DNA from: Bernardetia sp. ABR2-2B
GTDB lineage: Bacteria > Bacteroidota > Bacteroidia > Cytophagales > Bernardetiaceae
Direction: 5' to 3'
Length of the DNA stretch: 64,000 bases
Assembly: GCF_037126435.1 (NCBI RefSeq)
Contig: NZ_CP147020.1
Location: 2,159,293 to 2,223,292, forward strand
Shown: piece after piece, positions 1 to 64,000 of the stretch
Numbering within the stretch: the stretch's first letter is position 1
How the letters are laid out: each line of letters starts with the position of its first letter
Translations under genes and position numbers: made by a program
Notes under the pieces: generated by a model
The model's database searches: none
The model's input: the letters and a program-made list of their open reading frames with translations, nothing else
What the model was told of the DNA's origin: nothing

Positions 1-399
1 TCACCACAACCTCTAAAAGATGTTGCTTCTGGTGGAGAGTTTTCTCGTTTGATGTTGTGTATAAAGTACCGTTTGGCAAAACACATTTCGCTTCCTACAC
101 TTGTTTTTGATGAAATTGATACTGGTATTTCTGGAGAAATTGCTCTTAAAATGGGTAAAATTATTCAAGATATGTCCAAGACACACCAAATTCTGATTAT
201 TAGCCATTTGCCACAAGTTGCTTCTCAAGGAAGTTCTCATTATTTCATTTATAAAGACAATTCAGCAGAACGCACTGTCTCAAGAATCAAAAAACTTTCA
301 AATGATGAAAGAGTAAAAGAAATTGCTCAAATGATTGGAGGTTCTACGCCAAGTACAAGTACGTATAATAGCGCAAAGGAGCTTTTGCAAGTGAAGTAA
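1..399 (+). CDS. recN: DNA repair protein RecN, C-terminal part (cut by window edge)
   Basis: This is the C-terminal 132 residues of RecN, the SMC-like ATPase that acts in recombinational repair of double-strand breaks. The reading frame is open from base 1, so the gene starts upstream of the window. The ABC signature VASGGEFSR lies at the very start, followed by the Walker B segment LVFDEIDTGISG and the switch histidine in IISHLPQVA. That order and the family-specific DEIDTGISG make the assignment firm. The N-terminal Walker A and coiled coil are outside the window. The stop is followed at once by a short hairpin. Confidence 0.95.
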   Translation, partial: SPQPLKDVASGGEFSRLMLCIKYRLAKHISLPTLVFDEIDTGISGEIALKMGKIIQDMSKTHQILIISHLPQVASQGSSHYFIYKDNSAERTVSRIKKLSNDERVKEIAQMIGGSTPSTSTYNSAKELLQVK

Positions 400-405
400 A
401 TGTAT

Positions 406-425
406 AATAGACTTCCTAGTCTGTT
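406..425. repeat. Small palindrome after recN (AGACT-TCCT-AGTCT)
   Basis: An 8-bp hairpin with a TCCT loop sits seven bases after the recN stop. The same hairpin with the same loop and the same 5' flank (TGTATAA) recurs at 36491-36510. The arms differ by one T/C change that keeps pairing (G-U to G-C). No U-tract follows, so it is a dispersed palindrome rather than an obvious terminator. Confidence 0.6.
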
Positions 426-443
426 ATTAAAATCTAAGCTAAA

Positions 444-956
444 ATGACCAAAAAAATATATACAAGAAACTTAAATCATTTACAATCTTTAATTGGGTTA
501 AAAATTGAATCTGCTTTTCAAGAGCAATATTTTTTTGAAGGTAAATTAGATGAAGAATCATTAGGCACATTAAAACTTGAATTTAGTAATGGACAAGAAT
601 TAACTTTTGACTGTAACCAAAATGCCAAGTCTTTACATATTCAATTGGGTGAGTTTATAGATAAAACAAATTTCAAAACTGATTTTGACAATCAATATGA
701 GTGGAAGATAAAAGAGTATCTGAGTAGTAAACAATTGCTAGAATTAGGGAAAATTAAAAAATGTTTTATTGAATTACTTTCAACAGAATATGATAATGGA
801 TTAATTCAAAGTGGTTGTAAATTAGAATTTGAAAATGGACACTATTTACAAATATGGATAATAGAATCTGATAATATATTTTATGGTCTAAATTCAAAGC
901 CACCTTATTATGAGAATTTAAAAGTTGAATTGAAAGAAATCCCTATTTCTTTTTAA
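444..956 (+). CDS. Hypothetical protein, two similar halves
   Basis: I do not recognise this 170-residue protein. It has no signal peptide or membrane segment and is rich in E, K, N and I. It seems built from two related halves: LKLEFSNGQELTFDC near residues 45-60 and CKLEFENGHYLQIWI near residues 125-140 share the pattern KLEF-NG--L, suggesting a duplicated beta-rich fold. It follows recN by only 44 bases on the same strand, but the intervening palindrome suggests accessory DNA. The ATG is the only sensible start. Function unknown. Confidence 0.6.
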   Translation: MTKKIYTRNLNHLQSLIGLKIESAFQEQYFFEGKLDEESLGTLKLEFSNGQELTFDCNQNAKSLHIQLGEFIDKTNFKTDFDNQYEWKIKEYLSSKQLLELGKIKKCFIELLSTEYDNGLIQSGCKLEFENGHYLQIWIIESDNIFYGLNSKPPYYENLKVELKEIPISF

Positions 957-1002
957 ACTATTTCAAATAAAACTAACTTTACAGAAAAAATAAAATCTAG
1001 CA

Positions 1003-1033
1003 TTGTCAGACGCTTTCATAGGTGTCAGACAAT
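1003..1033. repeat. Imperfect TTGTCAGAC palindrome
   Basis: TTGTCAGAC and GTCAGACAA lie either side of a central CTTTCATAGG, just before nspC. The arms resemble those of the hairpin pair at 30772-30837, making this a member of a dispersed GTCAGAC palindrome family. Confidence 0.45.
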
Positions 1034-1053
1034 TTTAAAATATATAAACTGTA

Positions 1054-2223
1054 ATGATAGATATTTCTCAAATTCCTTCGCCTTGTTTTGTTTTGGAAGA
1101 ACGTCTTCTTCGCCGAAACTTAGAAATTTTGGATAGTGTACAGAAACGCACAGGGGCGCATATTATTTGTGCTTTAAAAGGCTTTTCGATGTTTAGTACA
1201 TTTCCTTTGGTGCGCCAGTATTTACATGGCTGTACGTCTAGTTCACTTTATGAGGCTCGTTTGGCTTTTGAGGAATTTGGACAGGAAGTTCACGCCTATG
1301 CACCAGCTTATACCGAAAAAGAATTTGACGAAATTATGACGTATGTAAATCATATTAGTTTCAATTCGCTTTCACAATATGAGCGTTTTAAGAATAAATT
1401 AGCGCAAAATGAAGCCAAAACAGGTAAAAAAATATCAACAGGTCTGCGTATTAACCCAGAATATTCAGAAGTAGAAACCGATTTATACAATCCTTGTGTT
1501 CCAGGGTCTCGCTTCGGACTTACCTTTGATAAAATAGGCGAAAATCTTCCAGAAGGAATTGAAGGATTACATTTTCATACGCTTTGCGAACAAGGTTCGG
1601 ATACGTTGGAGCGCACACTTATTCATGTAGAAGAAAAATTTGGGCATCTTTTGCACCAAGCAAAATGGCTCAATATGGGAGGTGGACATCATATCACTAG
1701 AAAAGATTATGATGTAGAGCTTTTAATAAAACTACTCAATAGAATAAAAGAAAAATATAATGTTCAAGTTATCCTAGAACCAGGGGAAGCTGTCGGTTGG
1801 CAAACAGGTTATTTGGTGGCTTCGGTTCAAGATGTAATGGATAGCAGAGGAATTGATGTCGCTATTTTAGATGTTTCTTTTACGGCTCACATGCCAGACT
1901 GCCTAGAAATGCCATACAAGCCTAAAATTTGGAATTCAGAAGATGCTACAACGAGTTCGAAGAGTGAAGGAAAACACGTTTATCGTTTTGGAGGCTCTAC
2001 TTGTTTAGCAGGAGATTTTATTGGAATGGGAGATTATGCCTTTGAAAACGAACTAAAAATCAATGATAAAATCGTTTTTGATGATATGATTCATTACACA
2101 ATGGTCAAAACTTCTACTTTTAACGGAGTTCCACATCCTAGTATCGGAATTTGGAAAGAAAGTAATGAATTTCAGTTAGTTAGAGAAATTGGCTATGAGA
2201 TGTTTAAGAATAAGCTTTCTTGA
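1054..2223 (+). CDS. nspC: Carboxynorspermidine/carboxyspermidine decarboxylase
   Basis: NspC is a PLP-dependent decarboxylase of the alanine racemase fold; it removes CO2 from carboxynorspermidine or carboxyspermidine, the last step of the alternative aspartate-semialdehyde route to norspermidine or spermidine. The 389 residues match the family length. CALKGFSMF (residues 39-47) carries the likely PLP lysine K42. GLHFHTLCEQ, NMGGGHH, LEPGEAVGW (PLP phosphate contacts) and GSTCLAGD (catalytic cysteine near the C-terminus) follow in the expected order. The partner carboxynorspermidine dehydrogenase is not in the window. A SpeD-SpeE fusion at 48722-50104 implies a second polyamine route in the same genome. 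It ends in a bidirectional terminator. Confidence 0.93.
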   Translation: MIDISQIPSPCFVLEERLLRRNLEILDSVQKRTGAHIICALKGFSMFSTFPLVRQYLHGCTSSSLYEARLAFEEFGQEVHAYAPAYTEKEFDEIMTYVNHISFNSLSQYERFKNKLAQNEAKTGKKISTGLRINPEYSEVETDLYNPCVPGSRFGLTFDKIGENLPEGIEGLHFHTLCEQGSDTLERTLIHVEEKFGHLLHQAKWLNMGGGHHITRKDYDVELLIKLLNRIKEKYNVQVILEPGEAVGWQTGYLVASVQDVMDSRGIDVAILDVSFTAHMPDCLEMPYKPKIWNSEDATTSSKSEGKHVYRFGGSTCLAGDFIGMGDYAFENELKINDKIVFDDMIHYTMVKTSTFNGVPHPSIGIWKESNEFQLVREIGYEMFKNKLS

Positions 2224-2240
2224 TTTAATTGAATAAAAAA

Positions 2241-2270
2241 AGACATTCTAAGCTCTTAGAATGTCTTTTT
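2241..2270. terminator. Bidirectional terminator between nspC and the small lipoprotein
   Basis: AGACATTCTAAG (2241-2252) pairs perfectly with CTTAGAATGTCT (2255-2266). A-runs precede and T-runs follow, so the hairpin can end transcription of the two convergent genes on both strands. Confidence 0.85.
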
Positions 2271-2288
2271 GTAAAAATTTGGAAGTGA

Positions 2289-2576
2289 TTATTGACAACC
2301 ACCAAAACCTTGAATAAGACTTACTGCAAGTTGAAGCTCTGCTTTTTCTTCATCTGTATAACAATCAGAATCAATACCAGCTTGTGCTGCTGCTAAGAAT
2401 TCTTCACAGGCTGCAACAGACTCATCCTCATCATTTTGAGCAGCCTCTAACCTAGCTTTGATTTCAGTACAAGTAGGAGCAGCATCTTCTTCGTCTTTTT
2501 TACAAGAAGTAAGGGCAAATGAACATGCTAATGTAACTACTAAAGCCACTCTAGAAAAATCTTTAACTAATTTCAT
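2289..2576 (-). CDS. Small acidic lipoprotein
   Basis: The 95-residue protein has an N-terminal hydrophobic signal (residues 8-23) ending in a lipobox, LTSC, so C25 is the likely lipidated cysteine. The mature part is very acidic (KKDEEDAA, NDEDES), predicted alpha-helical, and holds about four more cysteines that could form disulfides. It probably sits on the periplasmic side or the cell surface. I do not recognise a family. The gene is convergent with nspC and shares its terminator. Confidence 0.7.
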   Translation of the reverse strand: MKLVKDFSRVALVVTLACSFALTSCKKDEEDAAPTCTEIKARLEAAQNDEDESVAACEEFLAAAQAGIDSDCYTDEEKAELQLAVSLIQGFGGCQ

Positions 2577-3064
2577 ATTGAATATAAATTTTTATAATAT
2601 TTAATAATACATTACTATTTTATAAGTAGTAATATGATTAATCAAAAGCCTAGTAAAATAAATAAGATTTTTGATTTTTTAGAAGAATTAATTTCTTCAA
2701 CGCACGAAGGTAGTATATTTTCTATTATGTACAAAAAAAACTTTTATTATGGAATTAAATTACATCAAATATTTTTAATCTAATAGCTTTTTTCTTCCTA
2801 TATAAGTAATCAAAAAATTATAAATTACGAATCAAAACACTCTAATTATTAGTATTTTGCACGATTTTGTAATATAAACTAAATATGCTTGATTGTTTTA
2901 AAAGTAATAAAAGCATATTAAGGCTTTTTTTGATAAAGAGTAAACTCTGAACTTTGAAGTTTACCTATAGATTTTGAGTAATTCAAACTTTTATACTTTT
3001 TTTATTCATTAAAATTGAGTTTTTTTGTAAGTTGTATAAAATTTTATAAAAATCTCCCTTCAGT
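2577..3064. other. Non-coding AT-rich gap
   Basis: This 488-bp gap lies between two divergent genes and is very rich in A and T. It must hold the promoters for the small lipoprotein and the M1 peptidase. A 49-codon ATG ORF (2634-2783, plus strand) can be drawn, but it has no recognisable features and I do not support it as a gene. No RNA gene, long repeat or terminator was seen. Confidence 0.5.
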
Positions 3065-5788
3065 ATGAATAACTCATTACCAAAGACATTACGTTCTTCT
3101 TCTTTTTTGCCTACATTTTTTGCAGTCCTTTTTCTGTTTTCTACTTCACTTTTTGTGTCTTCCTGTAAGCCTACACAACAAACAGGAGACAATACAACAG
3201 TAAAAGACACAACAAATACAGCCAATGAATTTCTTGTTCCGATAGAAGAATCTGAAAATCAATTTAAAAAAGACATTCCAGAACCAATATGGAAACCAAA
3301 AAAAGGGAGTTATCATGCTACCAAAACAAAAGAATTTGATTTAATTCATACAAAACTCAGTATTACCCCAGATTGGGAAAAACAATGGGTATATTCAACA
3401 GCTACTCTGACTGTTCAACCCCATTTTTATAATCAAAACAAAATTGATTTAGATGCAAAAGGATTAGCCATCGAATCTATAAAGCTACTGGCAGGAAGCT
3501 CTAAAAACCAAACTACAAAGCCTTTACGTTGGGATTATGATGGAAAATGGCTGACTGTTCGTTTGGATAGAGAATATACAAGAGAAGAAAAAATAACAGT
3601 AGAAATAAATTACATCGCCAAACCAAACGAAGCCATTTGGACAAATAGTGTTCTTTCAGATATTGAAGAAGAAGGTTTTTTCTTTATCAATCCAGAAAGC
3701 AAAACAAAAGGAAAACCAAGACAAATTTGGACACAAGGCGAAACTTCAAATAATTCTATGTGGTTTCCAACTTTTGAAGCATCAAATTTTAGAGGAACAC
3801 AAGAAGTTTTCATTACAGTAGCTGATTCTTTACAAACGCTTTCGAATGGAAGGCTTGTCTCTTCTCAGAAAAATGAAGACGGAACACGCACTGATTATTG
3901 GAAAATGGAAAAACCTCATGCTCCTTACTTGACAATGGTTGCAGTGGGAGAATTTGCTGTTATTGAAGATAAATGGAAAGATATTCCTTTGTATTATTAT
4001 ACCGAAAAATGGCACGCTCCGTATGCAAAAGATGTTTTTGGTAAAACGCCTGAAATGATGGAGTTTTACTCTACATATTTAGATTATCCTTATCCTTGGG
4101 AAAAATACGCTCAAATTATTGTTCGTGATTATACTTCTGGGGCAATGGAGAATACAAGTGCTTCTGTTTTTATGGAAGGACTTTTAGTAGATAAACGTTC
4201 TATTCAAGATCACGACTGGGAAGGAATTATTTCTCATGAACTTTTTCATCAATGGTTTGGAGATTTGATGACTGCCGAATCTTGGGCAAACCTTGCTATG
4301 AACGAATCTTTTGCAGATTATGGAGAATATCTTTGGTTGGAGCATAGCAAAGGAAAAAAAGAAGCTGATAAAAATATTGCCAACTCAAAATCAAGTTATT
4401 TCAGAGAATCACAAGCCAAAAGAGAGCCTATTATTCGTTATTTTTATACTAGTGAAGATGATATGTTTGATTCTCACTCTTACTCAAAAGGTTCGGTCGT
4501 TTTGAATATGTTGCGTTATCATATTGGAGATGAAGCATTTCAAGTTACACTTCAAAAGTATATAAAAGCAAATGCTTTTAAGGCAGTAGAGCTAGATAAT
4601 TTGAGATTGATTGCAGAAGAAGTTACAGGAATGGATTTAACTTGGTTTTTTAATCAATGGTTTATGGAAGCAGGACATCCAGAACTAAATATTGAACAAA
4701 ATTACCAAGATGGAACACTCAAAATGACTGTTTCTCAAACACAAGATTTACGTTACTCTCCTATTTATCGTCTGCCTTTGGAGGTTGATATTTGGGAAAA
4801 TGGAAAAGCTACAAGACATAAATTCACACTAGACAAAGCAGAACAGATTTTTGAATTCAAAACAGAAAGCAAAACTACAAAACCTGAACTAGTAGTCTTT
4901 GACCCTTCTGGTTATCTTTTAGCTCAAAAAAATCAAGACGAAAAAACAGCACAAGAATGGCGTTTACAAGCAAAATATTATGAAAATTATATTCCAAAAA
5001 TAACAGCTTTATATAATTTGGCAGGTTCGGTAACAAATGACACTACATTTAATTTATTAATGGAAGTAGCTACAACTAATGAATTTTCTTCATACAGAAC
5101 ACAAGCTATTCGCTCGTTGGGAGAATATAATGCTGAAAATTTAATGAATTTGGGAGCTTATGACAGCATAGAATATGAAACAAAAAGCAAAAAACTTGAA
5201 GCTCTATTAAAAGATATGGCAACTAACGATAAAGATAACCTAACTCGTGCCTCTGCTATTGATATAATTTCTCAATATGGAGCTTTCCCAATGCTATGGA
5301 AACAGACATTAAAAGATTCTTCATATTTTGTGATTAGTAATACAATGTATTCTCTGATGAATGCTTATGGTGCAGAAGCTCTCCCAACAGTAGAGCCTTT
5401 AGAAACTATTGAAGAGCGTCATGTCGTTTATGGGTTGGGAGAATTTTATTCACTTCTAGGTGTAGAAGGAAAATATGATTGGTATATAAATAACTTGAAT
5501 AGAATTTCAGGAACAGAAATGAGCTATTTCCTCAATCATTTTACGCAATATCTCATCAATCAACCTAAAGAAATTCAGAAAAAAGGAATTGAGTATTTAG
5601 TGTATCAAGCCAAAACAAATTCATTTGTTCAAACTCGTAAAGATACCTATCAAGCACTTAGTGTTTTGAAAAATGCTCTTGATGAAGAAACAAAACTTGA
5701 ACTAGAAATCGAACAGAAAATGGATGAAGTCAGAACTAATGAAAAAGACCGAAGAGTAGCCGAATTTCAACAAGCTCTAGGGTTTTAG
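3065..5788 (+). CDS. M1 family metallopeptidase (aminopeptidase) lipoprotein
   Basis: A large zinc aminopeptidase of the M1 (gluzincin) family, 907 residues. The N-terminus is hydrophobic and ends with VSSC, a lipobox, so the enzyme is probably an outer-membrane or periplasmic lipoprotein. The substrate-binding motif GAMEN is at 359-363. The zinc motif HELFH is at 391-395, with the third ligand E414 exactly 18 residues later (NESFADY). After residue about 620 comes a helical HEAT-like C-terminal domain typical of larger M1 enzymes. All catalytic residues are present. It likely trims peptides taken from the environment. It is monocistronic or followed loosely by small lipoprotein genes. Confidence 0.93.
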   Translation: MNNSLPKTLRSSSFLPTFFAVLFLFSTSLFVSSCKPTQQTGDNTTVKDTTNTANEFLVPIEESENQFKKDIPEPIWKPKKGSYHATKTKEFDLIHTKLSITPDWEKQWVYSTATLTVQPHFYNQNKIDLDAKGLAIESIKLLAGSSKNQTTKPLRWDYDGKWLTVRLDREYTREEKITVEINYIAKPNEAIWTNSVLSDIEEEGFFFINPESKTKGKPRQIWTQGETSNNSMWFPTFEASNFRGTQEVFITVADSLQTLSNGRLVSSQKNEDGTRTDYWKMEKPHAPYLTMVAVGEFAVIEDKWKDIPLYYYTEKWHAPYAKDVFGKTPEMMEFYSTYLDYPYPWEKYAQIIVRDYTSGAMENTSASVFMEGLLVDKRSIQDHDWEGIISHELFHQWFGDLMTAESWANLAMNESFADYGEYLWLEHSKGKKEADKNIANSKSSYFRESQAKREPIIRYFYTSEDDMFDSHSYSKGSVVLNMLRYHIGDEAFQVTLQKYIKANAFKAVELDNLRLIAEEVTGMDLTWFFNQWFMEAGHPELNIEQNYQDGTLKMTVSQTQDLRYSPIYRLPLEVDIWENGKATRHKFTLDKAEQIFEFKTESKTTKPELVVFDPSGYLLAQKNQDEKTAQEWRLQAKYYENYIPKITALYNLAGSVTNDTTFNLLMEVATTNEFSSYRTQAIRSLGEYNAENLMNLGAYDSIEYETKSKKLEALLKDMATNDKDNLTRASAIDIISQYGAFPMLWKQTLKDSSYFVISNTMYSLMNAYGAEALPTVEPLETIEERHVVYGLGEFYSLLGVEGKYDWYINNLNRISGTEMSYFLNHFTQYLINQPKEIQKKGIEYLVYQAKTNSFVQTRKDTYQALSVLKNALDEETKLELEIEQKMDEVRTNEKDRRVAEFQQALGF

Positions 5789-5807
5789 TCAGTTATCAGT
5801 GAGCAGC

Positions 5808-5830
5808 AATCAGTTACCAGTTAATTTCAT
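5808..5830. repeat. Dispersed TAACTGGTAACTG-type filler
   Basis: The segment CAGTTACCAGTTAATTTCAT follows the peptidase gene. The same words occur at 6393-6411, inverted at 6850-6886, and at 17458-17495. It appears to be short, low-complexity intergenic filler that spreads between genes. Confidence 0.5.
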
Positions 5831-5859
5831 TTGAAATTATATTTCCCTTTAAACTCTCT

Positions 5860-5867
5860 TAACTTTG
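5860..5867 (+). promoter_or_regulatory. Candidate -7 element (TAACTTTG)
   Basis: TAACTTTG matches the Bacteroidota TAnnTTTG element and lies 36 bases before the ATG at 5903. It supports the downstream start over the longer reading frame from 5831. No clear TTTG at the -33 distance was found. Confidence 0.5.
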
Positions 5868-5902
5868 TGGTTCAAAAAAGTATTCTTATTTATTCAAAAA
5901 CT

Positions 5903-6391
5903 ATGAAATTCATCATTCCTATATTTATCTTATTTACCTGTTTTTCTTGCAATTCGCCTTCAAAGAGCCACGCAAGTACAGATGATTCTGTCTCTACAAA
6001 TACAGAAACAAATCAGATGGAAAAAACAGAAACTAAAGACGAGCCTATAGAAATAGGAACAGACAAAGTCTTATTTAAAAGTTTCGGAACGGAACCTTTT
6101 TGGAGTGCCGAAGTTCGTAAAAGTGGAATCTTATTTTCAAAATATGGATTAGATTCTATAACTTTCAAATATGTAGAACCAAAAGAAGCCGAAGGAAGAT
6201 TAATAGAATCACATCATACTTATTTTTTGGAAGACCAAGATGGAAAACAATCTCAACTAGTTGTGAAGAAAACCCAAGGGTGTGGCTGTTCGGATGGAAT
6301 GTCAGACAAGGAATATGAATACCACACTTTTTTCTTGTATGATAATCAAATGTTTGAAGGCTGTGGGAGTTCAGTTACCAGTGAGGAGTAA
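5903..6391 (+). CDS. Lipoprotein with GTEPFW motif (COG3650-like)
   Basis: The reading frame is open from 5831, but the start at 5903 gives a clean lipoprotein signal MKFIIPIFILFTCFSC and fits the promoter at 5860. A Ser/Thr/Glu-rich linker follows. The folded domain begins FKSFGTEPFW, the hallmark of a small secreted/lipoprotein domain grouped in COG3650. A CGC pair near residue 132 and a final CGSS suggest a disulfide. The function of this family is not known; a periplasmic binding or inhibitor role is only a guess. The last residues (SVTSEE) are encoded by the CAGTTACCAGTGAGGAG filler repeat, so the C-terminus may have been extended by repeat insertion. Confidence 0.75.
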   Translation: MKFIIPIFILFTCFSCNSPSKSHASTDDSVSTNTETNQMEKTETKDEPIEIGTDKVLFKSFGTEPFWSAEVRKSGILFSKYGLDSITFKYVEPKEAEGRLIESHHTYFLEDQDGKQSQLVVKKTQGCGCSDGMSDKEYEYHTFFLYDNQMFEGCGSSVTSEE

Positions 6392-6426
6392 GTAGTTACC
6401 AGTTAATTTCATTCTAAATTTATGAT

Positions 6427-6843
6427 ATGAAACAAATTCAAGATACATTGAGAATAATAGGAGCTATTTCAGCTATTGCCTTTGCAACATTACTTCTATT
6501 TCCCTCTTTATTTTTTCTAATAAAAGAACTAATAGAGTTTAGAAACGATAATTTACCAATAATTATGTGTTTTTTAGGTGGAATTGCTGGATATTTTGGT
6601 TTGTGGATGTTATTATCTAAAAATAAAAGTATAAAATTTAGAGTTTTAAATATTATTTTGTTGATTTTTGGAGTAAGCTCTTTTGTAGGCTTTACATCAA
6701 TCACAGGAGGCGAAAGAGCTTGGAAATGGGTTTTAACTTTTGAAGAGTTAGATGAATGGTTTTTTATAGTTTATCTGTCTATAATTTTTATCTGTTTACT
6801 AACCTTAAATGTATTTTACCAAAAACTTGAATCTATTAAATAA
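6427..6843 (+). CDS. Hypothetical integral membrane protein
   Basis: A 138-residue, very hydrophobic protein with four predicted membrane segments: about residues 10-34, 45-62, 70-88 and 112-131. A short charged loop (TGGERAWKW) lies between segments three and four. No catalytic motif is visible and I do not recognise the family. It starts with a clear ATG, is bordered on both sides by the TAACTGGTAACTG filler, and lies between a lipoprotein gene and the division genes, with no sign that it takes part in division. Confidence 0.6.
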   Translation: MKQIQDTLRIIGAISAIAFATLLLFPSLFFLIKELIEFRNDNLPIIMCFLGGIAGYFGLWMLLSKNKSIKFRVLNIILLIFGVSSFVGFTSITGGERAWKWVLTFEELDEWFFIVYLSIIFICLLTLNVFYQKLESIK

Positions 6844-6849
6844 CTTATT

Positions 6850-6886
6850 ACACTGGTGACTGATAACTGTTTACTGGTAACTGAAA
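6850..6886. repeat. TAACTGGTAACTG-type filler, inverted copy
   Basis: ACTGGTGACTGATAACTG and TTTACTGGTAACTG form a degenerate tandem repeat, the reverse complement of the filler at 5808 and 6393. It contains an upstream ATG in frame with the ftsL-like gene, which would add a repeat-encoded N-terminus. Confidence 0.5.
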
Positions 6887-6891
6887 AAACT

Positions 6892-7263
6892 ATGGCAAAA
6901 ATTCAAAATACATTCAAACATATTGAAGAAGAAAAAGAAATCAAAATTCCTACAAAACGAGGTTTTTGGAGAAATCTAGCTGAATGGGATTTTACCATCG
7001 ACCAAGATTTTTTATTCAGAATTATGCCTTATGTTTTGTATGTTTCTTTTTTCGGAATTATCTATATTGCAAATCGTCATTATACAGAACGGGTAGTAAG
7101 AGAAGTTACACAGCTTCGTCAAGAAGTAGAAGAATATCAAATTGATTATCATGCGTTGCAAACTCGTTATGTGTATGATAGTAGAAGACAAATAGTAGCA
7201 AAAAAAGCTGAACGATTAGGCTTAAAAGAAAGAGAAAAACCATTAGTAAGAATATCAGAATGA
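6892..7263 (+). CDS. FtsL-like cell division protein
   Basis: A small bitopic protein of 123 residues from the ATG at 6892; the longer frame from 6856 begins inside filler repeat and is unlikely. The cytoplasmic N-terminus is charged, one membrane segment spans about residues 44-62 (MPYVLYVSFFGIIYIAN), and a coiled coil follows (VVREVTQLRQEVEEYQ). The C-terminus ends in the AERLGLKE motif typical of FtsL-type proteins. It lies directly before the septal penicillin-binding protein gene, the normal position of ftsL in division clusters. FtsL links FtsB, FtsQ and FtsI/FtsW in the divisome. Confidence 0.8.
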   Translation: MAKIQNTFKHIEEEKEIKIPTKRGFWRNLAEWDFTIDQDFLFRIMPYVLYVSFFGIIYIANRHYTERVVREVTQLRQEVEEYQIDYHALQTRYVYDSRRQIVAKKAERLGLKEREKPLVRISE

Positions 7264-7356
7264 AATTTCGATTACGAATTACGATAAAATACTATTCCTG
7301 TTTTAAGTCTAGTAGCCGTAATCCGTAATTAATTTAACGTAATCCGTAATTGATTC
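7264..7356. repeat. ATTACGGATTACG-type filler between ftsL-like gene and ftsI
   Basis: The 93-bp gap is largely built from the words GATTACGAATTACG and GTAATCCGTAATT in both orientations. It separates two genes that are usually tightly coupled, so the filler has probably expanded an operon spacer. Confidence 0.5.
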
Positions 7357-9486
7357 ATGGCAAAAACAGGAATAAGAAAATATATACTCGCTCGTGTCCG
7401 AATCGCCTTTTTGGTGGTTGCATTGGTTGCTTTAGTGATTGTTTATAAAATGATGAACATTCAGATTGTAGAAGGCGAACGCTGGAGCAGCAAAGCAAGA
7501 GGCGTAGAGATGCGTGATGTACAACCCACTAGAGGAAGCATTTTAGCAGATGATGGAAGTCTTTTGGCTACGTCTTTGCCTTTCTATCGTGTTGCTATTG
7601 ACCCAACAGTTGCAGACAGCAGTATTTTTGAAAGTGGAATTGATTCTTTAGGTATGCTCTTATCTAACTTTTTTGAAGAGAAAAGAGAACCTAGTTATTA
7701 TGTAAATCTTCTACGAGAAGACCGTAAGAACAACAGAAAATACCATATTCTCAGTAAAGAACTTATTAGCCATGAAAAGTATAAAAAACTATCTCAATTT
7801 CCCATTTTTAGAGAAGGAAGAAACAAAGGAGGTGCAATTTACGAACAAGTCGATCAGCGTTTTTTACCTTTTAATGACCTTGCAAGACGTACAATAGGCT
7901 TTGTAACCGAAGAAGACTCTACACAATCTCTAAATGGTAGAGGTTTGGAATATAGCTTTAATAGCGAACTGCAAGGCGTTGCAGGAGAAGCACTTTACGA
8001 ACTCATTGCAGGTGGTTTTTGGAAACCCGTTGATGATATGTCGCAAGTCAGACCCAAACCAGGGATTGATATTCAGACTACAATTGATATAAATCTGCAA
8101 GATACTGTTCATCAGATTTTACAAAACTATCTTCGTCAATACAAGGCAGAATATGGTTCAATTATTTTGATGGAAGTAGCAACAGGAGAAATAAAAGCAC
8201 TTGTAAATTTAGGAATCAACTCAAACGGTTCGTACGTAGAAAACAATAATTATGCTGTCGGAGATATGGGACTTGCCGAACCAGGATCAACATTTAAGCT
8301 GATGTCTATGGCTGCTCTTTTTGAAGATGAAGAAATTCCGATTTCATTAGAAGATAGCGTACAGACAGGCGATGGAGTTCATAAATATTACGACGATGCA
8401 ATTATGCGTGATGTTTCTGCACTTGGAAAGTTGAGTGTGCAAGAGATTTTTGAAAAATCGTCCAATGTTGGAATGTCGCTTTTGGTGTGGAAATATTTCC
8501 GTAAAAATCCTGAAAAGTATTATGAATATCTCAAAAAATTTGGTCTTTCTCGTCCGTTAGGTTTTCAAATGGCAGGAGAAGCACAACCATATATAAAATC
8601 TCCTTCTGATTCTTCATGGAGTGGAAGTACATTGCCTTGGATGTCTATTGGTTATGAGCTTAAATTATCTCCTCTCCAAACGCTTTCATTCTATAATACA
8701 GTGGCTAATAACGGCGTAATGGTTGAACCTATTATCGTAAGCCAAACCCGTCAAGCAGGAAAAACACTAAAAAGCTTTGATGCGAAAGTTTTGAATAATC
8801 AAACTATTTCAGAAAAGACAGTCAAGATTTTACAGACGATGCTTCGTGGTGCAGTAGAAAACGGAACTGCCAAAAAAATAGATACCAAAACTTATCAAAT
8901 TGCAGGGAAAACAGGAACTGCCGAAAAGGTCAGAAATGGAGAATATACCGAAGACCACTACACCTCTTTTGCTGGTTATTTTCCTGCCGATAATCCAAAA
9001 TACTCTTGTATTGTAATTATTGATGACCCAAAAACAGACAAGCGTTATGCTTCTGAAGTAGCTGCCCCAGTTTTTCGTAGAGTTTCAGATGTGGTGTATC
9101 AGCGTTATTTACACAAGCCACTTTCAGAAGTTGAGCCAACATCAATCGATAGTTTGAAAATGCGTTTGCCATTTATTCGTGCTGGTTATCGCCCAGATTT
9201 GGATTTGGTGTGTTCACAATTAGGCATCAAAACAGAAACACAAACAGCACAACAATGGGTAAAAACCAAAGTTGCTACTGATACAGTTATGTGGATAGAC
9301 AATCAAGCTGCCGAGAGTCTTGTTCCTGATGTGCGTGGAATGCGCCTCCGTGATGCCCTTTATTTGTTGGAAAACTTAGGAATGAAAGTAGCCTTTGAAG
9401 GAAAAGGAAGAATTATATCACAATCTTTAAATCCGGGAGTAGCAATTCAGAAAGGAAAAACTATTTATTTGAAGTTGAAGGAGTAA
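7357..9486 (+). CDS. ftsI: Penicillin-binding protein FtsI (septal peptidoglycan transpeptidase)
   Basis: Class B penicillin-binding protein of 709 residues that cross-links septal peptidoglycan. A single N-terminal membrane anchor (residues 14-32) is followed by the dimerisation domain starting RDVQPTRGSILADDG. The transpeptidase domain carries the active-site serine in GSTFK (S311, K314), the SSN triad at 368-370 and KTGT at 518-521, all intact. A C-terminal PASTA domain (about 655-709: VPDVRGMRLRDALYLLENLG) binds peptidoglycan or beta-lactams. It follows the ftsL-like gene, as in dcw clusters, but mraZ/mraW and the mur genes are not next to it. Confidence 0.95.
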   Translation: MAKTGIRKYILARVRIAFLVVALVALVIVYKMMNIQIVEGERWSSKARGVEMRDVQPTRGSILADDGSLLATSLPFYRVAIDPTVADSSIFESGIDSLGMLLSNFFEEKREPSYYVNLLREDRKNNRKYHILSKELISHEKYKKLSQFPIFREGRNKGGAIYEQVDQRFLPFNDLARRTIGFVTEEDSTQSLNGRGLEYSFNSELQGVAGEALYELIAGGFWKPVDDMSQVRPKPGIDIQTTIDINLQDTVHQILQNYLRQYKAEYGSIILMEVATGEIKALVNLGINSNGSYVENNNYAVGDMGLAEPGSTFKLMSMAALFEDEEIPISLEDSVQTGDGVHKYYDDAIMRDVSALGKLSVQEIFEKSSNVGMSLLVWKYFRKNPEKYYEYLKKFGLSRPLGFQMAGEAQPYIKSPSDSSWSGSTLPWMSIGYELKLSPLQTLSFYNTVANNGVMVEPIIVSQTRQAGKTLKSFDAKVLNNQTISEKTVKILQTMLRGAVENGTAKKIDTKTYQIAGKTGTAEKVRNGEYTEDHYTSFAGYFPADNPKYSCIVIIDDPKTDKRYASEVAAPVFRRVSDVVYQRYLHKPLSEVEPTSIDSLKMRLPFIRAGYRPDLDLVCSQLGIKTETQTAQQWVKTKVATDTVMWIDNQAAESLVPDVRGMRLRDALYLLENLGMKVAFEGKGRIISQSLNPGVAIQKGKTIYLKLKE

Positions 9487-9543
9487 GTGAGAAGTAGGAT
9501 TTAGAAAATAGGAAGTAGAGAATAAATATTAGGTTTATTGTAT

Positions 9544-10383
9544 TCAATTTTTAATTCCTTCTATTATTTCAAATTCTAAGTATTTCAACAAATTTATTTT
9601 ATCTTCTATCGTTTCTTTTATTGAATTTTCAATCATTTGAATAGATAGTCTTGATTGTTTAAGAATTGCCTTTTTTAGAATATTAGTTACTCTTTTTGTG
9701 AGTTTTTCATCTTGCACAATAATTTTTGCTATTTCATATCCTAATGTTTCAATTCCTACTTGTTGATGAGACTTTTCATTGTCATACAAAAAATTATATT
9801 CATCCCAAATCAAATCAGTTTCCATATTTGGATAATGAAGCAAAATAGAATTTATATCTTTTGCATCTTTAATTCTTTCCTCTGGTCTATCATCAAAAGA
9901 AATCAGTTTCAATAAGACAATAGCAGGAAGAGAACAAATTTTCAATTTTTCATTTTCTATCTCAAATTCCTTCAATCCAAACTTATAAGTTTCCAAAAAA
10001 CCATCTAAATTTAGTGTTGTAAGTCCTTTTCCCTCTATTTTCACTCTATCATCATTTTCTATTTCTCCAAAAGGAAGTAAATCTAGTTCTACATTATGAG
10101 GAGAAATTAGACAAAAAGCATTTGATGTTGTCTGTGTGTATTTATAGTTTTCTATCAGTTCTTTTTTTAAACTTTGATAACTCTCCTCATCTGAAATATA
10201 AACAGCAAAATCTACATCTCTTGTTCCTCTAGCTTCTTTTTCATTCGATACATACCAAATATTTCTAGCTAATGCTCCTATTGCAAAAAAGTCTATGTTC
10301 AATTTTTTACAAACTTTTCTCAAATCATTTATAACCTGCTTCAGAGATGAAGTTTGAAGTGCATTATAAAGTAGTTTTGACAT
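9544..10383 (-). CDS. AbiEii-type nucleotidyltransferase toxin
   Basis: A 279-residue nucleotidyltransferase-fold protein, the toxin half of a type IV (AbiE-like) toxin-antitoxin pair. FFAIGALARNIW (residues 32-43) matches the G(S/A) helix region, and RGTRDVDFAV (52-61) gives the metal-binding D-x-D. A further acidic position is in VELDLLPFG. A conserved KL-SFDDRPEERIKDAKDI segment follows, as in AbiEii/AbiGii proteins. Its ATG lies 20 bases inside the end of the upstream antitoxin gene, so the two are translationally coupled. AbiEii toxins transfer nucleotides, some to tRNA; the substrate here is unknown. Confidence 0.85.
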   Translation of the reverse strand: MSKLLYNALQTSSLKQVINDLRKVCKKLNIDFFAIGALARNIWYVSNEKEARGTRDVDFAVYISDEESYQSLKKELIENYKYTQTTSNAFCLISPHNVELDLLPFGEIENDDRVKIEGKGLTTLNLDGFLETYKFGLKEFEIENEKLKICSLPAIVLLKLISFDDRPEERIKDAKDINSILLHYPNMETDLIWDEYNFLYDNEKSHQQVGIETLGYEIAKIIVQDEKLTKRVTNILKKAILKQSRLSIQMIENSIKETIEDKINLLKYLEFEIIEGIKN

Positions 10384-11389
10384 AATCTTTTATATGTTTT
10401 TGAAATAATAATTGAGCTGTTTCTATATTTCTAGGAGTTGGATTGTCTAACAAATCAGCATAGACTAAGATAGGATGTACTGTAAGATATTTACTTGATT
10501 TTTCACTTTTCCAAAACTTTTCAATAAGCATAACATTTCCATTTTCAGAAGGAATAAGTCTATGTTCTTTAGACAATTCTAAAAAAGTATCTTCTGTATA
10601 TAAATAAATATTCTCTGCAATTAAGTAATCTGTCAGAATTTGTGCAGCTAGTTCGCCTCCAATGCTATCCATTTTACCATTTTGTTTTACAGAATCAAAT
10701 AATTCTTGCTTATTTTTAAGACTTTCATAGCTTTTCTGCTTGAGTTTTGGTCTAAGAACTTTATTAAAAAGTGTTACCCAGTCTTGAAATAATCTTTCCT
10801 TATCTTTAATAATATAATTCTTTTCACTTTCCTTAATGATATAGCTATCTCTCAATAATTCTTTAATCACTTTTCCAACTGTATGTATCGAAACAGTAGA
10901 TTGCTCTGCTATATCTCTATATGATTTTGTAAGTAAATTTGGAACAGTCAGTAAATTATAAATTACCTTCAAACCTGCTGGAGAAAAAGCCTTATTTGTT
11001 TTTTTGAAATTATTTCTATTCGTTTTATTCGTTTCTATATAGATAAATAGGTTTTCTTTTTTTAAATAAAAATTTCCTGCTGCATCAAGATAAGAAATAT
11101 TTTTATGTCTTAATTTTTCCTTTAATGGCTTTGAGATATAATCAGAAACAACTAATAGATTGGTTATTTTTTCATTTAATTTTATCAAATTAGACAAAAC
11201 AGAAAGACTCAAATTATTTTTCATTTCAATATGAAACTCTTTAAAAGGTATTTCATTTAAGAATACTAATTTTCCATCAATTTGATAATTATCTTTTTGC
11301 AAAAACTCATATTCGATTTCATACTTGATATCAACAGATAAATTTTTGCCAAGATTTTCGATAGCCAAGTGTAAGAGGTCTTTATTCAT
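10364..11389 (-). CDS. AbiEi-type antitoxin with winged-helix DNA-binding domain
   Basis: The antitoxin and likely transcriptional autorepressor of the AbiE-like pair, 341 residues from the ATG at 11389 (an upstream TTG would add three residues). The N-terminal third resembles a restriction-endonuclease-like or AbiEi core (KNISYLDAAGNFYL). A winged helix-turn-helix is seen at about residues 140-195 (SYRDIAEQSTVSIHTVGKVI then a wing). The C-terminal domain contains GKMDSIGGELAAQIL, a pattern common to AbiEi antitoxins. It overlaps the toxin gene by 20 bp. Direct repeats with a 17-bp period sit directly upstream and may be its operator. Confidence 0.82.
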   Translation of the reverse strand: MNKDLLHLAIENLGKNLSVDIKYEIEYEFLQKDNYQIDGKLVFLNEIPFKEFHIEMKNNLSLSVLSNLIKLNEKITNLLVVSDYISKPLKEKLRHKNISYLDAAGNFYLKKENLFIYIETNKTNRNNFKKTNKAFSPAGLKVIYNLLTVPNLLTKSYRDIAEQSTVSIHTVGKVIKELLRDSYIIKESEKNYIIKDKERLFQDWVTLFNKVLRPKLKQKSYESLKNKQELFDSVKQNGKMDSIGGELAAQILTDYLIAENIYLYTEDTFLELSKEHRLIPSENGNVMLIEKFWKSEKSSKYLTVHPILVYADLLDNPTPRNIETAQLLFQKHIKDYVKTTL

Positions 11390-11391
11390 AG

Positions 11392-11449
11392 TAATCAAAT
11401 ATACTTAATAATCAAATAACATACAATAAAATAAAACATACAATAAAAT
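11392..11449 (-). promoter_or_regulatory. Candidate AbiEi operator: direct repeats with 17-bp period
   Basis: TAATCAAATA occurs at 11392-11401 and 11409-11418, and AACATACAATAAAAT at 11418-11432 and 11435-11449. Both pairs are spaced by exactly 17 bp. They lie immediately upstream of the antitoxin ATG, where autoregulatory sites of such pairs are expected. Base composition is extreme, so chance cannot be excluded. Confidence 0.4.
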
Positions 11450-11483
11450 TTATAGTTTAACTGACATTTATCTCAAAAATAAA

Positions 11484-11526
11484 AAACCTCTCCAAAAGAA
11501 ACATAAAGAATCTTTTGAGGAGGTTT
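11484..11526 (-). terminator. Terminator after the subtilisin-like gene
   Basis: AAACCTCTCCAAAAGA (11484-11499) pairs with TCTTTTGAGGAGGTTT (11511-11526) with two central mismatches. On the minus strand the hairpin is followed by a T-run, 20 bases after the protease stop codon. Confidence 0.75.
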
Positions 11527-11547
11527 CAATTAATAACAAATTCTATT

Positions 11548-13134
11548 TTAATTTGCTGAAGCAGTCAAAGCATTTTGCAAATTAATTTTTCCCCAACCGA
11601 AGTTTGAATTACGATTTGGATAATAACTTGCCGAAACTTTGAGTTTATTAAGCACTTGATTTCTTGTAAGATTTTTATTAGCAGACCAAACTAAAGTAGC
11701 CATTCCTGCTGTTTGAGCAGTTGCAACAGACGAACCTCCAACAGTCGCAGGAACATCACCAGACATAGCAAGTGTAAGAGGATGACGACCATTTGAAGCC
11801 TTTTCCATCACAACCACAAAATCCACTTTCGAACCGTCGTGGCAATTATCACAACGTTGCATATTATCTTTTACACCTGTTACAGCTACTGTTTCATCCA
11901 TTGTAGCAGGAAAAATAACACCAAACCAACCCGAAGACCAACCAAACGAAGTTCCAGCAGCACAGAAAATCAGTACATTCCTATTATACGCATAACGAAC
12001 TGCATCAGCAATTTGAGAGCTATTTGTAACTCTCCCCAAAGACATACTCGTAACACGAATATCAGAACGATTACCAGCAATTACATACGCATCAGAAACA
12101 CCTTTTGCTTCTCTAGAGCCTTCAATAACTACATCTTCTGCTGCACGAACTGAAACTAAGTTTGCATTGTAAGCAATTCCTGCTGCATTTCCATCTGTTC
12201 CACGAGGAGCACCCAAAACACCAGTCATAGCCGTTCCGTGTCCACATCCATCATCTGGAGTTTCAGGACTACCAATAGGGATTCCCCAAAATGTATCTCT
12301 TGGAAGTGTTACCAATTTCTCCATTGTTCTGCCTTGCGAAAGTCCTTGATTGATGCCACTTCCGTAATTATCTTGTCCAAAACTCACACCTGTATCAATA
12401 ATCATTGCTGTTATTCCACTTCCAGAAGCTGTGTTCCAAGCCTGAGAAACATTATGAAAATCATGATTCCAAGAAGCTTTTGTGTTAGGAGAGAAAGAAG
12501 TATAATCTACTCCACTTACAAGTCCGTTATTTGGATTGCTTCCATCGCAGCCACTACTAGAAAGTTCTCTATTGAGTTGCTGCCCCTTACTTACATTTGG
12601 CTCATAACCCATTGGTTCTGCATAACGAACAAAGTCAGACTTACGTAGAAACGCCAACGTATTCGGATTTTTAATGACAACATCTAAAACAGGAAGTGTA
12701 TTTTCTTCAAAAGCAATTAGTTCTTCACGCTTCAAATCTGGATTTAGCTTTCTTTCTGATTCAAAAATCATATCCAAAACATAATTTTTAGCGTCGTTCC
12801 ATTCGCCACTATTAATATCTATTTTATCAATAATAGTACGAATATCTTTATTCTGATTTTTAGGCTTAAAACCTACTGACAAAACTCCATCTGACTTAGA
12901 AAGAGCATTCCAAATAATTTGTTCTGACTGTGTGTTCCAATCAAAAGAACCTTCTTTTTTTACAGTTTGCCAAATATGATTATCTAACTCCGAACGATTG
13001 ATAGTAGCATGTTCAATAGCCTGTTCTACAATAATTTCAGATTCATTCTGACAAGAGAACATCATAAAAGCTGCAATAGCTAGAGGCGAACAACGTCGAA
13101 TGACTGACTTCGAATTGAAAAAATAAGTTTTCAT
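11548..13134 (-). CDS. S8 family serine peptidase (subtilisin-like) lipoprotein
   Basis: Subtilisin-family protease of 528 residues. The N-terminal signal ends with a lipobox-like MFSC (C28), so it is likely anchored as a lipoprotein outside the cytoplasm. Residues 30-190 form a prodomain-like region. The catalytic triad is complete: D247 in AMIIDTGVS, H299 in GCGHGTAMTG and S469 in VGGSSVATAQTAG, with the oxyanion-hole region in CAAGTSFG near residue 390. No C-terminal secretion (Por) domain is seen. It lies between the AbiE pair and topoisomerase IB with its own terminator, so it is probably monocistronic. Confidence 0.92.
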   Translation of the reverse strand: MKTYFFNSKSVIRRCSPLAIAAFMMFSCQNESEIIVEQAIEHATINRSELDNHIWQTVKKEGSFDWNTQSEQIIWNALSKSDGVLSVGFKPKNQNKDIRTIIDKIDINSGEWNDAKNYVLDMIFESERKLNPDLKREELIAFEENTLPVLDVVIKNPNTLAFLRKSDFVRYAEPMGYEPNVSKGQQLNRELSSSGCDGSNPNNGLVSGVDYTSFSPNTKASWNHDFHNVSQAWNTASGSGITAMIIDTGVSFGQDNYGSGINQGLSQGRTMEKLVTLPRDTFWGIPIGSPETPDDGCGHGTAMTGVLGAPRGTDGNAAGIAYNANLVSVRAAEDVVIEGSREAKGVSDAYVIAGNRSDIRVTSMSLGRVTNSSQIADAVRYAYNRNVLIFCAAGTSFGWSSGWFGVIFPATMDETVAVTGVKDNMQRCDNCHDGSKVDFVVVMEKASNGRHPLTLAMSGDVPATVGGSSVATAQTAGMATLVWSANKNLTRNQVLNKLKVSASYYPNRNSNFGWGKINLQNALTASAN

Positions 13135-13466
13135 TTTGTAAAAGGGTATTTATTGTTTGTGTGTTAAGTCAAAAAAAGTTAATTGACTGATTCTAAGAGC
13201 AAATATAAAAATATATTTTAAAAAAAGTGATGCAAGCCGAATATTTTTTCAAAAAAATCATTTTTTTCAAAATTTAATCCCTCTGCAATTGTATATTCAT
13301 TCTTATTTTTATTCAACAAAAAGATTGATACATTAATCTTAATAATTTTATTCTATATTAGAATTTATGTTTTGTTTATGTCTAACATTTTCTCTAAAAA
13401 ACCAGTTACTTCAAGTATGAGCAATACTTGATTTTATATAAAATCCATTTTTTCAACTTCCTTTTT
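13135..13466. other. Divergent promoter region, otherwise empty
   Basis: The 332-bp gap lies between the divergent protease and topoisomerase genes. It is AT-rich with long A and T runs. I see no RNA gene, terminator or repeat family here; it presumably holds two promoters, neither with a convincing TAnnTTTG match. Confidence 0.45.
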
Positions 13467-14627
13467 ATGCCTTTGTCTTCTATTTCTAAGCAAAATAAAA
13501 TTCCTATTATGGTAGTAGGAAATCACGTTTACCCAAAATATCCTCCTCATTTATATTATTCTTCAGATACAGAAAAAGGCTATACACGTAAAAAGCAAGA
13601 AAAAAAATTTGTGTATTTGAGTACAAGAGGGAAACTCTTAAAAAGTGAACGAAAACTAAAAAGAATCGAAAAGTTAGTCATTCCTCCAGCATGGACAGAA
13701 GTATGGATTTGTAGAAATAAGAATGGGCATCTTCAAGCTGTGGGCAGAGATGAGCGCAACCGAAAACAGTCTATTTATCATCCAGATTGGAAAGAGTATA
13801 GAAACAAAACGAAATTTTTGAAAATTCAAGAGTTTGGTTATGAGTTACCCAAACTTCGAAAAGCAATTACGAAAGACCTTCATAAAAAACATTGGAATAA
13901 AGAAAAAGTAGTTGCCTTAGCTATTGAGCTTATGCAAGAAGGCTTGTTACGAATTGGTAGCGACCGTTATCTCAACTCAAATAGAACCTACGGACTTACG
14001 ACGCTTCGGAGAAAACATATTAAGATTGATGAAGAAGTAAAAAACAAAATTTCACTTTGCTACAAAGCCAAAAGTAACAAGACAAGAACGGTTAGTCTTT
14101 CAAATAAATCTCTTATCAAAAAATTAAAAGAGTGTGCTGCTCTTTCTGGACAAGAACTTTTTAGATACAAAGATGAAAACAAGAAATGGCATCGCATCAA
14201 TTCACAAGATGTAAATGATTATTTAGACCAAAAAATGAAAAGTCATTTTACTGCCAAAACTTTCCGTACTTGGGGAGGAAGTGTTTTGACTTTAGAGCTT
14301 TTTGAAGAGGCAAAAAAAGAATTAGCAGAGAATCAACGCAAGAAATTAGAGACTATTTTGGTAAGAAAAGTAGCCAAGAAATTGGGTAATACTATTTCAG
14401 TTTGTAGAAGTTATTATATCCATCCAGAAGTTTTGAGCGAAGTTTTGACAAAATCAACAGAAGAAATAGAACAACAAACAGAAAAATTCTTACAACAAAA
14501 AAGTAAAGAAGAAACAGAATTTGCAAAATCTTTTTCTTCTTCTTTAGATGAATATTCTAAATATGAATTGCAACTTTTAGCTATTTTGGAAAAATCAGCA
14601 CAAAAAACACACGAGGAATTATTATAA
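13467..14627 (+). CDS. DNA topoisomerase IB
   Basis: Type IB (poxvirus/eukaryote-like) topoisomerase, 386 residues from the ATG at 13467; the frame is open from a TTG at 13428, but that adds an unlikely hydrophobic stretch. The N-terminal domain contains LVIPPAWTEVWIC and GHLQAVGRDERNRKQ, typical of bacterial TopIB. The catalytic domain has LRIGSDRYLNSNRTYGLTTLRRKH, a lysine region (KAKSNKTRTV), the second arginine/histidine segment TAKTFRTWGGSV, and the active tyrosine in CRSYYIHP (residues 313-320; the second Y, Y317, fits best). It relaxes supercoils by single-strand nicking through a 3'-phosphotyrosine. The C-terminal 50 residues are a charged helix. Confidence 0.93.
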   Translation: MPLSSISKQNKIPIMVVGNHVYPKYPPHLYYSSDTEKGYTRKKQEKKFVYLSTRGKLLKSERKLKRIEKLVIPPAWTEVWICRNKNGHLQAVGRDERNRKQSIYHPDWKEYRNKTKFLKIQEFGYELPKLRKAITKDLHKKHWNKEKVVALAIELMQEGLLRIGSDRYLNSNRTYGLTTLRRKHIKIDEEVKNKISLCYKAKSNKTRTVSLSNKSLIKKLKECAALSGQELFRYKDENKKWHRINSQDVNDYLDQKMKSHFTAKTFRTWGGSVLTLELFEEAKKELAENQRKKLETILVRKVAKKLGNTISVCRSYYIHPEVLSEVLTKSTEEIEQQTEKFLQQKSKEETEFAKSFSSSLDEYSKYELQLLAILEKSAQKTHEELL

Positions 14628-14652
14628 AATATGACTTATGCTATAAAAGTTG

Positions 14653-15084
14653 TTACCCGATTTTTTCCAAATGATTTTCTAAATAAACCTCGTCAATGAG
14701 TGTATAAACTAAATTACCCTTATTAGAAACCTGTAATTCCATTGCACCAGCATCAGAAAGTGAATCCAAAATTTCTTTTGTTTCATCAATTGGCGTGTTG
14801 GTTTGTAGCGCAACTTGTGTTGGTGTTAGTTGTCCATGATTTTGAACAGCTAAATATAGAATATCTAATTGTTTCTTTTGGAAAAGCTCCTTTTTTTGCT
14901 GTTTATGAAGACGAACTGTATTCCAACCCGAAGCAGCAGCAATACTTCCTGCACTTAGAAAACCTAGTATCAAATCTATATCTCCAGAACCTAAAAACTC
15001 TCCCAAAACAGCAACACTAACAAAAGAAGAAACACCTCCAGTGATAGCAGAAGCGACTTTGAATAATTGATTTTTGAAACCCAT
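14653..15084 (-). CDS. Small protein with membrane segments and winged-helix-like C-terminus
   Basis: A 143-residue protein of no family I can name. Residues 10-60 form one or two glycine-rich hydrophobic segments (ITGGVSSFVSVAVLGEFLG and LILGFLSAGSIAAASGW). A basic/coiled linker (LHKQQKKELFQKKQ) leads to a C-terminal domain, LDILYLAVQNHGQLTPTQVA then TPIDETKEILDSL, that looks like a winged helix-turn-helix. It might be a membrane-tethered regulator, but that is inference. It is convergent with topoisomerase IB, 26 bases away. Confidence 0.6.
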   Translation of the reverse strand: MGFKNQLFKVASAITGGVSSFVSVAVLGEFLGSGDIDLILGFLSAGSIAAASGWNTVRLHKQQKKELFQKKQLDILYLAVQNHGQLTPTQVALQTNTPIDETKEILDSLSDAGAMELQVSNKGNLVYTLIDEVYLENHLEKIG

Positions 15085-15199
15085 GACCGTATTTTTTTAG
15101 AAAGATGATAATTGGTAGAATGTAATAATTAAGATACGGTTATTTTTTGGAATAAGATATGAGAAAATTATTTTTTAAAAGATTTTAGTATAAATTCTT

Positions 15200-15862
15200 T
15201 TATTTTTTTTGATATAATCTCCACCAAGGCGTATTCGGACTGTCGTGGTGTTCGTAGTGATAACCAAAAAAATAACATGAAATAAATGCCCAAACATGGT
15301 TTTTTTTCTGACTTCTTGAATGGTGTTTGTTGTCAGGTGCGTGTCTGTGAGGTAAATATGTCCCAAAATAAAAAAGCTGAAATGTAGCCACCACCGAAGG
15401 AATCATCCAATAAAAAATAACATTTTCTATCGGAAAAATAAGTTTCAAAATATTATAAGTAATCGCCATCAAGACAATCTGAATAATGGTAATATAGTTT
15501 TTTGCAAAATTAAAATACCAAATCCAAAAGTTTCCGTGATGAAAATCGGGGTCTTGCTCTGTGGCTACAAAACGATGATGTTCGTGGTGTTTTTTGAGTA
15601 ATCTTGGGTAATAATTGAAGGCAAAAAGTCCTGTTGCAATCGTTCCGATAGTGTTATTTACTTTTGTATTTTTCGAAACGGTGTGGTGCATTGCATCATG
15701 TGCCGTAATGAAAATTCCTGTATAAAGATGAGTTTGAATAAGAAAAAACAGATAGGTAAGAGGATTGTACCAGTTTATTTCATAGACACTAAGCAAAAAC
15801 CCAAGACTAAGAAGCCAAAGCGTAATAACTGTAATTCCGATATATGTTCCTTTTTGATTCAT
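15200..15862 (-). CDS. crtW: Beta-carotene ketolase (CrtW-like), fatty acid desaturase superfamily
   Basis: Di-iron membrane oxygenase of 220 residues. Histidine motifs are HDAMH (55-59), HHEHH (92-96) and HYEHH (202-206). FGTYLPHR (166-173) is characteristic of CrtW ketolases, which add keto groups at C4/C4' of beta-ring carotenoids. Four hydrophobic segments (about 8-25, 35-54, 122-140, 148-166) fit an integral membrane protein. The short length also matches CrtW rather than acyl-lipid desaturases. No other carotenoid gene is nearby. Its first codons and 5' region are duplicated upstream of the DUF4419 gene, so both genes share the beginning MNQK. Confidence 0.82.
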   Translation of the reverse strand: MNQKGTYIGITVITLWLLSLGFLLSVYEINWYNPLTYLFFLIQTHLYTGIFITAHDAMHHTVSKNTKVNNTIGTIATGLFAFNYYPRLLKKHHEHHRFVATEQDPDFHHGNFWIWYFNFAKNYITIIQIVLMAITYNILKLIFPIENVIFYWMIPSVVATFQLFYFGTYLPHRHAPDNKHHSRSQKKNHVWAFISCYFFGYHYEHHDSPNTPWWRLYQKK

Positions 15863-15960
15863 TTTGAAATACTGTAACTGATTAGCGAGTGATTTATATG
15901 ATTTGGCTGCGCCGAGCTATTGGTTTTATGATGAAAGGCAGGATGAATACGAAATACTTT
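15851..15960. repeat. Left copy of direct repeat flanking the DUF4419 gene
   Basis: This block covers the first codons and 5' region of crtW. It is nearly identical to 17352-17446 except for an extra stretch of about 20 bp containing GGCTGCGCCGAGC, which is GC-rich for this DNA. It starts 3 bp from the DUF4419 stop codon. Confidence 0.85.
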
Positions 15961-15962
15961 TC

Positions 15963-17363
15963 TTAATTGAATAAGTTTTTTAGTTTGTAGATAATGGTTT
16001 GTTTATTTTGAGTCTTTTTTTTAGTTTCTATGAACTTAGAACCTTCTTTTGGTTTGGTGTCAAACTTTCTACCATTTATTTCACCTCTAGTTATATTCTT
16101 AATAATCTTTAAGATTTTCTTTTCAGTGCCTTCTTCTACATCTCCTTCTAATTTAATATATCCAATTTTTATCTTAGACAACTCTTTAGGCAATCTTATA
16201 GCATCTCTAAATTGTAAACTCAAGGCATGAATACTTTGAAACTCTAGTATTTCTGAAGGGAAATTTCCGATATTTCCATAAAACAAAGTACTCCACCCTT
16301 CATTTCTCTTTGGTAATTGCGTTATTTCTTTCCTCTTTCGAATAATACTCCATTCTATAACAGGACGTAAGGACAAATCAGTTGCATTCTGTTCTAATCC
16401 AAAAAAACCTGCTAAAAATTCTTTTGGTATATCTATGCTTTCTATCCCTCCTAGAACTCTATGAATAAAAGGAACATTTACGATTTGAGGAGGCAAGTCG
16501 TCAATACCAGATAAACCCATTTCAAATAAATCTTTTTTATATCCATTTTGATAATATGGAAAGAAACGAACAATCCAACCATCTAATATTGTAGGACTGC
16601 CATATTCATTAAGAGTATGCTGTTTAAACATATTCATCCAGAACTGTTTATTCCTTTTTCCATTTACAGTTTCTTTTATCTCCTCAAGAATAGGTAATAG
16701 TTCATTTATCCACCAATCAAGCTCATAAATAGCTATTTTTTTAGATTTATCAATTACCTTTTGCCAGTCATCTGCTGTCCCCTCTAACGTGATTTGAGGG
16801 ATTCCACAAACAAAAGTTACAAATGTATATTCAAAATAAGGCTGAAAAGCATTCAAAACTATAATCTGACTTACAATTTTTTCAGTTAGTGAAGTCGTAC
16901 TAAAATCTGCTGTAAGGTTATTTATCAAATCCTCTCCTACGTGTTTGGCTACTTCGCCATTCATTTCATCAATAGATTTTTCCCATTCTGCTTTTAAAAT
17001 TGTCTTGTCTGTTGCTAATAAATTATCATTTTCAATTACCAATTCTTTTTTTCCTTCAAAATCAACAAACAAATGACGGAGTTTTTCAGCATTTACTTCT
17101 ACGTGCTTCGAAAAACCTTGACAAATCAGCAACCAAATCATATCAGGCGACAAAATAAAAGGACGATGCTCGGCATAAGCGACCTGCATTCCCTTCAAAA
17201 AAGAATGTGTTCCAAAACTGACAAACTCTTTTCCATCAGCCGAACCAATAATTGTTTCTTCTGAAAACTGCTTACTAATCTGCTCAAAAGAAATTTCTTT
17301 TAAAGGTTTTTTAGCTCGTTTTAGTTGTTCTACTTCGAAGGTTATGGAGGCTTTTTGATTCAT
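15963..17363 (-). CDS. DUF4419 domain-containing protein
   Basis: A soluble 466-residue protein of the DUF4419 family, function unknown. Family-typical segments are ADGKEFVSFGTHSFLKGMQ near residue 45, AEHRPFILSPDMIWLLICQGFS at 63-85, and WQKVIDKSKKI followed by WWINELLPILEEI in the middle. The region ILDGWIVRFFPYY is also conserved in the family. The C-terminal 80 residues are lysine-rich. The gene is bracketed by near-identical direct repeats (15851-15960 and 17352-17446) that contain the start region of the neighbouring crtW gene, which marks it as inserted cargo. Confidence 0.82.
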   Translation of the reverse strand: MNQKASITFEVEQLKRAKKPLKEISFEQISKQFSEETIIGSADGKEFVSFGTHSFLKGMQVAYAEHRPFILSPDMIWLLICQGFSKHVEVNAEKLRHLFVDFEGKKELVIENDNLLATDKTILKAEWEKSIDEMNGEVAKHVGEDLINNLTADFSTTSLTEKIVSQIIVLNAFQPYFEYTFVTFVCGIPQITLEGTADDWQKVIDKSKKIAIYELDWWINELLPILEEIKETVNGKRNKQFWMNMFKQHTLNEYGSPTILDGWIVRFFPYYQNGYKKDLFEMGLSGIDDLPPQIVNVPFIHRVLGGIESIDIPKEFLAGFFGLEQNATDLSLRPVIEWSIIRKRKEITQLPKRNEGWSTLFYGNIGNFPSEILEFQSIHALSLQFRDAIRLPKELSKIKIGYIKLEGDVEEGTEKKILKIIKNITRGEINGRKFDTKPKEGSKFIETKKKTQNKQTIIYKLKNLFN

Positions 17364-17446
17364 TTTTGAAATACTGTAACTGATTAGCGAGTGATTTATA
17401 TGATTTTTATGATGAAAGGCAGGATGAATGCAAAATACTTTTTTTT
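17352..17446. repeat. Right copy of direct repeat flanking the DUF4419 gene
   Basis: It matches 15851-15960, including the start codon and the words CTGTAACTGATTAGCGAG and GATGAAAGGCAGGATGAAT, but lacks the 20-bp GC-rich insert. It provides the start codon and 5' region of the DUF4419 gene. Confidence 0.85.
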
Positions 17447-17457
17447 AAGAGAAATTA

Positions 17458-17495
17458 AACTGGTAACTGGTTACTATTTACTGGTAACTGATTAA
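17458..17495. repeat. TAACTGGTAACTG-type filler
   Basis: AACTGGTAACTGG and TTTACTGGTAACTGATTAA repeat the filler words found near 5.8, 6.4 and 6.85 kb. It lies at the 3' end of the DUF4834 gene. Confidence 0.5.
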
Positions 17496-17761
17496 TTACT
17501 ATTTGCTGATTTCACTTCCTCAAACTTGACATACTCGCCTACATTATCAAAGTCATATTTTTTACCTTCTTGAATGTTTTTTGTGGGAGGAGTTTCTACA
17601 CGGATTTCCCCTTCTGGGCGAATATCATTTTGTGTTTCGTACTGTTTTTGTGCTTGTTTTTGGACTTTTCGCAATAAAATTTTAGCCAAAAACTTCATTA
17701 TCTTATCTGAAAAGGCATATAAAACATATAAAATAATGACCGAAATAATAAGAAATTTCAT
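17492..17761 (-). CDS. DUF4834 family membrane protein
   Basis: An 89-residue protein of the DUF4834 family found in Bacteroidota. One N-terminal membrane segment (MKFLIISVIILYVLYAF) is followed by a basic stretch KILLRKVQKQAQKQ and a C-terminal motif region GEIRVETPPTKN then KYDFDNVGEYVKFEEV. The function is unknown. It is transcribed in the same direction as kdtA, which lies 54 bp upstream, so the two may form one unit. Confidence 0.75.
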   Translation of the reverse strand: MKFLIISVIILYVLYAFSDKIMKFLAKILLRKVQKQAQKQYETQNDIRPEGEIRVETPPTKNIQEGKKYDFDNVGEYVKFEEVKSANSN

Positions 17762-17815
17762 AATGAATGAAAATTGGGAGTTAGGAAATAGGAACTGATA
17801 ATGATAACTAATAAA

Positions 17816-19132
17816 TTATAAAATCGTTTTACAAAAATCCATAATCTGTGAAGTTGCACCTGTGTTTTGAATAACGTATTCTCTCGTGATTTCGTTAATC
17901 TGTTCTCTAAAATACTCGTCTGTAAAAAGGTTTTTTAATAATTCTTCTAATTCTTTTTGATTGGAAACAGCAAAAGCTCCCTTTTTTTCTAGTAAATCAG
18001 TTGCTTCTTTGAAGTTTTGATACTTTTTATTTCCAAAAATAATAGGCATTCCAAAAGTAGCAGCTTCTAAAATATTGTGTAACCCTTTTCCAAAAGCACC
18101 ACCAATATAAGCCACATAACCATAGCTATAAATCGAAGATAAAAGCCCAATATTATCAATAATCAAAACATCAGCTTTCTGTAATTTTTGAATGCTATTT
18201 TTATCTTCCAAATTAACTTTCGAATAACGCTGACTTTTCAAAAAACTAAAGGCTTGTTCTATGTGCTGAATATCAGATTCTGCAATGTTATGAGGTGCGA
18301 TGACTAATTTTATTCTTGCAATCTCATCGTTAGTTTTGTGTTTGAAATTAGCTTCATTTTCCAACTTGCTCTTTACCATACTCTTACACGTCGGAGCAAG
18401 AAGGTCAATATCCTCTTTCCAAGAACTTCCTATTACCAAAACTTTATCTTGTCCAATAAACTTTTCTAAAATGGGTAGCTCTTTTTGCTGTGAAACAATA
18501 GTTGCTACTCTATCAAAACGAGTATCTCCTGTGATGCTGACATTCTGAATATTTATGCTTTCTAATAGTTTTTTGGAAGATTCGTTTTGCACAAAAAAGT
18601 GTGTAAAACGCCTAAGCATCTTTTCAGAAAATGTATTGCCCTTAAAAAAATGTTGTTCTGCTCTGAAAATTGTAGAAACAGAAAAAAGTGGAATATTACG
18701 TCTCCAAGTTTCTTCAATGAAATGATGCCAAAACTCATACTTTACAAAAAAGACAACTTTTGGTTTTACAGTTTTGATAAAAAACTCAGCATTTTTCTTT
18801 GTATCTATTGGTAGGTAAGTAATTATACCAGCTTTATCATAGTTTTTACGAATTTCATAGCCACTTGGAGAAAAGAACGTCAGAAGAATTTTATAATGAG
18901 GATATTCTTCTTTGAAAGCTTCTATTAATGGTCTTCCTTGTTCAAACTCACCCAAAGATGCACAATGAAACCACGCCACAGGCTGCTTTATTTTTTTAAA
19001 TTTTTCTTGCAGTTCTGTTTTCCAATTTTTCCGTCCTTCTTTAAACAAACTTGCTTTTTCAAGGAAAGGGGCAGCTATTTTTATTCCCTGCCAATATCCC
19101 CACAAAGAAGCATCATAAAGCCAACTTTTCAT
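17816..19132 (-). CDS. kdtA: 3-deoxy-D-manno-octulosonic acid transferase (Kdo transferase)
   Basis: KdtA/WaaA (GT30) moves Kdo from CMP-Kdo to lipid A precursor in the inner membrane. The 438 residues match the family. The N-terminus is an amphipathic membrane anchor. WFHCASLGEFEQGRP (residues about 55-70) has the catalytic glutamate of the SLGE motif. Further signatures are VFFVKYEFWHHF, SGYE and, in the C-terminal Rossmann domain, VLIIDNIGLLSSIYSYGYVAYIGGAFGKGLHNILEAA with the nucleotide-binding GGxFGxGxHNxLE pattern. It shows that the organism makes Kdo-containing lipid A. Confidence 0.95.
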   Translation of the reverse strand: MKSWLYDASLWGYWQGIKIAAPFLEKASLFKEGRKNWKTELQEKFKKIKQPVAWFHCASLGEFEQGRPLIEAFKEEYPHYKILLTFFSPSGYEIRKNYDKAGIITYLPIDTKKNAEFFIKTVKPKVVFFVKYEFWHHFIEETWRRNIPLFSVSTIFRAEQHFFKGNTFSEKMLRRFTHFFVQNESSKKLLESINIQNVSITGDTRFDRVATIVSQQKELPILEKFIGQDKVLVIGSSWKEDIDLLAPTCKSMVKSKLENEANFKHKTNDEIARIKLVIAPHNIAESDIQHIEQAFSFLKSQRYSKVNLEDKNSIQKLQKADVLIIDNIGLLSSIYSYGYVAYIGGAFGKGLHNILEAATFGMPIIFGNKKYQNFKEATDLLEKKGAFAVSNQKELEELLKNLFTDEYFREQINEITREYVIQNTGATSQIMDFCKTIL

Positions 19133-19147
19133 TTTTTCAAATTCTAA

Positions 19148-19162
19148 ACCCTTAGGGTTTGA
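19148..19162. repeat. Palindrome AAACCCTTAGGGTTT
   Basis: A perfect 15-bp palindrome lies between kdtA and the alpha/beta hydrolase gene. A longer version of the same arms (AAACCCTAAG / CTTAGGGTTT) forms the hairpin at 51098-51130. It is probably another dispersed extragenic palindrome. Confidence 0.5.
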
Positions 19163-19170
19163 GTTCTATT

Positions 19171-19971
19171 TTATACCTTCAAAAAACTTTCAATTTCTGT
19201 TATCAGTTCTGGAATTGCTTCCAAATTAAGTGTATGTCCTTTTTTAGATAACAATTTAAAACTCGCATTCGGAAGTGCATCAACGATATTTTGTCCCATT
19301 TGAGGAGTTGTCAAGATGTCTTGTTCTCCGTGAATAACTTTTACTTGAACAGATACAGACTTTAGTTTCTCTCTATAATCTGTACTATTTTCTGTTGCGT
19401 CCATCAATTTCATCAGAGAATCTGAAGTGATTTTGTTTTGTAATCGTGCATTCTGAATATCTTGAATGGGAATAAGAGGACTAAAAAAATAATCCTGTCC
19501 CAAAACAGCAGGTAACATCACATCTAACATCAATTCATAACCACCAGACAAAAGCGCACTTCGCCAACTGTTTCCGATAAAATCAAAATACGGCGTTCGG
19601 TGTGCAAAGGTAGAAAGCAAAACGGCTTTTTCAATGTTTTTAGGATAATTTACCAAAAGTCGCATCGCCACAGCCCCCCCATACGAAATACCGATAGGAA
19701 CAATTCGCTTTGCATTTACTTTTTCCAAAACTTGTTGAACATCGGCAGCGTGCTGTTCAAAACTTCTATACTCACCTTTTTGGTCAGATTGTCCTTGAAA
19801 AATTTGGTCTATCAAAACAATATTAAACTGATTTTTAAGAACCTGTACTATCGGAAACCAAGAAAGTGTCGATTGAGAAAGCCCGTTTAAGAAGACAAGT
19901 GTGTATTTGCTCTCATCAATAAAATGATGTTCATAATACATGGAAAGACCATCTGGAAGTTTTAATTTCAT
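19171..19971 (-). CDS. Alpha/beta hydrolase
   Basis: An alpha/beta-hydrolase-fold enzyme, 266 residues, with no signal peptide, so cytoplasmic. The oxyanion-hole strand is LVFLNGLSQST (residues about 25-35). The nucleophile elbow is GISYGG (S at about residue 93), the acid is in VIHGEQDILT, and the histidine is in KKGHTLNLEA. The triad is complete. The substrate cannot be told from sequence; such enzymes include esterases and carboxylesterases. It may share transcription with kdtA, whose start lies 38 bp beyond its stop. Confidence 0.85.
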   Translation of the reverse strand: MKLKLPDGLSMYYEHHFIDESKYTLVFLNGLSQSTLSWFPIVQVLKNQFNIVLIDQIFQGQSDQKGEYRSFEQHAADVQQVLEKVNAKRIVPIGISYGGAVAMRLLVNYPKNIEKAVLLSTFAHRTPYFDFIGNSWRSALLSGGYELMLDVMLPAVLGQDYFFSPLIPIQDIQNARLQNKITSDSLMKLMDATENSTDYREKLKSVSVQVKVIHGEQDILTTPQMGQNIVDALPNASFKLLSKKGHTLNLEAIPELITEIESFLKV

Positions 19972-19989
19972 TGTTTTTAGTTATGTGTC

Positions 19990-20049
19990 GTTGGTAAGGA
20001 CACCAACAACGGCGATAGTGTTAATTTCTATTCAGACAAGATGTCTGAA
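19990..20049. repeat. Two extragenic palindromes (GTTGGT and TTCAGACA families)
   Basis: GTTGGT-AAGGAC-ACCAAC (19990-20007) is a member of the GTTGGTGTCC family. TTCAGACA-AGA-TGTCTGAA (20031-20049) is a perfect 8-bp hairpin whose arms are identical to those at 63128-63146. Both sit between the EF-hand gene and the hydrolase gene. Confidence 0.6.
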
Positions 20050-20054
20050 CTACT

Positions 20055-20603
20055 TTATGCTTCCATTTTACCAAAAAAATAATTTCCCACTGCATTTTTG
20101 TCATTAGAAAGATAAAACTCTCTAAAGCAAAAAATAACTTCTAAATGAGAAAGAAAACCATCATTGTTTGCATCCATTTTTGAAAATGCTTCTTCTGCAT
20201 ATTCTTCCGACTGCTTACAGAGCTTGTAAAAGTGGGTAAATTCTTTCTTATCCCAACACTTATCCTTATCCAAATCTATCAAATGAAACAAACTTTCAAT
20301 AAATGGATAGACATATCGCTGATAAGAAGACGAATCTGCAACCAAAACTTCGTGAACCTCTACAAACTCTTCTAAACTAATTTTACCATCTCCGTTTTCA
20401 TCGGCTGCATCAATAAGTTGCTTCCAAAACCGATGAAACATTTGTTGCAAACGCTTTTGATGTGCTTGTTCGTTTTCATCTTCCGAAACAGCCAAATTAT
20501 CAACAATTTGGTCTAATTCTTTGGGTTCAATAAAGCCATCTCCGTTTCTATCAAAGAAATGAAATAAATGAGTCATTTTCTTTTTTTGGAAGTTAGTAAG
20601 CAT
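20055..20603 (-). CDS. Four-EF-hand calcium-binding protein (calmodulin-like)
   Basis: A 182-residue cytosolic protein with four EF-hand loops. Loop 1 is D18-E29 (DRNGDGFIEPKE), loop 2 D68-E79 (DENGDGKISLEE), loop 3 D110-E121 (DLDKDKCWDKKE) and loop 4 D144-E155 (DANNDGFLSHLE). All have acidic residues at positions 1, 3 or 5 and a final glutamate. Loop 3 lacks the usual glycine at position 6 (lysine instead), so its calcium affinity may be weak. The overall arrangement resembles sarcoplasmic-type or calerythrin-like proteins. It has no signal peptide and no obvious partner gene. It may buffer or sense calcium. Confidence 0.88.
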   Translation of the reverse strand: MLTNFQKKKMTHLFHFFDRNGDGFIEPKELDQIVDNLAVSEDENEQAHQKRLQQMFHRFWKQLIDAADENGDGKISLEEFVEVHEVLVADSSSYQRYVYPFIESLFHLIDLDKDKCWDKKEFTHFYKLCKQSEEYAEEAFSKMDANNDGFLSHLEVIFCFREFYLSNDKNAVGNYFFGKMEA

Positions 20604-20721
20604 AAATGTAGGGGATATTTTGGTATTTCAATTTTTTATTGAAAATACAGATATTTTTTTGAGTGTCCAAAATTTGACACAAAATTACATCATTCCATTT
20701 CCCCAATATCCATTTCCCCCT

Positions 20722-21045
20722 TTATTTTACTTTTTTCACCCAAGTTACAAATTTCTGCATTTCTTCAGTTTCCATGAGTTTTTCCTTTGTGTTGTATTTT
20801 TCGCCTAGCGTTTTTTCATCCCAAAATTTGTGGATTGTTGAGTGGCATTTTCTACAAACCATAATTCCTCGTTTTTTCATTTCTTCTTTTCCAAATTTTC
20901 TCAAAAAAGGTTTCTTTCGGTGCATTTTTCTAGGAATAAGATGATGAAAGCTAAGTCTTTTTTCTCTCTCACAAAGCTCACATTTCTCGCCTTCTTCTTG
21001 TTCTAAGTTTGGGTATTTCGAATAATCTATCTCATAATCGCTCAT
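20722..21045 (-). CDS. Small HNH endonuclease-like protein
   Basis: A 107-residue protein with the zinc-ribbon/HNH layout: CELC (residues about 22-25), HHLIPRKMHRKK, then CRKCHSTIHKFW. The HH of the HHLIPR segment, the CxxCH pair and the final histidine match a compact HNH (His-Me finger) nuclease fold. No phage, intein or restriction genes surround it, so its role is unclear. It is transcribed away from the next gene and may be a domesticated nuclease. Confidence 0.78.
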   Translation of the reverse strand: MSDYEIDYSKYPNLEQEEGEKCELCEREKRLSFHHLIPRKMHRKKPFLRKFGKEEMKKRGIMVCRKCHSTIHKFWDEKTLGEKYNTKEKLMETEEMQKFVTWVKKVK

Positions 21046-21059
21046 CTTTTTCTATAATT

Positions 21060-21125
21060 TTAGTGATTGTTTTTTACATAAACGCTTATTTTTTGTTTGA
21101 GGTTCTTTTTCGCTTATTTTTGTGT
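21060..21125. repeat. Left copy of 65-bp promoter-bearing direct repeat
   Basis: It is about 90 percent identical to 22006-22071. The pair flanks the hypothetical gene at 21168-22010. Both copies start with AGTGATTG and contain a complete promoter. Confidence 0.88.
21092..21122 (+). promoter_or_regulatory. Promoter for the hypothetical gene (TTTG-N19-TATTTTTG)
   Basis: TTTG (21092-21095), a 19-bp spacer and TATTTTTG (21115-21122) match the Bacteroidota -33/-7 consensus. The ATG follows 45 bases later. Confidence 0.75.
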
Positions 21126-21167
21126 TATGTGCTACAGTAAGGATACACCACATCAAGATTCTAACCT

Positions 21168-22010
21168 ATGAGAGAAGTAATTTATTTTAGTACAAAGAAA
21201 CAGTTAGATAAGGAAAGTTTTGAAGCCTTCTTAGCGAGTATTTTCCAGTTTAATGACTTTTGCTGGACTCCGAACTTTTACTCATACGCATCTGAAAATG
21301 AAATTGATCATTTCAAAACCTACATTTCATTTGATACTTCCTATGAAGGATATAAGTATCATTATTCAGTTTTTAATAATGATGCCATAGAAATTCCAAT
21401 CAAAAACAGAGTTCAAACTCTAAAAAAACTCTCTGCAAAAGTAAATATTGAAATCCTTTCAACAGATGACGAGGTTGCTCCTTTCAGTTGGGTATTGATT
21501 GAACCTAATGGACAGACTTCAACAATTCAAACAAAATTGATAGATGATTTAATTATGGACGGTTACTACAATTTCCCATTTGGTGATTTTAGAGTTACTG
21601 AACCATTAACGGAAAAAGAGCAAACAACTTTAAAAGAGATTATAAAAGATATTTATCCTAATGTCTTGATTGAACATTCGACTGACAGACAAATTATTAA
21701 CGAAGACTTTAATAAAGTAAAAAGTAACTATCAAAATTTAAAAAAATTCAACAATCACTATGAAATTCGCCCAATCGGAAAAAACGAATGGATTGATAGA
21801 GAAGAGAAGTCAATTCAGTTTGTTTTATTGATGAAAAAGTTTCGAGTATATCTTCAAAAGGATATTTGTGTTTTCCCAAGAAATTTTAGTGAAGTAAAAA
21901 ATATTGAAGGAGGAAGTGACAGTGAAGAGCATTGTATACTTCTGACTGCTTTAGGACAAGAAAAAATAATCTATAAAGAGCGTAGAAAATCATGGTTAAA
22001 ATTTCAGTGA
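21168..22010 (+). CDS. Hypothetical protein, cargo between duplicated promoters
   Basis: I do not recognise this 280-residue protein. It has no signal peptide, no membrane segment and no clear catalytic motif; it is rich in aromatic and charged residues (QFNDFCWTPNFYSYASENEI, APFSWVLIEPNG, HYEIRPIGKNEWIDREEKS). It is probably cytosolic. The gene stands between two copies of the coaBC promoter region. Its stop codon TGA lies inside the right-hand repeat, which suggests that it entered by an event that duplicated the promoter. Confidence 0.65.
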   Translation: MREVIYFSTKKQLDKESFEAFLASIFQFNDFCWTPNFYSYASENEIDHFKTYISFDTSYEGYKYHYSVFNNDAIEIPIKNRVQTLKKLSAKVNIEILSTDDEVAPFSWVLIEPNGQTSTIQTKLIDDLIMDGYYNFPFGDFRVTEPLTEKEQTTLKEIIKDIYPNVLIEHSTDRQIINEDFNKVKSNYQNLKKFNNHYEIRPIGKNEWIDREEKSIQFVLLMKKFRVYLQKDICVFPRNFSEVKNIEGGSDSEEHCILLTALGQEKIIYKERRKSWLKFQ

Positions 22011-22071
22011 TTGTTTTTTACATAAATGCTTATTTTTTGTTTGAGGTTCTTTTTCGTTTATTTTTGTATCA
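22006..22071. repeat. Right copy of 65-bp promoter-bearing direct repeat
   Basis: It matches 21060-21125 with a few substitutions. It begins within the last codons of the upstream hypothetical gene and supplies the coaBC promoter. Confidence 0.88.
22036..22066 (+). promoter_or_regulatory. coaBC promoter (TTTG-N19-TATTTTTG)
   Basis: TTTG (22036-22039) and TATTTTTG (22059-22066) are separated by 19 bp, as in the left copy. Transcription should begin near 22073, which supports the coaBC ATG at 22132. Confidence 0.75.
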
Positions 22072-22080
22072 TAAGTAGCA

Positions 22081-22097
22081 GACACTTTCCAAGTGTC
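22081..22097. repeat. GACACTT-TCC-AAGTGTC palindrome
   Basis: A 7-bp perfect hairpin in the coaBC 5' leader. The same arms recur at 30772-30787. It would lie in the untranslated RNA. Confidence 0.55.
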
Positions 22098-22131
22098 GTT
22101 GAAATACTACATAATCCAAACACACTTTTCT

Positions 22132-23523
22132 ATGACAACTATTCCAACTTCTTCAACTACTAGCGATAATTCAATCAATCATTTACAAAACAAAAAAATA
22201 CTTTTGGGTGTCTGTGGAAGTATTTCGGCTTATAAATCGGCTCTTTTGGTGCGCCTTTTAGTCAAGCAAGGCTGCGAAGTACAAGTCATTATGACAAAAT
22301 CAGCAAGTGATTTTATTACACCTCTTACTCTTGCTACGCTTTCAAAAAAGCCTGTTTTGATTGATTTTATCAAAAATAAAGAAGGAGTTTGGAATAATCA
22401 TGTTGATTTGGGACTTTGGGCAGATGCTTTTGTTGTTGCTCCTGCTTCTGAAAATACGATTGCAAAACTAGCGAGTGGACTTTGTGATAATTTGCTTTCT
22501 GCAACCTATTTATCGGCTCGTTGTCCTGTTTTTGTTGCTCCTGCAATGGATTTGGATATGTATCAGCATCCTTCAACTTTGCGAAATTTGGAGTATCTAA
22601 AAAGCTATGGAAATATTTTGATTGAGGCAACTCATGGAGAACTTGCCAGTGGACTTATAGGGCAAGGAAGACTAGAAGAACCTGAAAATATTGTTACTTT
22701 TTTGAATGATTTTTTTGAGAATTATAAACAAGAGAAAGCTGTTACGAAAGAAATAGAACCTCCTTATTTGCCATTAAAAGGAAAAAAACTAACACTTACA
22801 GCAGGAGCAACTCGTGAAGCTATCGATCCTGTTCGTTATCTGACTAATCATTCTTCTGGAAAAATGGGGTATGCTATTGCAACAGAAGCACAAAAATTAG
22901 GGGCAGAGGTTACGCTTATTTCTAGTTCGAATCTACACGTTCCAGAAAATGTAAATGTAGTAAAAGTAGGCTCGGCAGATGAAATGCTTTTGGGTGTAGA
23001 GGAGACTTTCCAAGAAACAGATATTTTTATTTTTGCTGCTGCTGTGGCTGATTATCGCCCTTTAGAAGTAGCCACGCAGAAAATAAAGAAAAAAGAAGGA
23101 GTAGAAAATATGACAATTGAGCTTACCAAAAATCCAGATATTGCAGCAACAGTTGGTGCAAAAAAACAAAGCAGTCAGTTTTTGGTAGGGTTTGCACTTG
23201 AAACGAATAATGAACTAGAAAATGCTCAATCAAAACTCAAAAAGAAAAATCTAGATATGATTGTTCTTAATTCTTTACAAGAAAAAGGGGCAGGTTTTGG
23301 ACACGATACTAACAAAATTAGTATCATTGATGTGAAAGGTAAAATAGATTTTGAATTAAAATCAAAAACTGAAGTAGCTCAAGATATTCTGAAAACAATT
23401 ATTGAAAAGCTAGATTTGAGAAAAAATCCTGTTTTAGATGAAATAGAGGAAGAGGTAAAAGAAGAAATCAAAAAGCCTATTACTCCCAAGAAATTTGAAA
23501 TTAACAAGAAAGAAAATTTTTAA
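22132..23523 (+). CDS. coaBC: CoaBC: phosphopantothenoylcysteine decarboxylase / phosphopantothenate-cysteine ligase
   Basis: A bifunctional coenzyme A biosynthesis enzyme (Dfp), 463 residues from the ATG at 22132; the open frame begins at a GTG at 22093, upstream of any need. The N-terminal flavoprotein half (CoaC) has KILLGVCGSISAYKS, the histidine in NHVDLG, ASENTIAKLASG and the PAMDLDMY substrate clamp. The C-terminal half (CoaB) starts KKLTLTAGATREAIDPVRYLTNHSSGKMG and includes FAAAVADYRP and KIKKKEG with the catalytic lysine region. It joins 4'-phosphopantothenate to cysteine and decarboxylates the product. The C-terminal 40 residues are a charged extension. Confidence 0.95.
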   Translation: MTTIPTSSTTSDNSINHLQNKKILLGVCGSISAYKSALLVRLLVKQGCEVQVIMTKSASDFITPLTLATLSKKPVLIDFIKNKEGVWNNHVDLGLWADAFVVAPASENTIAKLASGLCDNLLSATYLSARCPVFVAPAMDLDMYQHPSTLRNLEYLKSYGNILIEATHGELASGLIGQGRLEEPENIVTFLNDFFENYKQEKAVTKEIEPPYLPLKGKKLTLTAGATREAIDPVRYLTNHSSGKMGYAIATEAQKLGAEVTLISSSNLHVPENVNVVKVGSADEMLLGVEETFQETDIFIFAAAVADYRPLEVATQKIKKKEGVENMTIELTKNPDIAATVGAKKQSSQFLVGFALETNNELENAQSKLKKKNLDMIVLNSLQEKGAGFGHDTNKISIIDVKGKIDFELKSKTEVAQDILKTIIEKLDLRKNPVLDEIEEEVKEEIKKPITPKKFEINKKENF

Positions 23524-23568
23524 TTCTCAAAAGCTTTGCTTTTATTTTTAGATTTTGCATTAATAAAA

Positions 23569-23602
23569 ATGTAGAGATAAAAATATTATCTTATCTCTAC
23601 AT
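23569..23602. terminator. Hairpin between coaBC and the TonB-dependent receptor
   Basis: ATGTAGAGATAA (23569-23580) and TTATCTCTACAT (23591-23602) pair perfectly over 12 bp. The U-tracts are weak, but its position between convergent genes supports a bidirectional terminator. Confidence 0.6.
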
Positions 23603-23619
23603 CAGTATCTTACAGTTGA

Positions 23620-26064
23620 TTATCCTCCCACACGATTACTCTCATCTTCTGCCCCTGTTTTTCTTCTACGAGCAGATTTTACTTGCTTATTTCCAAACTT
23701 ATAGCTTAGGTTTACTCTTATCTGACGGCTTTCCCAGCCTCCATTTCCTTGAATCAAGACATCTCCAAACTGCGTATCTCCACGCCAAGGCGAACTAAAA
23801 AATATGTCACTCATAGACATTCTGAAAGAAAGTTTGTCTTCCAAAAATGACTTCTGAATAGCCACATCCATTGCTCCAAGACTTTTAGTTTGATATGTTC
23901 CTCCCCAAACAGAAGGTGAATTATACCAACCAGAAACCTCAAATTTATAGCCTTTTGGTAAGCTAAATGTATTTTGCCCATAGACATTGAGCGTACTCTG
24001 TGAAATAGAAACAAATTCTTCTGTGTTTCCTTCGTAAGAACTATGAAAAGCATTCAAATTAATAAAAGCATTCCACCACTTACTAACCTCAAATGGATAA
24101 CTAACATTAAAGCTCCACGTTTCTTGTGTAGCAATATTTTGTTCTTGAATTACACTTCTGCGCTCATCTTGTGCTGTCGTTACTTGTGCAAAAAAATCAT
24201 TGACATAACTATAACTTATCGAAGTATTGAGGGTGTATTTGTAAGTGTGCGAAAACTTAATATTATCTGTGTATTGAGGCTGTAAAAAAGCATTTCCTTT
24301 TCTCAACGTCAGTTCATCAATTTGCTGCTCAAACGGATTTAGGTTTTGATAATTTGGACGCTCTATTCTTCGGCTATATGTCAGACCAAAAGAGTTGTCT
24401 TTATTGGCTTTGTAAGTAAGTCCACCACTTGGGAAAAGATTGAGATAATTTCGTTTTACTCTCTCATTATTTTCTTCTTGCGTACTGGTAAGTTTTCCAT
24501 CAGAAAGGGTTTGTTCTGCACGTAAGCCAAATTGAAGGTTCATTTTTTTCCACCTTCTGTTATAATTAAAATAGGCTGCATTTACAATTTCTTCATAGAC
24601 AAAATTATTACTCTTGTCTTCATTGAAATTTCTATTTCCTTCTTCTACATCATAAAAATCAAACGTATTATCTGTATTTACCATTGAGGATTTTATTCCT
24701 ACGCCTAGCTTTCCTTTCAAAAAATTCTGTTCATAATCCATCTTAAAGGTTGCAATATCAATCTTGACAGGCAAAACCATTTCATAAATCACACTAAAAA
24801 TTAAGTTCTCTCCATTTGCTCCAAAGTATAAATTGGGTTGATACGTTTGTCCGTCGTTTTTATATTGTCCATAATCCAAATCTACATTAAAAGTATGTCC
24901 AGTAGTATCTTCGTAGCGATAATTTAAGTTTCCAAGTACATTATAAAAATCTCTTTGATTCATACTTTCAGCTTTCAAAACTTGTAAAACTTCATTTGTA
25001 GCTTGACTACTGATTGGAGTTCTTGAAGTTGTATTAATATCCATATCACTAAAATTTCCATTGAGCAAAACTCCAAACGTACTCTTTTTACTAGCAAAAA
25101 TATCTGTACCCAATTTCACATTATGACTTGTCTGATCCATTAGTGTGGTAGAGCGATTATCAAAAATCAAATCATTCTGTGTTCTGTAAAGATTAATGAA
25201 ACGACCTGTTTCTCCGAAGCGATTACTGTATGTCAAAAATGTATTTGTCTTTTTGGTGCGATTGTTCAAAGAAAGTGAGCCGTTATAACGCTGATTATCC
25301 CAAACAGAATAACCCAAACCTACTGTTCCATTTGTTCCAAAATTCTTATTCTTTTTGAGTTTGATATTCAAAATACCTGCGCTTCCTGCTGCATCGTATT
25401 TTGAAGAAGGTTGGGTAATAATTTCTATACTTTCAATATCGGAAGCCTGTAACGTATTCAAATAGTTTGTCAAATCTTCTCCTTGTAATACCGAACGCTT
25501 ACCATCAATAAAAACCTGTACACCACTTTTTCCTTCTACAATGATGGAATTATTATTATCCAAAATTACCCCTGGTGCTTTTCTCAAAACCTCTAAACCA
25601 GAGTTTCCAGTTGCTGCGATTGTTCCCTCTACATTAAAAACAGTTTTATCAGCCAACACTTCTACCATTGGTTTTTGAGCAGTAATTTCAACAGCATCTA
25701 GCACGTTATTACTTTGAATAACAAATTTATTTAGATTAATTTCTTTAGCAGAATTTTCAGTAACTGAAATAATAGAAGAAGTATATTTTTGATAGCCTAC
25801 ACTCGTTACGATAATAAAATACTCTCCATTTCTGACATCTACCAGTCTAAAATTTCCATCAGCATCAGCAACTGAAGCCTTAGCAAGTGAAGAATCCGAA
25901 ACGTTCATTAGTCCGACAGCAGCAAAAGAAACAGCTTCATTATTGTCAGATTCGGCAATTCCTGTAATAGAGTGTCTATCATTTTGGGCAAAAACAGTAA
26001 AAGAGAGTAAAAAAAGAAGAGTTCCTAATGATAATTTGAAAGAAGAAGTAATTAAATTTCCCAT
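23620..26064 (-). CDS. TonB-dependent receptor (outer membrane beta-barrel family)
   Basis: An outer-membrane receptor of 814 residues. A signal peptide ends at VFAQ (about residue 26). A carboxypeptidase-regulatory-like domain follows (SITGIAESDNNEAVSFAAV, about 32-110), then a plug domain with LEVLRKAPGVILDNNNSI and VFIDGKRSVLQGEDL, and IESIEIITQPSSKYDAAGSAGILNI. The rest is a beta-barrel ending in RQIRVNLSYKFGNK. This layout is the PF14905-type barrel family common in Bacteroidota. The substrate is unknown; no SusD-like partner is present. The gene is divergent from a propeller-type sensor kinase, which may control it. Confidence 0.9.
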   Translation of the reverse strand: MGNLITSSFKLSLGTLLFLLSFTVFAQNDRHSITGIAESDNNEAVSFAAVGLMNVSDSSLAKASVADADGNFRLVDVRNGEYFIIVTSVGYQKYTSSIISVTENSAKEINLNKFVIQSNNVLDAVEITAQKPMVEVLADKTVFNVEGTIAATGNSGLEVLRKAPGVILDNNNSIIVEGKSGVQVFIDGKRSVLQGEDLTNYLNTLQASDIESIEIITQPSSKYDAAGSAGILNIKLKKNKNFGTNGTVGLGYSVWDNQRYNGSLSLNNRTKKTNTFLTYSNRFGETGRFINLYRTQNDLIFDNRSTTLMDQTSHNVKLGTDIFASKKSTFGVLLNGNFSDMDINTTSRTPISSQATNEVLQVLKAESMNQRDFYNVLGNLNYRYEDTTGHTFNVDLDYGQYKNDGQTYQPNLYFGANGENLIFSVIYEMVLPVKIDIATFKMDYEQNFLKGKLGVGIKSSMVNTDNTFDFYDVEEGNRNFNEDKSNNFVYEEIVNAAYFNYNRRWKKMNLQFGLRAEQTLSDGKLTSTQEENNERVKRNYLNLFPSGGLTYKANKDNSFGLTYSRRIERPNYQNLNPFEQQIDELTLRKGNAFLQPQYTDNIKFSHTYKYTLNTSISYSYVNDFFAQVTTAQDERRSVIQEQNIATQETWSFNVSYPFEVSKWWNAFINLNAFHSSYEGNTEEFVSISQSTLNVYGQNTFSLPKGYKFEVSGWYNSPSVWGGTYQTKSLGAMDVAIQKSFLEDKLSFRMSMSDIFFSSPWRGDTQFGDVLIQGNGGWESRQIRVNLSYKFGNKQVKSARRRKTGAEDESNRVGG

Positions 26065-26250
26065 AGTTTTGGTTGAATAATTAAACAGTAGTTAGATTGA
26101 AACATTTGAGATAGTAGTTTTAAAGGACAGTCAGATATTACGAAAGTTGCATTTGTTTATTATTTTTTGGGAAATGGAAGTAGTTTGTTAGGTTTTATTA
26201 GTAAAAAAGTTGTTAATTACTCTTAGGTAGAAATACTGCATTCTATTTTG

Positions 26251-26258
26251 TAAGTTTG
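26251..26258 (+). promoter_or_regulatory. Candidate -7 element for the sensor kinase gene
   Basis: TAAGTTTG fits TAnnTTTG and lies 49 bases before the ATG at 26308. A TTTTG stretch sits directly upstream, but nothing convincing occurs at the -33 distance. Confidence 0.45.
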
Positions 26259-26307
26259 TAGTTCGAAAAAATTGATAATCCGTTGATTGTCAAGGTTTCT
26301 TTTAATT

Positions 26308-29300
26308 ATGATAGTATCTCGTCTTTTTACTTTTTTGGTTTTAATATTCTGTATTCTTTGGAGTTGTCAAAAAATACAGGCGCAAGACTATGACCTTGCC
26401 TACCAACACCTTACCACAGAAGACGGTCTCTCTAATAATTTTGTAACAGCAATAATCCAAGACCAAAAAGGCTTTATTTGGATTGGTACACAAGAAGGAC
26501 TCAACAAATATGATGGCTATTCTTTCAAAGTTTATAAGTCTAATTCAGAGAAAAAATATCACTTAGGTAGCAATCGCATTACTTTTTTAGCAGAAGATAG
26601 AACAAATGATGCCGTTTGGGTAGGAACATCCACAGGACTTAGCAAACTACACACAGATAGAGATACGATTGAAAATATTTCTTTTTTTGATAAGAAAAAC
26701 ATCAATTATATTTATCAAGAAAATCAAGTAACAACTTGGGTAGCAACTAACGAAGGTATTTTTAAGAAAGAAAATGACAAATGGATTGATTTTTCTTTAA
26801 ACTTAGAGACTTTAGAGGTTGGGCAAAATTATACTTTTATTGGTAAAAGAGTGATTAATGGCGTTCAAAAATACGTTTTAGTAAAAACAATACTAGACGA
26901 CCCTGTTATCAGTACGCTGTACTGGAAAGAAAAAAATACTGATAAATGGCAAACAATACTAGAAACAAATTATAACCTACAATACATTGAAAAAAACGGA
27001 AAAATATGGACTTCTTATAAGAAAGATCATTTAGAAATAGGATATATTGATACATATAATTCATCTATAAAAACAGATTCTATTTACTTCGATAAATCTA
27101 AAAATGCTAAGATGAACTCGCCATTTTTGGCTTTTGAAGATAAACCTAAAGACAATACTATAAATGATGTTTGGTTTTTTGATACGAGAGGACTTGCTCT
27201 AATTGACTTGAATACAAAAGAATTTCGTCATTGGTATTATTGGAAATATTTTGCTGAAACGATGGATCAATACACTGTCGAAACTATCTTTAGAGATGCT
27301 TCTCAAAACTATTGGCTCTGTACACAGGGTTCTGGGGCTTTTATTTTCGCTGATTATACCATCAATAATTTCAGAACATATAAATATAGAAAAGGATTTG
27401 AAAACAGCTTGAGCAACCCTAGCACGAGAGCAATCTATCAAAACCCAAAAACAAAAACTACTTGGATAGGAACATATAGCTACAAAAATGATATTGATAT
27501 TTTCGTCGGAGATTCTATCAAAAAAAGACTTTTCATAGACGGTTACGCTCACTTAATAAAAGAAGACTCAAATCATAAAAACATTCTATGGTTTGCTACT
27601 TCTTCTGGTATTCGAAAGATTGACAAAGAAAAATTTGAGGTTTTGGAAACTTATAGAATGGATAAAAACCTGTTACAAGATATTTTGCCTCTCAATGATT
27701 CTACACTTTGGGTTGCAGGAAACGACCACTTATATCATTTCAATCCAACAATCAAAAAGTTCACTTCTTATCCTCATTTAGAAAAGATTTCTTTTCTTCA
27801 AAAAGACAATCAAAATCAAATTTGGGTAGGCTCTAAAAGAAATGGAATTGGCTTTTTAGCAGATTCTAAAAACTTCAACTTACAGACAGCAAACACAACA
27901 GAAATTATTTATTACAATCCTAATGAAAAAAAGGAAAGCCAGAGATGTTATGTCAAACATATTTGGGAAAGTGAAATAGAAAAAAATATTTTTTGGATAG
28001 CCTCTACAACGGGTTTTTATAAATTTGATTCTGAAAAGAGAACTTTTCTAGCACATTATACAAAAAAAGATGGACTGCCTAATGATGTAGTGTATGCCAT
28101 TTTGGAAGATGAAGAAGGAAACTTATGGGGAAGTACCAATCACGGAATTTTTAAGTTTAATCCAAAAACCAAAACTTTTACTAACTTTGATAAACAAGAC
28201 GGTTTGCAAGACAATGAATTTAATACCTTTTCTTATTTCAAGAGTGAGGAAGGAGAACTATTTTTTGGTGGAATTGGTGGTGTAAATGCTTTTTCCCCAA
28301 AAGATATGAAGAAAAACGAGTTTGTTCCTCCTGTGCATCTAACTGGTTTCGAAAAGCTAGGTAAGAAGGCAAATCTTCAAGAAAACATTTCAGATATAAA
28401 AGAGATTTCTTTGCCTTTAGAAGAATCCAAAATGCTTACTTTTCATTTTGCAGCACTTAGTTTTTATCAGAGTAATAAAAATAAATACGCTTATAAATTA
28501 GAGCCTTTACAAAATGAATGGACTAGTTTAGGAACAAAAAATGAACTCACACTTACTAATCTTTCAGCAGGAAATTATACATTGCACATAAAAGGTTCAA
28601 ATAATCACGGTGTTTGGAGCAAAGAAGAAATTACATTAAATATCAAGATTATTCCTCCATTTTATCAGACTTTTTGGTTCCAGTTTTTAGTAATTGCTTT
28701 ACTTCTCATCGGAATTTATTTTTATTACAGATACAAAGTAAGAGAATCCAAACTCAAATCTATAAAATTGGAAAAACAAGTAAAAGAGCGTACAAATGAA
28801 ATTTTGATACAGAAAGAGGAGCTACAAATCACTAATGAAAGGCTTAAAGAATTAGATAATTTCAAAGAAAAAACGACAAATATGCTCGTTCACGACTTGA
28901 AAAACCCTTTGGGAACAATTATCTATGAAGCTAAAAACAATGCTTCGATACGCAAGGCAAGTCAGCGCATGATGAATTTGCTTTTGGCACTTTTGGATTC
29001 TCAAAAAATACAGTCGCCACAGTTTCAATTAAATGTAGAGAAAGTAAATTTTGGATCTCTTTTAGAAAATGTCTTAGAAGAAGTAGAAGTGTTTTTGATG
29101 GAAAAGAAAATACAAATTATTTATGAAGAAACAGCTACTTTTTGGTTAGAAATTGATAGGGACTTGATACATCGTGTACTTGTAAACTTGCTTACTAATG
29201 CCATTAAATACAGCTCAAAACGCTCACTCATCAAAATATCTATACAAGAAAGCAAACTAAATACAGCACAAATAATAATTACAGATAATGGAAGAGGAAT

Positions 29301-29772
29301 ACCAAAATACCAAATTGATTCTATTTTTGATTCCTACAAACAAGTAAATGCTCAAAAAATGGGTGCTATTGCTTCCACAGGCTTAGGGCTTTCGTTTTGT
29401 AAACTTGCCATAGAAGCACATGGAGAAAACTGTGAGATTTATGTAGATTCTATTCCAGACAAAGAAACCAATTTTCACTTTACTGTTCCTCTTTTAGAGA
29501 TGGAAAAACTGACTAACTTACCAAATAATTCAGAAATAAAAACATTTTTACCCTCTAATTCGTATCATTTTTCTAAAACCGAACTTCATTATTTAGCTCC
29601 TTTCATCAAAGAATTGAATAACTTGGAAGTCTATCAAGCTACACAAATCAGGAGTATCTTGAATGAATTGAATGATGAGAGTACAACTATCACAAAATGG
29701 AAAAACGAGATGTTAGAAATTCTCTATCAAGTAGATGAAGAGCAGTATCAGAAATTATTAAACCTAGACTAA
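26308..29772 (+). CDS. Two-component sensor kinase with beta-propeller and Y_Y_Y domains
   Basis: A large membrane sensor of 1154 residues from the ATG at 26308 (the frame is open from a TTG at 26287). A signal peptide is followed by many propeller repeats of the type GFIWIGTQEGLNKYDG and GNLWGSTNHGIFKFNPKT (about 30-660), then a Y_Y_Y domain (KYAYKLEPLQNEW, NYTLHIKGSNNHGVWS). One membrane segment is at about 782-805. The kinase core has the phosphoacceptor H862 in LVHDLKNPLG, then N-box LLTNAIKYSS (about 960), DNGRGIP (about 993) and STGLGLSFC (about 1022). Unlike many Bacteroidota hybrids, it has no receiver; the response regulator is the next gene, 15 bp downstream. Confidence 0.92.
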   Translation: MIVSRLFTFLVLIFCILWSCQKIQAQDYDLAYQHLTTEDGLSNNFVTAIIQDQKGFIWIGTQEGLNKYDGYSFKVYKSNSEKKYHLGSNRITFLAEDRTNDAVWVGTSTGLSKLHTDRDTIENISFFDKKNINYIYQENQVTTWVATNEGIFKKENDKWIDFSLNLETLEVGQNYTFIGKRVINGVQKYVLVKTILDDPVISTLYWKEKNTDKWQTILETNYNLQYIEKNGKIWTSYKKDHLEIGYIDTYNSSIKTDSIYFDKSKNAKMNSPFLAFEDKPKDNTINDVWFFDTRGLALIDLNTKEFRHWYYWKYFAETMDQYTVETIFRDASQNYWLCTQGSGAFIFADYTINNFRTYKYRKGFENSLSNPSTRAIYQNPKTKTTWIGTYSYKNDIDIFVGDSIKKRLFIDGYAHLIKEDSNHKNILWFATSSGIRKIDKEKFEVLETYRMDKNLLQDILPLNDSTLWVAGNDHLYHFNPTIKKFTSYPHLEKISFLQKDNQNQIWVGSKRNGIGFLADSKNFNLQTANTTEIIYYNPNEKKESQRCYVKHIWESEIEKNIFWIASTTGFYKFDSEKRTFLAHYTKKDGLPNDVVYAILEDEEGNLWGSTNHGIFKFNPKTKTFTNFDKQDGLQDNEFNTFSYFKSEEGELFFGGIGGVNAFSPKDMKKNEFVPPVHLTGFEKLGKKANLQENISDIKEISLPLEESKMLTFHFAALSFYQSNKNKYAYKLEPLQNEWTSLGTKNELTLTNLSAGNYTLHIKGSNNHGVWSKEEITLNIKIIPPFYQTFWFQFLVIALLLIGIYFYYRYKVRESKLKSIKLEKQVKERTNEILIQKEELQITNERLKELDNFKEKTTNMLVHDLKNPLGTIIYEAKNNASIRKASQRMMNLLLALLDSQKIQSPQFQLNVEKVNFGSLLENVLEEVEVFLMEKKIQIIYEETATFWLEIDRDLIHRVLVNLLTNAIKYSSKRSLIKISIQESKLNTAQIIITDNGRGIPKYQIDSIFDSYKQVNAQKMGAIASTGLGLSFCKLAIEAHGENCEIYVDSIPDKETNFHFTVPLLEMEKLTNLPNNSEIKTFLPSNSYHFSKTELHYLAPFIKELNNLEVYQATQIRSILNELNDESTTITKWKNEMLEILYQVDEEQYQKLLNLD

Positions 29773-29787
29773 AATATAGCCTTACTT

Positions 29788-30681
29788 TTGACAAATACTT
29801 ATACTATACTTGTCGCTGACGACACACAAGAAAACCTAAAACTGGTTACTGAATACTTAGAAAATGATGCAAAAGAAAGTCAAAAAAATGATGAAATTTC
29901 TTTTGGATATCAAATTCTTCTTGCACCCAATGGAGAAGTAGCTCTAAAAATTGCTCTAAAAACAGAAATTGACCTACTCATAACAGATTGGGAGATGCCC
30001 AAAATGAATGGTTTAGAGCTTATTTCTGCTTTTCAAACTGATAAAAAACTGCGTAAAATCCCTATTATTATGATAACAGGAATGTACATTGCAGCCGAAA
30101 ACCTCAAAACAGCTTTAGAAAAAGGAGCAATAGATTTTATCAGTAAACCTATTCACGAAATGGAACTGGTTGCAAGAGTAAGGTCAGCCATTCGCCTACA
30201 AGAATCCTTCAAAATAATCGAAGAGCAAAAGAATAAAGAACTTAGTGCAAAAATTCTTCATATTCAACGTCAGAATGAAATGTTAGTAGAAATTGATAAT
30301 GAGTTTAGTACACTCTTGAAAAAAATTAGAAAAGCAGAAAAAGAAAATTCTGATATAGAAATTGAAAGCTATGTGAGTGAGCTACATCAAATCAAAAAAA
30401 CACTCAAAAAAAATATAGATACAGAACATGACTGGGAGAACTTCCAACTAAGAATGCAACAAAACCATCCAGAGTTTGTACAAAAGTTGGCTGTCTATGA
30501 AGATTTAAAGCCTCATGAACTTCGTTTTCTGACGTATCTTTATATTAGAATGAACGACAAAGAAATTGCAAGAATTTTGAATATAAATTACCAGAGTGTG
30601 AGAGCCTACAAATCAAGAGTAAAGAAAAAACTCGCTATTGAAGACGGTGTTTCTTTGAATGATTGGATTGTGAGTCTTTGA
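29788..30681 (+). CDS. Response regulator with C-terminal LuxR-type HTH, TTG start
   Basis: Partner of the upstream sensor kinase, 297 residues. The start is TTG: the receiver strand TILVADD begins at residue 6 and no ATG occurs earlier in frame. The receiver has D11/D12, phosphoacceptor D67 (LLITDWEMP), T97 and K120 (FISKP). A helical linker (about 135-215) leads to a region containing NHPEFVQKLAVYEDLKPHE and a HTH, KEIARILNINYQSVRAYKSR. This C-terminal part closely resembles that of the two 7TMR-DISM regulators at 57-63 kb, so they share a regulator architecture. Confidence 0.9.
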   Translation: MTNTYTILVADDTQENLKLVTEYLENDAKESQKNDEISFGYQILLAPNGEVALKIALKTEIDLLITDWEMPKMNGLELISAFQTDKKLRKIPIIMITGMYIAAENLKTALEKGAIDFISKPIHEMELVARVRSAIRLQESFKIIEEQKNKELSAKILHIQRQNEMLVEIDNEFSTLLKKIRKAEKENSDIEIESYVSELHQIKKTLKKNIDTEHDWENFQLRMQQNHPEFVQKLAVYEDLKPHELRFLTYLYIRMNDKEIARILNINYQSVRAYKSRVKKKLAIEDGVSLNDWIVSL

Positions 30682-30771
30682 TGAAGGGTGTTGGAAATTA
30701 GGGAATGGGGATTCATTATAATAGATATACTTACCAAAAAATGGTTTTAGAAAGTTGTGCTAGACCTGTCA

Positions 30772-30837
30772 GACACTTTCAAGTGTCAGTACAGTTTAAA
30801 AGTAAATTGTCAGACACCTTGAAGGTGTTCTGACAAG
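30772..30837. repeat. Pair of GTCAGACAC hairpins
   Basis: GACACTT-TC-AAGTGTC (30772-30787) is followed by a longer palindrome TTGTCAGACACCTT / AAGGTGTTCTGACAA (30808-30837, one bulge). The gap also carries GGAAATTAGGGAATGGGG filler just after the regulator gene. The hairpins belong to the GTCAGAC extragenic family. Confidence 0.6.
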
Positions 30838-30907
30838 TATCTATTTTCTAAATCAAACTTTCAACTCATATAGCCTCAACTTTGCTATAAAAACAAATAT
30901 TACAATT

Positions 30908-31390
30908 ATGAAAATAGAATACATAATCAATATTAAATCAGTTTTAAACGAATTAAAACCTCTTGAACCTACTGACTTATCTTTTGAAAATTTTCATAAC
31001 CATTTCAGTTTTTCTACTTTTTTAGATGGGTTTGGCGACTCGAAAATTCTTTTTTGGGATAATGAAAATAAAGAAAACTCTTTGCTTATCAAGGGAAGTG
31101 TTTTGAGTTTCTGTTATCAATCTTATGCAGCTTGGAAAGATTTAAAAAATAAAAAATCAGAAAAAGTACGATGTTGGGGAAATGAACAAGGAGATTTCAG
31201 CATAGAATATTATTTAGATAATAAAAAGATATACTGTAAAACTCACAATTACACTTACGTTTATTTACAAAAGTCATTTCACAAGAGTTTAAAAGATTTG
31301 GTTGATGAGTTAATCAATGAATTACCTTTTTATTATCCCAAAATAGAAAAAAGTATTTATTTTGGTAAATTCAAAGATGATTTATTATAA
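30908..31390 (+). CDS. Hypothetical protein
   Basis: A 160-residue soluble protein without a signal peptide or membrane segment. It is rich in aromatic residues (FENFHNHFSFSTF, SFCYQSYAAWKDL, YYLDNKKIYCKTHNYTYVYL). I do not recognise a family and see no catalytic motif. It stands alone between palindrome-rich spacers, with a clear ATG. Confidence 0.55.
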   Translation: MKIEYIINIKSVLNELKPLEPTDLSFENFHNHFSFSTFLDGFGDSKILFWDNENKENSLLIKGSVLSFCYQSYAAWKDLKNKKSEKVRCWGNEQGDFSIEYYLDNKKIYCKTHNYTYVYLQKSFHKSLKDLVDELINELPFYYPKIEKSIYFGKFKDDLL

Positions 31391-31497
31391 AACAAGACAA
31401 CGTAAAGTTTAAAAACTTGACTTTTACTCCAACTCAAACAAAAAATAACATATTCCAAAACCTGCTAATCGAATTGGCATTTTTCTATAAAAATATG

Positions 31498-31505
31498 TAT
31501 TTTTG
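31498..31505 (+). promoter_or_regulatory. Candidate promoter for the DUF4494 gene
   Basis: TATTTTTG matches TAnnTTTG, with a TTG 21 bp upstream (31474-31476). The ATG is 43 bases downstream. Confidence 0.5.
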
Positions 31506-31548
31506 GTAAAAATTAAATTAGAATTTACGTACAAAATCCCATACAAAA

Positions 31549-32037
31549 ATGAATTATTGGTTTCTCTGCAAAGTCAGTTATACAAAAGAATTAGAAGACG
31601 GTACAATAAAACGCATGAAAGATAATTATCTGACTGACGCAACTACGCTCACAGAAGCAGAAGCACGTATGCACGAAGAAGTAGGACGTTCGATGAGAGG
31701 AGAATTTTCGGTAGCAGCAGCCAACAGAATGAACTTTGTTGATGTTTTTACTTATCCAAATGTTGATAATTACTATAAATGCAAGATTCGTTATGTAACC
31801 ATTGATGAAGCAAAAGGAAAAGAACGTGAGGTAAAAAATCAAGTTTTGATTGCTGCTGATGATTTATTAGATGCTCATACACGCCTAACAAAAGAATTTT
31901 CATCGATGCTTGTTCCTTACGAAATCATTGAGATTATCAAAACTCCTTTAGTGGAAGTTTTCCGTTACAAATCGCCAGATGAAAGAGTTACGCCAAACCT
32001 TCGTCCTATTTCTGAAATCGAAGAAGTAGAAGAGTAG
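31549..32037 (+). CDS. DUF4494 domain-containing protein
   Basis: A 162-residue cytosolic protein of the DUF4494 family, widespread in Bacteroidota and of unknown function. Typical segments are WFLCKVSYTKELEDG, VTDAxTLTEAEARMHEE-like (here LTDATTLTEAEARMHEE), and the second repeat-like half KCKIRYVTIDEAKGKEREV. The protein seems made of two related halves of about 70 residues. It is monocistronic with a promoter and strong terminator. Confidence 0.82.
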   Translation: MNYWFLCKVSYTKELEDGTIKRMKDNYLTDATTLTEAEARMHEEVGRSMRGEFSVAAANRMNFVDVFTYPNVDNYYKCKIRYVTIDEAKGKEREVKNQVLIAADDLLDAHTRLTKEFSSMLVPYEIIEIIKTPLVEVFRYKSPDERVTPNLRPISEIEEVEE

Positions 32038-32090
32038 AGTTAAATTAAGTTATCGGTGGGGACACCGACAACGGCATTATTTTCAGATAA

Positions 32091-32128
32091 AAAAGCTGCA
32101 AAGACGAAAATTTGCAGCTTTTTTTTAT
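32091..32128 (+). terminator. Terminator after the DUF4494 gene
   Basis: AAAAGCTGCAAA (32091-32102) pairs perfectly with TTTGCAGCTTTT (32111-32122) across an 8-base loop and runs into a T-tract. Just before it, TCGGT-GGGGAC-ACCGA is a member of the GTTGGT palindrome family with both arms changed together. Confidence 0.88.
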
Positions 32129-32315
32129 ATGTAAAACTTTGTAAGTAGTTTTTTGGTAATCCAAAATAACTCTGACAATAGTTTTCTTTTCAACTATTGA
32201 CAACCTTCTGAAAGTTCTGTCAAAGTTTTTAAAATAAATCTTTTTATTGTAAAACCACGTAATATCAAAGATGTACTAACCTTTATAAAAACCAATTCTA
32301 AAAACGATATATTTA

Positions 32316-34265
32316 ATGTCAAAAAATAATCCTGTACTAAAAGTATCTTTTCTATTCCTGTTCTTTTCAGCTTTTATTTCTACTGCCTTTAGCCAAAATC
32401 CAGAGCAGCTTTATAGTCAATACAAAAAACAGTTTCCTGATAAAATGGCTGTTTTATTAGAAAAAAATGATGAAGTAGTCATTGATTTTGAAGACGATAC
32501 AGTCGCTACCACGCATACAGAATATGAAGATTTATTATTTCTGACAGACCGTTCAGTTGGTCTTGCTAATCAAAAAGCGTATGAATCATACTTTTCTAAA
32601 ATTGAAAAAATTGATGCAATTACACTTGTTCCCAATGGACGAAAGTATAAAAAAATGAAAGTAGAGTATTTTAAAAAGGAAAAAGAATCTTCTTCTGGAA
32701 TATTTTATGATGATTTGGAATCTACCAATTTCATTATGCCCAATGTTTCTCCAAAGGCTCGTACACAAGTTGAGATTACACAAAGCATAAAAGACCCTCG
32801 TTTTTTGAGTTCGTTTTATTTGGATAGTTATGTTCCTATCGAATCAGCAAAACTGACTCTGAAAGTTCATAAAGATATAGAAATCGCTTACAAATTATTC
32901 AATACAGAAGGCATAAAACTAGAATTTAACAGAACAGCTAAAGGAAATTATATCACTTATGAATGGACAGCTAAAGACTTGGAAGACTTCAAGGCAGAAG
33001 ACAATGCACCTCGTCGTAATTATTTTTCCCCTCATATTGTCTATTATGTTACTCAAATAAATTATCCAAACCGAACGCAGAAAATAGCAAAAAGTGTAGC
33101 TGATTTGTACGATTGGTATTCAACTCTTTCTTGTAAAGTAAATTTAGAAGATGATGCAGAATTATTTAAAACTGTCCAAGAACTCACAAAAGACATAAAA
33201 GACGAACAAGAAAAAGTGAAAAAGATTTTTTATTGGGTACAAGATAATATCAAATACATTGCTTTTGAAGATGGAATGCAGGGTTTTATTCCTAGTGAAG
33301 CGAGTTTTGTTTATGCCAAACGTTACGGAGATTGTAAAGGAATGTCGTCTATCATTCATAAAATGCTAAATATGGCAGGTATTCAAAATACATATCTCAC
33401 TTGGATTGGTTCAAGAAGTTTGCCTTATAAATACTCTGAAATTCCTACTCCGATTGTGGATAATCACATGATTGTAACCTACCAACCAACAGAAGGAGAG
33501 TTTATTTTTCTTGATGCAACTGATTCTTATTCTCCTTTTGGTTTTCCTTCATCAATGATACAAGGAAAAGAAGCTCTTTTAGGAATGGGAAGAGAAAAGC
33601 ATAAAGTCGCATTAGTTCCAATTATTGATAAAGAAAAAAATTATTCAAAAGAATCTGTTGAGCTTTCTATTTCTGATAAAAATTTGGTTGGAAAGGGTCA
33701 GTATTCAGCAGAAGGCTATCCAAAAGGCTACATGACACATTATATAGATGGACTTTCGAAGGAAAATGAAAAACTATATATGAATCGTTATTTTACCAAA
33801 GGAAATAATAAATTTTTTGTAGATGATTATACAATTAATAATCTAAATGAAAAAGATACAGCTTTAAAGATTGAATATGATTTCAGAATTGAAGATTATG
33901 CAAAATTTGTAGGCGATGAGATTTATATCAATATGAATATGGAAAAAGCCTTTAGTAATGATGAAATAGAAAACGATAGAAAATCTCCTATTGAAAATGA
34001 TTATCTTTTTAAAGCTAACAATGATATTTTTTTAGAAATCCCAGAGGGTTATGAAGTGGAATATTTGCCAGAGAATAGTAACTTCAAAAATGACTTATTT
34101 GGTTATAACATTGAATACAAAAAAGAAGGTAATAAAATAAAATTTACTCACAATTATTACAAAAATTACTTATTACTCAACGATGAGAGTTTTAAAGATT
34201 GGAACAAAATGATAAAAGAAGTAAATAAAGCCTATCGTGAAGTTATTATTTTGAAGAAGAAGTAG
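32316..34265 (+). CDS. Exported transglutaminase-like protein (DUF3857-type)
   Basis: A 649-residue secreted or periplasmic protein; the signal peptide ends near FSQNP (residue 27). The N-terminal half is a beta-rich DUF3857-like domain. The central transglutaminase-like domain has C340 in YGDCKGMSS, H384 in DNHMIV and D400 in LDATD, a complete Cys-His-Asp triad. The C-terminal domain is beta-rich (KSVELSISDKNLVGKG). Such proteins are common in Bacteroidota and may cross-link or cleave peptides, but the real reaction is unknown. A perfect terminator follows. Confidence 0.85.
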   Translation: MSKNNPVLKVSFLFLFFSAFISTAFSQNPEQLYSQYKKQFPDKMAVLLEKNDEVVIDFEDDTVATTHTEYEDLLFLTDRSVGLANQKAYESYFSKIEKIDAITLVPNGRKYKKMKVEYFKKEKESSSGIFYDDLESTNFIMPNVSPKARTQVEITQSIKDPRFLSSFYLDSYVPIESAKLTLKVHKDIEIAYKLFNTEGIKLEFNRTAKGNYITYEWTAKDLEDFKAEDNAPRRNYFSPHIVYYVTQINYPNRTQKIAKSVADLYDWYSTLSCKVNLEDDAELFKTVQELTKDIKDEQEKVKKIFYWVQDNIKYIAFEDGMQGFIPSEASFVYAKRYGDCKGMSSIIHKMLNMAGIQNTYLTWIGSRSLPYKYSEIPTPIVDNHMIVTYQPTEGEFIFLDATDSYSPFGFPSSMIQGKEALLGMGREKHKVALVPIIDKEKNYSKESVELSISDKNLVGKGQYSAEGYPKGYMTHYIDGLSKENEKLYMNRYFTKGNNKFFVDDYTINNLNEKDTALKIEYDFRIEDYAKFVGDEIYINMNMEKAFSNDEIENDRKSPIENDYLFKANNDIFLEIPEGYEVEYLPENSNFKNDLFGYNIEYKKEGNKIKFTHNYYKNYLLLNDESFKDWNKMIKEVNKAYREVIILKKK

Positions 34266-34295
34266 TTTTTTGAATTTGAATTTAACTTTTTAACT

Positions 34296-34327
34296 AAGGC
34301 TTTTTTATCTTAAAAAAGCCTTTTTTG
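34296..34327 (+). terminator. Terminator after the transglutaminase-like gene
   Basis: AAGGCTTTTTTA and TAAAAAAGCCTT pair around a TCT loop and run into TTTTTT. Confidence 0.85.
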
Positions 34328-34339
34328 CGTGTTTTTTCG

Positions 34340-34347
34340 TATCTTTG
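34340..34347 (+). promoter_or_regulatory. Candidate -7 element of the cta cluster
   Basis: TATCTTTG fits TAnnTTTG. It lies 88 bases before the ctaA ATG, so the leader would be long. No clear -33 element occurs because the terminator stem fills that place. Confidence 0.5.
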
Positions 34348-34435
34348 CAGCCAAATCAAAAACCTTCTTGTTGAACGTTTACTTTACTAACTATCAACAA
34401 ATTAAAATAAATAGGTTTAGTTTAAAATAAAAAAT

Positions 34436-35509
34436 ATGGCTGCTATTTATCGCAAATTCGGAATTACTACAATCATTGCTGTTTATCTGCTTATTTTGGT
34501 GGGTGGAATTGTGCGTAGTACAGGCTCAGGAATGGGCTGTCCAGATTGGCCAAAATGCTTTGGTCAGTACGTTCCACCAACAGATATTAGTGAACTTCCA
34601 GAAGATTACAAGACTATTTTTGCTGTTCAGGGACGTGAAATTGCAGATTTTAATGCTGTTCATACGTGGATAGAATATATAAATCGCCTTTTGGGTGCGC
34701 TTATTGGGCTTTTTATTTTAATTACAGCTGTGCTTTCAGTTTCATTTTGGAAAAAAGATAAAATTATTACTCTTCTTTCTATTTTGGCTCTAATTGGAGT
34801 GCTTATACAAGGTTGGTTAGGAGCAAAAGTAGTTTCGTCTGATTTACATGAAGGAATGATAACTATTCACATGATAATGGCTCTTGTTATTGTTGGACTT
34901 TTGATTTATACCATCGTGCGTTCCTACAAAGATAAAGACTATTCAGAATTGGATTTTGGAACTGTATTCAATAGTAAAAAAATTAATTTGATTCTCTTTG
35001 CGAGTGTAGGAGTTGCTTTTGTCCAACTCATTTTAGGAACACAAGTCAGAGAAAGTATTGATACAATTGCAAAAACACTAGGAGAAAACCTTAGAAGTGA
35101 ATGGATAGACAACTTAGGAATGACTTTTTACATTCATCGGTCATTTTCAATTTTGGTTCTTCTTCTTCACTTAGGTTTAGTTTATATGATTTGGAAAAAT
35201 GTTGCAAGTAATACGCCTATAAGTAAATTAGGAAAAAGCCTCCTATTTATTATTATTATAGAAGTAATTACAGGAACTATAATGGCATATTTTGCTATTC
35301 CTAAGCCTTTACAACCTGTTCATATGCTTTTGGCTTCAGTAGCTTTGGGCGTCCATATTTTGCTTATTCTATTTATAAATTTTGATCTATTAATCAGAAA
35401 TAAAGAAATAGTTGCTGCTCTCAGATTAAGACAAGAGGAGTGGTTTGAACATGTAAGCAAAAGTAGAGCATACATAAAAGTCATAAATGACAAAGACGAT
35501 AAAAAATAA
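34436..35509 (+). CDS. ctaA: Heme A synthase (COX15/CtaA family)
   Basis: An inner-membrane enzyme of 357 residues that oxidises the C8 methyl of heme O to give heme A for cytochrome oxidase. Eight membrane segments are visible. Heme-ligand histidines occur in FNAVHTWIEYINRL, EGMITIHMIMAL, MTFYIHRSFSIL and LQPVHMLLASVALGVH. The N-terminal GGIVRSTGSGMGCPDWPKC is a strong family signature with a cysteine pair. ctaB follows by 23 bp, so the genes form an operon with ctaE. Confidence 0.95.
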   Translation: MAAIYRKFGITTIIAVYLLILVGGIVRSTGSGMGCPDWPKCFGQYVPPTDISELPEDYKTIFAVQGREIADFNAVHTWIEYINRLLGALIGLFILITAVLSVSFWKKDKIITLLSILALIGVLIQGWLGAKVVSSDLHEGMITIHMIMALVIVGLLIYTIVRSYKDKDYSELDFGTVFNSKKINLILFASVGVAFVQLILGTQVRESIDTIAKTLGENLRSEWIDNLGMTFYIHRSFSILVLLLHLGLVYMIWKNVASNTPISKLGKSLLFIIIIEVITGTIMAYFAIPKPLQPVHMLLASVALGVHILLILFINFDLLIRNKEIVAALRLRQEEWFEHVSKSRAYIKVINDKDDKK

Positions 35510-35532
35510 TTTTGAAAAAACATAACTAATTT

Positions 35533-36480
35533 ATGCTTACCGAAACCGATAATCTCACTTTGGATATAAACTTAGAACTTCCCGAAACACCAACTGAAAC
35601 ACACAACACAGACGTAATACACGCAGAAACTTCAAAACTAAAAGCATTTTTTGCGCTCTTAAAGTTTCGTTTGTCGGCTTTGGTTGTTTTTTCTTCTGCT
35701 ATTGGCTACGCTTTGGGCGTTGATGAAATTACAGACTGGAAAAGATTTGCCATTTTTTGCTTTAGTAGTTTTATCATCACAGGTTCTGCCAATACGCTCA
35801 ATCAAGTTATTGAAAAAGAGTATGACAAAGACATGAAACGCACCAAAACTCGTCCTCTGCCAACAGGCATAATTTCTCAAGCAGAAGGAATTGTTTTTGC
35901 CGTTATTTTAGCAATTATTGGAGGAACTTTGCTAGTTACTTTTGTTAATTCTTTGACGGCTGCATTAGGTTTGCTTTCTCTCTTTTTGTATGCTTTTGTC
36001 TATACTCCCTCCAAACGTATTTCTTCATTTTCTGTATTTATTGGTGCTTTCCCAGGTGCTTTTCCTCCACTTATTGGTTGGGTAGCTTCTACTGGAGAAA
36101 TTTCTCAATTTGGACTTATTCTTTTTGCTATTCAATTTATATGGCAATTCCCTCATTTTTGGGCAATTGCTTGGCTTGGAAATGACGACTATGTAAAAGC
36201 AGGTTTTAAAATGCTTCCTAGTGGTGGCAAAACATTGAGAACTTCTATTCAAATCTTGACTTATACATTATTCTTATTACCAATTGGACTTATGCCTTAC
36301 GTTTATGGAATGTCTGGTAGTATTTCGGCAATAATTATCTTCGTTTGTGGGCTTTTATTCTTAATTCCTGCGTGGCTTTTGGTCAAAAAAGGAGATAATA
36401 AGTCAGCTTTATTCTTAATGTTTTCGTCTTTCTTTTATTTGCCAATCGTTCAACTAGCTTTATTATTTGATAAAATTTAA
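35533..36480 (+). CDS. ctaB: Protoheme IX farnesyltransferase (heme O synthase)
   Basis: A UbiA-family prenyltransferase of 315 residues that attaches farnesyl to heme b to make heme O. After a 40-residue hydrophilic N-terminus, eight or nine membrane segments follow. The first Asp-rich motif is NTLNQVIEKEYDKDMKRT with TRPLPTG, and the second is WLGNDDYVKAGFKMLP. It supplies the substrate of CtaA, encoded just upstream. Also called cyoE. Confidence 0.95.
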   Translation: MLTETDNLTLDINLELPETPTETHNTDVIHAETSKLKAFFALLKFRLSALVVFSSAIGYALGVDEITDWKRFAIFCFSSFIITGSANTLNQVIEKEYDKDMKRTKTRPLPTGIISQAEGIVFAVILAIIGGTLLVTFVNSLTAALGLLSLFLYAFVYTPSKRISSFSVFIGAFPGAFPPLIGWVASTGEISQFGLILFAIQFIWQFPHFWAIAWLGNDDYVKAGFKMLPSGGKTLRTSIQILTYTLFLLPIGLMPYVYGMSGSISAIIIFVCGLLFLIPAWLLVKKGDNKSALFLMFSSFFYLPIVQLALLFDKI

Positions 36481-36490
36481 TAAAATGTAT

Positions 36491-36560
36491 AACAGACTTC
36501 CTAGTCTGTTGGATTAACTATGATAGAATTTCTTGTTCAGACTGGGAAGTCCGAACTACT
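36491..36560. repeat. Two AGACT palindromes between ctaB and ctaE
   Basis: AACAGACT-TCCT-AGTCTGTT (36491-36510) repeats the hairpin after recN, including its flank. TTCAGACT-GGGA-AGTCCGAA follows at about 36535-36554 with one mismatch. They interrupt the cta operon without an obvious U-tract. Confidence 0.6.
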
Positions 36561-36589
36561 TTAAAACCAATTATTTAAAATTTACAAAA

Positions 36590-37198
36590 ATGGATACTAC
36601 AAAAAATATATACATAGAAGAGCAAGAAATAACAACGATGCACCCAAAGAAATTTAATGTTTGGTTGTTTATTGTAAGTATTATTATGCTTTTTGCAGCC
36701 CTTACTTCGGGTTATATTGTAAGACAGGGAGATGTTCTGAAAGAATGGCTTGTTTTCGATTTGCCTTCCCTTTTTTATTGGAGTACAGGAGTGATTTTGC
36801 TGAGCAGTGTTACGATGCACTGGGCATATATTGCAGCCAAAAAAAATGAAATCGGACAAGTAAAAATTGGTCTTATTGTTACTCTTGTTTTAGGATTTGT
36901 ATTTCTTTATATGCAAGTAAAAGGTTGGGGACAATTAGTTGATTCAGGTGTTTTCTTTGCAGGAGAGAAAAGTAATCCTGCTGGTTCATTTATCTATGTT
37001 ATTTCTGGACTTCACGGAACACATATTTTGGCAGGTTTAGTATTTGTCGCCATTACTCTTATTAGAGCTATGAACTCAAAGGTTCATTCTAAAAGCACAA
37101 ATACGATTTCTATGTGCATGACCTTTTGGCATTTCTTAGACCTTCTTTGGATATATTTGTTCTTCTTCTTCTATTTCTTTAAGGATGGTTTGAATTAA
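36590..37198 (+). CDS. ctaE: Cytochrome c oxidase subunit III family protein
   Basis: A membrane subunit of a heme-copper oxidase, 202 residues from the ATG at 36590; the open frame from a TTG at 36533 reads through a palindromic repeat and is unlikely. Five membrane segments are seen. Conserved segments include SGYIVRQGD, YWSTGVILLSSVTMHWAY, ISGLHGTHILAGLVFV and MTFWHFLDLLWIYLFFFFYF, matching subunit III. The other oxidase genes must lie elsewhere, because ctaC and ctaD are not in the window. Confidence 0.9.
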   Translation: MDTTKNIYIEEQEITTMHPKKFNVWLFIVSIIMLFAALTSGYIVRQGDVLKEWLVFDLPSLFYWSTGVILLSSVTMHWAYIAAKKNEIGQVKIGLIVTLVLGFVFLYMQVKGWGQLVDSGVFFAGEKSNPAGSFIYVISGLHGTHILAGLVFVAITLIRAMNSKVHSKSTNTISMCMTFWHFLDLLWIYLFFFFYFFKDGLN

Positions 37199-37223
37199 AA
37201 TCAATTACAAAATTTATATATGT

Positions 37224-37257
37224 AAAAAGCAAGTTTAGAAATGAACTTGCTTTTTTT
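37224..37257 (+). terminator. Terminator of the cta cluster
   Basis: AAAAAGCAAGTT (37224-37235) pairs with AACTTGCTTTTT (37244-37255) and is followed by T's. Confidence 0.85.
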
Positions 37258-37296
37258 GTGTCAAAAATAAAAGGCAAAACGGTTTTATCGTTACTT

Positions 37297-37322
37297 TGCT
37301 GTTGTTGGTGTCCTTACTAAAA
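37297..37322. repeat. GTTGGTGTCC palindrome-family half copy
   Basis: TGTTGTTGGTGTCCTTACTAAAATA is the reverse complement of the right half of the elements at 19990 and 50131. Only one arm is clear, so it is a partial copy. Confidence 0.4.
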
Positions 37323-37369
37323 TATAAAAAAAGGTCGTCGTCTTTTTGATAAATTGATTTAAGAAAATA

Positions 37370-37399
37370 ATTGAAATCATAAAAAAAACTGTATCTTCG
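37370..37399 (+). promoter_or_regulatory. Candidate pnp promoter
   Basis: ATTG (37370-37373), 18 bp and TATCTTCG (37392-37399) resemble the -33/-7 consensus with one mismatch in the second element. The pnp ATG is 32 bases downstream. Confidence 0.5.
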
Positions 37400-37431
37400 T
37401 AGCAAATAAACACAAAAAATTAAAAACGTAA

Positions 37432-39672
37432 ATGAAACCAAATCCGATTATAAAAACGGTTTCTCTCCCCGACGGACGAGAAATAAGTGTAGAAACAGGC
37501 GTACTTGCCAAACAAGCCAGTGGTGCAGTAGTAGTAAGAATGGGCAAAACAATGCTTTTAGCTACCGTAGTAGGTGCAAAAGAACCACGTGAAGGAATGA
37601 ATTTTTTCCCTCTTTCAGTTGATTATCAAGAAAAATTCGCCTCTAATGGTCGTATCCCTGGAGGCTTTTTGAAGCGTGAAGGAAGATTATCAGACCACGA
37701 AATTCTTGTTTCAAGAATTATTGACAGAGCTGTTCGTCCTCTTTTTCCAGACAATTATCACAACGAAACACAAATTATGATTTCGCTTATCTCTGCTGAT
37801 AGCGAAGTTTTACCTGATGCTTTGGCTGGTTTTGCTGCTTCGGCTGCGATTGCAGTTTCTGATTTGCCGATGCTTGAGCCAATGTCAGAAGTAAGAGTAA
37901 TAAAGTTAGAAGAAGAATATATCGTTAATCCAACACCTTCTCAAATGGAAGAGGCTAGTTTGGAATGTATTGTCGCTGCAACTTTTGACAATATTATGAT
38001 GGTAGAAGGAGAGTCTAAAGAAGTAACAGAAGAAGATTTATTAAAAGCAATTCAAGTAGCACACGAAACTATTAAGCTACAATGTACATTGCAAAGAGAA
38101 ATGGCAGAAGCCGTTGGAAGTACAGAAAAACGTGAACATTTGCAGCCAGAAGGCAATGCAGAATTAGAAAAAATGTTGCACGACAATTATTATCAAGCCA
38201 TTTATGATTCTGTGAAAGAAGGAACTTCACGCAGTAAATCTGAAAGAGGAGAGGCTATTAGTGCTATCAAACAATCGTATATTGATACGCTTCCAGAAGA
38301 GCCAACAGAAGACGAGCAAGTAGATATGAAATTGGTTAGTACCTATTTCAAAAAAATGTACAAATCAGCTGCTCGTAATTTCGTTTTAGATGAAGGAACT
38401 CGCTTAGACGGAAGAAAAACAAATGAAGTTCGTCCTATTTGGTCAGAAATCAATTATTTACCTTCTGCTCACGGTTCGGCAGTCTTTACTCGTGGCGAAA
38501 CGCAATCATTAACAACAGTTACACTAGGAACAAAACTAGACGAACAAATGATTGATGGTGCAATGAACTCTGGCTATAACCGTTTTATTTTGCATTATAA
38601 TTTCCCTGCATTCTCTACTGGTGAAGCTCGTCCAAACCGTGGACCTGGTCGTCGTGAAGTAGGACACGGAAATTTGGCGATGCGTGCCTTGAAAAATATT
38701 TTGCCTTCTTATGAAGATAATCCTTATACAGTTCGTGTAGTTTCTGATATTTTAGAATCAAATGGTTCTTCTTCAATGGCTACAGTTTGTGCAGGTTCGA
38801 TGGCACTTATGGATGCAGGTGTAAGCCTTAAAGCTCCAGTTTCTGGTATTGCAATGGGAATGATTTCGGATAGTGAGACAGGTAAATTTGCAATCCTTTC
38901 AGATATTTTGGGAGATGAAGACCATCTAGGAGATATGGACTTTAAACTTACAGGAACAGCGAACGGAATTACGGCATATCAAATGGACATCAAAATTGAT
39001 GGACTTTCGTATGAAATTTTGCATAAAGCATTATTACAAGCAAAAGAAGGTCGTATGCACATTTTGGGAGAAATGAACAAAACGATTACAGAGGCTCGTG
39101 TAGAAGTAAAAGACCACGCTCCACGTATTCACCAAATTATTATTCCTCGTGATTTGATTGGTGCTGTCATAGGGCCTGGAGGAAAAATTGTACAAGAAAT
39201 TCAGCGTGAAACAGGCGCAACCATTACAATTGAAGAAGTGGATAATGCAGGACGTGTTTCTATTTTTGCAACTGATAAAGACGTACTTAATAAAGCAAAA
39301 TCTATTGTTGAAGAAATCGTAACTCCACCAGAAGAAGGCAAAACGTACGAAGGAACAGTTAAGAAAATAACTGACTTTGGTGCTTTTGTAGAGTTTATGA
39401 AAGGAAAAGAAGGCTTACTTCATATTTCTGAAATTACTTGGGAACGTTTGCCATCAATGGAAGGCGTTTTGGAAGAAGGCGAAGAAATCCAAGTACGATT
39501 GATGGAAGTAGATAAGCGTTCTGGTAAATACCGTTTGTCAAGAAAAGTATTGTTGCCTAAACCAGAAGGTTATGAAGAACGTCCACCTCGTAATGATAGA
39601 GGAGGAAGCCGTAATGGTAGAGATAGCAGAGGAGGAGGAAGAGATTCTCGTCCACCACGTAGAAATAACTAA
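37432..39672 (+). CDS. pnp: Polyribonucleotide nucleotidyltransferase (PNPase)
   Basis: A phosphorolytic 3'-5' exoribonuclease of RNA decay, 746 residues. Two RNase PH-like domains carry the family segments (RIPGGFLKREGRLSDHEIL in the first; FPAFSTGEARPNRGPGRREVGHG in the second, with D in DILGDEDHLGDMDFK). A KH domain follows at about 568-630 (AVIGPGGKIVQEIQ) and an S1 domain at about 637-705 (EGTVKKITDFGAFVEF). The tail, about 715-746, is an Arg/Gly/Ser/Asp-rich disordered stretch that probably aids RNA binding. It is monocistronic. Confidence 0.97.
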   Translation: MKPNPIIKTVSLPDGREISVETGVLAKQASGAVVVRMGKTMLLATVVGAKEPREGMNFFPLSVDYQEKFASNGRIPGGFLKREGRLSDHEILVSRIIDRAVRPLFPDNYHNETQIMISLISADSEVLPDALAGFAASAAIAVSDLPMLEPMSEVRVIKLEEEYIVNPTPSQMEEASLECIVAATFDNIMMVEGESKEVTEEDLLKAIQVAHETIKLQCTLQREMAEAVGSTEKREHLQPEGNAELEKMLHDNYYQAIYDSVKEGTSRSKSERGEAISAIKQSYIDTLPEEPTEDEQVDMKLVSTYFKKMYKSAARNFVLDEGTRLDGRKTNEVRPIWSEINYLPSAHGSAVFTRGETQSLTTVTLGTKLDEQMIDGAMNSGYNRFILHYNFPAFSTGEARPNRGPGRREVGHGNLAMRALKNILPSYEDNPYTVRVVSDILESNGSSSMATVCAGSMALMDAGVSLKAPVSGIAMGMISDSETGKFAILSDILGDEDHLGDMDFKLTGTANGITAYQMDIKIDGLSYEILHKALLQAKEGRMHILGEMNKTITEARVEVKDHAPRIHQIIIPRDLIGAVIGPGGKIVQEIQRETGATITIEEVDNAGRVSIFATDKDVLNKAKSIVEEIVTPPEEGKTYEGTVKKITDFGAFVEFMKGKEGLLHISEITWERLPSMEGVLEEGEEIQVRLMEVDKRSGKYRLSRKVLLPKPEGYEERPPRNDRGGSRNGRDSRGGGRDSRPPRRNN

Positions 39673-40251
39673 TCTAATAAAGTAGATTTTTATTCTATTC
39701 AGAAATATACTCAAACTCACATTTTAATTTTTAGTAATTAGAGTGTGAGTTTTTTATGTCATACCAAATTCAATACTTACAAAAACATAGAAATAGGTCT
39801 AAAAAACTTACAAAACTAAATTTCACAAACCACCTTTAATCAGTAATTTATTTCACAAAAATTATCAAACACAGTATTTTATTTTGAATAAAATCATTTT
39901 TTACGTATTTATATTAATAATATATTAAATCCCTCTTACATCTAAGCTACCACTAAATTAGACTGACAGTCATTTTTTAGAACGATTTTTGCTAGTTATT
40001 TATCGATACTTATTTACTAAAAAATATGTATTGATTCTATATTTTCTTTACTAAATTTGAATCAATGCTAAAACAAAATTCTTTCTAATTCGTTCTATTT
40101 TAGCAGATTAAGAAAAGTAATTTTATATAAAGTCAGTAATTGTATGAAGTTATATAAGTAGAAATCACAGACAAGTATCCAGTTTTTATACACAAACGCC
40201 ATAAAAACTTAAAAATATTGACCACCTTTTATACATAGGAAACCCCAATAG
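39673..40251. other. Gap between pnp and the sigma factor gene
   Basis: The 579 bp begin with the pnp terminator (39714-39757) and are then AT-rich with no ORF or family repeat. The last 150 bases should hold the sigma factor promoter and leader, but I see no exact TAnnTTTG match. No structured RNA is evident. Confidence 0.5.
39714..39757 (+). terminator. Terminator after pnp
   Basis: AAACTCACA pairs with TGTGAGTTT around a loop of about 22 bases and runs into TTTTTT. The loop is long but the stem and U-tract are clear. Confidence 0.75.
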
Positions 40252-41115
40252 ATGAGACAACTAAAAATAAGCAAACAGATAACCAACAGAGAAAGTCAAT
40301 CACTAGATAAATATCTCCAAGAGATTGGAAAAGTGGATTTACTTACTCCTGATGAAGAAGTAGAATTAGCAAAACGTATTCGTGATGGCGACCAAATAGC
40401 ATTAGAAAGATTGACAAAAGCCAATTTGCGTTTTGTAGTTTCTGTTGCAAAACAATATCAAAATCAAGGGCTTTCTTTGGGCGACCTTATCAATGAAGGA
40501 AATTTAGGTCTTATTAAAGCGGCACAACGTTTTGACGAAACTCGTGGTTTTAAGTTTATTTCGTATGCTGTTTGGTGGATTCGTCAATCAATTTTACAAG
40601 CATTGGCAGAGCAGTCTCGTATTGTTCGTCTTCCTCTCAACCGTGTTGGTTCACTTAATAAAATCTCAAAAACGTTTTCTGAATTAGAACAGCGTTATGA
40701 GCGTGAGCCTTCTCCAGAAGAATTAGCTGACGAACTAGAAATTACTCCAGCAGAAGTAATTGATACACTCAAAATTTCGGGTCGTCACGTATCTATGGAT
40801 GCTCCATTTGTTCAAGGAGAAGACAATACACTTCTTGATGTTTTGGAAAATGATACAGAAGACAAGCCAGATTCAGAACTAATGAATGACTCGCTTCGTC
40901 GTGAAGTTCAAAGAGCTTTATCAACACTCACTCCTCGTGAAGCTGATGTAATTACCTATTATTTTGGACTTAATGGAGAACACCCAATGACTTTGGAAGA
41001 AATTGGAGAGAAGTTTAATCTTACTCGTGAGCGTGTTCGTCAGATAAAAGAAAAAGCAATTCGTCGTCTTCGTCATACAACACGTAGCAAGGCTTTGAAA
41101 CCTTATTTGGGTTAA
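40252..41115 (+). CDS. rpoD: Primary RNA polymerase sigma factor (RpoD/SigA)
   Basis: The short form of the housekeeping sigma-70 factor usual in Bacteroidota, 287 residues, lacking region 1.1. Region 1.2 is [20 protein letters not shown], region 2 has [20 protein letters not shown] (-10 recognition and melting), region 3 follows with [18 protein letters not shown], and region 4 ends with the [23 protein letters not shown]. It directs the TTTG/TAnnTTTG promoters seen in this window. It is monocistronic with a perfect terminator. Confidence 0.96.
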
Positions 41116-41140
41116 TATTGACTGATATTTTTAATAGAAA

Positions 41141-41178
41141 AACCGAAATTCAAATTGATTGAATTTCGGTTTTTTTTA
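41141..41178 (+). terminator. Terminator after rpoD
   Basis: AACCGAAATTCAA (41141-41153) and TTGAATTTCGGTT (41159-41171) pair perfectly over 13 bp and are followed by T7. Confidence 0.92.
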
Positions 41179-41183
41179 TTGTA

Positions 41184-41250
41184 TTTGTTGGTGTCGCTTC
41201 ACTAAAACACCAACAAAGGCTAGATTTATTTAAGAATAAGTTTTGTAGGT
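41184..41250. repeat. Partial copy of the three-hairpin repeat at 48530
   Basis: TTTGTTGGTGT (41184-41194) and ACACCAACAAA (41207-41217) form an 11-bp hairpin with stem identical to 48561-48594. It is followed by TTTAAGAATAAGTTTTGTA, which matches the outer-arm region of the longer element but in a different order. It looks like a rearranged or decayed copy. Confidence 0.7.
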
Positions 41251-41262
41251 ATAGAGAGTTTT

Positions 41263-42204
41263 CTAAAATGTATAACCTACATTGATATTCAAAACATGTT
41301 TAAACTGAATAGCTCTTTTAGAAACCTCTGAATCTTCTTGTGGAATCAGAATATCGTGGTCATAGATTAATTGCGTAGAAAAACTTGTCGTAAGATATTT
41401 ATTTACTTTAAAAACAATCAAATTTTCCCAGTTTACATCTATTTGTGTTAGGTTTTCATAATTAGCAAAAAGATTTAGCGTAGAACTCAATTTTACATTT
41501 TCCATTACGTCATAAGTAAGTGCAGCATCAAAGTTAGAACCAAACTCAGAGCGAATGTTCTGTCCTTCTTCTACTCCAAAAGCACCAGCTGCAGCCAAAG
41601 AATCATTCATCACAAAGGTAAACTTAGCAGCCAAAGGCGAGTAACGCATACTAAAAATTTTGGTTTCATAACGAATACCTGTTGCAAAAAGCAAATAACC
41701 AGGAGAGAGAAAATTAGAAATCAGTTGTCCTTGTTTTTCTTCTCCTAAAGAATCCCTTTCAAAAAAATAACCTGGTGCCATTTGCGTACGAAAGTTTACA
41801 GATGTTCCACTACTCCAATGTTTAGCCAAATTATAGCTGTATTTAGAATCAAACTGGAAATTATCATCTGTTTTTTTGAATAAATTAAAATCACTTTTAC
41901 CGACTCTTGCCATTCCATATTGCATAGTTAAGATATTTTCCCACGTAGATTTTTCTGTTTTTCGTGTTGCATTCAAATTCAGAATTGCACCTAAGGCAAT
42001 CGAACTTTGTCCACCTCCTGCCCAATTACTTAGTCCTACATTAGCAAAAGTTCCAGAAAATGAACCTCCTTTTTTCCAAATCTTAATTTCTTCGACAGGA
42101 ACAGTAGCAATTCCATCAGTAGTTACGTTTGTAGTATCTTGTGAAAGAGCTGGAAAAGAAAGTAGAAGTAAAAAAGCGATGACTAAAAAGTTGAAGTGTT
42201 TCAT
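41263..42204 (-). CDS. DUF3078 domain-containing exported protein
   Basis: A 313-residue protein with a signal peptide (cleavage near ALSQ, residue 22), probably outer-membrane or periplasmic. GTFANVGLSNWAGGGQSSIALGAILNL (about 52-78) is the DUF3078 hallmark. The remainder alternates in beta-strand fashion (KHWSSGTSVNFRTQMAPGYFF; TSFSTQLIYDHDILIPQ) and ends with a terminal aromatic, HVLNINVGYTF, as in outer-membrane barrels. Function unknown. Confidence 0.85.
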   Translation of the reverse strand: MKHFNFLVIAFLLLLSFPALSQDTTNVTTDGIATVPVEEIKIWKKGGSFSGTFANVGLSNWAGGGQSSIALGAILNLNATRKTEKSTWENILTMQYGMARVGKSDFNLFKKTDDNFQFDSKYSYNLAKHWSSGTSVNFRTQMAPGYFFERDSLGEEKQGQLISNFLSPGYLLFATGIRYETKIFSMRYSPLAAKFTFVMNDSLAAAGAFGVEEGQNIRSEFGSNFDAALTYDVMENVKLSSTLNLFANYENLTQIDVNWENLIVFKVNKYLTTSFSTQLIYDHDILIPQEDSEVSKRAIQFKHVLNINVGYTF

Positions 42205-42293
42205 TTTTTTTTATTGAAAAAATAAGAGATAATATTGAATTTACTTATCACTTATCAAAAACAGTACATTTTTTAATTTTTTCATGAAATAAA

Positions 42294-42761
42294 TTAGTTT
42301 GTTCTACTATCTGCTTGTATTTCAATAACTAACATATCCAAAAAAGCTAATAGTGGTTCTAAGTTTTTGGGTTTTTCTAGATATACAATTTGTTTTTTGT
42401 TTTTTTCTCCTTTGGTAACTTCTAATGTAGTAACAGGAATATCAAAAGGACGGTTATAGCCAATTGCATCAGTTTCTAAAAACTGACTTCCTGTTATTAA
42501 GTCTTGCAGTTTTTGATATTTTTTATCAGATAATTTTATTTGAACAATTCCGACAATTGTTGTATATTTTCGCCCATTAAAAACTACCATTTGGTCATCT
42601 CTAATTGTTAAATCAAAGACAGGACAACGACCTTTACAGGCTGATTTTGCATATTTTAATTCGAAAAAACTCTCTGTTTTGGAAGACTTGCATGAAGTAA
42701 ATAAGCTACTACAAAGCAACAGAGAGAAAAGTAAAGCAAAAAGTAAGAAATATTTTTTCAT
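42294..42761 (-). CDS. DUF6438 domain lipoprotein
   Basis: A 155-residue lipoprotein with signal and lipobox LFTSC (C24). The domain starts with YAKSACKGRCPVFDLTIRDD, a cysteine pair and CP-x-(F/Y) pattern seen in DUF6438 proteins, and continues with VVFNGRKYT and a helical stretch LSDKKYQKLQDLI. The role is unknown. The two cysteines of the CKGRC motif may form a disulfide in the periplasm. It lies between the DUF3078 and PAP2 genes on the same strand, with gaps of 57 and 89 bp. Confidence 0.8.
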   Translation of the reverse strand: MKKYFLLFALLFSLLLCSSLFTSCKSSKTESFFELKYAKSACKGRCPVFDLTIRDDQMVVFNGRKYTTIVGIVQIKLSDKKYQKLQDLITGSQFLETDAIGYNRPFDIPVTTLEVTKGEKNKKQIVYLEKPKNLEPLLAFLDMLVIEIQADSRTN

Positions 42762-42818
42762 TGATTGATAGGGTATTTATTAACTGTTTGAATTTTGGAA
42801 ATTTCTATTTCTACTCCC

Positions 42819-43445
42819 TTACTCTAAGAAGCTATCAGAAGTTTTTTGCAAAGATACAGAAAAACGTTTTTCTAAAAGAGTATAAATCCAAAAAACAAAC
42901 CAAGCTATCAAAACTCCTGCTACTGCACCTGCCAAAATATCGCCTACATAATGTACGCCCAAATAAACACGAGAATAAGCTACTAAGGCAGCCCAAATAA
43001 GGGAACCATAACGCAAAATTTTTACCCAAATTTGTTTATCAAAACGCTTTAAAGCTAAAAAAACAAAAAAAGACAAGCTAAAAGTAGTAGAAGCGTGAGA
43101 AGAAATAAAACCATACTTCCCTCCTCTATAATCTCTTAAAATATGAACTAAATTTTCTATTTCTGGACTATGAGAAGGGCGAAAACGCTCAAAAAAGGGT
43201 TTGCAAAACCCAGATGCAAACTGGTCTGCTAAAGCTACCGAAATGAGAATCCCCAAAACTATTTTCCAAAAGTGTTTGACCCCAAAGAGCTTATAAAGAA
43301 TAAAAATCAAAGCTAGATAAATAGGAATCCAAGTATATTTTAAAGAAATATACCACATCAAATCGTCCATAAAAGGATGATGAAGTCCATTTAAAAATAA
43401 TAAAAGTTGTTTATCTAATTGATCTATTTTTTCTATGAAGGTCAT
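42819..43445 (-). CDS. PAP2 family membrane phosphatase
   Basis: A 208-residue integral membrane phosphatase of the type 2 phosphatidic acid phosphatase superfamily. The three catalytic motifs are present: KPFFERFRPSH (motif 1), SSHASTTFS (motif 2, catalytic histidine) and SRVYLGVHYVGDILAG (motif 3). Six hydrophobic segments fit the fold. Candidate substrates are undecaprenyl pyrophosphate or lipid A phosphates, which cannot be told apart here. Confidence 0.9.
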   Translation of the reverse strand: MTFIEKIDQLDKQLLLFLNGLHHPFMDDLMWYISLKYTWIPIYLALIFILYKLFGVKHFWKIVLGILISVALADQFASGFCKPFFERFRPSHSPEIENLVHILRDYRGGKYGFISSHASTTFSLSFFVFLALKRFDKQIWVKILRYGSLIWAALVAYSRVYLGVHYVGDILAGAVAGVLIAWFVFWIYTLLEKRFSVSLQKTSDSFLE

Positions 43446-43526
43446 TTTTTGAAGTATTTATTGAAATAGAATTCAATTTTTATTCGGTAAAATCAAAATA
43501 TATTCTAAAGTCTATTCCTAAAAGAC

Positions 43527-43534
43527 TAAATTTG
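43527..43534 (+). promoter_or_regulatory. Candidate -7 element for the desaturase gene
   Basis: TAAATTTG fits TAnnTTTG and lies 45 bases before the ATG at 43580. No TTTG was found at -33. Confidence 0.5.
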
Positions 43535-43579
43535 TAGTACACAATTAGTAATCACTAAATCTTGTGAAAACCACCAATT

Positions 43580-44662
43580 ATGAAAAATTACGTAAAGTTT
43601 AAGCCTAAAGATAAGAGTTTATTTTTTCCTACACTCAAAAAAAGAGTTGATGATTATTTTGTTACCAATAATATTAGTAAAAATGCCAATACAGGTATGG
43701 TAATCAAGACAATCATATTATTGTCTTCATACATTTTGCCCTTTGTTTATATATTAACTTATAATCCAAGTTTTATTGTTTCGACTATTCTTTGGGCAAT
43801 AATGGGATTTGGAATTGCTGGGATTGGAATGAGTGTAATGCATGATGCTAACCACGGTTCATATTCTCATTCAGAATTTGTAAACAAAATGTTGGGAAAT
43901 ACGCTCACTTTAGTTGGTGGTTCGGTTGATAACTGGAAAGTACAGCATAATTTATTGCATCATACATTTACGAATGTGGTTCATCAAGATGATGATATTT
44001 CTGATAAATTTGTCTTGCGTTTCTCACCTCATACAGAAGTAAAATGGTTTCATAAGTATCAGTATATTTATGCTTTCTTTTTCTATGGATTACAAACTAT
44101 TTATTGGGTTTTTGTAAAAGATTTTCTTCAATTCAAACGCTATGTCATAAGAGGAGAAAAAAAATGGGTTACATTTATAAAATTAATGCTATCTAAAATT
44201 ATATATACTTTTATTGTATTGATAATGCCTATCGTTTTTTTTGATATTCCTGTTTTGAATGTAGCCGTTGGTTTTTTGGTTATGCAATTTATAGCAGGAT
44301 TAGTGCTTACCGTAATTTTTCAATTAGCGCATACAGTAGAAGGAACGACTCATCCACTTCCTAACGAAAAAAATGAAATTAAACAAGATTGGGCAATTCA
44401 TCAAATGAACACAACCGTAGATTTTGCGCCTAAAAACAAGTTACTCTCGTGGTATATTGGTGGTCTTAATTTTCAAGTAGAGCATCATTTATTTACCAAA
44501 ATTTGTCATATTCATTATCCAGAAATATCAAAAATTGTACAGCAAACAGCTGCTGAATTTGATGTTCCTTATCTACTCAATGAAAAATTTTCTGATGCCC
44601 TTATGGCTCACGTAAATGCTCTCAAACGATTTGGAAAAGAAGAAAGTGGGTTATTGGTTTAA
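43580..44662 (+). CDS. Fatty acid desaturase (acyl-CoA/linoleoyl-CoA desaturase-like)
   Basis: A di-iron membrane desaturase of 360 residues. The three histidine boxes are HDANHGS (about 89-95), HNLLHHTF (about 121-128) and QVEHHLF (about 304-310). A glutamine in place of the first histidine of box three is typical of front-end (delta-5/6-like) desaturases, although the bacterial family is broader. HTVEGTTHPLP is another family segment. Membrane segments flank the boxes. It inserts double bonds in acyl chains and probably helps adapt membrane fluidity. The substrate position is not certain. Confidence 0.88.
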   Translation: MKNYVKFKPKDKSLFFPTLKKRVDDYFVTNNISKNANTGMVIKTIILLSSYILPFVYILTYNPSFIVSTILWAIMGFGIAGIGMSVMHDANHGSYSHSEFVNKMLGNTLTLVGGSVDNWKVQHNLLHHTFTNVVHQDDDISDKFVLRFSPHTEVKWFHKYQYIYAFFFYGLQTIYWVFVKDFLQFKRYVIRGEKKWVTFIKLMLSKIIYTFIVLIMPIVFFDIPVLNVAVGFLVMQFIAGLVLTVIFQLAHTVEGTTHPLPNEKNEIKQDWAIHQMNTTVDFAPKNKLLSWYIGGLNFQVEHHLFTKICHIHYPEISKIVQQTAAEFDVPYLLNEKFSDALMAHVNALKRFGKEESGLLV

Positions 44663-44675
44663 TTCTAAGACCATA

Positions 44676-44713
44676 AAAAAGCCTTACAAAAAATAAATTT
44701 TGTAAGGCTTTTT
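44676..44713. terminator. Bidirectional terminator between desaturase and SGNH hydrolase
   Basis: AAAAAGCCTTACAAAA (44676-44691) pairs perfectly with TTTTGTAAGGCTTTTT (44698-44713), serving both convergent genes. Confidence 0.92.
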
Positions 44714-44746
44714 AGATTTAACTATTTATTAGCTAATCAATTTTGA

Positions 44747-46588
44747 TTAAGGGAATAATACACCACGATAATCATTAGTATTAATCAATGATAATTTTGC
44801 ATTATATTTTGCATTGATAGATTTAATAAATTCATTTCCAGCAAGTGCATAACCACGCTGAGTAAGATGAATTCCATCTAGACTAAATGCACCACCTGTT
44901 ACGAAAGTAGGACTATATGTAACACCTTGATAAGAAAAGCCAGATATTACTTTACCAAAGAAGTCGTTAATATCTACATACGCATATTTTGAACCTGCTG
45001 CATCTTGGATAACACCATTATAAGCATCAATAGCTGCATTTACTTTTGCTTGTTCATCTACATCTAATACAAGACTTTCAGGAAGAACTGGAAGAGCTTG
45101 AAACTCTGGACTAGCAGTATAAGAAAGCACTGTAAGAAGAATTAAATCATCTGGAGTAGCCGAACGTAACCCTGTTGGATTAGTAGCACTAGGTGCACCT
45201 TGAATAACAAATGGATTTGCTCCTTCTGAAACTGATGGCAATGTAGCAAATATTGTCTCCAATTGAGCTTGTACATTTTCCTCAATAGTAGCTTGTATCT
45301 CTGGAGATTGCATACGTGTATCTACCTCTGCTTGTATTCCTGCTTGTACCAGTGGGCTTTGCATTTGTTCATCAATATTAGCTTCTATTTGCGCCTTTAC
45401 CTCATCTGTTTCTAACTGATTTTGCACTTCAGCTTCTATTCCAGCTTGTGCTTCTGGTGTTTGAATCTGTGTATCTAGTTGAGCTTCAATAGCTGCCTGT
45501 CCATCAGAACTTGCAATAAAAGCATCTGCTGCAGCTTCTGCTGCAGTTTGTGAAGCACCTGCATCTAAGGCATTTTGTATAGCCTGTGCTCTAACAGCTG
45601 CTGTTACTTGAGGTCTTATTTGTGCACGTAAACCTCTAGTTACTCTAGCTCTAACAGTATCTGTTACAACTGCTGTTACACCTGGTCTTACTTGGTTTTC
45701 ACGTACAAACTCTGTAACTCCTGCTGTTACCTGTTCTCTAACAACTGCTGTAACTCCTGCCACTACCTGTGGTCTAGCTCCAGCTTCTACTGTTGCACGA
45801 AGACCAGCATTAAGAGCTGCTGCTTGTGCAGCATCAATAACAAAAGCATTGTACGCTGCTGTTGTGAAATAAGGAGCAGCTAAGATATTAGGAATATTAG
45901 CAATTGCACCACCACTAGCACCATCCATACCAACCATGATTTTATCAAAGTCAGCTCTAAACTCTTCTACTGGAGTAATTTCATCTCCTCCTTGGTCGCC
46001 ACCCGAAGTAGCATAACCTAAAACATCATTATTTCCAATCCAAAGAGTAAAAAAAGTAGGGTTTTGAGCTGCTGCCTCTCCTACTACTGTAGCTCCAGGG
46101 TTAGATGCAAAACGAGCATAAAATGGGTTTCCTTGTGATGAACCATAACCTACTTGAGTTAGGTTTTTTACTCTAGCACCTGGTACGCCTAAGTTTTGAT
46201 AAGGTCCTCCACTAGCAATCGATGCAAATGCACTAGGGTCTGCAGCTACAGGAACAGGAGTAGGAGCACCATTGATTAATTGCAGTTGTAAATACCCACT
46301 ACCATTACCTGTTGGCATTAGAGGAGTTGAGAAACCTGTTGCTCCACCTGTTTCTTGCATACTCTTCGCCATCATTTCAGGGTAAGAATTGATTTGTGCT
46401 TCACGATATACTCCACCATCTGCAAAACCTGCTGTGAGTGAGTTTCCTAAAGCTACATAGGTTGTAAAGTCTGCACTACCACTTACTGGGGTTTCGACTT
46501 CAATTTCTGGCTGACAAGCAAAAAGCCCCATAGTAGCGAGCATTGCTACACCTGTCCGGCGTGAGAAAAATTTTTTGTATAATTTCAT
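44747..46588 (-). CDS. SGNH/GDSL hydrolase lipoprotein with large helical repeat insertion
   Basis: A 613-residue lipoprotein (lipobox GLFAC, C25). The SGNH hydrolase blocks are S50 in ALGNSLTAG, a glycine block near GVPGARV, GNND at 185-188 and D571/H574 in DGIHLTQRG, so the active site is complete. Between residues about 265 and 450 lies an insertion of two repeat sets: five units of about 12 residues (275-336, pattern V-x-A-G-V-T-A-V-V-R-E-Q) and five units of exactly 17 (363-447, pattern Q-A-x-I-E-A-x-x-x-x-Q-x-x-x-P-E). This is unusual for the family. The enzyme probably hydrolyses esters at the cell surface. The C-terminal DYRGVLFP may be a sorting-like tail. Confidence 0.88.
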   Translation of the reverse strand: MKLYKKFFSRRTGVAMLATMGLFACQPEIEVETPVSGSADFTTYVALGNSLTAGFADGGVYREAQINSYPEMMAKSMQETGGATGFSTPLMPTGNGSGYLQLQLINGAPTPVPVAADPSAFASIASGGPYQNLGVPGARVKNLTQVGYGSSQGNPFYARFASNPGATVVGEAAAQNPTFFTLWIGNNDVLGYATSGGDQGGDEITPVEEFRADFDKIMVGMDGASGGAIANIPNILAAPYFTTAAYNAFVIDAAQAAALNAGLRATVEAGARPQVVAGVTAVVREQVTAGVTEFVRENQVRPGVTAVVTDTVRARVTRGLRAQIRPQVTAAVRAQAIQNALDAGASQTAAEAAADAFIASSDGQAAIEAQLDTQIQTPEAQAGIEAEVQNQLETDEVKAQIEANIDEQMQSPLVQAGIQAEVDTRMQSPEIQATIEENVQAQLETIFATLPSVSEGANPFVIQGAPSATNPTGLRSATPDDLILLTVLSYTASPEFQALPVLPESLVLDVDEQAKVNAAIDAYNGVIQDAAGSKYAYVDINDFFGKVISGFSYQGVTYSPTFVTGGAFSLDGIHLTQRGYALAGNEFIKSINAKYNAKLSLINTNDYRGVLFP

Positions 46589-46815
46589 AATGAATATATG
46601 CTAAATTATTGTGTGTTTTGAAATAATAAATAAATTAACAGCACTATAACTATTACGAATTAAAAATTACGACTTTGAATATAACCTGTTTTATTTGATA
46701 ATCCATCAAAACGTATTTAATTCAATGTTATTTATAAACTGAATGATTTTTTTAAGTTATCTATGATTTTTCTGATAATTGACTTTAATCATTAATAACT
46801 AATCACTATTATTTT

Positions 46816-48147
46816 TTATTCAGCAGCCTTTGTAGAACCACCAAATTTGTAAGAAAGACCAAAGCCAAATATATTTGCACCTGCTTCGAAAGTTCCATCA
46901 ATTCCCCCTGAGTTTGGTGCAGCTACATTTTCACGTTCTGCTTTATCTACTAATAGATAATGAACATCAATTGTGAAACGTTCTCCAACAGTATAGCCTA
47001 ACCCTAGAGTATAACCAATTGTGTTTGCATCAGGAGTTTCTGGAGTTATATATCCATCATCTACTGCAGTTTGGTCGTAATAAATACCACCACGAAGAGC
47101 TAATGACTCGGTAGCCATATATTCTGCACCTAATTTGAATACAGAAGAGTTTTTGTAATTACGTTCTGAAACTGTTTCTGAGTTGCCTAATACAGGTGCA
47201 TTATACTCAAATTTTAATTCTTCATAAGCTGACCAGCCTGTCATACTCCATTCTAAAGCAAGTTGTAGTTTGTCTGTTGGTTTTATACCTGCTCCTATTG
47301 AAAATACAGAAGGCAAAGGAAGAGTAGAGTTAAATTTATCTGCCTGAAATTGAGTTTGAACTAAGCTAGGAACAATAAAAGTGGCTTCACCATCTTCTAC
47401 TGTCAAATCTACTTTAGAACGATAGTTTATACCTAAAGAGAACTTTTCACTTGCTTCATAATAAGCTCCAACATTGAAACCTACTGCAGGTGTTGCGCTT
47501 CCTTCTAGTGAAGCATAAGGTTTGCTTCCAGCTGGAGCTGCACTTCCATCTTTGGCGTTTACCAAGCTTCCATCTTGCCCTTCTAAAGGAGCACTACGTT
47601 GAAGAAAAACCGAACCAAATGCAATATCAAGACCAGCACCAATGCCGAACTTTTCAGAAACTTGATAACTTACTGTTGGTTGAACAACAAAAGCAGCTAA
47701 ACTAAGTTCATTTAAAGAAAAACGTCCCTGCCACTCATCTCCCCAAGTTACTGTCGAACCAAAAGGAGTAACAACGCCTAAGCCTACATTAAGTTTTTCG
47801 TTTACACTATAAATACCATATAAGAAAAAAGGTGTACCAAGAGGAGAATCTGTTTCTGCTCTATATGTACTATTTGGAGCTGCATATTGAACGTTAGAAC
47901 TTACAAAGTTTGCTCCCAACATAATAGAACTATTCTGCTCCATTGCCATTGCACCTGGGTTAAAGAAAAGGCTTGGCGCACCAGAACGAAATCCGACAGC
48001 ACAGTTACCCATTGCCGTTACTCGGCTACCTTGCAAGACAACTTGATAACCACTTGCCATAGCATTTGAGCTTGAAAGAAGTACACCTGCACTTAGCAGA
48101 CCTGCTCCAATGATGCCAGTGGTGGCTTTTTTGAGAAATTTTTTCAT
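46816..48147 (-). CDS. OmpP1/FadL family outer-membrane transporter
   Basis: A 443-residue outer-membrane beta-barrel of the FadL/TodX type, which takes up long-chain fatty acids or other hydrophobic compounds. After the signal peptide (cleavage near ASG, residue 32) the N-terminal plug begins GYQVVLQGSRVTAMGNCAVG. The family segment SLFFNPGAMAMEQNSS is present. FGIGAGLDIAFGSVFLQR, GYTLGLGYTVGERFTIDVHYL and the C-terminal FGFGLSYKFGG fit barrel strands. It lies next to the SGNH lipoprotein gene on the same strand, so the two may act together on lipid-like substrates (inference). Confidence 0.9.
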   Translation of the reverse strand: MKKFLKKATTGIIGAGLLSAGVLLSSSNAMASGYQVVLQGSRVTAMGNCAVGFRSGAPSLFFNPGAMAMEQNSSIMLGANFVSSNVQYAAPNSTYRAETDSPLGTPFFLYGIYSVNEKLNVGLGVVTPFGSTVTWGDEWQGRFSLNELSLAAFVVQPTVSYQVSEKFGIGAGLDIAFGSVFLQRSAPLEGQDGSLVNAKDGSAAPAGSKPYASLEGSATPAVGFNVGAYYEASEKFSLGINYRSKVDLTVEDGEATFIVPSLVQTQFQADKFNSTLPLPSVFSIGAGIKPTDKLQLALEWSMTGWSAYEELKFEYNAPVLGNSETVSERNYKNSSVFKLGAEYMATESLALRGGIYYDQTAVDDGYITPETPDANTIGYTLGLGYTVGERFTIDVHYLLVDKAERENVAAPNSGGIDGTFEAGANIFGFGLSYKFGGSTKAAE

Positions 48148-48721
48148 AAAATTATCACTGTTTGTGTGTGAATAAATAATTAATGATGTATTTGATTAAT
48201 AAAACAAAAGAATAATTTTTCGGAAGTTTAAAAAAACAGCCTAAATACTTTTTACATTTTCAGTAGAAAGTAGTCTATTTTATTGTTAAAAGAATAAATT
48301 ATCTTGCTTATTTTTACTGAAAAGGTATAAAAAATTCGGCTAACATACTAATTAACGAAATAAATTTGAGTATTATTTTTTTAATATGAATGATTTTAAC
48401 ACTAAAGTAACAAGATGAGAAGCTAGATATAGTACCCCCTCCTTAATTGAATTTCAAAAACAGGTATTTGTCAGCACAGCTTAAAGGTATCAGACAGATA
48501 GGTTACAAGTTTCGAAAAGTATTCTTGAGAAGTTGTTTAAGAATAGGTTTTGTACGTTTATTTGTTGGTGTCGCTACGCTAAAACACCAACAAAGGCTGG
48601 GTTATTTTTCCATAAAATTGGGTTTGTAAGTCCAATTCTATGGAAAAATTTACATTCTTAAACAACTTTTTGATTAAGTATTAAAGGTTAGAAAACTAAA
48701 TTAAAAAATAGAGTTGTGAGA
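48148..48721. other. Gap holding a structured repeat, between FadL and speDE genes
   Basis: The 574-bp gap contains the upstream region of the FadL gene, then the three-hairpin element at 48530-48668, preceded by GGTATCAGACAGATAGG. The rest is AT-rich with no ORF. Confidence 0.5.
48530..48668. repeat. 139-bp nested inverted repeat (three-way-junction shape, MITE-like)
   Basis: Outer arms AAGTTGTTTAAGAAT (48530-48544) and ATTCTTAAACAACTT (48654-48668) pair perfectly over 15 bp. Inside are an 11-bp perfect hairpin (48561-48571 with 48584-48594) and an 18-bp hairpin with one mismatch (48604-48621 with 48632-48649). A related partial copy is at 41184. No target-site duplication was clear. It may be a miniature mobile element or a structured RNA. 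Confidence 0.8.
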
Positions 48722-50104
48722 TTAACTCACTATTTTTTTGATAAAATTGGGAAGACAAAAGGCAGCTTTATGAATTTCTTGATTGTAGTAAAATAAATCA
48801 TCATAAAAACTAAGAGAAGATTTTTGAGAAGATTCTTTATTTTCTTCTGTATTTTTTGTGAAAATTTCTTGATTTTTACTCGCACATGCAAATCCCCACA
48901 TTCCAGTTGGAAGAGAAGCCACCGAACTCAAATAAGGTAGAACAGTTTTGTTATCTTGATTGAATGAAAACACACTTTTTAAGGAACTAATAATACTTAC
49001 AAAACGCTCTTGATGCCAACGAGGCGCATCACATTGAGTAGCTAAAATGCCATTATCACCTAATAAATCATATAACTTTTTGAAGAAAAATGTATCTAAA
49101 ACAGGCTCTTGAATCGTATCAGCTGCATCTACAATTATTATATCAAAAGACTGTTTTTTATCCTCTTCAGAATAACTATTTAGGAATTGATTTGCCTCTG
49201 CAAAAACGAGTTCTAACTTTGGATTTTCTAATGCACTAGCAAGACCTTCAAAATGAGCTTGAGCAGCCTCTGTAACCGTTTTGTCTTGCTCAATCATTAC
49301 TACTTTTTCTACAAAATCATAACGCAAGACTTCTCTTGCCGTTCCTCCATCTCCTCCTCCAATAATCAAAACTTTAATTCCTGTTTTTTTAGGTTCTGAA
49401 TTAGTAATAGAATGGAAATTATCGTAAAAAGTAAAAGCAGGGTGAACAAGCATTTCGTGATATGCTGCTTCATCTTTTTGCGTAGCCACTACCAAACCAT
49501 CTAAAACTAAAGCTTTCCCAAAAGCAAACGTATCAAAAACTTCTACTTTCTGAAACTGACTTTGTTTTTTGAATAATGAATTGCCTTTATGTTTGAGTGA
49601 TAAAGCAAGATTTTCATCTCGCTCTGTAAACCAAATTTCTTTACTTATTTTACTTACTTCTTGATTTTTTTCTTGAAAAACAGGTTTTTCATTTTCAGTT
49701 ATAGATTTACGATTTTGAAGAAGTGAAGAAGGTTTGTAGTCATTTTTTTTCAACAGTTCTAATTGTCCTCTTCGCATTTCTATGGTTGAACCATGACTTG
49801 CTTCAAGAGATTCTTTCAAAACAGTATAGCATTTCCAAGGGTCTGTACTTTCGCCACAAGTAAACAAATCAATAGAAGCAAAACCCCATTCTGGCCACGT
49901 ATGAATAGCTAAATGACTTTCCTCAATTACTACCACACCTGAAACTCCATACGGCGAAAAATGATGAAAGGTAAGATTTATGATGGTTGCTCCTGCTTCT
50001 TGTGCTGCATTTTGCATAGCATTTTGTACGTGCGTAACATCATCTAAAAGTGCAGGTTTGCAATCGTAAAGTTCTACAATGACATGTCTTCCTAGTGCGT
50101 TCAA
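48722..50104 (-). CDS. S-adenosylmethionine decarboxylase-spermidine synthase fusion (SpeD-SpeE)
   Basis: A 460-residue fusion of two polyamine enzymes. The N-terminal 115 residues are a class 1b AdoMet decarboxylase: S63 in EESHLAIHTWPE is the self-cleavage serine that becomes the pyruvoyl group, with H68 and C83 in FTCG, at the same numbers as in the Thermotoga enzyme. After a linker of about 45 residues comes an aminopropyltransferase with the SAM-binding VLIIGGGDGGTAREVLR, MIEQDK, IIVDAADT and YLSSVASLPTGMWGFACAS. The start is TTG, giving MNALGRHVIVE, which aligns with the family start. It makes spermidine-type polyamines from putrescine-type amines with its own decarboxylated SAM. Confidence 0.92.
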   Translation of the reverse strand: MNALGRHVIVELYDCKPALLDDVTHVQNAMQNAAQEAGATIINLTFHHFSPYGVSGVVVIEESHLAIHTWPEWGFASIDLFTCGESTDPWKCYTVLKESLEASHGSTIEMRRGQLELLKKNDYKPSSLLQNRKSITENEKPVFQEKNQEVSKISKEIWFTERDENLALSLKHKGNSLFKKQSQFQKVEVFDTFAFGKALVLDGLVVATQKDEAAYHEMLVHPAFTFYDNFHSITNSEPKKTGIKVLIIGGGDGGTAREVLRYDFVEKVVMIEQDKTVTEAAQAHFEGLASALENPKLELVFAEANQFLNSYSEEDKKQSFDIIIVDAADTIQEPVLDTFFFKKLYDLLGDNGILATQCDAPRWHQERFVSIISSLKSVFSFNQDNKTVLPYLSSVASLPTGMWGFACASKNQEIFTKNTEENKESSQKSSLSFYDDLFYYNQEIHKAAFCLPNFIKKIVS

Positions 50105-50130
50105 AGGCTTTTTTGATTTTTGTTTCTGTC

Positions 50131-50148
50131 GTTGGTAAGGACACCAAC
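50131..50148. repeat. GTTGGT-AAGGAC-ACCAAC palindrome
   Basis: Identical in its core to 19990-20007, including the following AACA. It lies upstream of the speDE gene. Confidence 0.6.
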
Positions 50149-50198
50149 AACAGCTAGTTTTTTTACTTTAAGACAAATATAATTAATCAAATCTGATT

Positions 50199-50912
50199 TT
50201 ATGAAAAAATAAATTCGACTGAATCATTAAAATTTTTCTCAAATACTGCTTTATCAAAAGGCTTTTCTTTTCCTTTTTCCAATCGTTGTATGAAGTCTTT
50301 ACGAGGAATCATATCAGCACCAAACCTAGCCAAATGCTCTGTAAAAACCTGACAATCAATCATTTCAAAACCGTAATGCAATAGGTTTTTTATCAAAACT
50401 ACAAAACCAACTTTTGAAGCATTATTTTCTAAAGCAAACATAGATTCTCCAAAAAAACAAGTTCCTACAATTTCTCCGTATAAACCTCCTACAAGCTTAT
50501 CGTCTCTCCAAACTTCTATCGAATGAGCAAAACCTTCATAATGAAGATTTATAAAAGCCTGTTGCATTTCAGTAGTAATCCAAGTTCCGTGTTGATTAGG
50601 GCGATTATTCATCTTACAGTGCTGTATTACCCTCTCAAAAGCTGTATTTATAGTAACTCTAAATTCTCTTTTTCTTAAAATAGGTCTAAGACTTTTGGAG
50701 AACTTGAAGTTTTGGGGCAAGATAACAAACCGTGGATTAGGCGACCACCATAAAATAGGACTATAGTCCGAATACCAAGGAAAAATTCCATTATTATATG
50801 CTTTTTTAATTCGCTCTTCTGATAAATCTCCACCTACTGCCAAAAGTCCGTCCTCATCAGAATATTGAACAGGAGGAAAATCTAGTGTATTAGGATTAAG
50901 ACGATAAGCCAT
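50199..50912 (-). CDS. aat: Leucyl/phenylalanyl-tRNA-protein transferase
   Basis: Aat adds Leu or Phe to proteins with N-terminal Arg or Lys, marking them for ClpS/ClpAP degradation. The 237 residues contain the family blocks FPPVQYSDEDGLLAVGGDL, NGIFPWYSDYSPILWWSPNPRFV, HGTWITTEMQQAFINLH and GGLYGEIVGTCFFGESMF, then DCQVFTEHLARFGA. All conserved segments are intact, and the GNAT-like fold is known for this family. It is cytosolic and monocistronic. Confidence 0.96.
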   Translation of the reverse strand: MAYRLNPNTLDFPPVQYSDEDGLLAVGGDLSEERIKKAYNNGIFPWYSDYSPILWWSPNPRFVILPQNFKFSKSLRPILRKREFRVTINTAFERVIQHCKMNNRPNQHGTWITTEMQQAFINLHYEGFAHSIEVWRDDKLVGGLYGEIVGTCFFGESMFALENNASKVGFVVLIKNLLHYGFEMIDCQVFTEHLARFGADMIPRKDFIQRLEKGKEKPFDKAVFEKNFNDSVEFIFS

Positions 50913-51033
50913 AGAAAATATAAATTTAAAAAGAAAATAAGGTGTTGTTTTGTAAATGTAAATAACAAATTATTAGTGAGCAATTTAGTTTCACCGAACT
51001 ATCTGTTTTATGATTTATGATATATCACTACGT

Positions 51034-51066
51034 CCTTGGGTTTGCCTTGGGTTTGCCTTGGGTTTG
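51034..51066. repeat. Three tandem 11-mers CCTTGGGTTTG
   Basis: CCTTGGGTTTG is repeated three times without gaps, in the spacer between aat and the DUF3037 gene. It is a short direct tandem array prone to slippage; no function is evident. Confidence 0.75.
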
Positions 51067-51097
51067 GAAAATACTTTTTGAAAGCAAATTTGTATTT

Positions 51098-51130
51098 AAA
51101 CCCTAAGAGTCTTGAATACACTTAGGGTTT
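51098..51130. terminator. AAACCCTAAG hairpin, possible terminator
   Basis: AAACCCTAAG (51098-51107) pairs perfectly with CTTAGGGTTT (51121-51130) nine bases after the DUF3037 stop codon on the minus strand. The U-tract is short, and the same palindrome occurs at 19148, so it may also be an extragenic repeat. Confidence 0.5.
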
Positions 51131-51138
51131 AAAACAAC

Positions 51139-51522
51139 TTATGAAACAAATGCTTCAAATATATTTTCTAATACTTTTGCTGGGTCGCTGTCTAATCCAG
51201 AGTAGGTTTTGGAGCTTTGAATGATTGTACTTCTACTGGCTGTAAGCCAACCAAAACGCTCAGATAATTCTAACTGACCTATTTTCCCACTTGAAGAATT
51301 TCCTTCACAAACTAGTTTCCATGCTTTCAAATAATCATTCAATAACTCAAATTCTACTTCACAGGAAAATGCCTTTAGTTTGGTCTTACTAATGTTATAT
51401 TTGATATCTAAGAATTTTTTTCGTTTACAAAAAACGATGACACCGACATTGAAGAATTCTTCTCGTTCTACTTTTGGAACAATTCTGATAATGGCGTATT
51501 TGAATGTAAATTTATCTTGCAT
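51139..51522 (-). CDS. DUF3037 domain-containing protein
   Basis: A 127-residue cytosolic protein of the DUF3037 family. The N-terminal FKYAIIRIVPKVEREEFFNVGVIVFC is the family signature. It overlaps the 3' end of the upstream HipA-like kinase gene by 11 bp, and DUF3037 genes are repeatedly found next to HipA-like kinases. The pair therefore probably acts together, but the role (toxin-antitoxin or other) is not known. Confidence 0.83.
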   Translation of the reverse strand: MQDKFTFKYAIIRIVPKVEREEFFNVGVIVFCKRKKFLDIKYNISKTKLKAFSCEVEFELLNDYLKAWKLVCEGNSSSGKIGQLELSERFGWLTASRSTIIQSSKTYSGLDSDPAKVLENIFEAFVS

Positions 51523-52300
51523 ATCTTGCTTCAGTAGCTTCTTTGACTAATAAATCAATATTGTTAAGTTTGGTTGTTATAAATTCGATGTAGGCTTCTC
51601 TCATTTCTTGAGGATTTAGACTAATAGATTCACTTGTTAGCCAGTCTTCTGGAATGGAATTTACAATATCAATAATTCTCTCTTGACTTAAAGCTTGTTT
51701 GATTTCTAAAGCAACCTCAGTTAGTTTTTTGGCTTTTTTTAGAAGAACATGGTCTTTGATAAGAGGGAATGTTCTGGTCAAGTGATTTCTCCAATTTTCC
51801 CAATTATGATGAAAATAAAAACTTGCTCCATTATCAATTATCCATAACTCATTATTCCAATGCAATAAATTAGTATTTTTGTCTGTTCGGTCAATATTAG
51901 TGATAATACTATCTAGTAAAACTACTTTAGAGGCAATCATCTCATCTACATCATTGACAAGTGGGTCGTAGGTAATGGCAGAAGATAAAAACTGTAAGCC
52001 CAAATTAAGCCCAACACTAAACTTTAATAAATCTTGAATTTCTTCATCGGGTTGAGTCTTGCTAAAGGATTCGTCAAGATTCATAAAAACTAATTCAGGA
52101 ACTTTCAAACCTATTGCTCGTGCAAGTTCGCCTCCAATAAACTCAGCAATTAGAGCCATTTTTCCTTGCCCAGCTCCTCTAAACTTTAGGACATACAAAA
52201 AATCATCATCGCCTTTAACAATAGCAGGAAGAGAACCTCCTTCTCGTAAAGGTTGTAAATATTGAATAACCTCTAGGGTTCGAATGTCTGTTTTTTTCAT
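51512..52300 (-). CDS. HipA-like kinase family protein
   Basis: A HipA-type Ser/Thr kinase-fold protein, 262 residues from the ATG at 52300 (the frame opens at a TTG at 52318). Nucleotide-binding residues are expected in DDFLYVLKFRGAGQGKMAL (lysine in LKF). The catalytic loop is LLDSIITNIDRTDKNTNLL, with D and N in the usual places, and ELWIIDNGASFYFHH provides the metal-binding aspartate. It lacks the HipA N-terminal subdomain and a HipB-like DNA-binding partner. It forms an operon with DUF3037. Confidence 0.82.
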   Translation of the reverse strand: MKKTDIRTLEVIQYLQPLREGGSLPAIVKGDDDFLYVLKFRGAGQGKMALIAEFIGGELARAIGLKVPELVFMNLDESFSKTQPDEEIQDLLKFSVGLNLGLQFLSSAITYDPLVNDVDEMIASKVVLLDSIITNIDRTDKNTNLLHWNNELWIIDNGASFYFHHNWENWRNHLTRTFPLIKDHVLLKKAKKLTEVALEIKQALSQERIIDIVNSIPEDWLTSESISLNPQEMREAYIEFITTKLNNIDLLVKEATEARYAR

Positions 52301-52400
52301 GCTTACAAAATTAATCAAAATATAAGTCGTTTTGCAATTATTTTGAAAGTTTACTCTACTCTGCTTTTTATGTATTTAGCACGAGACCTTTTCACAAAAA

Positions 52401-52445
52401 AACAACTCTCAAAATTATAAATAATTTTGAGAGTTGTTTTATATA
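52401..52445 (-). terminator. Terminator after rpsO
   Basis: AACAACTCTCAAAATTA and its complement pair over 17 bp around TAA. On the minus strand the stem is followed by a T-run, 23 bases past the rpsO stop codon. Confidence 0.9.
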
Positions 52446-52467
52446 AAATCTTTTTTTGAAGATTAGA

Positions 52468-52755
52468 TTACTTACGGATTCCTAATTCTTTGATGATAGC
52501 ACGGTAACGCAATACATCAGTTTTGATAAGGTAATCTAATAAGCTACGACGCTTACCTACCAATTTCAAAAGCCCCAAACGACCTGCGTGGTCTTTTTTG
52601 TGTTCTTTCAAGTGTTCTGTAAGGTAGTTGATACGGTGTGTAAAAAGAGCGATTTGAGATTCTGCTGAACCTGTATCTTTTTTACTTTTTTGAAGACTAT
52701 TTTTTTCAAAAATTTCTTCTTTTGCTGCTGGGGGTAAATATGCAACTCTTGCCAT
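52468..52755 (-). CDS. rpsO: 30S ribosomal protein S15
   Basis: Ribosomal protein S15 of 95 residues, a helical protein that binds the central domain of 16S rRNA. The family signature [37 protein letters not shown] is complete, with [11 protein letters not shown] before it. The N-terminus ([19 protein letters not shown]) is slightly longer than in enterics. It is monocistronic; pnp, its partner in many bacteria, lies 13 kb away here. Confidence 0.97.
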
Positions 52756-52967
52756 TTCTTATTTTATTTTGTGTACAAACTGTACGTTTTGATTAAATGC
52801 TAAGGTCAATTCTTTATCACACCATTCAGTCTTAGATTTATAGTTTGTGATTCAAAAACAAAGTTTTTCATTCATTTTTGACTAAATCCAACCTCGGCAA
52901 TCATCTTTATAGATAACTGAATGGAGCGCAAAAGTACGACGTTTTTTTGAGAATTGCAATTTAATTA

Positions 52968-53041
52968 ATATAAGGCTATCACGGTTTGTTACAGGTAATT
53001 CAGACATCCCGTATGAATATAAAAAAAACAACCGTGATAAC
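52968..53041 (-). repeat. Large inverted repeat GGCTATCACGGTTTGTT after a TonB-like gene
   Basis: CTATCACGGTTTGTT near 52975 pairs with AACAACCGTGATAA ending at 53041, with a degenerate TTCAGACA palindrome inside. The same composite (GGCTATTACGGTTTGTTA plus TTCAGACA hairpin) occurs at 63105-63146. It follows a stop codon by 2 bases and may work as a terminator. Confidence 0.6.
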
Positions 53042-53043
53042 AT

Positions 53044-53544
53044 TTAATAATCTATATCTATTATTTCTTCTCCAGATTCTTCTTCAGGATTTAGTTTGAA
53101 AATAATGGGTAGAGTCATTCTTACTTTTACTATTCTTCCATTGTGGTAACCTGCTTTCCACTGTGGAGATTGTTGTAGTACTCTTACAGCTTCTTCATCA
53201 CATTCTTTGTTTAAAGATTTCACAACTTCCACATTGGTTATATTCCCTTTTTTATCTACAATAAATTCTAGAGAAACACTTCCTTCTATTCCTTTTTTAC
53301 GAGCCGATTCTGGGTAAACCAGACTATCAGAAACATATTCATAAAATTTACTCATTCCTCCCTTAAATTCAGGTGGAACATCCAAAAGTGTTACTTCGTG
53401 TCTCTTTTTAGAAGTATCTTGTAAAATAAGATTATTTTCTATTTGAAAACTCTCATTATAATTACCGATTCTAGGAGTAGAAAAAACAAATCCTGTACTT
53501 ATAAAAAGTATTACCAAGACAAAACTGCTATATATTAATTTCAT
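53044..53544 (-). CDS. TonB C-terminal domain protein, single-domain
   Basis: A 166-residue exported protein. The N-terminus is a signal or anchor (residues 1-22, ILFISTGFVFS), and a TonB C-terminal domain occupies about 50-150: GGMSKFYEYVSDSLVYPESARKKGIEG, EFIVDKKGNITNVEVVKSL, DEEAVRVLQQSPQWKAGYHNGRIVKVRMTLPI. It has no proline-rich linker, so it is unlikely to span the periplasm as a classical TonB. It is a tandem paralogue of the next gene, with the same signal region ISTGFVFST and the same motif LILQDTSK. Confidence 0.83.
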   Translation of the reverse strand: MKLIYSSFVLVILFISTGFVFSTPRIGNYNESFQIENNLILQDTSKKRHEVTLLDVPPEFKGGMSKFYEYVSDSLVYPESARKKGIEGSVSLEFIVDKKGNITNVEVVKSLNKECDEEAVRVLQQSPQWKAGYHNGRIVKVRMTLPIIFKLNPEEESGEEIIDIDY

Positions 53545-53582
53545 TTTTTTTTTAGTTTAATTTTCACGAATGATAAAATTAG

Positions 53583-54434
53583 TTATCCTTTTTTCTTCTT
53601 TTGAGCCTTTTTATATTTCTTGACTTCTTTTGGGTCTAATTTAAAAACAATTGGAATATTCATTCTTACTTTCACTTTTCTCCCTCTTTGTTCGGCAGGA
53701 GTCCACTGATTAGATTCTTCTAAAAGACGGATAGCTTCGGCATCACAGTCTGGAGAAAGTGATTTTCCAATACTTGTTTCAGTAATGTTTCCCTCTTTAT
53801 CCACTACAAAAACAACAAATACTCGTCCCTCAAGTTCGCTTTCAAGAGCAGATTCAGGATATTTCAAGTTCTTTCTTACATATTTATAAAAAGCATCCAT
53901 TCCTCCTTTATAATGAGCAGGTTTTTCTACTATTGTAAAAATGGATTCTTGTTCTGAAGCCTTGTCTAAAGTAAAAACAATAGGAATATTCATTCTTACT
54001 TTTACATTTTTTCCTCTTTGCTTTCCTGCAATCCATTTTGGAGAATTTTGGATTACTCGTAATGCTTCTGCATCAAGTTCTTTATCAACAGACTTCACTA
54101 CTTTGGCATCAACAATACTTCCATCTTTATCAACTACAAACTGTATAAATACTTTTCCTGTAATATTTTTTTCTTTTGCATTTGGTGGATAGGTAAGGTT
54201 TTCAGAAATATATTTATAAAACTCATTCATTCCTCCCTCGTAGGTTGGAGACTCTTCGACAATAGTAAAAACTCGTTCTATCTCTTCTTCTTTAGAAGTA
54301 TCTTGTAAAATAAAATTAGTTTGAGATTCATTATTTTTCTCAAAATCAATACTTGAAGAAGTAGAAAAAACAAATCCTGTGCTTATAAAAAAAGCAAGGA
54401 ACAAAACAGAAGCACAAATAAAATTAGATTTCAT
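53583..54434 (-). CDS. Protein with two tandem TonB C-terminal domains
   Basis: A 283-residue exported protein with signal ISTGFVFST and two TonB C-terminal domains at about 60-160 and 165-268. Both have GGM-FYKY, V-YP--A, G-V-V-FVVDKxG, and P-W-A-x-QRG-KVKVRMNIPIVF. The C-terminus is lysine-rich (KKYKKAQKKKKG). No membrane-spanning proline linker is present. It probably arose by internal duplication of the downstream paralogue. A role as a periplasmic binding or scaffold protein is inference. Confidence 0.83.
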   Translation of the reverse strand: MKSNFICASVLFLAFFISTGFVFSTSSSIDFEKNNESQTNFILQDTSKEEEIERVFTIVEESPTYEGGMNEFYKYISENLTYPPNAKEKNITGKVFIQFVVDKDGSIVDAKVVKSVDKELDAEALRVIQNSPKWIAGKQRGKNVKVRMNIPIVFTLDKASEQESIFTIVEKPAHYKGGMDAFYKYVRKNLKYPESALESELEGRVFVVFVVDKEGNITETSIGKSLSPDCDAEAIRLLEESNQWTPAEQRGRKVKVRMNIPIVFKLDPKEVKKYKKAQKKKKG

Positions 54435-54487
54435 ATATTTTTACTTTAAAATGTTATATCTGACAAAGATAAGCATAAAATAAAAAA

Positions 54488-54517
54488 GTCAGAAAATTCA
54501 AATTTGAATCTTCTGAC
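54488..54517 (-). terminator. Terminator after the beta-barrel gene
   Basis: GTCAGAA and TTCTGAC enclose TTCAAATTTGAA, giving a long hairpin. On the minus strand it is followed by a T-run, 44 bases past the stop of the gene at 54561. Confidence 0.85.
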
Positions 54518-54560
54518 CTTCTTTAATTTCAGTTCACCTTCTAAAGAATATGCTACATTT

Positions 54561-55295
54561 TTATAATTTATAAGCGAGAGCCAACATCAAACCCAAGCTT
54601 TTCTTTCTGAATCTATCATTATCAAAAGCAAACTTGTCATCAGTTGTATATTCTGAAAACAGAAAACTAGCTCCTGCACAAAGAGCAATTTTATCGCTTA
54701 TATCATAATGAGCATAAATTTCAGAGTTCAGACTTCCAATATCATAATCTCCTGTCAAGAGTAAATTGAAATTAGTAACCGAAGCATTTGAAGTAGTAGG
54801 TGGAATATTTTCACTGTACGAATAGAAAACACTTTCTTGGTCTTTGCCAAAACTAAAACCAATCGCATCAATATTAAAACCTACACTAAATTTTTTAGAA
54901 AATTGATACATCAAAAAGATAGAAGCGTTCAAAGAATTAGTTTGTGCATTAGGTAAAAATAAAGTATCTAGCTTTTCTTCATTTTGAGGAGTAAGAAAAT
55001 TACCTTCCGAAACATCAGCAGGAGCAGTTACATAATCCACTTTTTTACCAAAATAGGAAGTAAGATGCGCTCCATAACCAATAAAAAATCGTTTTTTGAA
55101 AGCTACTGGATGCAGACGAGAATACGCAAAAGCAGATGAAAAGCCATCTTGATAAACTCCTAGCGAAAGGTTAAAATCAGAATAAATCTGATTTGTATTG
55201 ACAGTTTCTGTTTCATCTTGTGAATAGCTATCATTAGCCAAAGAGAAAAAGAAAATCACAGAAGTAATGAAACTATAAAAAAATACTTTGTTCAT
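54561..55295 (-). CDS. Outer-membrane beta-barrel-like protein
   Basis: A 244-residue exported protein; the signal peptide ends near residue 25 (ANDSYSQ). The rest alternates hydrophobic and polar residues in strand-length stretches (FNLSLGVYQDGFSSAFAYSR, FFIGYGAHLTSYFG, FSVGFNIDAIGFSFG, FNLLLTGDYDIG) and ends MLALAYKL with a terminal hydrophobic strand. It resembles small porin-like barrels, with no named family. Its 5' region (start codon plus leader) is duplicated at 63065-63099, on the far side of the peptide cassettes. Confidence 0.7.
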   Translation of the reverse strand: MNKVFFYSFITSVIFFFSLANDSYSQDETETVNTNQIYSDFNLSLGVYQDGFSSAFAYSRLHPVAFKKRFFIGYGAHLTSYFGKKVDYVTAPADVSEGNFLTPQNEEKLDTLFLPNAQTNSLNASIFLMYQFSKKFSVGFNIDAIGFSFGKDQESVFYSYSENIPPTTSNASVTNFNLLLTGDYDIGSLNSEIYAHYDISDKIALCAGASFLFSEYTTDDKFAFDNDRFRKKSLGLMLALAYKL

Positions 55296-55321
55296 AAAAG
55301 AGATTTCTAAATTGTAAAATG
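55287..55321. repeat. Left copy of 35-bp direct repeat flanking the cassette region
   Basis: It covers the first codons and the leader of the beta-barrel gene. It is identical to 63065-63099 except for two bases. The two copies enclose about 7.7 kb of cassette DNA. Confidence 0.85.
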
Positions 55322-55510
55322 AATGAAATAGTTATGAATTATCTTTTCCTTTTTTTTATCTGTGTAGCTAAAATTGAGTTTCTTTATTTCAATCATTGCC
55401 AAGGTCAAAACAAATGGTTTAGTAAAAAGTGTCTTTTAATACAAATACAATTTTACTACACTACCTTTTTTTTACCGTTTTTTCTATATCAAGAATGCTA
55501 ATCAAAGGAG

Positions 55511-55610
55511 TAAAAAGCCTTTATGAATAAAGAAAAACATTCTACTAAACTAATGAAAATAAGAATGTTTTGCTACTCTCTCGGTTACTTCTATTTTTTT
55601 AATCAAAAAA
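55511..55610 (-). repeat. Orphan copy of the 7TMR-DISM gene upstream region
   Basis: About 95 percent identical to 59331-59430, and related over its first 65 bp to 63001-63065. It includes the hairpin AAAACATTCT / AGAATGTTTT, whose 10-bp stem is perfect here. In the other two places a DISM gene follows; here it does not. Confidence 0.82.
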
Positions 55611-55645
55611 AAGCCACAAAACGATTACTCATTGTGTGGCTCTTC
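55611..55645 (-). terminator. Terminator of the four-peptide array
   Basis: On the minus strand AGCCACACAATGA, loop GTAA and TCGTTTTGTGGCT form a 13-bp stem with one mismatch, followed by T8. It is conserved at the end of the three-peptide array. Confidence 0.92.
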
Positions 55646-55663
55646 TACCGAAGCTATTAAAGT

Positions 55664-55747
55664 TTAGCTAGGACGATTCTCTAATTGAGGGAATAATATA
55701 TCCTCAATATTAATCGTGTCATCGCAAATTTGACCTCCTCCTCTCAT
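55664..55747 (-). CDS. Micropeptide A1 (27 aa), four-peptide array
   Basis: The last ORF of the first array. It reads MRGGGQICDDTINIEDILF followed by PQLENRPS. The N-terminal part, with three glycines and the only cysteine in the family (C8), is unlike the other copies, while the last 15 residues are identical to its neighbours. No Shine-Dalgarno is visible, as is normal here. The terminator lies 18 bases after the stop. Confidence 0.8.
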   Translation of the reverse strand: MRGGGQICDDTINIEDILFPQLENRPS

Positions 55748-55779
55748 AATAAGATAGAATTTGATTAACTATAATACTT

Positions 55780-55838
55780 GGTATAGTAAACCTTGCCTAC
55801 GTGTTTTCCGATGTGAAGGGTGGGTAGGAGATTCCCTT
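55780..55838 (-). promoter_or_regulatory. Conserved leader element of micropeptide A1
   Basis: The 59-nt block runs from AAGGGAATCTCC to GGTTTACTATACC on the minus strand. The stem CCTAC/GTAGG encloses about 23 nt. It differs from its neighbours by one G in the loop (CGGAAAAC). Confidence 0.65.
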
Positions 55839-55870
55839 TCGTTTATATTTTTTACCGAAGCTACTAAAGT

Positions 55871-55963
55871 TTAGCTAGGACGGTTTTCTAATTGAGGGAA
55901 TAATATATCTTCTATATTAATAATATCAGTTTCTGCGCCTGCCATTCTATTTTTCATAGTCAT
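55871..55963 (-). CDS. Micropeptide A2 (30 aa), four-peptide array
   Basis: It reads MTMKNRMAGAETDI followed by the common INIEDILFPQLENRPS. Three in-frame ATGs (55963, 55957, 55945) are possible starts; the first two are shared with A4. Codons for the common part differ from A1 at third positions (ATA/ATT, GAA/GAG, AAC/AAT), so the peptide is conserved beyond the DNA. Confidence 0.8.
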   Translation of the reverse strand: MTMKNRMAGAETDIINIEDILFPQLENRPS

Positions 55964-55988
55964 TATAATTTAATTAATCATAGTTTTT

Positions 55989-56047
55989 GGTATGATAAAC
56001 CTTGCCTACGTGTTTTTCGATGTGAAGGGTGGGTAGGAGATTCCCTT
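55989..56047 (-). promoter_or_regulatory. Conserved leader element of micropeptide A2
   Basis: The same 59-nt block as at 56409, with stem CCTAC/GTAGG and a terminal GGTTTATCATACC. Confidence 0.65.
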
Positions 56048-56080
56048 TTGTTTATGTTTTTCTATCGAAGCTATTAAAGT

Positions 56081-56164
56081 TTAGCTGGGACGATTCTCTA
56101 GTTGAGGGAATAAAATATCCACAATATTTTGTTGACCATCATCAACATACCGAACTGATTTCAT
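56081..56164 (-). CDS. Micropeptide A3 (27 aa), four-peptide array
   Basis: It reads MKSVRYVDDGQQ followed by NIVDILFPQLENRPS. It is the only copy with V in place of E in the IED position. It uses CTA for leucine and CCC for proline where others use TTA and CCT. The N-terminal part is unique. Confidence 0.8.
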   Translation of the reverse strand: MKSVRYVDDGQQNIVDILFPQLENRPS

Positions 56165-56196
56165 AATAATCTAAAATTTAATTAACTATAATACTT

Positions 56197-56255
56197 GGTA
56201 TAGTAGACCTTGCCTACGTGTTTTTCGATGTGAAGGGTGGGTAGGAGATTCCCTT
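56197..56255 (-). promoter_or_regulatory. Conserved leader element of micropeptide A3
   Basis: A 59-nt block with stem CCTAC/GTAGG; the final part reads GGTCTACTATACC. Confidence 0.65.
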
Positions 56256-56287
56256 TCGTTTATATTTTTTATCGAAGCTATTAAAGT

Positions 56288-56383
56288 TTAGCTGGGACGA
56301 TTCTCTAGTTGAGGGAATAAAATATCTTCTATATTTATAGTCTCAATATCACTAGGAGGTTGCATTCTATTTTTCATAGTCAT
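56288..56383 (-). CDS. Micropeptide A4 (31 aa), four-peptide array
   Basis: The first ORF of the array, next to the GNAT gene. It reads MTMKNRMQPPSDIET followed by INIEDILFPQLENRPS. Its first seven residues equal those of A2, while residues 8-15 differ, so variation is confined to a short middle section. The start could also be at 56377 or 56365. Confidence 0.8.
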   Translation of the reverse strand: MTMKNRMQPPSDIETINIEDILFPQLENRPS

Positions 56384-56408
56384 TATAATTTAATTAATCA
56401 TAGTTTTT

Positions 56409-56467
56409 GGTATGATAAACCTTGCCTACGTGTTTTTCGATGTGAAGGGTGGGTAGGAGATTCCCTT
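56409..56467 (-). promoter_or_regulatory. Conserved leader element of micropeptide A4
   Basis: This block begins 13 bases after the GNAT stop codon, so the acetyltransferase and the array are probably on one transcript. Confidence 0.65.
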
Positions 56468-56480
56468 ATTTCTTTATATG

Positions 56481-57092
56481 CTATTTGCTAATTTCTTTGT
56501 ATTCAGTTAGATGTTTTTCTAATAATTTATCAAGCGTTTGATTTCCTTCTAATATAGAATACAAATACAAATCTTTGTATTCTCCATTGATGAAAACTCT
56601 ATCTCTTATATGCCCTTCTCTTTCGAAACCAAATTTTTCTAAAAGACTTATTGTAGATTTATTTTCAGGCATTGTCTTGGCACTTATAGTGTGCAAATTC
56701 ATTGTTTCGAAGCCAAACTTGAGAAGAGCCAAAAAACCCTCAATTGCTAATCCTGTACGCCAATATCTCTCAAAGAGTACTCCGTCTATTTCAGCTCTAT
56801 GGTTCGTAACATCTACTGCATTGAAAGTACATATTCCAATTAGCTCATCACTTCCTTTTAGAGTGGCAACCCAAGGCATTGCCCATTTTTTCTTATAGAA
56901 ATGATGCAACTTATCGATATATTTAACGGCATTTTCCAACGTATTTTCCTTCTTGTATCCAAGAAATCTTTTTACTTTCTCAGAAGATTGAAGCTCAAAA
57001 ACTTTGTCTTGGTCTTCTAATCTTATTTCTCTAAGAATCATATTTCGTGTTTCAAGAGGAATGACTTTTTCAAATACTTTATGGTTTATCAT
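56481..57092 (-). CDS. GNAT family acetyltransferase (RimJ/RimL-like), cassette 1
   Basis: A 203-residue acetyltransferase of the type that acetylates N-terminal amines of peptides or proteins. Residues 9-30 (VIPLETRNMILREIRLEDQ) form the usual first strand and helix; HRAEIDGVLFERYWRTGLA (98-116) is motif A, with the acetyl-CoA pyrophosphate loop RTGLA intact; NLHTISAKTMPENKSTISLLEKFGF (132-156) is motif B with the helix after ENKST. It is followed by four micropeptide ORFs in the same direction, an arrangement repeated at 59.5-60.7 kb. The peptides may be its substrates (inference). Confidence 0.88.
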   Translation of the reverse strand: MINHKVFEKVIPLETRNMILREIRLEDQDKVFELQSSEKVKRFLGYKKENTLENAVKYIDKLHHFYKKKWAMPWVATLKGSDELIGICTFNAVDVTNHRAEIDGVLFERYWRTGLAIEGFLALLKFGFETMNLHTISAKTMPENKSTISLLEKFGFEREGHIRDRVFINGEYKDLYLYSILEGNQTLDKLLEKHLTEYKEISK

Positions 57093-57225
57093 TTTGGCTT
57101 GATAGTTTAATTCTTGTTGTTGATTACTTTCTCGTTACGAAACTTAAAGTAAAGAACGAACTATTTTGGTTGCTTTCGTTGATACAATTAACGGTATTTC
57201 ACAAGAAAAAAGCTAAAAAATGGTG

Positions 57226-57242
57226 TGGACAAAGTGTGGACA
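57226..57242 (-). promoter_or_regulatory. Candidate operator: TGTCCA direct repeat, cassette 1
   Basis: TGTCCA occurs at 57237-57242 and 57226-57231 on the minus strand, spaced by 11 bp. The same word with the same spacing occurs before the second GNAT gene. One helical turn between repeats suits a HTH regulator, and the DISM protein next door is the obvious candidate. Confidence 0.55.
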
Positions 57243-57370
57243 GAATGAAAGAGTAGCATTTTTTTCGCTAAAAATATAATAAAAAGACTATTTTTTATGA
57301 AAAATAAAAGATTCAAGGAGGGCGTTCTCGAAAACCTAGCGAAAAAAAGAGTTTTATTTCATAAAATATA

Positions 57371-57410
57371 AAAAAAGCAATTCTGTAGTTTTAGCTACCG
57401 AATTGCTTTA
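57371..57410 (-). terminator. Terminator after 7TMR-DISM regulator 1
   Basis: AAAGCAATTCGGTAG pairs with CTACAGAATTGCTTT on the minus strand and runs into T7. It separates regulator transcription from the GNAT-peptide unit. Confidence 0.88.
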
Positions 57411-57438
57411 GATTTTGAGTAAAAAAGAGTTTGACTGA

Positions 57439-59304
57439 CTAATTTTCCTTATCTATTGCCTCTATTTTTTTATTCAATCTTGACTTGGCTTTGTGTACAC
57501 TTCTAGGGTTTATATTTAGTAAGGTAGCTATTTCTTTGACAGACATATTGAGATGATAATAGGCAGACAAACGAATTTCATTTTTGGTAAGTGTTGGATA
57601 TTTCTCGTTTAGTTCTTTAAAAAAGTTAGGATGTACTTCTTCAAAATGAATTTTGAAATTATTCCAGTCGCTATCTAATTGAATATCATTATTGATGACT
57701 GATTTTATTTCTTTTATTCCATCTTTATTTTGTGTACTAGAGTTTTTATAAGACAAACCTCGTATTTGCTTTTGGAGATTCGTCAGCATTTCATTTTTTT
57801 GATAGAGATAAAGCGAGTTGGCTGTTAGTTCTCTTTGATTGGCTTCTAGTTTGGCTTGTAAATCGGCTTTCTGTTTTGCTTCTTCTTCTATTTTTTGCTC
57901 TAACTCTGTTTTTTGACTGGCTTCTGATTTTATTTTGTTCTGTAAATCTATTTCTTTATTTACTGCCGTTGCCATATCAGCAATGATATGTTCGTTTTCT
58001 AATTCTATATATCTATTACGAGCCAGTATTTCTCCATTTTCTTTTTCCAATATTTCTGCTTGAAGTTGTTTTTCTTTTAGTTCGTCTTTTAGAAGGTTTA
58101 TACGAGCTACCAAAGCAATAGCAAAAGAGAGCGTTTGCGAGAGAAGTGTAAGGTGTGGTAATAATTGTATAGATGAGGAGCTTGATTTGTATACGAGTAA
58201 ATAAAGTGCAATAGACATTATACCCAATAAAGGTAGTGTATTGGCAATCAAGAAATAACGAGCTGGTTTGTAGCCATTTTTATAGGACATTATACCAACA
58301 CTAAAAATCATCAAAATTATTATGCTGAAAAATAGATTAGAAATTAAAGCTAATGAATAGTATATATTCAATGATTTGAAAGAAGCTATAATTATAGCAA
58401 ATAAGCTAAATAAAGATAAGAAGTAAGTAAGATATTTGAGTATAGTGTCCCAATATGGAAAATAAATATCTAGTTGTAAATAACTACGAGTGAATTGTAT
58501 ATAACCAAATAAAATCATCCAAATAAAACCAAAATTTAGAATATCTCTAGTCGTATAAGCATACAGCACTCCATTTGAATTTATTCCTATGTTATAAAAA
58601 TTAAAAGGAAGTACAAAATTGAATACATCAGAAAATGCTGAAATATATAAAATAGCTCCTAGTAAAATTATTAGATAATACAAATAAGTATTATCTCTAA
58701 AAACAAAATAAATATATAAATTATAAATAAAGAAAAGTAACATAGCAATAGTAACTACCAACCAAGAAACTACTATAAACTGTTCCTTATTTTCATAGGC
58801 TTCTTTTGCATATATATAAATAGACAAGTAGATTGGATACTCTTGCTCGTTAAGTTCGTTTACCTTTGATTTGACATAAAACGTATTTATTTTATTAGGG
58901 TGTAGATAAACAGAAAAAATTCCTTCTATTCGTTTAAAATCAGTTATGGCAAGCCCTGCTTGAGTAGTTTTCCATTTTTCATCATCAAAATCATAATAAT
59001 ATAGAAGATTATTTATTTTTGGTGTTAAGCTAAAATAGTATTCTTTGCCATAAGCTGAGTTGTTTTGTATAGAAAATCTAAACCAACAGTATTCTTCAGT
59101 TTCAAATTTATAAGATTTAGGGTTTTCTTGAAACTCAAGTGTAGAATCATTCAAGATTTGTTCAAAAGTATAATTCTTATCCATCAAAATCTCAAAATCC
59201 TCTATTTTTTGTACTGGTTTATCTTCTAGTACATACGTATTTTGAGCAAATAAAAATGATGCTTTCAATACAAATAATAAGCTCAAAAAATAATTAAGTT
59301 TCAT
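57439..59304 (-). CDS. 7TMR-DISM membrane regulator with LuxR-type HTH, cassette 1
   Basis: A 621-residue membrane-bound one-component regulator. Signal peptide 1-20; a periplasmic 7TMR-DISM extracellular domain (about 25-170, with YCWFRFSIQNNS); seven membrane segments (about 176-400); a long coiled coil (403-512, LQAKLEANQRELTANSLYLYQ); and a C-terminal domain with FEEVHPNFFKELNEKYPTLT and the HTH SVKEIATLLNINPRSVHKAKSR (588-609). There is no kinase or cyclase. DISM domains are thought to bind sugars or other small ligands. It is paralogous to the gene at 61082 over its full length. Confidence 0.9.
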   Translation of the reverse strand: MKLNYFLSLLFVLKASFLFAQNTYVLEDKPVQKIEDFEILMDKNYTFEQILNDSTLEFQENPKSYKFETEEYCWFRFSIQNNSAYGKEYYFSLTPKINNLLYYYDFDDEKWKTTQAGLAITDFKRIEGIFSVYLHPNKINTFYVKSKVNELNEQEYPIYLSIYIYAKEAYENKEQFIVVSWLVVTIAMLLFFIYNLYIYFVFRDNTYLYYLIILLGAILYISAFSDVFNFVLPFNFYNIGINSNGVLYAYTTRDILNFGFIWMILFGYIQFTRSYLQLDIYFPYWDTILKYLTYFLSLFSLFAIIIASFKSLNIYYSLALISNLFFSIIILMIFSVGIMSYKNGYKPARYFLIANTLPLLGIMSIALYLLVYKSSSSSIQLLPHLTLLSQTLSFAIALVARINLLKDELKEKQLQAEILEKENGEILARNRYIELENEHIIADMATAVNKEIDLQNKIKSEASQKTELEQKIEEEAKQKADLQAKLEANQRELTANSLYLYQKNEMLTNLQKQIRGLSYKNSSTQNKDGIKEIKSVINNDIQLDSDWNNFKIHFEEVHPNFFKELNEKYPTLTKNEIRLSAYYHLNMSVKEIATLLNINPRSVHKAKSRLNKKIEAIDKEN

Positions 59305-59330
59305 AGCCTATGATTTTTATGCTAGAGAAA

Positions 59331-59430
59331 TAAAAAGCCTTTATGAATAAAGAAAAATATTCTACTAAACTAATGAAAATAAGAATGTTTTGCTACTCTC
59401 TTGGTTACTTCTATTTTTTTAATCAAAAAA
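59331..59430 (-). repeat. Upstream region of 7TMR-DISM gene 1 (repeat copy)
   Basis: A conserved block shared with 55511-55610 and, in its left 65 bp, with 63001-63065. It includes the ATTCT/AGAAT hairpin and AAAGGCTTTTTATTTCT on the minus strand, so it should contain the regulator promoter. Confidence 0.75.
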
Positions 59431-59466
59431 AAGCCACAAAATGAGTAATCATTGTGTGGCTCTCCT
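59428..59466 (-). terminator. Terminator of the three-peptide array
   Basis: AGCCACACAATGA-TTAC-TCATTTTGTGGCT followed by T8 on the minus strand. It matches the terminator at 55611 with changes at the loop and one stem pair. Confidence 0.92.
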
Positions 59467-59481
59467 GTCGTAACTAAAAGT

Positions 59482-59571
59482 TTAGCTAGGACGGTTTTCT
59501 AATTGAGGCATTAATATATCTTCAATATTAATAACACCTGTATCATCTGCTTCACCACTTGGAAGTCTCAT
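59482..59571 (-). CDS. Micropeptide B1 (29 aa), three-peptide array
   Basis: It reads MRLPSGEADDTGV followed by INIEDILMPQLENRPS. An in-frame ATG eight codons upstream (59595) would add MIIKIYKP, but that frame is closed by a stop codon in copy B2, so the shorter start is preferred. Phenylalanine before the PQLENRPS tail is replaced by methionine in all three copies of this array. Confidence 0.8.
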   Translation of the reverse strand: MRLPSGEADDTGVINIEDILMPQLENRPS

Positions 59572-59602
59572 AGGTTTGTATATTTTGATAATCATAATGA
59601 TT

Positions 59603-59660
59603 GGTATGATTTACCGTACTTACACTTTTTCATAGTTGAGGGCTAGTAAGAAATTCCCTT
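59603..59660 (-). promoter_or_regulatory. Conserved leader element of micropeptide B1
   Basis: The stem is CTTAC/GTAAG, where array A has CCTAC/GTAGG: both sides of the second pair have changed together. The end reads GGTAAATCATACC. Confidence 0.68.
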
Positions 59661-59693
59661 ATTATTGTTCTAGTTTTGCTAACTAAGCTCAAA

Positions 59694-59783
59694 CTAGCTA
59701 GGACGGTTTTCTAATTGAGGCATTAATATATCTTCAATATTAATAATACCTGTACCATCTGCTCCACCACTTGGAAGTTTCAT
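59694..59783 (-). CDS. Micropeptide B2 (29 aa), three-peptide array
   Basis: It reads MKLPSGGADGTGI followed by INIEDILMPQLENRPS and stops with TAG rather than TAA. A TAA in the upstream in-frame stretch fixes the start at 59783. It differs from B3 by K for R at position 2. Confidence 0.82.
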   Translation of the reverse strand: MKLPSGGADGTGIINIEDILMPQLENRPS

Positions 59784-59814
59784 AGGTTTTTATATTTTGA
59801 TAATCATAATGATT

Positions 59815-59872
59815 GGTATGATTTACCGTACTTACACTTTTTCATAGTTGAGGGGTAGTAAGAAATTCCTTT
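59815..59872 (-). promoter_or_regulatory. Conserved leader element of micropeptide B2
   Basis: It has stem CTTAC/GTAAG; the first GGG of the block is reduced to AGG here, weakening a possible second helix with CCCT. Confidence 0.62.
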
Positions 59873-59905
59873 TTGATTTTTCTAATTTTGCTAACTAAGC
59901 TCAAA

Positions 59906-59995
59906 CTAGCTAGGACGGTTTTCTAATTGAGGCATTAATATATCTTCAATATTAATAATACCTGTACCATCTGCTCCACCACTTGGAAGTCTCAT
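59906..59995 (-). CDS. Micropeptide B3 (29 aa), three-peptide array
   Basis: The first ORF of the array after the GNAT gene. It reads MRLPSGGADGTGI followed by INIEDILMPQLENRPS, ending in TAG. B2 and B3 differ at only one residue, so this array is more uniform than the four-peptide array. Confidence 0.82.
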   Translation of the reverse strand: MRLPSGGADGTGIINIEDILMPQLENRPS

Positions 59996-60026
59996 AGGTT
60001 TGTATATTTTGATAATCATAATGATT

Positions 60027-60085
60027 GGTATGATAAACCTTGCTTACTTATTTTTCACAGTTGAGGGCTAGTAAGAAATTCCCTT
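60027..60085 (-). promoter_or_regulatory. Conserved leader element of micropeptide B3
   Basis: It begins 7 bases after the GNAT stop codon. Its stem is extended to CTTACT/AGTAAG. Confidence 0.68.
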
Positions 60086-60092
60086 ATTAAAA

Positions 60093-60710
60093 TTAACTGA
60101 CCTCTTCATATACAGTCAAATATTTTTCTATTAGCTTATCAATCGTTTGATTTCCCTTTATTAAAGAATATATATACATATCTCTATATTGACCATTAAT
60201 AAACATTCTATCTTTAAAATGTCCTTCTCTCTGAAAACCAAATTTTTCTAACAGACTGACTGTAGATTTATTTTCAGGATATACTTTTGCACTTACAGAG
60301 TGTAACTTCATTGTCTCAAAACCAAAGCGAAGTAGTGCCAAAAAGCCTTCAACACCTAGTCTTGTTCGCCAAAGTTCAGGTAGAAGTTCGCCATCTATTT
60401 CAGCTCTATGATTTTTTATATCAATAGGATTAAAACTACATATCCCCACTAATTCATCAGTTCCTTTTTTTGTTGCTGCCCAAGGAATTGCCCATTTTTT
60501 TTTGTAAAAATTTTGGAGCATTTCAATATATCTACTAGCATCTTCAAGAGAGTTTACATTTTGACGATAAATAAATCTATTTACAGCTTTACTAGAATGA
60601 AGCTCTAAGACTCTTTCTTTATCTGATAATTTAAGTTCTCTAAGTATTAGGTTTGGTGTTTCAAGAACCATAAATTTTTCAAATACTTTTTGGTTGATTT
60701 GGTGTATCAT
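60093..60710 (-). CDS. GNAT family acetyltransferase (RimJ/RimL-like), cassette 2
   Basis: A 205-residue paralogue of the GNAT at 56481, alignable along its whole length (KVFEKF, LILREL, KKKWAIPWAAT, HRAEIDGELLPELWRT, ENKSTVSLLEKFGFQREGHFKDR). In the acetyl-CoA loop it reads WRTRLG where the other copy has WRTGLA, so the first conserved glycine is replaced by R117. This may weaken cofactor binding. It leads the three-peptide array on the same strand and shares the TGTCCA promoter element with cassette 1. Confidence 0.87.
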   Translation of the reverse strand: MIHQINQKVFEKFMVLETPNLILRELKLSDKERVLELHSSKAVNRFIYRQNVNSLEDASRYIEMLQNFYKKKWAIPWAATKKGTDELVGICSFNPIDIKNHRAEIDGELLPELWRTRLGVEGFLALLRFGFETMKLHSVSAKVYPENKSTVSLLEKFGFQREGHFKDRMFINGQYRDMYIYSLIKGNQTIDKLIEKYLTVYEEVS

Positions 60711-60859
60711 ATTGAACTTGAGAATTAATTATTTGTATTAAAATGCTTTACTAACTTTAGAAGAAGCTAAGTAGAAGCAACTATTTTTTTTGCTGTTGCT
60801 TTCGCTGATTCCTTTGATACAAGTAACGAGATGAACACAAAAAAAGCTAAAAAAAGGAC

Positions 60860-60876
60860 TGGACAGCATATGGACA
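60860..60876 (-). promoter_or_regulatory. Candidate operator: TGTCCA direct repeat, cassette 2
   Basis: TGTCCA occurs at 60871-60876 and 60860-60865 on the minus strand, again 11 bp apart. The bases between the repeats differ from cassette 1, so the word and spacing are what is conserved. Confidence 0.55.
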
Positions 60877-61011
60877 GCACGAAAAAAAGTGTCTTTTTGG
60901 TTTAAAAATATAATTAAATTTATTTTTTATATAAAAATAACATTATTTTTGAAAAATTTATATAAGAACAGACAACTAAATTTCGAACTCTTGTTTTTTT
61001 ATTAGACATCA

Positions 61012-61051
61012 AAAAAAGCAATACCATAACTTTCATTATAGTATTGCCTTT
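61012..61051 (-). terminator. Terminator after 7TMR-DISM regulator 2
   Basis: GGCAATACTATAATG and its partner TTATGGTATTGC form the stem on the minus strand, with a following T7. The position matches the terminator of regulator 1, but the sequence has diverged. Confidence 0.85.
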
Positions 61052-61081
61052 AATTTTGAGTGTAAAAAAGAATTTGACGGA

Positions 61082-62974
61082 TTAATTTTCCTTATCTATT
61101 GCTTCCATTTTTTTATTTAATCTAGACCTAGATTTATGCACACTTGAAGGATTGATATTGAGTAGAGTTGCTATTTCTTTAGCTGTCATATTGAGATGAT
61201 AATAGGCAGAAAGACGAATCTCATATTTAGTAAGTGTCGGATATTTTTCATTCAATTCCTTAAAAAAATTAGGATGTACTTCTTCAAAATGAACTTTAAA
61301 ATTATCCCAATCACTCTCTAATCGAAGGTCATTTTTGATAGTTGATTTTATTTCTCTGATTCCTTCTCTGTTTTGAGTGGTGGTGTCTTTATAGGATAAA
61401 TTTCCGATTTGCTTTTGCAGATTTGTTAGCATTTCATTTTTTTGATAGAGATAAAGTGAGTTGGCTGTAAGTTCTCTTTGATTGGCTTCTAGTTTTGCTT
61501 GTAAATCGGCTTTTTGTTTTGCTTCTTGTTCTATTCTCTTTTCTAACTCTTCTTTCTGATTTATTTCGACTTTCATTTTTTCTTCTAACTCGGCTTTGTT
61601 GTTTACTGCTGTTATCATATCAGTCATAATATATTCGTTTTCTAATTCTATATATTTATTACGAGCTAATATTTCTTCATTTTCGGCTTCTAGTTTTTGT
61701 GATTCTAGTTGTTTTTCTTTGAGTTGGTCTTTTATAAGATTGACACGAGCTACTAAAGCCACAGCAAAGGCTAAAGTTTGAGAAAGAATGGCAATATTAG
61801 GAGCAAGACTTGGTATAAGATAAACTTTCACACCTATTCCATTGACAATTTCGTACAAGAAAAAATAAATAACTAACGCTACTGTAATTAGTAAAGGAAA
61901 TGCGTTAGCTATCAAAAAGTATTTGGCTGGTTTATAACCTTTTATTGCTGAGAGTATGCCTACACAAAGAATAGATAGGATAACAATACCAATAAGCAAA
62001 TTCTCTAAAAACAATAAATAGATATTGTAATAATTAGCACCTAATATCAGACCTATAAGTAGGAAAGAATAGCAGACACATATCCACAATAAATAAGTCA
62101 ATATTTTATTCCAAAGAGGCAGGTAAGTAGCAAGTTTTAAATACAAACAAGTAAATTTTGTAATCCCCATCAATATTAAAATGAGACCAATTCGTATCAC
62201 AACAGCATTACTATCAAAGAAAAAAAATGAGCCATTTGACATTACTTCTATACTCAACCACTTGATAGGAAGAAAAATATTAGTATGATTACGGACACTT
62301 GTTATGTATATCAAACTACCTATAAGTATAATCAAATAGTATAAATATACTCGGTCTTTAAAAATAAAAAAAAGATAGGTGTTATATAAAAAGAAGAATA
62401 CCAAAACAGAACAAGTAGAAATCCATAAAATAAGCATAAACTGTTCTTTTTCAGTAAAAACGTGTTTTTTTTCTAAAGAAAGAGTTATAGGAACAGGATA
62501 AGGTTGTTTTGATAAATATTCTACATTTACCTTTGTAAAAAAAGTAGTTATACTATTGGCACGAAATAGACAGGGAAATACATTAGGTTGTCTTTGATAA
62601 TCTGCTACTTTTAGTCCAGTAGTAGTTTGTGTCCAAGTATTATTTTCAAAATCAAAAGTATATAAAGTATTTTCAATAGTAGGAAATACACTCAAGTACA
62701 TTTGCTTAGAATATGGAGAGTTATTTTTTATACTACAACGAACCCAATAATAGTCGCTTTCTTTTGTCTTTTGAAAATCTACTTCTTCAGGATTTTTGAT
62801 AAATACCAAAGAAGTGTCTGTCAGAATTTGTTCAAACGTATAATTCTTATCAGGCAGAATCTCAAAGTTTTGTGTTCTTTCAAAGTCTTTATTTTTCAAA
62901 AGAAGAGGATTTTGAGCAAACAAAAGTGATATGTTTAGCACAAATAACAAAGTCAGAACGTAGTTTAGTTTCAT
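61082..62974 (-). CDS. 7TMR-DISM membrane regulator with LuxR-type HTH, cassette 2
   Basis: A 630-residue paralogue of the regulator at 57439 with the same order: signal peptide (1-20), DISM extracellular domain with YYWVRCSIKNNS, seven membrane segments (about 185-410), coiled coil (about 412-520) and HTH AKEIATLLNINPSSVHKSRSR. The coiled coil and HTH are nearly identical in the two copies, while the extracellular domain differs much more. The pair may therefore bind similar DNA but different signals (inference). It begins the double cassette; the 63001-63065 block upstream should hold its promoter. Confidence 0.9.
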   Translation of the reverse strand: MKLNYVLTLLFVLNISLLFAQNPLLLKNKDFERTQNFEILPDKNYTFEQILTDTSLVFIKNPEEVDFQKTKESDYYWVRCSIKNNSPYSKQMYLSVFPTIENTLYTFDFENNTWTQTTTGLKVADYQRQPNVFPCLFRANSITTFFTKVNVEYLSKQPYPVPITLSLEKKHVFTEKEQFMLILWISTCSVLVFFFLYNTYLFFIFKDRVYLYYLIILIGSLIYITSVRNHTNIFLPIKWLSIEVMSNGSFFFFDSNAVVIRIGLILILMGITKFTCLYLKLATYLPLWNKILTYLLWICVCYSFLLIGLILGANYYNIYLLFLENLLIGIVILSILCVGILSAIKGYKPAKYFLIANAFPLLITVALVIYFFLYEIVNGIGVKVYLIPSLAPNIAILSQTLAFAVALVARVNLIKDQLKEKQLESQKLEAENEEILARNKYIELENEYIMTDMITAVNNKAELEEKMKVEINQKEELEKRIEQEAKQKADLQAKLEANQRELTANSLYLYQKNEMLTNLQKQIGNLSYKDTTTQNREGIREIKSTIKNDLRLESDWDNFKVHFEEVHPNFFKELNEKYPTLTKYEIRLSAYYHLNMTAKEIATLLNINPSSVHKSRSRLNKKMEAIDKEN

Positions 62975-63000
62975 AACCTATAATTTTTATGCTAAAGAAA

Positions 63001-63065
63001 TAAAAAGCCTTTATGAGCAAAGAAAAATATTTTACTAAACTAATGAAAATAAGAATATTTTACTA
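63001..63065 (-). repeat. Upstream region of 7TMR-DISM gene 2 (repeat copy, truncated)
   Basis: It matches the first 65 bp of 59331-59430, then changes abruptly to the start region of the beta-barrel gene. This abrupt switch marks the right edge of the cassette region. Confidence 0.78.
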
Positions 63066-63099
63066 CTTGTTCATAAAAGATATTTCTAAATTGTAAAAT
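63065..63099. repeat. Right copy of 35-bp direct repeat flanking the cassette region
   Basis: It repeats 55287-55321, including the ATGAACAA start of the beta-barrel gene on the minus strand, although no barrel gene follows here. Confidence 0.85.
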
Positions 63100-63104
63100 A
63101 AAGG

Positions 63105-63200
63105 CTATTACGGTTTGTTAGGGGGAATTCAGACACCCTGTCTGAACACAAAAAACAGCCTTTATTTGTCTTAGTCAGTTTAGAAGACTGACATACAAAA
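63105..63200. repeat. Composite palindrome GGCTATTACGG plus TTCAGACA hairpins
   Basis: GGCTATTACGGTTTGTTA is shared with 52970. TTCAGACA-CCC-TGTCTGAA (63128-63146) is a perfect hairpin with the same arms as 20031-20049. GTCAGTTTAGAAGACTGAC follows at about 63174-63192. A chain of extragenic palindromes after the oxidoreductase gene. Confidence 0.6.
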
Positions 63201-63245
63201 TAACTGTGATAATGTTTATTGTTTAAAAGTAACTTTGATAATAGA

Positions 63246-64000
63246 TTAAGAGTCTTGAGATACAGATAAAATAATTTTTCCTTTATTCTGATTGTCCTCC
63301 ATGTGTTTATGTGCGTATTCTGCTAACGACCAATCAAAAATAGAATCAATGATAGGTTTTAATGTTTTGTTTTGAAATAATGGCAAAGCAAATTCTGAAA
63401 ACTGTCTTGTAAGCTCTCTTTGGTACTCCAAAGAACGAGAACGCAGCGTCGAACCTGTAATCTGAATTCTTTTTATCAAGATTTTTGAAAGGTTTGCATT
63501 TTCTAATTTTGCGCCACTCATTGCTGCCAAAACTGCTAGTTGCCCATCAACAGCAATACAATCAATATTTTGTTTCCAATAATCTTTACCTATAAAGTCG
63601 ATGATATAGTTTACTCCCTTATCATCAGTTTTTTCTGAAATTACTTTTGCAAAATCTTCATTTTTATAATCAATGATTATATCAGCACCTAGATTTTGAC
63701 AGAACTCATGTTTGGATTTTGAAGCTGTAACAAAAACTTTCATTCCCAAAATTTTACAAATCTGAATGGCTGCCGAACCAACACCACTAGCACCTGCATG
63801 AATCAAAATTGACTTTTGATTTCCTACATTTTCATTTTCATTCCCAACTCCTAATTCCTCATTCCTAGTTCCTGTATTTTCATTTCCTAATAACGTCCAA
63901 AAAATAGTCTGAAAAGCTGTCAAAAATACTTCTGGAATTGCAGCAGCTTCTTCAAAAGAAAAGTGTTTTGGTTTTGAGATTGCCATCTGGGCATCAATGA
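63246..64000 (-). CDS. NAD(P)H quinone oxidoreductase (PIG3/zinc-type family), 5' end outside window
   Basis: The C-terminal part of a medium-chain dehydrogenase/reductase. The frame stays open to the window edge (IDAQMAISKP precedes the first in-window ATG), so the N-terminal GroES-like domain lies beyond. The PIG3-type segment EEAAAIPEVFLTAFQTIFW is followed by the Rossmann motif ILIHAGASGVGSAAIQICK, GADIIIDYKNEDF and GSTLRSRSLEYQ. Between TIFW and ILIH, where relatives have about 10 residues, there are about 30 including GTRNEELGVGNENENVGNQ, encoded by GGAATTAGGA-type filler DNA. It reduces quinones or enones with NADPH. Confidence 0.88.
   Translation of the reverse strand, partial: IDAQMAISKPKHFSFEEAAAIPEVFLTAFQTIFWTLLGNENTGTRNEELGVGNENENVGNQKSILIHAGASGVGSAAIQICKILGMKVFVTASKSKHEFCQNLGADIIIDYKNEDFAKVISEKTDDKGVNYIIDFIGKDYWKQNIDCIAVDGQLAVLAAMSGAKLENANLSKILIKRIQITGSTLRSRSLEYQRELTRQFSEFALPLFQNKTLKPIIDSIFDWSLAEYAHKHMEDNQNKGKIILSVSQDS

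Follow-up and report, generated by a model that had tools for sequence, protein, structure and literature searches.

We analyzed a window of 64,000 nt, meaning the whole stretch of DNA under study, from Bernardetia sp. ABR2-2B (GCF_037126435.1, NZ_CP147020.1, positions 2,159,293-2,223,292 of the forward strand). Two tandem cassettes on its minus strand have the same order, a DISM-HTH regulator gene, a GNAT acetyltransferase gene and an array of tiny open reading frames (ORFs), and these ORFs were found where an earlier note on this DNA had placed them. The three tiny ORFs of array A end at 59906, 59694 and 59482, and the four of array B end at 56288, 56081, 55871 and 55664.

Tandem cassettes within an insertion

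The cassette pair is an insertion of about 7.8-7.95 kb, flanked by 36-nt direct repeats (94% alike); the same site is empty in two relatives. ORFs of at least 120 aa within the 7.95-kb insertion are two DISM and two GNAT genes and no others, and no exporter, protease or cyclising-enzyme genes were found within it. The features outside the arrays are as follows.

63067..63102, no strand: 36-nt direct repeat, high-coordinate insertion end (repeat comparison, 94%)
62975..63066, minus strand: repeated element upstream of DISM-A (alignment; repeat pair at 92% and another copy)
61082..62974, minus strand: DISM-A, with 7TMR-DISMED2, 7TM, coiled coil and probable C-terminal HTH (ORF list, Pfam)
61014..61051, minus strand: terminator of DISM-A (consensus scan and fold, -21.0 kcal/mol)
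60093..60710, minus strand: GNAT-A, RimJ/RimL/SpeG-like acetyltransferase (Pfam PF13302)
59427..59466, minus strand: terminator of array A (fold, -18.9 kcal/mol, z -6.1)
57439..59304, minus strand: DISM-B regulator (ORF list, Pfam)
57374..57409, minus strand: terminator of DISM-B (fold, -15.5 kcal/mol)
57224..57243, minus strand: direct-repeat element CTGTCCACACTTTGTCCACA, upstream of GNAT-B, possible promoter or operator (repeat search)
56481..57092, minus strand: GNAT-B (ORF list, Pfam; model pLDDT 72, SpeG/RimL-like fold)
55607..55646, minus strand: terminator of array B (fold, -19.4 kcal/mol)
55288..55323, no strand: 36-nt direct repeat, low-coordinate insertion end (repeat comparison)

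The low-coordinate 36-nt repeat overlaps the start of the adjacent outer-membrane-type gene. The element upstream of DISM-A recurs before DISM-B (~59305-59397) and after array B (~55506-55577). The CTGTCCACACTTTGTCCACA element occurs at five places in its own genome (search allowing two mismatches), and other genes also have upstream copies.

Both enzyme genes were confirmed as GNATs by Acetyltransf_3 (PF13302), with 88.4 and 78.8 bits against a cutoff of 25.4, and are 63% identical to each other. The GNAT model gave 608 PDB fold matches at E<=0.001 and resembles RimL, RimJ and SpeG. As claimed earlier, the regulators are DISM sensors, since 7TMR-DISM_7TM and DISMED2 exceed the Pfam curated cutoffs. 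For the LuxR-type HTH also claimed for them, the best profile scores fell below the Pfam cutoffs; the model resembles the output domains of VraR, EvgA and DosR with a probability of 0.99-1.00, yet with weak E-values (0.14-0.63). Well-folding hairpins follow both arrays and both DISM genes, in agreement with the proposed terminators, and 0 of 200 shuffles were as good as either array hairpin. A plain consensus terminator scan listed only that of DISM-A among these, with four matches in total, close to the 2.4 expected from shuffles.

Micropeptide arrays in two genomes

All seven window peptides end in INIEDIL(M/F)PQLENRPS or a close variant (NIVDIL in B2); the earlier note had given the tail as NIEDILxPQLENRPS.

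59906..59995, minus strand: micropeptide A1, MRLPSGGADGTGI-INIEDILMPQLENRPS (ORF list, alignment)
59694..59783, minus strand: micropeptide A2, MKLPSGGADGTGI-INIEDILMPQLENRPS (ORF list, alignment)
59482..59571, minus strand: micropeptide A3, MRLPSGEADDTGV-INIEDILMPQLENRPS (ORF list, alignment)
56288..56377, minus strand: micropeptide B1, type I (MKNR), MKNRMQPPSDIET-INIEDILFPQLENRPS (ORF list, alignment)
56081..56164, minus strand: micropeptide B2, type II (MKSV), MKSVRYVDDGQ-QNIVDILFPQLENRPS (ORF list, alignment)
55871..55957, minus strand: micropeptide B3, type I, MKNRMAGAETDI-INIEDILFPQLENRPS (ORF list, alignment)
55664..55747, minus strand: micropeptide B4, type II position, starts MRGG, MRGGGQICDDT-INIEDILFPQLENRPS (ORF list, alignment)

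The peptides share one plan, M-[K/R], a short hypervariable core and the constant tail I-N-I-E-D-I-L-x-P-Q-L-E-N-R-P-S or a close variant. They measure 27-29 residues from the conserved start, which lies 8 codons (A1, A3) or 2 codons (B1, B3) inside the listed ORFs, and no signal peptide was evident in them on inspection. With at most one mismatch, the tail DNA pattern had seven matches in its own genome, versus none for the reversed control.

Recurrence of the tail beside a GNAT gene in a related genome had been set as a test beforehand, and it was observed in Bernardetia MAG-102 (G006). There, a GNAT 48% identical to GNAT-B is followed by two micropeptides (M1, M2), with tail, leader and terminator like those of the window arrays. 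The proposed linkage of the arrays held for GNAT, an ortholog of which adjoins the MAG-102 array, and was weaker for DISM, none being beside that array; GNAT adjoins the array in all three cases (A, B and MAG-102). The MAG-102 genes sit between a cytochrome-like gene and engB, where GNAT is the sole ORF of at least 60 aa; ABR2-2B has a third DISM paralog in this intergenic spot. GNAT and array have stayed together in both species, each time at a different chromosomal site, and by inspection the terminator hairpin is kept with paired changes between the species. Strong tail and leader matches were found in only 2 of 390 genomes, ABR2-2B and MAG-102.

Across the nine peptides of both genomes (seven and two, respectively), the last eight tail residues are invariant. 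The nine tail copies carry 19 substitutions, 11 of them synonymous versus 5.4 expected under a simple null that places the same substitutions at random (P=0.0008), and in the PQLENRPS codons 6 of 6 changes are synonymous. Judged from these sequences, the tail is under purifying selection at the protein level. The tiny ORFs thus seem to be genuine genes, as the recurrence of the array after a GNAT ortholog in MAG-102 also indicates.

The hypervariable stretch between conserved start and tail spans 8-10 residues (24, 27 or 30 nt), and the reading frame is open from start to tail in 9/9 units. Between B1 and B3, the leader (88/88 nt) and the start codons are identical and the tail is 88% identical, compared with 53% in the core (flanks versus middle, Fisher P=1.7e-6 from hand-entered counts of 6/151 and 10/24). 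For 24 of 28 core pairs the alignment was no better than shuffles; B1-B3 (P=0.019), A1-B3 (0.004) and A3-B3 (0.028) were more alike than shuffles. These core statistics rest on nine units, because the system is known in two genomes only. Array A consists of three nearly identical units. The order of unit types is I-II-I-II in array B and I-II in MAG-102, and the start blocks MKNR (B1, B3, M1) and MKSV (B2, M2) are common to both genomes, with B4 as the exception.

We wondered whether the constant tail itself could carry the activity, as a pheromone or tag present in several copies to raise its dose, behind an N-terminal part serving as an unconstrained spacer. The invariant last eight residues and the near identity of the array A units would suit this. 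However, neutral drift would not predict a B1/B3 leader identical even at unpaired positions next to so divergent a core, nor does a free spacer agree with start blocks retained in both genomes; we consider an active tail improbable.

RNA leaders before each unit

Each of the nine micro-ORFs is preceded by its own RNA leader (~85-89 nt), whose stems covary and which may form a pseudoknot. Those of the window are listed below.

59986..60089, minus strand: leader of A1 (R1 model, 113.5 bits)
59774..59876, minus strand: leader of A2 (R1 model search)
59562..59664, minus strand: leader of A3 (R1 model search)
56368..56471, minus strand: leader of B1 (R1 model search)
56155..56259, minus strand: leader of B2 (R1 model search)
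55948..56051, minus strand: leader of B3 (R1 model search)
55738..55842, minus strand: leader of B4 (R1 model search)

Fifteen pairs, those of the pseudoknot helix among them, form in 99.3% of cells, which 0 of 500 shuffles equaled, and four pairs have changes on both sides, a number reached by 10 of 500 shuffles. Two helices are backed by covariation and the pseudoknot helix by conservation alone, since compensatory changes are absent from it and one cell is broken. Further pair types numbered five, versus a shuffle mean of 6.5 and below 500 of 500 shuffles. Single-sequence folds of three leaders (z -0.49, +0.34 and -1.41) were not clearly better than shuffles. Rfam covariance models gave no match to the arrays at E<=1, and two sub-threshold matches lay outside them.

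Such leaders raise another explanation, in which the structured RNA is the working part, its pseudoknot-like repeats binding and holding a GNAT toxin, and the ORFs are secondary. In type III toxin-antitoxin systems, tandem pseudoknot RNAs hold a nuclease, and our locus, like ToxIN, combines tandem repeats, possible H-type pseudoknot RNAs and one adjoining enzyme gene. The leader in every unit, its pairing and two-sided changes beyond most shuffles, the varying copy number (3, 4 and 2) and the GNAT toxins known from type II toxin-antitoxin systems are consistent with this explanation. On the other hand, the repeats here encode a selected peptide whose tail codons evolve synonymously, GNAT precedes the array, and the units, at ~210 nt, far exceed known type III repeats in length. 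The uncompensated pseudoknot helix, the scarcity of pair types, the three indifferent folds and a PADLOC search that returned no match for the GNATs also argue against it, and we give it little credence. A type III system as such was rejected, the enzyme being a GNAT and not an endoribonuclease toxin. A type II GNAT system (TacT/AtaT) was rejected as well, since no ribbon-helix-helix antitoxin gene is adjacent: the 346 and 371 nt upstream of the GNATs hold no same-strand ORF >43 aa before the DISM gene is reached. If the RNA leader were the binding partner, pseudoknot-like repeats would be linked to a GNAT.

A candidate peptide system with a single acetyltransferase

Our preferred reading, held tentatively, is that the locus is an inserted, tandem-duplicated cassette encoding lineage-specific ribosomal peptide precursors, with GNAT as modifier or immunity factor and with control by leader and DISM protein. 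We infer that the precursors are RiPP- or pheromone-like, with a variable core and a follower-like tail. The tail would act much as a follower peptide does, marking the precursor for recognition by GNAT or a host protease, and the variable core would be the specific product, diversified as in RiPPs, bacteriocins or pheromones. GNAT may acetylate the N-terminal amine, the sole amine common to the nine peptides because A1, A3 and B4 (M-[K/R] start) have no lysine; alternatively, acetylation of the finished product may provide self-immunity. Translation of each unit would be under the control of its leader, and the DISM-HTH protein might set transcription in response to an extracytoplasmic cue, which may be the product itself. 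A diverged DISM sensor joined to a well-kept HTH agrees with this reading. Counting against it are the exporter, protease and cyclising-enzyme genes missing from the insertion, the want of an evident signal peptide and the MAG-102 array that has no DISM neighbor.

Follower peptides are described for bottromycin and AIP precursors (PMC10885120). Bottromycin precursors, like those here, have an N-terminal variable core, a conserved C-terminal segment and no leader peptide, so the architecture fits, with the core as the presumed product part. Unlike bottromycin loci, the insertion has no YcaO or amidohydrolase among its long ORFs and encodes several precursors in one locus, every one behind its own RNA leader; with no YcaO among the four ORFs, a bottromycin-type RiPP was rejected. 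AgrD/AIP likewise combines a short precursor, variable core, constant tail and nearby membrane sensor, but our locus has neither an AgrB-like protease nor a histidine kinase, its sensor being the one-protein DISM-HTH. The acetyltransferase AlbT is described as required for the lasso peptide albusnodin (PMC9266682). In acetylated lasso clusters a GNAT gene also adjoins a tiny precursor gene, and the iterative lasso-peptide acetyltransferase 9iy3 ranks 48th among the fold matches of the GNAT model; in the insertion, however, GNAT is the sole enzyme besides the regulators, and an albusnodin-like lasso peptide was rejected as B protease and C cyclase genes are not in the insertion. GNATs also occur in microviridin and goadsporin clusters, and a microviridin or other graspetide was rejected because the insertion has no ATP-grasp ligase.

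In microcin C, the RimL-like MccE gives self-immunity, which suggests a further alternative: the peptides act as toxins or carry antimetabolites, with GNAT serving immunity only. Both systems join tiny peptide genes to a RimL-like enzyme (here of RimL/SpeG fold), and the fast divergence of GNAT and cores and the patchy presence among relatives would suit such a role. Yet microcin C has one heptapeptide gene and not an array of 27-29-residue peptides, and the insertion's long ORFs include no adenylating enzyme or exporter; microcin C itself was rejected for want of MccB, and immunity as the only role has, in our estimate, a low probability.

It is similarly unlikely that the substrate of GNAT is a small molecule with no relation to the peptides, for instance a polyamine, and that the array is a selfish or decaying repeat expanded there by chance. 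In favor of this, SpeG is among the closest folds, the family occurs in 85 of 395 class genomes (E<=1e-25), and none of 35 inspected homologs (27-39% identity) has a repeated short-ORF array downstream, so the ancestral role of the family as a whole is a different one; but the selected tail, in-frame changes of core length, the paired changes in the terminator hairpin and the co-retention at two sites in two species all speak against it.

Returning to the peptide-precursor reading, a minimal unit of GNAT plus precursor emerges when tail selection, hypervariable cores, RNA leaders and the empty-site comparison are taken together, and the arrays beside an acetyltransferase resemble a peptide signal or weapon not yet described. 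A bolder and more doubtful proposal is an undescribed class of moving cassettes, each with a single acetyltransferase that acts on, or is regulated by, arrays of micropeptides with hypervariable cores, constant tails and their own structured RNA leaders, under a membrane DISM-HTH receptor; in Bernardetia they would serve competition, pheromone signalling or the recognition of kin. Such systems are easily missed, because ~30-codon genes are rarely annotated. Should these peptides prove to be produced and acetylated, the cassette would represent a peptide system that has one modifying enzyme, and it would offer a way into peptide signalling in this group, for which we know of none.

7TMR-DISM receptors are described with kinase, GGDEF or EAL outputs (PMC6107284). 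The regulators here share DISMED2 and 7TM with them and have a coiled coil and probable HTH as output. Between DISM-A and DISM-B, identity is 40% in the sensor, 39% in the 7TM, 73% in the coil and 84% in the HTH.

Layout and coding content of the tandem cassettes

Reading the open frames placed the two cassettes where the earlier note had located them. Read along the minus strand, DISM-A is followed by GNAT-A, three micro-ORFs (A1-A3) and a terminator, and then come DISM-B, GNAT-B, four micro-ORFs (B1-B4) and a second terminator. Pfam assigned 7TMR-DISM_7TM and DISMED2 to the regulators and Acetyltransf_3 to the enzymes, in line with the proposal of DISM sensors and acetyltransferases, and the GNAT-B model displays a SpeG/RimL-type fold (pLDDT 72). 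The LuxR-type HTH proposed for the regulators stood only in part: the predicted model resembles LuxR-type output domains with weak E-values, but the HTH scores fell below the Pfam cutoffs. As had been claimed, hairpins follow both arrays and both DISM genes, and they fold far better than shuffled sequences; among the four, a plain consensus terminator scan listed the DISM-A hairpin alone. The identity between DISM-A and DISM-B was lowest in the sensor (40%) and 7TM (39%) regions and highest in the HTH (84%), as expected if the two regulators respond to different signals and have similar DNA targets. A damaged acetyl-CoA loop was suspected in the GNATs, but homologs are variable at the same place.

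To describe the micropeptides, we compared the seven units of the own genome with two from Bernardetia MAG-102, each unit being an RNA leader followed by a micro-ORF. The tail pattern gave seven matches in the own genome and none in a reversed control. All nine peptides start with M and then K or R and end with PQLENRPS. Their tails differ by 19 substitutions, 11 of which are synonymous against 5.4 expected (P=0.0008 under a simple placement null), and in the last eight codons 6 of 6 changes are synonymous. Judged by this coding signature, the micropeptides look like real genes.

Each unit is divided into three zones, with a conserved leader and tail and a variable middle. B1 and B3, for example, share every base of their 88-nt leaders and of their start codons; their tails are 88% and their cores 53% identical. 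Eight units, without A2, whose core is the same as that of A1, gave 28 core pairs, of which 24 were no more alike than shuffled sequence. The pairs above shuffles were A1-A3, A1-B3, A3-B3 and B1-B3; the P of 0.019 for the last implies that the B1 and B3 cores diverged rather than being unrelated. Units of type I and type II take turns, with the order I-II-I-II in array B and I-II in MAG-102. Their start blocks, MKNR (type I) and MKSV (type II), are retained in both genomes, except that B4 carries MRGG at a type II position. From these comparisons, selection or replacement looks focused on the core.

Predicted structure of the RNA leader

RNAalifold modeled the nine leaders as two hairpins with 11 pairs, four of which show compensatory change. 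When a further helix is added that would turn the fold into an H-type pseudoknot, pairs form in 99.3% of 135 cells, a value reached by none of 500 shuffles; slid controls gave 45.9% at most. Four pairs changed on both sides, as was also reached in 10 of 500 shuffles, and further pair types were fewer than in all 500 shuffles. The putative pseudoknot helix shows conservation only, with three invariant pairs and one pair with a broken cell. Speaking against structure, three single leaders fold not clearly better than shuffles; in a fold of the full unit, the RPS codons could compete for pairing with the 5' GGGA. The arrays had no match in Rfam, and no tRNA-like element was found.

Searched with stricter filters against 390 genomes of the order, the leader model strongly matched the nine known units only. 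Weak matches in two further genomes (G041 and G246) fall within or next to other coding regions and were discarded. A weak match at L174 (about 1565-1850; E 0.074) lies just upstream of a small antitoxin-like ORF and a PIN-like ORF, so named by eye, and is probably due to chance.

Distribution and insertion sites

Across the 390 genomes of the order, the tail profile gave strong matches only in the own genome (7) and MAG-102 (2). At E<=1, 75 genomes held some match, the best outside these two (E 0.0026) falling inside a 288-codon open frame. Allowing up to one mismatch, the tail DNA pattern matched 23 of 59 relatives, exactly only in the own genome and MAG-102; the matches in the 21 others shared no tails within loci and were taken as chance. 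In MAG-102, the two micropeptides lie beside a GNAT 48% identical to GNAT-B, which bears out the expected recurrence of the tail next to a GNAT in a related genome; all three arrays adjoin a GNAT. GNAT relatives at E<=1e-25 occur in 85 of 395 genomes of the class. We inspected 35 homolog loci (27-39% identity), namely the 29 best-scoring of the class-wide matches listed and six others, one of them an own-genome paralog. Repeated 12-mers were counted over 1.3 kb and short ORFs over the first 700 nt; by these measures none had a repeated short-ORF array downstream, and the highest count of repeated 12-mers was 11 (L185).

The flanking oxidoreductase and outer-membrane-type genes are adjacent, less than 100 nt apart, in MAG-102 and a second relative (G001), while 7.95 kb separates them in the own genome. 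In another relative (G002), about 0.8 kb and another ORF lie between them; the stretch of flank examined in G003 showed no oxidoreductase. Direct repeats of 36 nt with 94% identity flank the pair:

55288-55323, window, 36-nt direct repeat copy
63067-63102, window, 36-nt direct repeat copy

Judging from these flanks, the cassette pair is mobile. One of the two copies coincides with the start of the outer-membrane-type gene next to it.

A phage or plasmid origin was considered and dropped, with nothing close in the viral, phage or plasmid collections: the phage collection, searched with array A, gave no match, nor did the plasmid collection with array B and GNAT-B, and viral contigs yielded no relatives. 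The plasmid matches to the GNAT, 260 records with identities below 60% throughout, were generic, and the GNATs also match the generic phage acetyltransferase family phrog_1249.

The GNAT and array of MAG-102 occupy a different place, between engB and a cytochrome-like gene named from its CxxCH motif. At this spot, the own genome has a third DISM-HTH paralog (L137, 2833-4632) without an array, and G002 has about 125 nt only. The occurrence of a DISM paralog and a GNAT-array at the same spot is the best evidence that the two belong together; a shared insertion hotspot would also explain it. Of 12 genomes searched, only the own genome and G005 yielded this DISM subfamily. The proposed linkage of regulator and array is favoured by the third paralog at the MAG-102 array spot, but the subfamily was not found in MAG-102 (84% complete). 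Neither a GNAT nor an array accompanies the G005 copy, whose short contig begins 177 nt before the gene. In G005 (L138, 177-2748), the ORF after the DISM gene resembles, by eye, a paralog of one beside engB in that genome (L163, 2678-3703), a further hint that the subfamily may be tied to the engB neighbourhood.

Possible mode of action

We considered whether the arrays could be attenuators or leader peptides. Each is closed by a terminator-like hairpin, and a different gene comes next in each case (DISM-B, the outer-membrane-type gene and engB), so this reading was rejected. An integron-like cassette was set aside because the tail is the same in kind in every unit. A defence system was also rejected: the GNATs had no match in PADLOC, and the sole DISM-B match was a weak coiled-coil one to ZorA (E 0.0012).

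No class known to us combines these features, and a search of the insertion for several enzymes that define known classes showed them to be absent there. The locus was thus not assigned to any RiPP or toxin-antitoxin family, in agreement with the earlier note, which had placed it outside known RiPP classes. A literature search recognised no description of such a system.

Sequence comparison allowed us to show coding selection on the tail, hypervariability of the core, conservation of the leader, linkage to the GNAT and a self-contained insertion. The tail may serve as a recognition handle and the core as the product, while the GNAT would cap the N-terminal amine or detoxify the product, and the DISM-HTH protein could couple an outside cue to transcription. 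Counted from the conserved start, A1, A3 and B4 lack lysine, so an acetylation site common to all would have to be the N-terminus. By analogy, precedents exist separately for each proposed step: passages in the literature describe the acetyltransferase AlbT of albusnodin (PMC9266682), follower peptides in bottromycin and AIP precursors (PMC10885120), and predicted ligand binding by DISMED domains (PMC6107284).

A direct repeat, (T/C)TGTCyAyACTTTGTCyAyA, was seen at five places in the own genome; its positions, by locus, are:

57224-57243, window, direct-repeat element
7097, L104, direct-repeat element
4828, L137, direct-repeat element
2492, L163, direct-repeat element
1501, L168, direct-repeat element
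1501, L170, direct-repeat element

GNAT-B and, in L163, L168 and L170, genes unrelated to it have the element about 130-190 bp upstream; in L104 and L137 it lies at a greater distance from engB. Its presence before unrelated genes weakens its reading as a DISM-specific operator; from its positions, it looks like a promoter or operator shared in Bernardetia.
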